From assembly GCA_965371225.1 (NCBI GenBank), contig CBDUXP010000104.1, positions 1 through 8,452 of the forward strand: 8,452 nt of DNA, in the 5' to 3' direction. Made by a program: the position numbers and the translations under genes. The first letter of the stretch is position 1. Each line of letters starts with the position of its first letter. Positions 1-8,452 of the stretch are shown here, in pieces. The notes below the pieces were generated by a model. That model was not told the DNA's origin. It saw only the letters and a list, made by a program, of their open reading frames with translations, and ran no database searches. This stretch comes from CBDUXP01 sp965371225 [NCBI: uncultured bacterium] (GTDB taxonomy: Bacteria > Abyssobacteria > SURF-5 > CBDUXP01).

Positions 1-773
1 GCCGCGCCCGATCTGCACGCGCCTTCCCCGGCCCGCGGCCGTCGCCCCGCGCCGGGGCCCCCCGAGCCCCCGGCGCCCGGGCCCTCACCGCACCTCCTGC
101 GCGCGGCGCGCACCAGCGTTTCGACGTGGTACAGAGGCGCCAGGTTCCGCGTCGACACCACCGTCCGGCCCCGCTGCGACGCATCCAGCCCCATGCGAAA
201 GAGCGACTCGTCGTAACCCACGGGGATGACCTGCACGTCCACCGCGGGGGGATACGCGTGCGCGGCCTCCGCCAGATGGTCCGCCACCGCCACGACCCGG
301 TCCACGCCGTGCAGCACCCGCCCGGTCGCGCGCCGTACCGCCCGGCTGCGCTGCGGGAACACGAGCATGTCCGACCCGTGAAGCGACAGCACCACGGGCA
401 GGCGCAACCGCCGCCCGGCGGCGACCGCCAGCATGCCGCAGGGCACGGGGCCGTGCGCGTGGAGTAGCGCGGCGGGCGCGGCGGCGTGCGCCTCGGCAAT
501 GGCGCGGATCCCCGCGCGCCGGTACCGGAAGGCCCGCAGCGGAGTGATGCGCAGGTCGCCCAAGCGGGCGTCATGCCGCCCGAAGACGAAGCGGCGCACG
601 TCGACCTGCCCATCTTCGGCGCGGGTCGGACTGTCGCGATACAGGCGCGCCGCCACGGCGACGCTCGCCGTGCCCGCGGCCGCGAGCCGGCCGAGCAGTT
701 GCCGGTAGTTCTGGCCCTCGCGGCGACCGTGCGCGTCGTCCGGATACGCGGGCACCACGTGCAACACGCGCAT
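1..773 (-). CDS. GT4-family glycosyltransferase, partial (C-terminal part off the left edge)
   Basis: This is the last visible gene of the minus-strand operon, open from the ATG at 773 to the window edge (257 codons). I translated it by hand. It starts MRVLHVVPAYPDD, a typical GT-B N-terminal strand and loop. LHAHGP (about residues 104-109), SLHGSDM (130-136), RVVAVADHL (about 159-167), IPVGYDESLFR (183-193) and VVSTRNLAPLYHVETL (205-220) follow in the order seen in GT4 enzymes, which move a sugar from a nucleotide-sugar donor to an acceptor in the cytoplasm. The start overlaps the ATP-grasp stop by one base (TGATG), so coupled translation is likely. Full-length relatives are about 370-400 aa, so over a third is missing. 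After residue 225 the reading turns into Gly/Arg/Ala-rich residues unlike the family. A shifted frame fits better, so a frameshift or poor base calls near 90-110 are possible. Donor and acceptor are unknown. Confidence 0.82.
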   Translation of the reverse strand, partial: MRVLHVVPAYPDDAHGRREGQNYRQLLGRLAAAGTASVAVAARLYRDSPTRAEDGQVDVRRFVFGRHDARLGDLRITPLRAFRYRRAGIRAIAEAHAAAPAALLHAHGPVPCGMLAVAAGRRLRLPVVLSLHGSDMLVFPQRSRAVRRATGRVLHGVDRVVAVADHLAEAAHAYPPAVDVQVIPVGYDESLFRMGLDASQRGRTVVSTRNLAPLYHVETLVRAARRRCGEGPGAGGSGGPGAGRRPRAGEGACRSGA

Positions 774-1927
774 CAGCCGGCACCCGGCTGGGGCCGCCCG
801 TGGGGGGCACGCCACCGCCCGCGCGTCTGCCACAGGATGCCCGCCGCCTGCGCCACCTGCACCGCGTGCGGCAGCGGATCGCGCCAGCGCCAGTCTGACC
901 GTGCATGCGGATCGACCACGTCCGCAAACAGCCCGCGGGCCGCGGACCAGGAGGTGGCAGCCTGCGCCAGCGCGGCCGGGGCGGGCCAATGGACCCGGAC
1001 ACCACTGGGATAGTCCGCCGGTGGATCCACCGATTCCCCGCCGGCGAGCGCCACCGTCCAGCGCGGGAAGTGCAGCCCGCACGCCAGCGCCAGGTCCAGC
1101 GACCCCCAAAATTTCGTGTTGACCTCGAGCAAAACCAGTCGCCCCGACTCCGCCTCGCGCTTGCATTCCACCATAGCCGGCCCGTGCCACTCCAGCCGGT
1201 CGAGCAGCGCGCGGCCCACCTCGGCCAGCGGCGCATCGTGCGTCGATTCCGCACTCACGCTAATCCCACCGGTGGCGGGGTACTCGCGCCGGCGGCGGTG
1301 CGTGTACGACGCGACGCACCGGCCCCGGTCATACAGCGCAAAGAACCCGACCCCCTCTCCCCGCACGTACTCCTGCACCACCAGCGCGCCGTGGACGGGC
1401 AACCAGGAACGGACACGCGCCTCCGCCTCGCCGGGGGTATTCACGTACTGGATGACCCCGGAGCCTTGGGCCGCCTTGACGACGGCCGGAAAGCCGAACT
1501 CGGCCAGTTCGCCGGGAATCTCCTGGTCCGGGGCGCAGGTCACGGTGCGAGGCACCGCCAGCCCCGCAGCCGCGGCCGCCTCGCCCACCCGCCCTTTGTG
1601 CGAAGCCAGGTCCAGGGTCGGCGTGGGCGCGAGGCAGGTGCGGGCGGGCGCGAGCTGGTCCCGGGCCCGCGCCACCACGCGCGTGGTGAGGTCCTTCAGC
1701 GGCAAGACCACGTCGATACGATCGCGCTGGATGATGCGGCAGAGGTGGTCGACGAATCCGCCGGCCGCACTGTCATACGAGCGTCCACGGGCGCACGCGC
1801 GTGACCAACAGGCGGCGGCGAGCCAGGGGGCGGGCGACAGCAGGTGCACGGCGTGGCCGGCGGCGGACACGTCCCGCACCACCGGCAGCGCCTGCTTGGC
1901 TTGCCCGTCGCACACCAGCACGCGCAT
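773..1927 (-). CDS. ATP-grasp family ligase (carbamoyl-phosphate-synthase-like, COG3919-type)
   Basis: This 384-aa cytosolic protein has an ATP-grasp layout. A Rossmann-like preATP domain starts MRVLVCDGQAKQALPVV, with DVVLPLKD at 72-79. The nucleotide-binding part includes K111 (SHKGRVGEAA), FPAVVKAAQGSG with K151, and VVQEYVRGEG with E186. The acidic metal site is LLEVNTKFWGSLDLA, with E268 and N270. ATP-grasp enzymes activate a carboxylate as an acyl phosphate and join it to an amine, thiol or other nucleophile. Stand-alone members of this type often sit in surface polysaccharide clusters. Its ATG overlaps the upstream deacetylase stop by one base and its stop overlaps the next start, so it is a middle gene of a coupled operon. 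I infer that it decorates the saccharide made by the neighbours or prepares a precursor. The substrate cannot be assigned; the C-terminal 70 residues (after about 315) look lineage-specific. Confidence 0.85.
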   Translation of the reverse strand: MRVLVCDGQAKQALPVVRDVSAAGHAVHLLSPAPWLAAACWSRACARGRSYDSAAGGFVDHLCRIIQRDRIDVVLPLKDLTTRVVARARDQLAPARTCLAPTPTLDLASHKGRVGEAAAAAGLAVPRTVTCAPDQEIPGELAEFGFPAVVKAAQGSGVIQYVNTPGEAEARVRSWLPVHGALVVQEYVRGEGVGFFALYDRGRCVASYTHRRRREYPATGGISVSAESTHDAPLAEVGRALLDRLEWHGPAMVECKREAESGRLVLLEVNTKFWGSLDLALACGLHFPRWTVALAGGESVDPPADYPSGVRVHWPAPAALAQAATSWSAARGLFADVVDPHARSDWRWRDPLPHAVQVAQAAGILWQTRGRWRAPHGRPQPGAG

Positions 1928-3732
1928 CAGGCAGCGGCCGGCTCCGCCCGGAACTCCAACGGGCGTTCCGGACCCAACTCACCAATGGTGAACTCCAGGG
2001 CGTCCCCCTCGCGCCGCGTCTCCACGGGCGCCCCCCCGGCAAAGTCCACCCGGTCGGGGCGGACGCCCGCCACCGTAAAGGCGAGGCCCGCCAGAGGCTC
2101 GGGCGCGTCGATACGCCACTGCCACGCGGCGCCGTCGCGGCGGACCGTCCAGCGGAGCGCGGCGCGACTGCGCCACCACTCGACGAGGGCGCCGCACGGG
2201 CCCAGCCACGCCCCCCCCGCGCGCGCGCGCTGCACCATCCGCTCGTAGGTCAATCGCCAGGGATGCGCGGGGTCGGCGAAGAAGCGCTGATGCCAATCGG
2301 CCGCGCCGGCACCGCCGCTCAGGCGCAACTGATCGAGCACGCCGTCAAGCGTGGATTGGACCTGCTGGCTGGTGCTGCACTCCCGGTCGTAAAGTTGCCC
2401 GTCCATGAGCACCAGGGGCAGTTCCCACAGGGCCAGGCTCGCTTCCTCCTCCTCGTCCCACGGGTGGTACGGCAAGGCGAGGCCCGACCGGAATCCCGTC
2501 CGGTCGCGATAGCTCCAGCTTGTGTCGTACGTCAGGCCGGCCGCCGCCTGCACCCGCCACACCTCAGGCGCCTCCCCCTGGAGAAAGTGCTGGCGCACGC
2601 CGCCCACGGATTGCCCAATGCAGTGCTCCAGCGCTTCCCGCTCGGCGGCCAGTAGCGCGGCATCCCGATGGGAGAGGTAGCTCCCGTGCAGGCCCACCTC
2701 GCACCCGTGGTCGATCAAGTAGGCACTGCTCCCCCGCACCCGCCCATCGGAGAGGCCATAGTCCGGGTCATAAAGTCTGCTCATCAAACCATTTGTCCTA
2801 GCCGACTTACTGTAAAAGTAGAAAGACGACCGCACCCCGAGGGCTTCATCGGCGGCCTGACATTCCTCGACGGCCCAGAAGTCCGCCCGGGCGCCGGCGC
2901 GAACCCCGTCCGCGATGGCGGCGATGGCCCGGCCGGGTGCCCGTTGGGCAAGGGCGAGTGCGGCCCGGCGGCCCGCATGCCGGACCTGCTTGAGCAGGTG
3001 AACCGGGGTGCGCCGGGCCACATCCACATCGTGGCTGAGCGCCAGCGCCCAGGTCTTGCCCTCCGGGTAGCGCGCCGCCGCCACCCGGGGAATGCCCGCC
3101 TCGCGCGCGAGCCAGTCGCAGCACCACCGCAGAGCGGACAACCCATGATTGGCCCAGGGAAACTTCACCAGGTGCTCCGGCTCCCCCGTCCGCGCGTACA
3201 AGCCCGCCACCGGATGGCCCGCCAAAGCCAGCGCCCGGTCACGGCCGGCCCCCAACGCCCGCACCAGCAGCGTCCCCAGGTCGCTGCCCACGTACACGGC
3301 CGGTTGGCGCCCGCCCCGGGGCTGGAGCCCCACCACGACTGGGGTGCCCGCCGCGGTATGCGCCAGTTCAATCGCCCCCGGCAGGGTGACCGGTTCCTCA
3401 TACCCCAGCAGCGGAATCGCCGGCCCCGCCTCGTCCAGCGCGTGGGCCAGCACCAGCTCGGTGGGTCGCACGGCGCCCGCGCGGCGCATGCGCCGCGGCA
3501 GGTCCGGCCGCCCGTCATCGCTCCACACACTCACATCCGTCCGGGCCAGCCACAGGAGGGGCAACGTCGGGTGGGGTTCGGGCGGGGTCGGCCCCCAGTC
3601 GAGCAGAATCGCGTCCGGCGGCGGGGTGGCGGTCAGCGGCTGGACCGGTTCCCAGCCGGACCACTGGGCCAGAAGATTGCCCACGGCGGCGACCGGAGCC
3701 GGCACCGGCGTTCCCCCCCACAGCAGGTGCAT
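1927..3732 (-). CDS. Polysaccharide deacetylase-like (NodB-fold) protein with extra N- and C-terminal domains
   Basis: This is a 601-aa protein. The middle (about 225-450) is a carbohydrate esterase 4/NodB-like domain. LSHDVD (232-237) carries the catalytic and metal aspartates, EVGLHGSYLSH (345-355) has H349 as the metal-ligand candidate, VRQHF has R380, and TYDTSW lies at 401-406. In this subgroup the usual second histidine of H-x3-H is not at its normal place (H349-G-S-Y-L), so metal binding may differ or activity may be altered. Residues 1-220 match no domain I recognise but are well ordered (YVGSDLGTLLVRALG, FPWANHGLSALRWCCDWL). Residues about 520-600 look like a small beta-rich domain. 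No signal peptide is visible, unlike secreted deacetylases, so it may act on a cytoplasmic or lipid-linked glycan. The ATG at 3732 lies 27 bp after the GT2 stop; its stop overlaps the ATP-grasp start by one base. Confidence 0.82.
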   Translation of the reverse strand: MHLLWGGTPVPAPVAAVGNLLAQWSGWEPVQPLTATPPPDAILLDWGPTPPEPHPTLPLLWLARTDVSVWSDDGRPDLPRRMRRAGAVRPTELVLAHALDEAGPAIPLLGYEEPVTLPGAIELAHTAAGTPVVVGLQPRGGRQPAVYVGSDLGTLLVRALGAGRDRALALAGHPVAGLYARTGEPEHLVKFPWANHGLSALRWCCDWLAREAGIPRVAAARYPEGKTWALALSHDVDVARRTPVHLLKQVRHAGRRAALALAQRAPGRAIAAIADGVRAGARADFWAVEECQAADEALGVRSSFYFYSKSARTNGLMSRLYDPDYGLSDGRVRGSSAYLIDHGCEVGLHGSYLSHRDAALLAAEREALEHCIGQSVGGVRQHFLQGEAPEVWRVQAAAGLTYDTSWSYRDRTGFRSGLALPYHPWDEEEEASLALWELPLVLMDGQLYDRECSTSQQVQSTLDGVLDQLRLSGGAGAADWHQRFFADPAHPWRLTYERMVQRARAGGAWLGPCGALVEWWRSRAALRWTVRRDGAAWQWRIDAPEPLAGLAFTVAGVRPDRVDFAGGAPVETRREGDALEFTIGELGPERPLEFRAEPAAA

Positions 3733-3759
3733 CGCGACGTGCTTGCGCCCGGCCGGCGG

Positions 3760-4755
3760 TCAGCGCCGGCCGGCTTCCAGCAGCGCCTCCAGGCGCCGGT
3801 TCTCCATCTGCACCCGGTACATCTCCTTGCGGAGCGCCACGAGCTGGGTGCCGATCAGCCCGAGGGACAGGAACTGCAATCCGCCGATGGCCGAGACCAC
3901 GAACACGGTCACCAGGGGCCGGGTGGGGTTGAACACCTCACGGACGTACGCGGAGAGCAGAATGGCCCCCACCACGAACGCGATGGCGAGGAACGCCACG
4001 CCGAGCAGACCGAACAGGAGCATGGGCTTCTCCAAATACGAGAACATCAGATGGCTGCGCACCGTCTGGCCCAAGCGGAACTTGGAGCGCCCCCCGGCGC
4101 GGCCCCGCAACTGCGCGGGGAATTCGCGCGCGTGAAAGCCCAGGGCCAGCGCTTTGCTGAGGATTTCCAGGTGGATTTCTTTCCCGTCGGATTCCAAGTC
4201 CAGCGCGTCGATCACCTCCCGCTTGTACGCGCGGAACATCTGGGTGACGGTGCTGAAGTTGCCGCTCATGACCAGATTGAGCACCCGATTGCCCAGGCGG
4301 CTGATGGCGAGCCGGCCCACCGGCACCCCGGCCGTGCTCCCCCCCGGCATGTACGGGGACGCGAGGGCCACGTGCAGGCCGGGGTACGTCTCCAACGCCT
4401 CCACCATGGTGAGGATCAGGGCGGGGTCGTAGCTGAGGTCCGCCTCGATGGTGACCAGATAGTCGCCCCGCGCATGCGCGAACCCGGTGCGCAGGCCGGC
4501 GCCGCGGCCCTGATTGGCCGGATGGTTCAGGAGCCGGAAGCGCGGATCCCGAGTGCAGATGGCCTCGGCCGCCGCCTGGGTGCCGTCCGTGCTGCCGTCA
4601 TTGACGAAGATGACTTCCCAGTCCCGCGGGCTGCCTTCCAGGACTGCGGTGAGCTGCGCCGCCGTGTCCGCGATCGTCTCCACCTCGTTATACATGGGCG
4701 AGATAACGGTCAGCATGGGTGGCGCGCCGGTGGGCGCGGGAGCGAATTCGGGCAT
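3760..4755 (-). CDS. GT2-family (DPM1/polyprenyl-phosphate-sugar-synthase-like) glycosyltransferase with two C-terminal membrane helices
   Basis: This is a 331-aa protein if it starts at the ATG at 4755. It has a GT-A fold: LTVISPMYNE near the start, FVNDGSTDG with the donor-binding NDG at about 52-54, GRGAGLRTGFAHARGDY before the metal-binding EAD (104-106), and then QMFRAYKREV. Two hydrophobic helices follow at about 244-270 and 282-308, and a charged tail (RKEMYRVQMENRRLEALLEAGRR) that may form a short coiled coil. Such enzymes move a sugar to polyprenyl phosphate or a membrane acceptor at the inner membrane face. Another in-frame ATG at 4788 would add 11 residues. I prefer 4755: it has a weak GAAGAA ribosome site, and the promoter's predicted start point lies about 36 nt upstream but only about 3 nt before 4788. 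The frame stays open to 5022, but that part overlaps moaB and its promoter. First gene of the operon. Confidence 0.88.
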   Translation of the reverse strand: MPEFAPAPTGAPPMLTVISPMYNEVETIADTAAQLTAVLEGSPRDWEVIFVNDGSTDGTQAAAEAICTRDPRFRLLNHPANQGRGAGLRTGFAHARGDYLVTIEADLSYDPALILTMVEALETYPGLHVALASPYMPGGSTAGVPVGRLAISRLGNRVLNLVMSGNFSTVTQMFRAYKREVIDALDLESDGKEIHLEILSKALALGFHAREFPAQLRGRAGGRSKFRLGQTVRSHLMFSYLEKPMLLFGLLGVAFLAIAFVVGAILLSAYVREVFNPTRPLVTVFVVSAIGGLQFLSLGLIGTQLVALRKEMYRVQMENRRLEALLEAGRR

Positions 4756-4793
4756 TTCTTCGCCCGACGGCCGCAGCGACCCGACCATCGGCG

Positions 4794-4806
4794 TGCTATG
4801 GTAGCA
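4794..4806. promoter_or_regulatory. Palindromic divergent promoter with overlapping extended -10 elements
   Basis: The 13-bp sequence TGCTATGGTAGCA is a palindrome (TGCTA-TGG-TAGCA). On the plus strand it gives TGC-TATGGT, an extended -10 (TGn plus TAnnnT), for moaB. On the minus strand it gives TGC-TACCAT for the glycan operon. Both predicted start points fall about 7 nt beyond the hexamers. That leaves leaders of about 35 nt to the moaB GTG (4844) and about 36 nt to the GT2 ATG (4755). No good -35 hexamer is correctly spaced for either direction, which is acceptable for extended -10 promoters. Confidence 0.55.
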
Positions 4807-4843
4807 TGCGCAACAGGTTGACACCAGCGAGGTTGCAACTATC

Positions 4844-5344
4844 GTGAGCGAACGAACGCACAAAGCGGCGGCCCCCCAGAGTCTCCCGTGCCAGATCCTG
4901 ACCGTCTCGGACACCCGGACGCTGGAGACGGACAAGAGCGGCGCCCTCATCGCAGAATTATTGCAGGCGGCGGGCCACACCGTGACCGGCCGCAGCGTGG
5001 TGCCCGATGATCCCCCGGCCATTCAGGAACGGGTGCTGGCGTGGGTACGCGAGGGGGTGCCGGTGGTGCTGACCAACGGCGGGACCGGGATCGCCGCGCG
5101 GGACACCACTTACGAGGCGCTCTCGGCGATCATCGAGAAGCCCCTGGACGGCTTTGGCGAACTCTTCCGGATGCTCAGCTACGAGGAGATTGGCGCGGCG
5201 GCCATGCTCAGCCGCGCGGTGGCCGGCGTGGCGGGCCGCACCCTCATCATCGCCATGCCCGGCTCCAGCGGCGGCGTGCGTACCGCCATGGAGAAGCTCG
5301 TTATCCCCGAGCTGGGACACCTGGTCCAGCAGATCAACGCGTAA
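4844..5344 (+). CDS. moaB: Molybdenum cofactor biosynthesis protein MoaB (MoaB/MogA family)
   Basis: This 166-aa cytosolic protein belongs to the MoaB/MogA family, which binds molybdopterin and adenylylates it during molybdenum or tungsten cofactor synthesis. Family marks are ILTVSDTR (18-25), the molybdopterin-binding loop LTNGGTGIAARDTT (76-89, with D87), GFGELFRMLSYEEIG (103-117) and MPGSSGGV (138-145). Its length is close to MoaB proteins of 165-180 aa. The start is GTG, with a weak GAGG 11 nt upstream; an in-frame TAG at 4802-4804 and the absence of any other good start nearby support it. It faces away from the glycan operon across a shared promoter region. No other molybdopterin gene is in the window, so it is separated from the rest of that pathway here. 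MogA is a less likely label; the two differ mainly in context. Confidence 0.92.
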   Translation: MSERTHKAAAPQSLPCQILTVSDTRTLETDKSGALIAELLQAAGHTVTGRSVVPDDPPAIQERVLAWVREGVPVVLTNGGTGIAARDTTYEALSAIIEKPLDGFGELFRMLSYEEIGAAAMLSRAVAGVAGRTLIIAMPGSSGGVRTAMEKLVIPELGHLVQQINA

Positions 5345-5359
5345 ATCACGGAAGGCGGT

Positions 5360-5374
5360 TGCGCCGCAGGCGCA
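5360..5374. other. Small perfect hairpin in the moaB/DJ-1 gap
   Basis: TGCGCC, a GCA loop and GGCGCA form a perfect 6-bp stem 16 bp after the moaB stop. There is no T-run after it, so it is not a classic intrinsic terminator. It could slow or partly end moaB transcription or protect the mRNA 3' end. Confidence 0.3.
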
Positions 5375-5398
5375 GAGTCGGGTCCCGGGCCGGGCGGG

Positions 5399-5404
5399 TA
5401 CAAT
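5399..5404 (+). promoter_or_regulatory. Possible -10 box (TACAAT) for the DJ-1-family gene
   Basis: TACAAT matches the TATAAT consensus at five of six positions and lies 7 nt before the ATG at 5412, so a transcript from it would start at or next to that ATG and be leaderless. No -35-like hexamer is seen 16-18 bp upstream. The ATG at 5403 overlaps this box, which bears on the start choice. Confidence 0.3.
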
Positions 5405-5411
5405 GTCGCCT

Positions 5412-5987
5412 ATGCCACGCGTCCTGGTCTGCATCGCGCCGGGGTTTGAGGACATCGAAGCGATCACGCCGATCGACGTCCTGCGGCGGGCGGGGTGCGA
5501 GGTGGTGGTCGCCGGGCTGCTGGCCGGGCCGATCACCAGTTCGCGGGGGCTGACCATCTGCCCCGACGCGCCCCTGGACGCGATCGTCCACGAAGAGTTC
5601 GATGCCATCGTGTTGCCGGGCGGCATGCCGGGCGCGGCGCACCTGCGCGACGACCCGCGCGTCATCGGGCTGCTGCAGCGGCACGCGGAACGGAACCGGA
5701 TCACCGCCGCCATCTGTGCGGGTCCCATCGCCCTGCACCAGGCCGGCCTGTTGAAAGACAAAGTGGTCACGAGCCACCCCACCGTCCAGCGCGACTTGAC
5801 CGACGCGGCGGAGTATTCCGAAGCGCGCGTGGTGGTGGACGGGCAGGTGATTACGAGCCGCGGGCCGGGCACGGCCATGGAATTCGCGTTTCAGCTCGTG
5901 GTCGCCCTCTGCGGTGCCGACAAAGCCGCCGAGGTCAACGCGCCCATGTTCGGCCGCATCGACGGCGTGCCGGTAGGCGAGACTTGA
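5412..5987 (+). CDS. DJ-1/PfpI (ThiJ) family protein, DJ-1 subgroup
   Basis: This 191-aa protein aligns with DJ-1/YajL proteins (about 190 aa) along its whole length. PRVLVCIAPGFEDIEAI opens it, with E16 at the place of human DJ-1 E18. SSRGLTICPD (43-52) and IVLPGGMPGA (66-75) follow. The nucleophile elbow AAICAGP has C102 (human C106), TSHP has H122 (human H126), and SRGPGTAMEFA closes it at 149-159. These proteins respond to oxidation at the cysteine and are reported to remove methylglyoxal or its adducts, though the exact activity is disputed. Another ATG at 5403 would give MSPMPRV. I prefer 5412, where the family's N-terminus normally begins and which fits the -10-like box. It lies 67 bp after moaB and may be co-transcribed with it. 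No functional tie to molybdopterin is evident. Confidence 0.9.
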   Translation: MPRVLVCIAPGFEDIEAITPIDVLRRAGCEVVVAGLLAGPITSSRGLTICPDAPLDAIVHEEFDAIVLPGGMPGAAHLRDDPRVIGLLQRHAERNRITAAICAGPIALHQAGLLKDKVVTSHPTVQRDLTDAAEYSEARVVVDGQVITSRGPGTAMEFAFQLVVALCGADKAAEVNAPMFGRIDGVPVGET

Positions 5988-6273
5988 ACCGCCAAAGTCG
6001 CTGAACCGCCAAGACGCCAAGATCGCCAAGGAGGAATAGAGAACCACCAAGACACCAAGAACACCGAGGGTAAGGAAGGAAGAAAGAAAGAAGGAAATCG
6101 AAAAACCTTCCACCAAGGCCACGAAGAAATACGAAGATGAGTGGATTCCTCGTGGCACACGGGCTGTTGCCCATCGTGCGCGTTCCTCTTCGTGATTCTT
6201 GGTGTGCTTCGTGGACAGTTTCTTGGGGTTCTCTTTTTTGTCTTACCTTGGCGCTCTTGGCGTCTTGGCGGTT
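5987..6273 (+). repeat. Long hairpin-forming intergenic repeat, copy A (287 bp)
   Basis: This copy fills the first two-thirds of the 429-bp gap after the DJ-1 gene. Terminal inverted repeats of 28 bp (6004-6031 and 6246-6273) pair at 27 of 28 positions and are made of a 9-nt period, CGCCAAGAC with variants. A second, weaker tandem of ACCAAGA-type units lies at about 6042-6067. A polypurine tract of AAGG/AAAG units follows at about 6070-6105. Positions 6098-6273 are the 176-nt core shared without gaps with copy B. An extra half unit (AACCGCCAAAG) lies at 5987-5997, touching the last base of the DJ-1 stop codon. No protein frame here is credible. It could be a MITE-like mobile repeat, a REP/BIME-like structure or a structured RNA; no target duplication is visible. 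Confidence 0.85.
6155..6181 (+). other. Apical hairpin of repeat copy A
   Basis: GCACACG (6155-6161) pairs with CGTGCGC (6175-6181) at six of seven positions. GGC (6162-6164) and GCC (6169-6171) form an inner stem with loop TGTT and a CAT bulge on the 3' side. The hairpin sits near the middle of the long inverted repeat, where the tip of a folded transcript would be. Confidence 0.5.
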
Positions 6274-6281
6274 CACCGTCG

Positions 6282-6303
6282 GGGCGGACCCGCGTGTCCG
6301 CCC
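6282..6303. other. GC-rich perfect hairpin between repeat A and the membrane-protein gene
   Basis: GGGCGGAC (6282-6289) and GTCCGCCC (6296-6303) form a perfect 8-bp stem around a 6-nt loop (CCGCGT). It lies 9 bp beyond repeat A and has no counterpart beside copy B. There is no T-run. It is followed by CCTGCACC direct repeats (6330-6337, 6350-6357) and a 5-bp GCAGG/CCTGC hairpin (6339-6354), so the stretch 6274-6360 looks like a second, unrelated repeat type. Confidence 0.5.
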
Positions 6304-6360
6304 TCCGCGGAGCGACACCCGGGTTGGCCCCTGCACCAGCAGGAGTGCGCCTGCACCGCA

Positions 6361-6369
6361 TGCTACACT
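6361..6369 (+). promoter_or_regulatory. Extended -10 promoter element for the membrane-protein gene
   Basis: TGCTACACT is an extended -10 (TGn followed by TACACT) of the same form as the divergent promoter at 4794-4806. Transcription would start near 6376, giving a leader of about 41 nt before the ATG at 6417, similar to the leaders inferred for moaB and the GT2 gene. No convincing -35 hexamer was found. Confidence 0.45.
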
Positions 6370-6416
6370 CGATCCACGCCGACACCCACCGGCCTCACGT
6401 TCGAAAGCACAGCGTC

Positions 6417-7013
6417 ATGAACGCCCAGGCGGCTGCCCCCTCGTCTCGTCCGCTCATCCGGTGGTTGAAGCCCAAGCTGGGCGCGGGTGAACTTCTGGGG
6501 ACGGCGTGGGCTGCGGTCTGCCTCGCATATTTCGCTCTGCTCATCTGGGCAACGGAACAATCGCCTTTCGAGGAGGCGCTCCAACGTTCCACGATCGATC
6601 TAATCCTCACCTGGGATTTCAGAATCTTGATGTGCCTCAGCGTGATAACGCCGGGAGCAATTGCCGGCAGCGTGATTGAGCGTGGCCTCGTCAAGCGCAT
6701 CGCAACTCACAGGCTCCCATTCCGCCGGCATCGGCTCGGCAGCGTGCTTGGATGCAGCCTGGCCGCGTTTGCGGGCTATCCGATGGCCTTTTTCGCCAGC
6801 CTGATGATCGTCGGCCACTTTCCGGTTCTCATTGACTCCTACGTCGGTGGGATGGCGCCTTTGGTGGTATGGCTCTTCGTGATGGGGGCAACTGTTCTGC
6901 TCGATATCGTAGGCGCAGCAGTTGGTATGCTGACGGGGTGTGGCCTGCATTGGCTTGGAAGCCTCGTCATGTCCGCCGTGCCGCTGGCCGGGAGTGGATT
7001 ACCTGATGCCTAA
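6417..7013 (+). CDS. Unrecognised multi-pass membrane protein
   Basis: This is a 198-aa protein I do not recognise. It starts MNAQAAAPSSRP with a short basic cytoplasmic-type tail (RWLKPK), followed by hydrophobic segments at about 25-46, 69-88, 108-136 and 146-172, and a weaker one at about 175-192. The loop at 89-107 is strongly basic (KRIATHRLPFRRHR) and probably cytoplasmic by the positive-inside rule. Acidic and polar loops lie at 47-68 and 137-144. There is no enzyme motif. The ATG at 6417 is chosen because upstream in-frame sequence is repeat DNA; no clear ribosome site precedes it. G+C, estimated from sampled rows, is about 60% against 65-70% in its neighbours, with rows near 50%, which hints at foreign origin. 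It overlaps the radical SAM gene by 8 bp, so the two are probably co-translated. Confidence 0.75.
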   Translation: MNAQAAAPSSRPLIRWLKPKLGAGELLGTAWAAVCLAYFALLIWATEQSPFEEALQRSTIDLILTWDFRILMCLSVITPGAIAGSVIERGLVKRIATHRLPFRRHRLGSVLGCSLAAFAGYPMAFFASLMIVGHFPVLIDSYVGGMAPLVVWLFVMGATVLLDIVGAAVGMLTGCGLHWLGSLVMSAVPLAGSGLPDA

Positions 7014-7953
7014 AACTGACATGCAACAGCCGAATGCTCCGCGCCCCATCGTGTACGACATGCCGCTGTACCGGCCGCCGAGCGAGCATGACGCGCTGAT
7101 CCTGCAGGTGACGCTGGGGTGCAGCAACAACGAGTGCACGTTCTGCGAGATGTACACGAGCAAGCGCTTCGGGGTGCGCAAGGCGGACGAGGTGCTGGCG
7201 GAACTGGCGTGGGCGCGGAAAGAAGTCGGCGGCCGCGCGGATCAGCTGCGGAAGATCTTCCTCGCCGACGGCGACGCGTTCCTCCTGTCCTCGCGCCGGC
7301 TGCTCCCCATCGTCGACGCGTGCAAGGACGCGTTCCCCAACGCGCGCGTCTCGGCGTACGCGCAACCGTCGAACATCCTGGCGAAAAAGCCGGAAGAGCT
7401 GGACGCGCTGCGCGACGCGGGCCTGACGCGGGTGTACGTGGGCGTGGAATCGGGGGACCCGGACACGCTGGAACGCCTGAAGAAGGGCGCGACGGATCGC
7501 GAGATCGTCGATTCGATCCTGCTCGCCGAAGAGCACGGCATCGAGGTGTCGGCCACGGTGCTGCTCGGCGTCGGCGGCGCGGACGACGCGGGGATGGAGC
7601 GGCACGCGGACGCGACGGCGCGCGTACTCAGCGATGCGAGCCCGACCTTCGCCTCCGCGCTGGTGTGCAGCGTGGCCGAAGCGAGTCCGCGGTTCTACAG
7701 GCCCATGCCCGGCGGGTTTGCGCTCCCCGAGCGCGAGGGCACGCTGGTGGAATTGCGCCGGCTCATCGCGGGCATCGCGCCCTTCCGCCCCGTCGAATTC
7801 CGCTCGAACCACGGGTCCAACCACCTGGCACTGAAGGGGTCCCTCCCCGCCGACCGCGACGCGCTGCTCGGCGCCATCGATCGCGTGCTCGACGAACTTC
7901 ACACCCACGGCGACAGCCCGCACCTCCGCCCCGAATCGGCGCGGGGCCTCTGA
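7006..7953 (+). CDS. Radical SAM protein with CX4CX2C cluster motif
   Basis: This 315-aa cytosolic protein belongs to the Elp3-like radical SAM superfamily, which uses a [4Fe-4S] cluster and S-adenosylmethionine to make a radical. VTLGCSNNECTFCEMY (35-50) carries C39, C44 and C47. The spacing is CX4CX2C instead of the standard CX3CX2C, a variant I recall in a group of short proteins with GCSxNxCTFCxMY. KIFLADGDAF (83-92) and YVGVESGD (144-151) are later barrel strands, the second being the SAM-contacting region. RSNHGSNHLALKG (266-278) is a conserved-looking C-terminal motif. No extra Cys-rich domain is visible, so a second cluster is unlikely. The ATG at 7006 has GGAG 11 nt upstream and lies inside the end of the membrane gene; the ATG at 7021 is weaker. 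The substrate is unknown, and a role with the membrane protein is only inferred from overlap. Confidence 0.88.
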   Translation: MPKTDMQQPNAPRPIVYDMPLYRPPSEHDALILQVTLGCSNNECTFCEMYTSKRFGVRKADEVLAELAWARKEVGGRADQLRKIFLADGDAFLLSSRRLLPIVDACKDAFPNARVSAYAQPSNILAKKPEELDALRDAGLTRVYVGVESGDPDTLERLKKGATDREIVDSILLAEEHGIEVSATVLLGVGGADDAGMERHADATARVLSDASPTFASALVCSVAEASPRFYRPMPGGFALPEREGTLVELRRLIAGIAPFRPVEFRSNHGSNHLALKGSLPADRDALLGAIDRVLDELHTHGDSPHLRPESARGL

Positions 7954-7961
7954 CGGACTGC

Positions 7962-8205
7962 AACCGCCAAGACGCGGAACAGCACTGAACCGCCAAGGCG
8001 CCAAGACCGCCAAGGACGGAAGGAGAAGCTCGAAAACCCTTCCACCAAGGACACGATGACGCACGAAGATGATTGGATTGTTCGCGGCACACGGGCCGTT
8101 GCCAATCGTGCGCGTTCCTCTTCGTGATTCTTAGTGTACTTCGTGGATAGTTTCCTGGGTTTCTCTTCTTCGTCTTGCCTTGGCGTCCTTGGCGTCTTGG
8201 CGGTT
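7962..8205 (+). repeat. Long hairpin-forming intergenic repeat, copy B (244 bp)
   Basis: This is a second copy of the 5987-6273 element in the same orientation, starting 9 bp after the radical SAM stop. The 28-bp terminal inverted repeats (7988-8015 and 8178-8205) pair at 25 of 28 positions. Its 176-nt core (8030-8205) aligns gap-free with 6098-6273, with about 22 differences by hand count. The left arm block 7985-8016 matches 6001-6032 at 30 of 32 positions. It lacks the extra 52 nt (second tandem and polypurine tract) of copy A. It separates the convergent radical SAM and glycerol kinase genes, where a strong two-way hairpin could end transcription from both sides. Confidence 0.85.
8087..8113 (+). 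other. Apical hairpin of repeat copy B
   Basis: The same GCACACG/CGTGCGC outer stem and GGC/GCC inner stem as in copy A are present. The only changes are in the loop (CGTT for TGTT) and the bulge (AAT for CAT). All stem bases are unchanged between copies. Confidence 0.5.
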
Positions 8206-8243
8206 CCAAATTATCTTCGAGCCTTAGACCCGCCGCCAGTCGC

Positions 8244-8452
8244 TCAAGGGCCGAGCGCGCAGGCCTGGCGCCACGCGGCGAAGCTGGTGTCTCGTTCGTC
8301 GGCTGACCAGCGCGGCTCGAAGACGCGGTCCACACGGTGGAGCGTATCGACCGTGGCCTCGTCCCACATGCCGCAACTCTGCCCGGCGAGCAACGCCGCG
8401 CCGAACGCGGTGGCTTCCAGCGGCGCCATGCGCTCCACCGGCTGGCCGACCA
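8244..8452 (-). CDS. glpK: Glycerol kinase, C-terminal fragment (N-terminus off the right edge)
   Basis: The last 68 codons of a minus-strand gene are visible. PVERMAPLEATAFGAALLAGQSCGMW, then RVFEPRWSADERDTSFAAWRQA, follows the glycerol kinase C-terminus: the E. coli enzyme has [25 protein letters not shown] followed by [21 protein letters not shown]. Glycerol kinase phosphorylates glycerol to glycerol 3-phosphate in the cytoplasm. The ATAFGAALLAG helix belongs to the ATPase domain common to FGGY kinases, and the following GxW and FEP...R...AAW pattern favours glycerol kinase over xylulokinase. The stop is TGA at 8246-8244. The protein ends soon after the W-x-x-A helix and lacks the acidic tail of the E. 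coli enzyme. It converges on the radical SAM gene, with repeat copy B between them. Confidence 0.85.
   Translation of the reverse strand, partial: VGQPVERMAPLEATAFGAALLAGQSCGMWDEATVDTLHRVDRVFEPRWSADERDTSFAAWRQACALGP

Follow-up and report, generated by a model that had tools for sequence, protein, structure and literature searches.

The window analysed here, the whole 8,452-nt stretch of DNA, contained two copies of a repeat placed between protein genes, each 3' of a gene's stop codon. Each end of each copy consisted of three CGCCAAG heptads with spacing 8 and 9. In copy 1, the outer 5' arm lay at 6003-6031 on the forward strand (exact pattern 6007-6030) and the outer 3' arm, with three inverted heptads, at 6246-6274 on the reverse strand (exact pattern 6247-6270); in copy 2, they lay at 7987-8015 (forward, exact pattern 7991-8014) and 8178-8206 (reverse, exact pattern 8179-8202). 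Inside these, both copies carried inner 5' arms of CACCAAG/CACGAAG type on the forward strand (6109-6139 and 8041-8071) and inner 3' arms on the reverse strand (6186-6214 and 8118-8147). Copy 1 showed a further second-level 5' arm (6042-6070, forward) with CACCAAG, CACCAAG and CACCGAG units, which had no clear 3' partner and was mostly missing from copy 2. The pattern CGCCAAG-N-CGCCAAG-NN-CGCCAAG gave 4 mismatch-free matches in the window, 2 per strand and precisely at the four ends (0.00 expected, 200 shuffles), and the 28-nt arm AACCGCCAAGRCGCCAAGNNCGCCAAGG matched the same four ends.

We compared the two copies and recomputed the values of the initial annotation. Over 176 nt, the best alignment without gaps, which starts at 6098 with a shift of 1932, was identical at 154/176 positions, and the 28-bp terminal inverted repeats paired at 27/28 positions in copy 1 (6004-6031 with 6246-6273) and 25/28 in copy 2 (7988-8015 with 8178-8205), all as originally reported. 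The gap-free likeness extended over 6080-6274 and 8012-8206 (both forward), with 166/195 positions identical. It had been allowed that this likeness might be confined to CCAAG tandems; with the heptad units excluded, 106/132 positions were still identical (shuffled mean 33.7, maximum 52 of 2000), so the likeness goes beyond simple tandems. The earlier bounds of 287 and 244 bp started at extra single units immediately beyond the 5' arms, namely the degenerate AACCGCCAAAG (5987-5997, forward), which precedes copy 1 and overlaps the last part of the stop codon of the DJ-1/PfpI gene, and AACCGCCAAGACGC (7962-7975, forward), which precedes copy 2 and lies 8 nt past the radical SAM gene. The bracketing of a two-gene unit by the copies looks incidental: these are two separate hairpins, each following its own gene. 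A composite transposon made of the two copies around the two genes was also considered, with position as the sole point in its favour.

Both copies folded into hairpins far more stable than their shuffles (z -10.0 and -9.3), and 0/200 shuffles equalled either. The Rfam search of the window returned 0 family matches, and a 23S rRNA intervening sequence was ruled out for repeats that lie between protein genes and have no Rfam match. Like MITEs, the copies have terminal inverted repeats, are shorter than about 500 nt and are gene-free; they also have two inverted arms, each with three C-R-C-N-R-A-[G/T/A] units at regular spacing. REPs are defined by a 20-50 nt palindrome after a GTAG-type motif, whereas the window arms are three heptads without GTAG. 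The window ends were found in common with elements that carry a nuclease-like GxxExxY gene, by whose protein transposition is putative. A plasmid search with the window element gave 0 matches, and a plasmid protein search with the window's radical SAM gene yielded hits below 60% identity only.

GxxExxY genes were called with an HMM. It found no match within the window, and a scan of the window, loci L001-L059 and L370 found the family in L003 and L008 only; the L008 gene between its arms was a full-length TIGR04256 member (147.6 bits, cut-off 35). The gene has about 124 codons and is enclosed by inverted tandem-heptad arms, each usually of three C-R-C-N-R-A-[G/T/A] units 8-11 nt apart, and the complete element spans about 410-880 nt. 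The loci comprised the top-scoring matches from each search (30 apiece in three of the searches), not a random sample, and their phylum labels follow the seed-genome records. Of 135 genes, four were excluded for short flanks (L090, L201, L085 and L252). An inverted repeat scoring at least 14 flanked 117 of the remaining 131 genes, compared with 3/212 same-locus pseudo-genes, which may themselves contain real hairpins, and 0/131 shuffles; 14/131 genes fell below the threshold. Among further GxxExxY genes, 18/24 scored at least 14 and 6/24 scored below, with controls belonging to the 131-gene set only. Computation thus establishes both the anatomy and the bracketing.

The two arms of one element had an identical unit tail in 69/131 cases (shuffled mean 9.6, maximum 18), and 79/80 scored GxxExxY arms had a period of 8-10. 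A clear heptad was present in 105/131 genes, and the letter counts left out the other 26. On the protein tree of these 105 genes, the 7th unit letter required 8 changes (shuffled mean 35.3, minimum 30 of 300, kinship ignored) and letters 4-7 required 37 (shuffled mean 68.8, minimum 61), while phylum required 48 changes over 131 genes (shuffled mean 64.9, minimum 56). Arm letters therefore track the GxxExxY protein lineage across phyla. This match is not in itself proof of recognition, since gene and arms also move as a unit. Protein columns 117, 64 and 118 went with the 7th arm letter and columns 8, 9 and 5 with letters 4-5, both sets being confounded by descent.

GxxExxY (TIGR04256; Pfam hit PF13366, PDDEXK_3) belongs to the PD-(D/E)XK superfamily. 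The library entries take its function no further than this nuclease superfamily, and the description shown mentions no arms; the mentions of GxxExxY found in the literature were not about mobility. No solved relative was found by sequence search. The AlphaFold2 model had a pLDDT of 94.7 and matched 4ic1 (SSO0001) best among solved structures (Z 9.9). E28 and D68 were invariant, and E78, K80, Q92 and Y96 near-invariant, so that the modelled protein has the predicted PD-(D/E)XK fold with a putative E..D..ExK active site. Of 13 pairs computed, nine had finite dS; dN/dS was 0.05-0.19 in eight of these and the ninth was too close to tell. The gene is under purifying selection.

We searched for related hairpins and window-type arms in other genomes. 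A pattern built from the inner 3' arms of both copies was found in Dehalococcoidia, Chloroflexota, Acidobacteria, Geobacteraceae and Planctomycetota genomes. The suggestion of a mobile or structurally selected non-coding family with MITE-like ends is thereby supported in part, with hairpins in several phyla and ends common to gene-bearing elements. The window's triple heptad was present in 6/158 genomes searched. The three richest held 60, 23 and 7 arms (own elements counted) and 14 GxxExxY matches together, with one CGCCAAG-armed GxxExxY gene in each (L300, L306 and L305, the last apparently frameshifted). CGCCAAG was the consensus unit of 0 genes in the 131-gene set. The right arm of L300, from the Chloroflexota draw, was identical to the outer 5' arm of window copy 2 at 27/28 positions. 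Orphan window-type arms thus predict the presence of a matching GxxExxY partner gene. The exact 28-nt window arm also occurred in 5 viral-contig stretches and a shorter 16-nt pattern in 51. Across the genomes searched, heptad-hairpin repeats numbered in the dozens. Literature searches with the literal arm sequences found none, and no accepted origin for such repeats was found there.

In Planctomycetota, at least 4 heptad arms were present in 14/36 genomes with GxxExxY and in 3/44 without it (Fisher p 0.0007, kinship ignored). The three arm-rich genomes with no GxxExxY match held 29 (G046), 108 (G058) and 10 arms (G080), and G011 held 85, of which those listed were types absent from its single GxxExxY gene.

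We compared elements between phyla. L122 (Planctomycetota draw) and L225 (Acidobacteriota draw) were alike over 474 nt (71%; proteins 105/124), and L074 (Planctomycetota) and L195 (Chloroflexota) over 443 nt (69%; proteins 89/123). In both pairs the likeness comprised arm, gene and arm, with at most about 20 nt outside. As for carriers, a relative of one GxxExxY query was found in 2/50,697 phage and 8/72,556 plasmid records, and two scans of viral contigs for GxxExxY gave no confirmed relative. Near-identical gene-bearing copies within one genome were not seen among the fetched loci (closest L129/L134, 85%), which points to movement that is slow or old. No clean pair of sites before and after insertion was found. 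Where relatives of the Geobacteraceae genome lacked the element, the site had diverged or contained different hairpins, and one site that looked empty retained an arm remnant.

The initial annotation had leaned towards ordinary MITEs, which would derive from a classical DDE insertion sequence that shares their ends. Terminal inverted repeats, intergenic placement and multiple copies are what such MITEs would show, and insertion sequences and MITEs likewise combine one gene between terminal inverted repeats with short gene-less copies that share its ends. However, the gene found between ends of this kind, which had been missed, encodes GxxExxY and no transposase, the heptad unit varies widely, and the flanks of the 117 gene-bearing elements shared a direct repeat of at least 4 nt in 60 cases against 64.3 expected. 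Since target duplications were not in excess, a MITE of the classical cut-and-paste type is unsupported, and we consider this origin highly improbable. Such duplications fade over time and may already be gone from old copies.

A second protein family occurred in a similar architecture. Genes of TIGR02436, which is unrelated to GxxExxY and which we take to be the S23P family of rRNA intervening sequences, were bracketed by tandem arms in 38/49 cases; the first test left out L342 (short flanks), and the control used 250-nt flanks, shorter than in the test, and a shorter gap. Their arms had a period of 7 in 9/15 scored. With an unrelated family in a comparable setting, the GxxExxY nuclease may not be the mover of such hairpins. 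At the L204/L223 site, different elements and mixed arms were found together. Another mover, either host repair or another enzyme, could shift the hairpins, with GxxExxY and TIGR02436 genes as cargo or parasites that landed in their loops. The architecture common to two unrelated families, the three arm-rich genomes without GxxExxY and the L204/L223 site all fit such a mover. However, the arms differ by family (period 8-10 against period 7), and the tie between GxxExxY arm letter and protein lineage across phyla argues against cargo, which should turn up in any arm type. We judge this explanation improbable.

The TIGR02436 genes also bear on a reading in which the element works at the RNA level, like the 23S rRNA intervening sequences: the hairpin would act and be processed in the transcript, sit harmlessly inside operons and spread through RNA, and GxxExxY would be one of several riding proteins. 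The very stable RNA folds of the two copies, insertions inside operons (fabD-fabG, ATP synthase alpha-gamma and nuoF-nuoG) and the tandem arms around TIGR02436 genes are consistent with it. We regard it as unlikely, since DNA hairpins fit the inverted arms equally well and the best solved fold matches of GxxExxY were mostly DNA nucleases, although tRNA splicing endonucleases were also listed. The 23S rRNA intervening sequence with S23p is likewise a selfish element that houses one small gene (about 430 nt; PMC4990558), but GxxExxY is unrelated to S23p and its sites are intergenic.

Repeats of this kind had been described in part. The passages of PMC2700814 on multicopy nucleotide sequences of Geobacter metallireducens list classes 1-4 and GGACCGG heptads, read as regulator sites or RNAs. 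Class 2 sites, with three tandem TCTCCGTS[Y] units in opposite-strand pairs at variable distance, were predicted there in 2009 to be global-regulator sites; they read as the CACGGAG arm type of this study. The remark in the initial annotation that no named family exists was therefore nearly right, save for these paired sites in one Geobacter genome. The GGACCGG heptads given in those passages resemble the arms beside the TIGR02436 gene L324. Binding of the arms by a global DNA-binding protein (IHF/HU-like) would agree with that proposal for paired opposite-strand triple repeats and with intergenic placement, but would leave unexplained the bracketing of 117/131 GxxExxY genes, the cross-phylum likeness of arm-gene-arm units and the different units inside one genome, and we hold this to be very improbable. 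The passages and legends of PMC2700814 on these sequences connect them with neither GxxExxY genes nor mobility.

A further parallel is offered by REPtrons (REP/BIME with TnpA-REP, RAYT). As characterised in PMC8266576, these comprise many small, mostly intergenic palindromic repeats and one cognate protein, whose gene adjoins repeat copies and whose presence often tracks repeat abundance; protein and repeat co-evolve, and the gene is rather housekeeping-like. These properties recur in the GxxExxY/heptad-arm system. However, the REPtron partner is an HUH enzyme and the heptad-arm partner a PD-(D/E)XK protein, and tnpA-REP is mostly single-copy, whereas the GxxExxY gene is itself arm-bracketed, with up to 14 matches per genome.

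Taken with these comparisons, the window repeats are probably gene-less, nested (MITE/REP-like) derivatives of small mobile GxxExxY elements. In such elements, the GxxExxY protein would recognise its own arms by their tandem heptads and would cut there, either the DNA itself or a hairpin that the DNA extrudes; host repair or replication would then copy the arm-gene-arm unit into intergenic DNA, and gene-less copies with matching arms would be copied in trans. Trans copying of gene-less copies is thought to hold for MITEs and REPs. We infer the binding and cutting of arms by GxxExxY, and element movement through these, and the window's own copies presumably arose via GxxExxY elements. More tentatively, such elements could represent a new class of selfish DNA in prokaryotes, each encoding one small protein, not a transposase, that would read the inverted tandem-heptad arms on either side of its gene. 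They would be run by two or more unrelated proteins, including the PD-(D/E)XK nuclease GxxExxY and the four-helix protein TIGR02436, and their gene-less copies might account for much of the unexplained intergenic hairpins in Planctomycetota, Acidobacteriota, Chloroflexota and Geobacteraceae.

If GxxExxY does not move the arms, hairpins are copied and transferred from phylum to phylum by some unknown process; if it does, it would define a mobile element without a transposase. Joining the repeats to a protein family without an assigned function gives one testable system, in which the likely DNA target of a protein of about 124 residues can be read from the arms of its own gene, and more than 100 natural protein-arm pairs are available for a recognition code. 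If the preferred reading is true, a large class of puzzling repeats would be explained as slow-spreading mobile DNA.

The two long repeats that the initial annotation had reported in the window are genuine and as described, with a best ungapped stretch of 176 nt containing 154 identities, and their ends are paired as claimed (27/28 and 25/28). The likeness extends beyond the recognisable heptads, where 106/132 positions agreed and the maximum in 2000 shuffles was 52. All four ends carried exact CGCCAAG-N-CGCCAAG-NN-CGCCAAG arms (4 matches in the window and 0 in 200 shuffles), and a second inverted arm pair of the CACCAAG/CACGAAG type was nested inside the outer arms. Copy 1 (6003-6274) follows the stop codon of a DJ-1/PfpI gene and copy 2 (7987-8206) that of a radical SAM gene; copy 1 also has a third arm set on its 5' side only. 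Single-strand folding of the copies was extreme, with z of -10.0 and -9.3. A 198-aa open frame between the copies (6417-7013) had no Pfam match.

Repeats of this kind are generally common in environmental genomes. Eight places in 7 genomes matched the inner-arm pattern of the window; the genomes were titled Dehalococcoidia, Chloroflexota, Acidobacteria (2), Geobacteraceae and Planctomycetota (2), and one of them accounted for two places (L001 and L006). Both arms lay within the stretch inspected at 6 of the 8 places; for L006 and L008 this stretch did not include the partner arm, in the case of L008 because the distance was 500 nt. The two-unit pattern CACGAAG-NN-CACGAAG occurred 12-59 times per genome in all seven, while its reversed control gave 0 in six genomes and 1 in the other. 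At L001, in the Dehalococcoidia genome, a gene-less CACGAAG hairpin separated the genes for the alpha and gamma subunits of ATP synthase. One Geobacteraceae genome (L160-L176) held a distinct CACGAAG subfamily, in which approximately 9 of 15 aligned gene-less hairpins had both their interior and their outer parts in common (AAAACGGCTGTT...). An exact match to the 28-nt window arm was also seen in five viral-contig stretches (L012, L021, L031, L055 and L370), with no GxxExxY gene within those stretches.

Two of the inner-arm places enclosed a gene. The arms of L008 (182-207 and 695-720 of that locus) enclosed an intact 124-codon gene (275-646) with a TTG start, and those of L003 (between 1051 and 1485) enclosed a broken gene; both belong to GxxExxY (TIGR04256, PF13366). 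GxxExxY genes were present in 7/7 of the inner-arm-pattern genomes (26 matches, some being fragments of one gene). In larger draws they were found in 35/79 Planctomycetota, 19/81 Chloroflexota and 30/80 Acidobacteriota genomes at E limits of 1e-8, 1e-15 and 1e-15, respectively, and in 0/14 control genomes.

We measured bracketing without reference to any motif by aligning the 300 nt upstream of each gene to the reverse complement of the 300 nt downstream. At the threshold score of 14, 117 of 131 GxxExxY genes were bracketed, compared to 3/212 same-locus pseudo-genes, 0/131 shuffles and 57/600 cross-pairs. The 117 bracketed elements had a median length of 522 nt (range 411-883). Arm units were varied (CACGAAG, CACGGAG, CACAGAG, CGCAGAT, CACGAAT, CACGAAA and CACGGGG) and some departed from the CRC form. 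The two arms of one element tend to share their type, with an identical four-letter unit tail in both arms of 69/131 elements versus 9.6 expected. A GxxExxY gene with CGCGAAG arms was also observed between fabD and fabG on a Sphingomonas plasmid record (L264, NZ_CP155749.1).

The CGCCAAG heptad of the window was tied to such genes in three genomes. Triple CGCCAAG arms matched in 3/80 Planctomycetota genomes and 3/78 Acidobacteriota and Chloroflexota genomes, with counts, which include the arms of GxxExxY elements themselves, of 60 (G228), 23 (G140), 7 (G242), 4, 2 and 1. Inspection of the 14 GxxExxY matches of G228, G140 and G242, one of them with a short flank (L201), showed one CGCCAAG-armed gene in each genome (L305, apparently frameshifted, L300 and L306). 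The right arm of L300 was identical to the copy 2 arm at 27/28 positions. As a consensus unit, CGCCAAG occurred 0 times in the 131-gene set; one locus (L100) had isolated CGCCAAG units amid CGCAAAG.

Arm type was compared with protein lineage on a tree of the 131 GxxExxY proteins, which has few columns relative to rows and leaves 59/128 inner branches open. The seventh heptad letter required 8 changes, against a mean of 35.3 and a minimum of 30 in shuffles; the corresponding values were 37 for the four-letter tail (68.8, minimum 61), 32 for letters 4-5 (50.7, minimum 44) and 48 for phylum (64.9, minimum 56). The second letter required 25 changes, within the shuffled range (28.5, minimum 23), and therefore showed no lineage signal. 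Relatives with the same heptad were found in different phyla. This shows that arm and GxxExxY gene remain together through transfers; such concordance of arm and lineage does not by itself establish that the protein reads its arm. Elements from the Planctomycetota and Acidobacteriota draws (L122 and L225) were alignable over 474 nt, and a Planctomycetota and a Chloroflexota element (L074 and L195) over 443 nt; the likeness stopped at the arms, except on the left side of L122/L225, where it continued about 20 nt outside.

Several observations stand against the proposed model, in which the window copies are gene-less derivatives of mobile GxxExxY elements. No excess of target duplications was found around the 117 gene-bearing elements, and no clean empty site was found among relatives at the junctions compared. 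At the L194 junction, two relatives had no hairpin by eye, yet their spacers were unrelated, and three others held other hairpin families; at two further junctions relatives held mostly different sequences, and an apparent empty site in genome G087 retained an arm remnant. At least four heptad arms were present despite no GxxExxY match in 3/44 genomes. Many heptad arms were associated with GxxExxY presence (14/36 vs 3/44 genomes, p = 0.0007), with the pattern limited to one spacing and the genomes related to one another.

Other GxxExxY elements are old, such as one that four Geobacteraceae-set genomes carry at an identical position (dN/dS approximately 0.06-0.10 in the four pairs computed). 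At the nuoF-nuoG junction of two Chloroflexota-draw genomes (L204 and L223), the elements differed, with CACAGAT and CACGAAT arms respectively, despite near-identical adjoining flanks (92-97% identity left and 100% right). L204 retained one outer CACGAAT unit, the type of the other element. The simplest reading is replacement or nesting at an already occupied site, which would also account for the nested arms of the window. Among relatives of a Geobacteraceae genome, the same intergenic sites (L140-L150 and L268-L272) carried differing hairpin families (CACGAAG, ACAGGAT, CACGGAG, CACTAAG, GGGACCGG, GTTCGAT and GTAGGGGC), as if they were hot spots for hairpins.

Genes of a second, unrelated family, TIGR02436, were likewise bracketed by inverted tandem arms in 38/49 cases versus 1/97 controls (L320-L341 and L343-L369; 21/29 with controls 1/57 in the first batch and 17/20 with controls 0/40 in the second), and the architecture therefore extends beyond the nuclease. 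Arm period was 7 in 9/15 scored TIGR02436 arms of the second batch and 8-10 in 79/80 GxxExxY arms.

The AlphaFold2 model of GxxExxY (112 sequences) had a pLDDT of 94.7. Its top Foldseek match among solved structures was SSO0001 (4ic1, E = 4e-4), a Cas4 protein, followed by lambda exonuclease. VIA-align gave Z = 9.9 for 4ic1 and at most 7.8 for all other rows; these lower values may reflect no more than a common arrangement. E28, D68 and R120 were invariant and E78, K80, Q92 and Y96 near-invariant, which fits a PD-(D/E)XK site. A relative annotated as a PD-(D/E)XK nuclease was seen in Halogranum tailed virus 1, an archaeal virus (KC292026.1), and one algal virus paper also lists a GxxExxY protein.

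In G. metallireducens, PMC2700814 assigns sites that occur in pairs and consist of three tandem TCTCCGTS[Y] repeats to class 2 of its predicted global-regulator sites, and it also describes GGACCGG heptads; PMC2996986 places multicopy sequences in 12% of the intergenic regions of G. bemidjiensis. Comparisons with REPtrons, MITEs and 23S rRNA intervening sequences were taken from PMC8266576, PMC10969869 and PMC4990558, respectively; the second mentions Chunjie, a MITE of Geobacter uraniireducens. No report linking GxxExxY to such arms was found in a search of mainly open-access papers. The shape of the elements is ordinary, an inverted-repeat element with gene-less copies, and the novelty lies in the partner.
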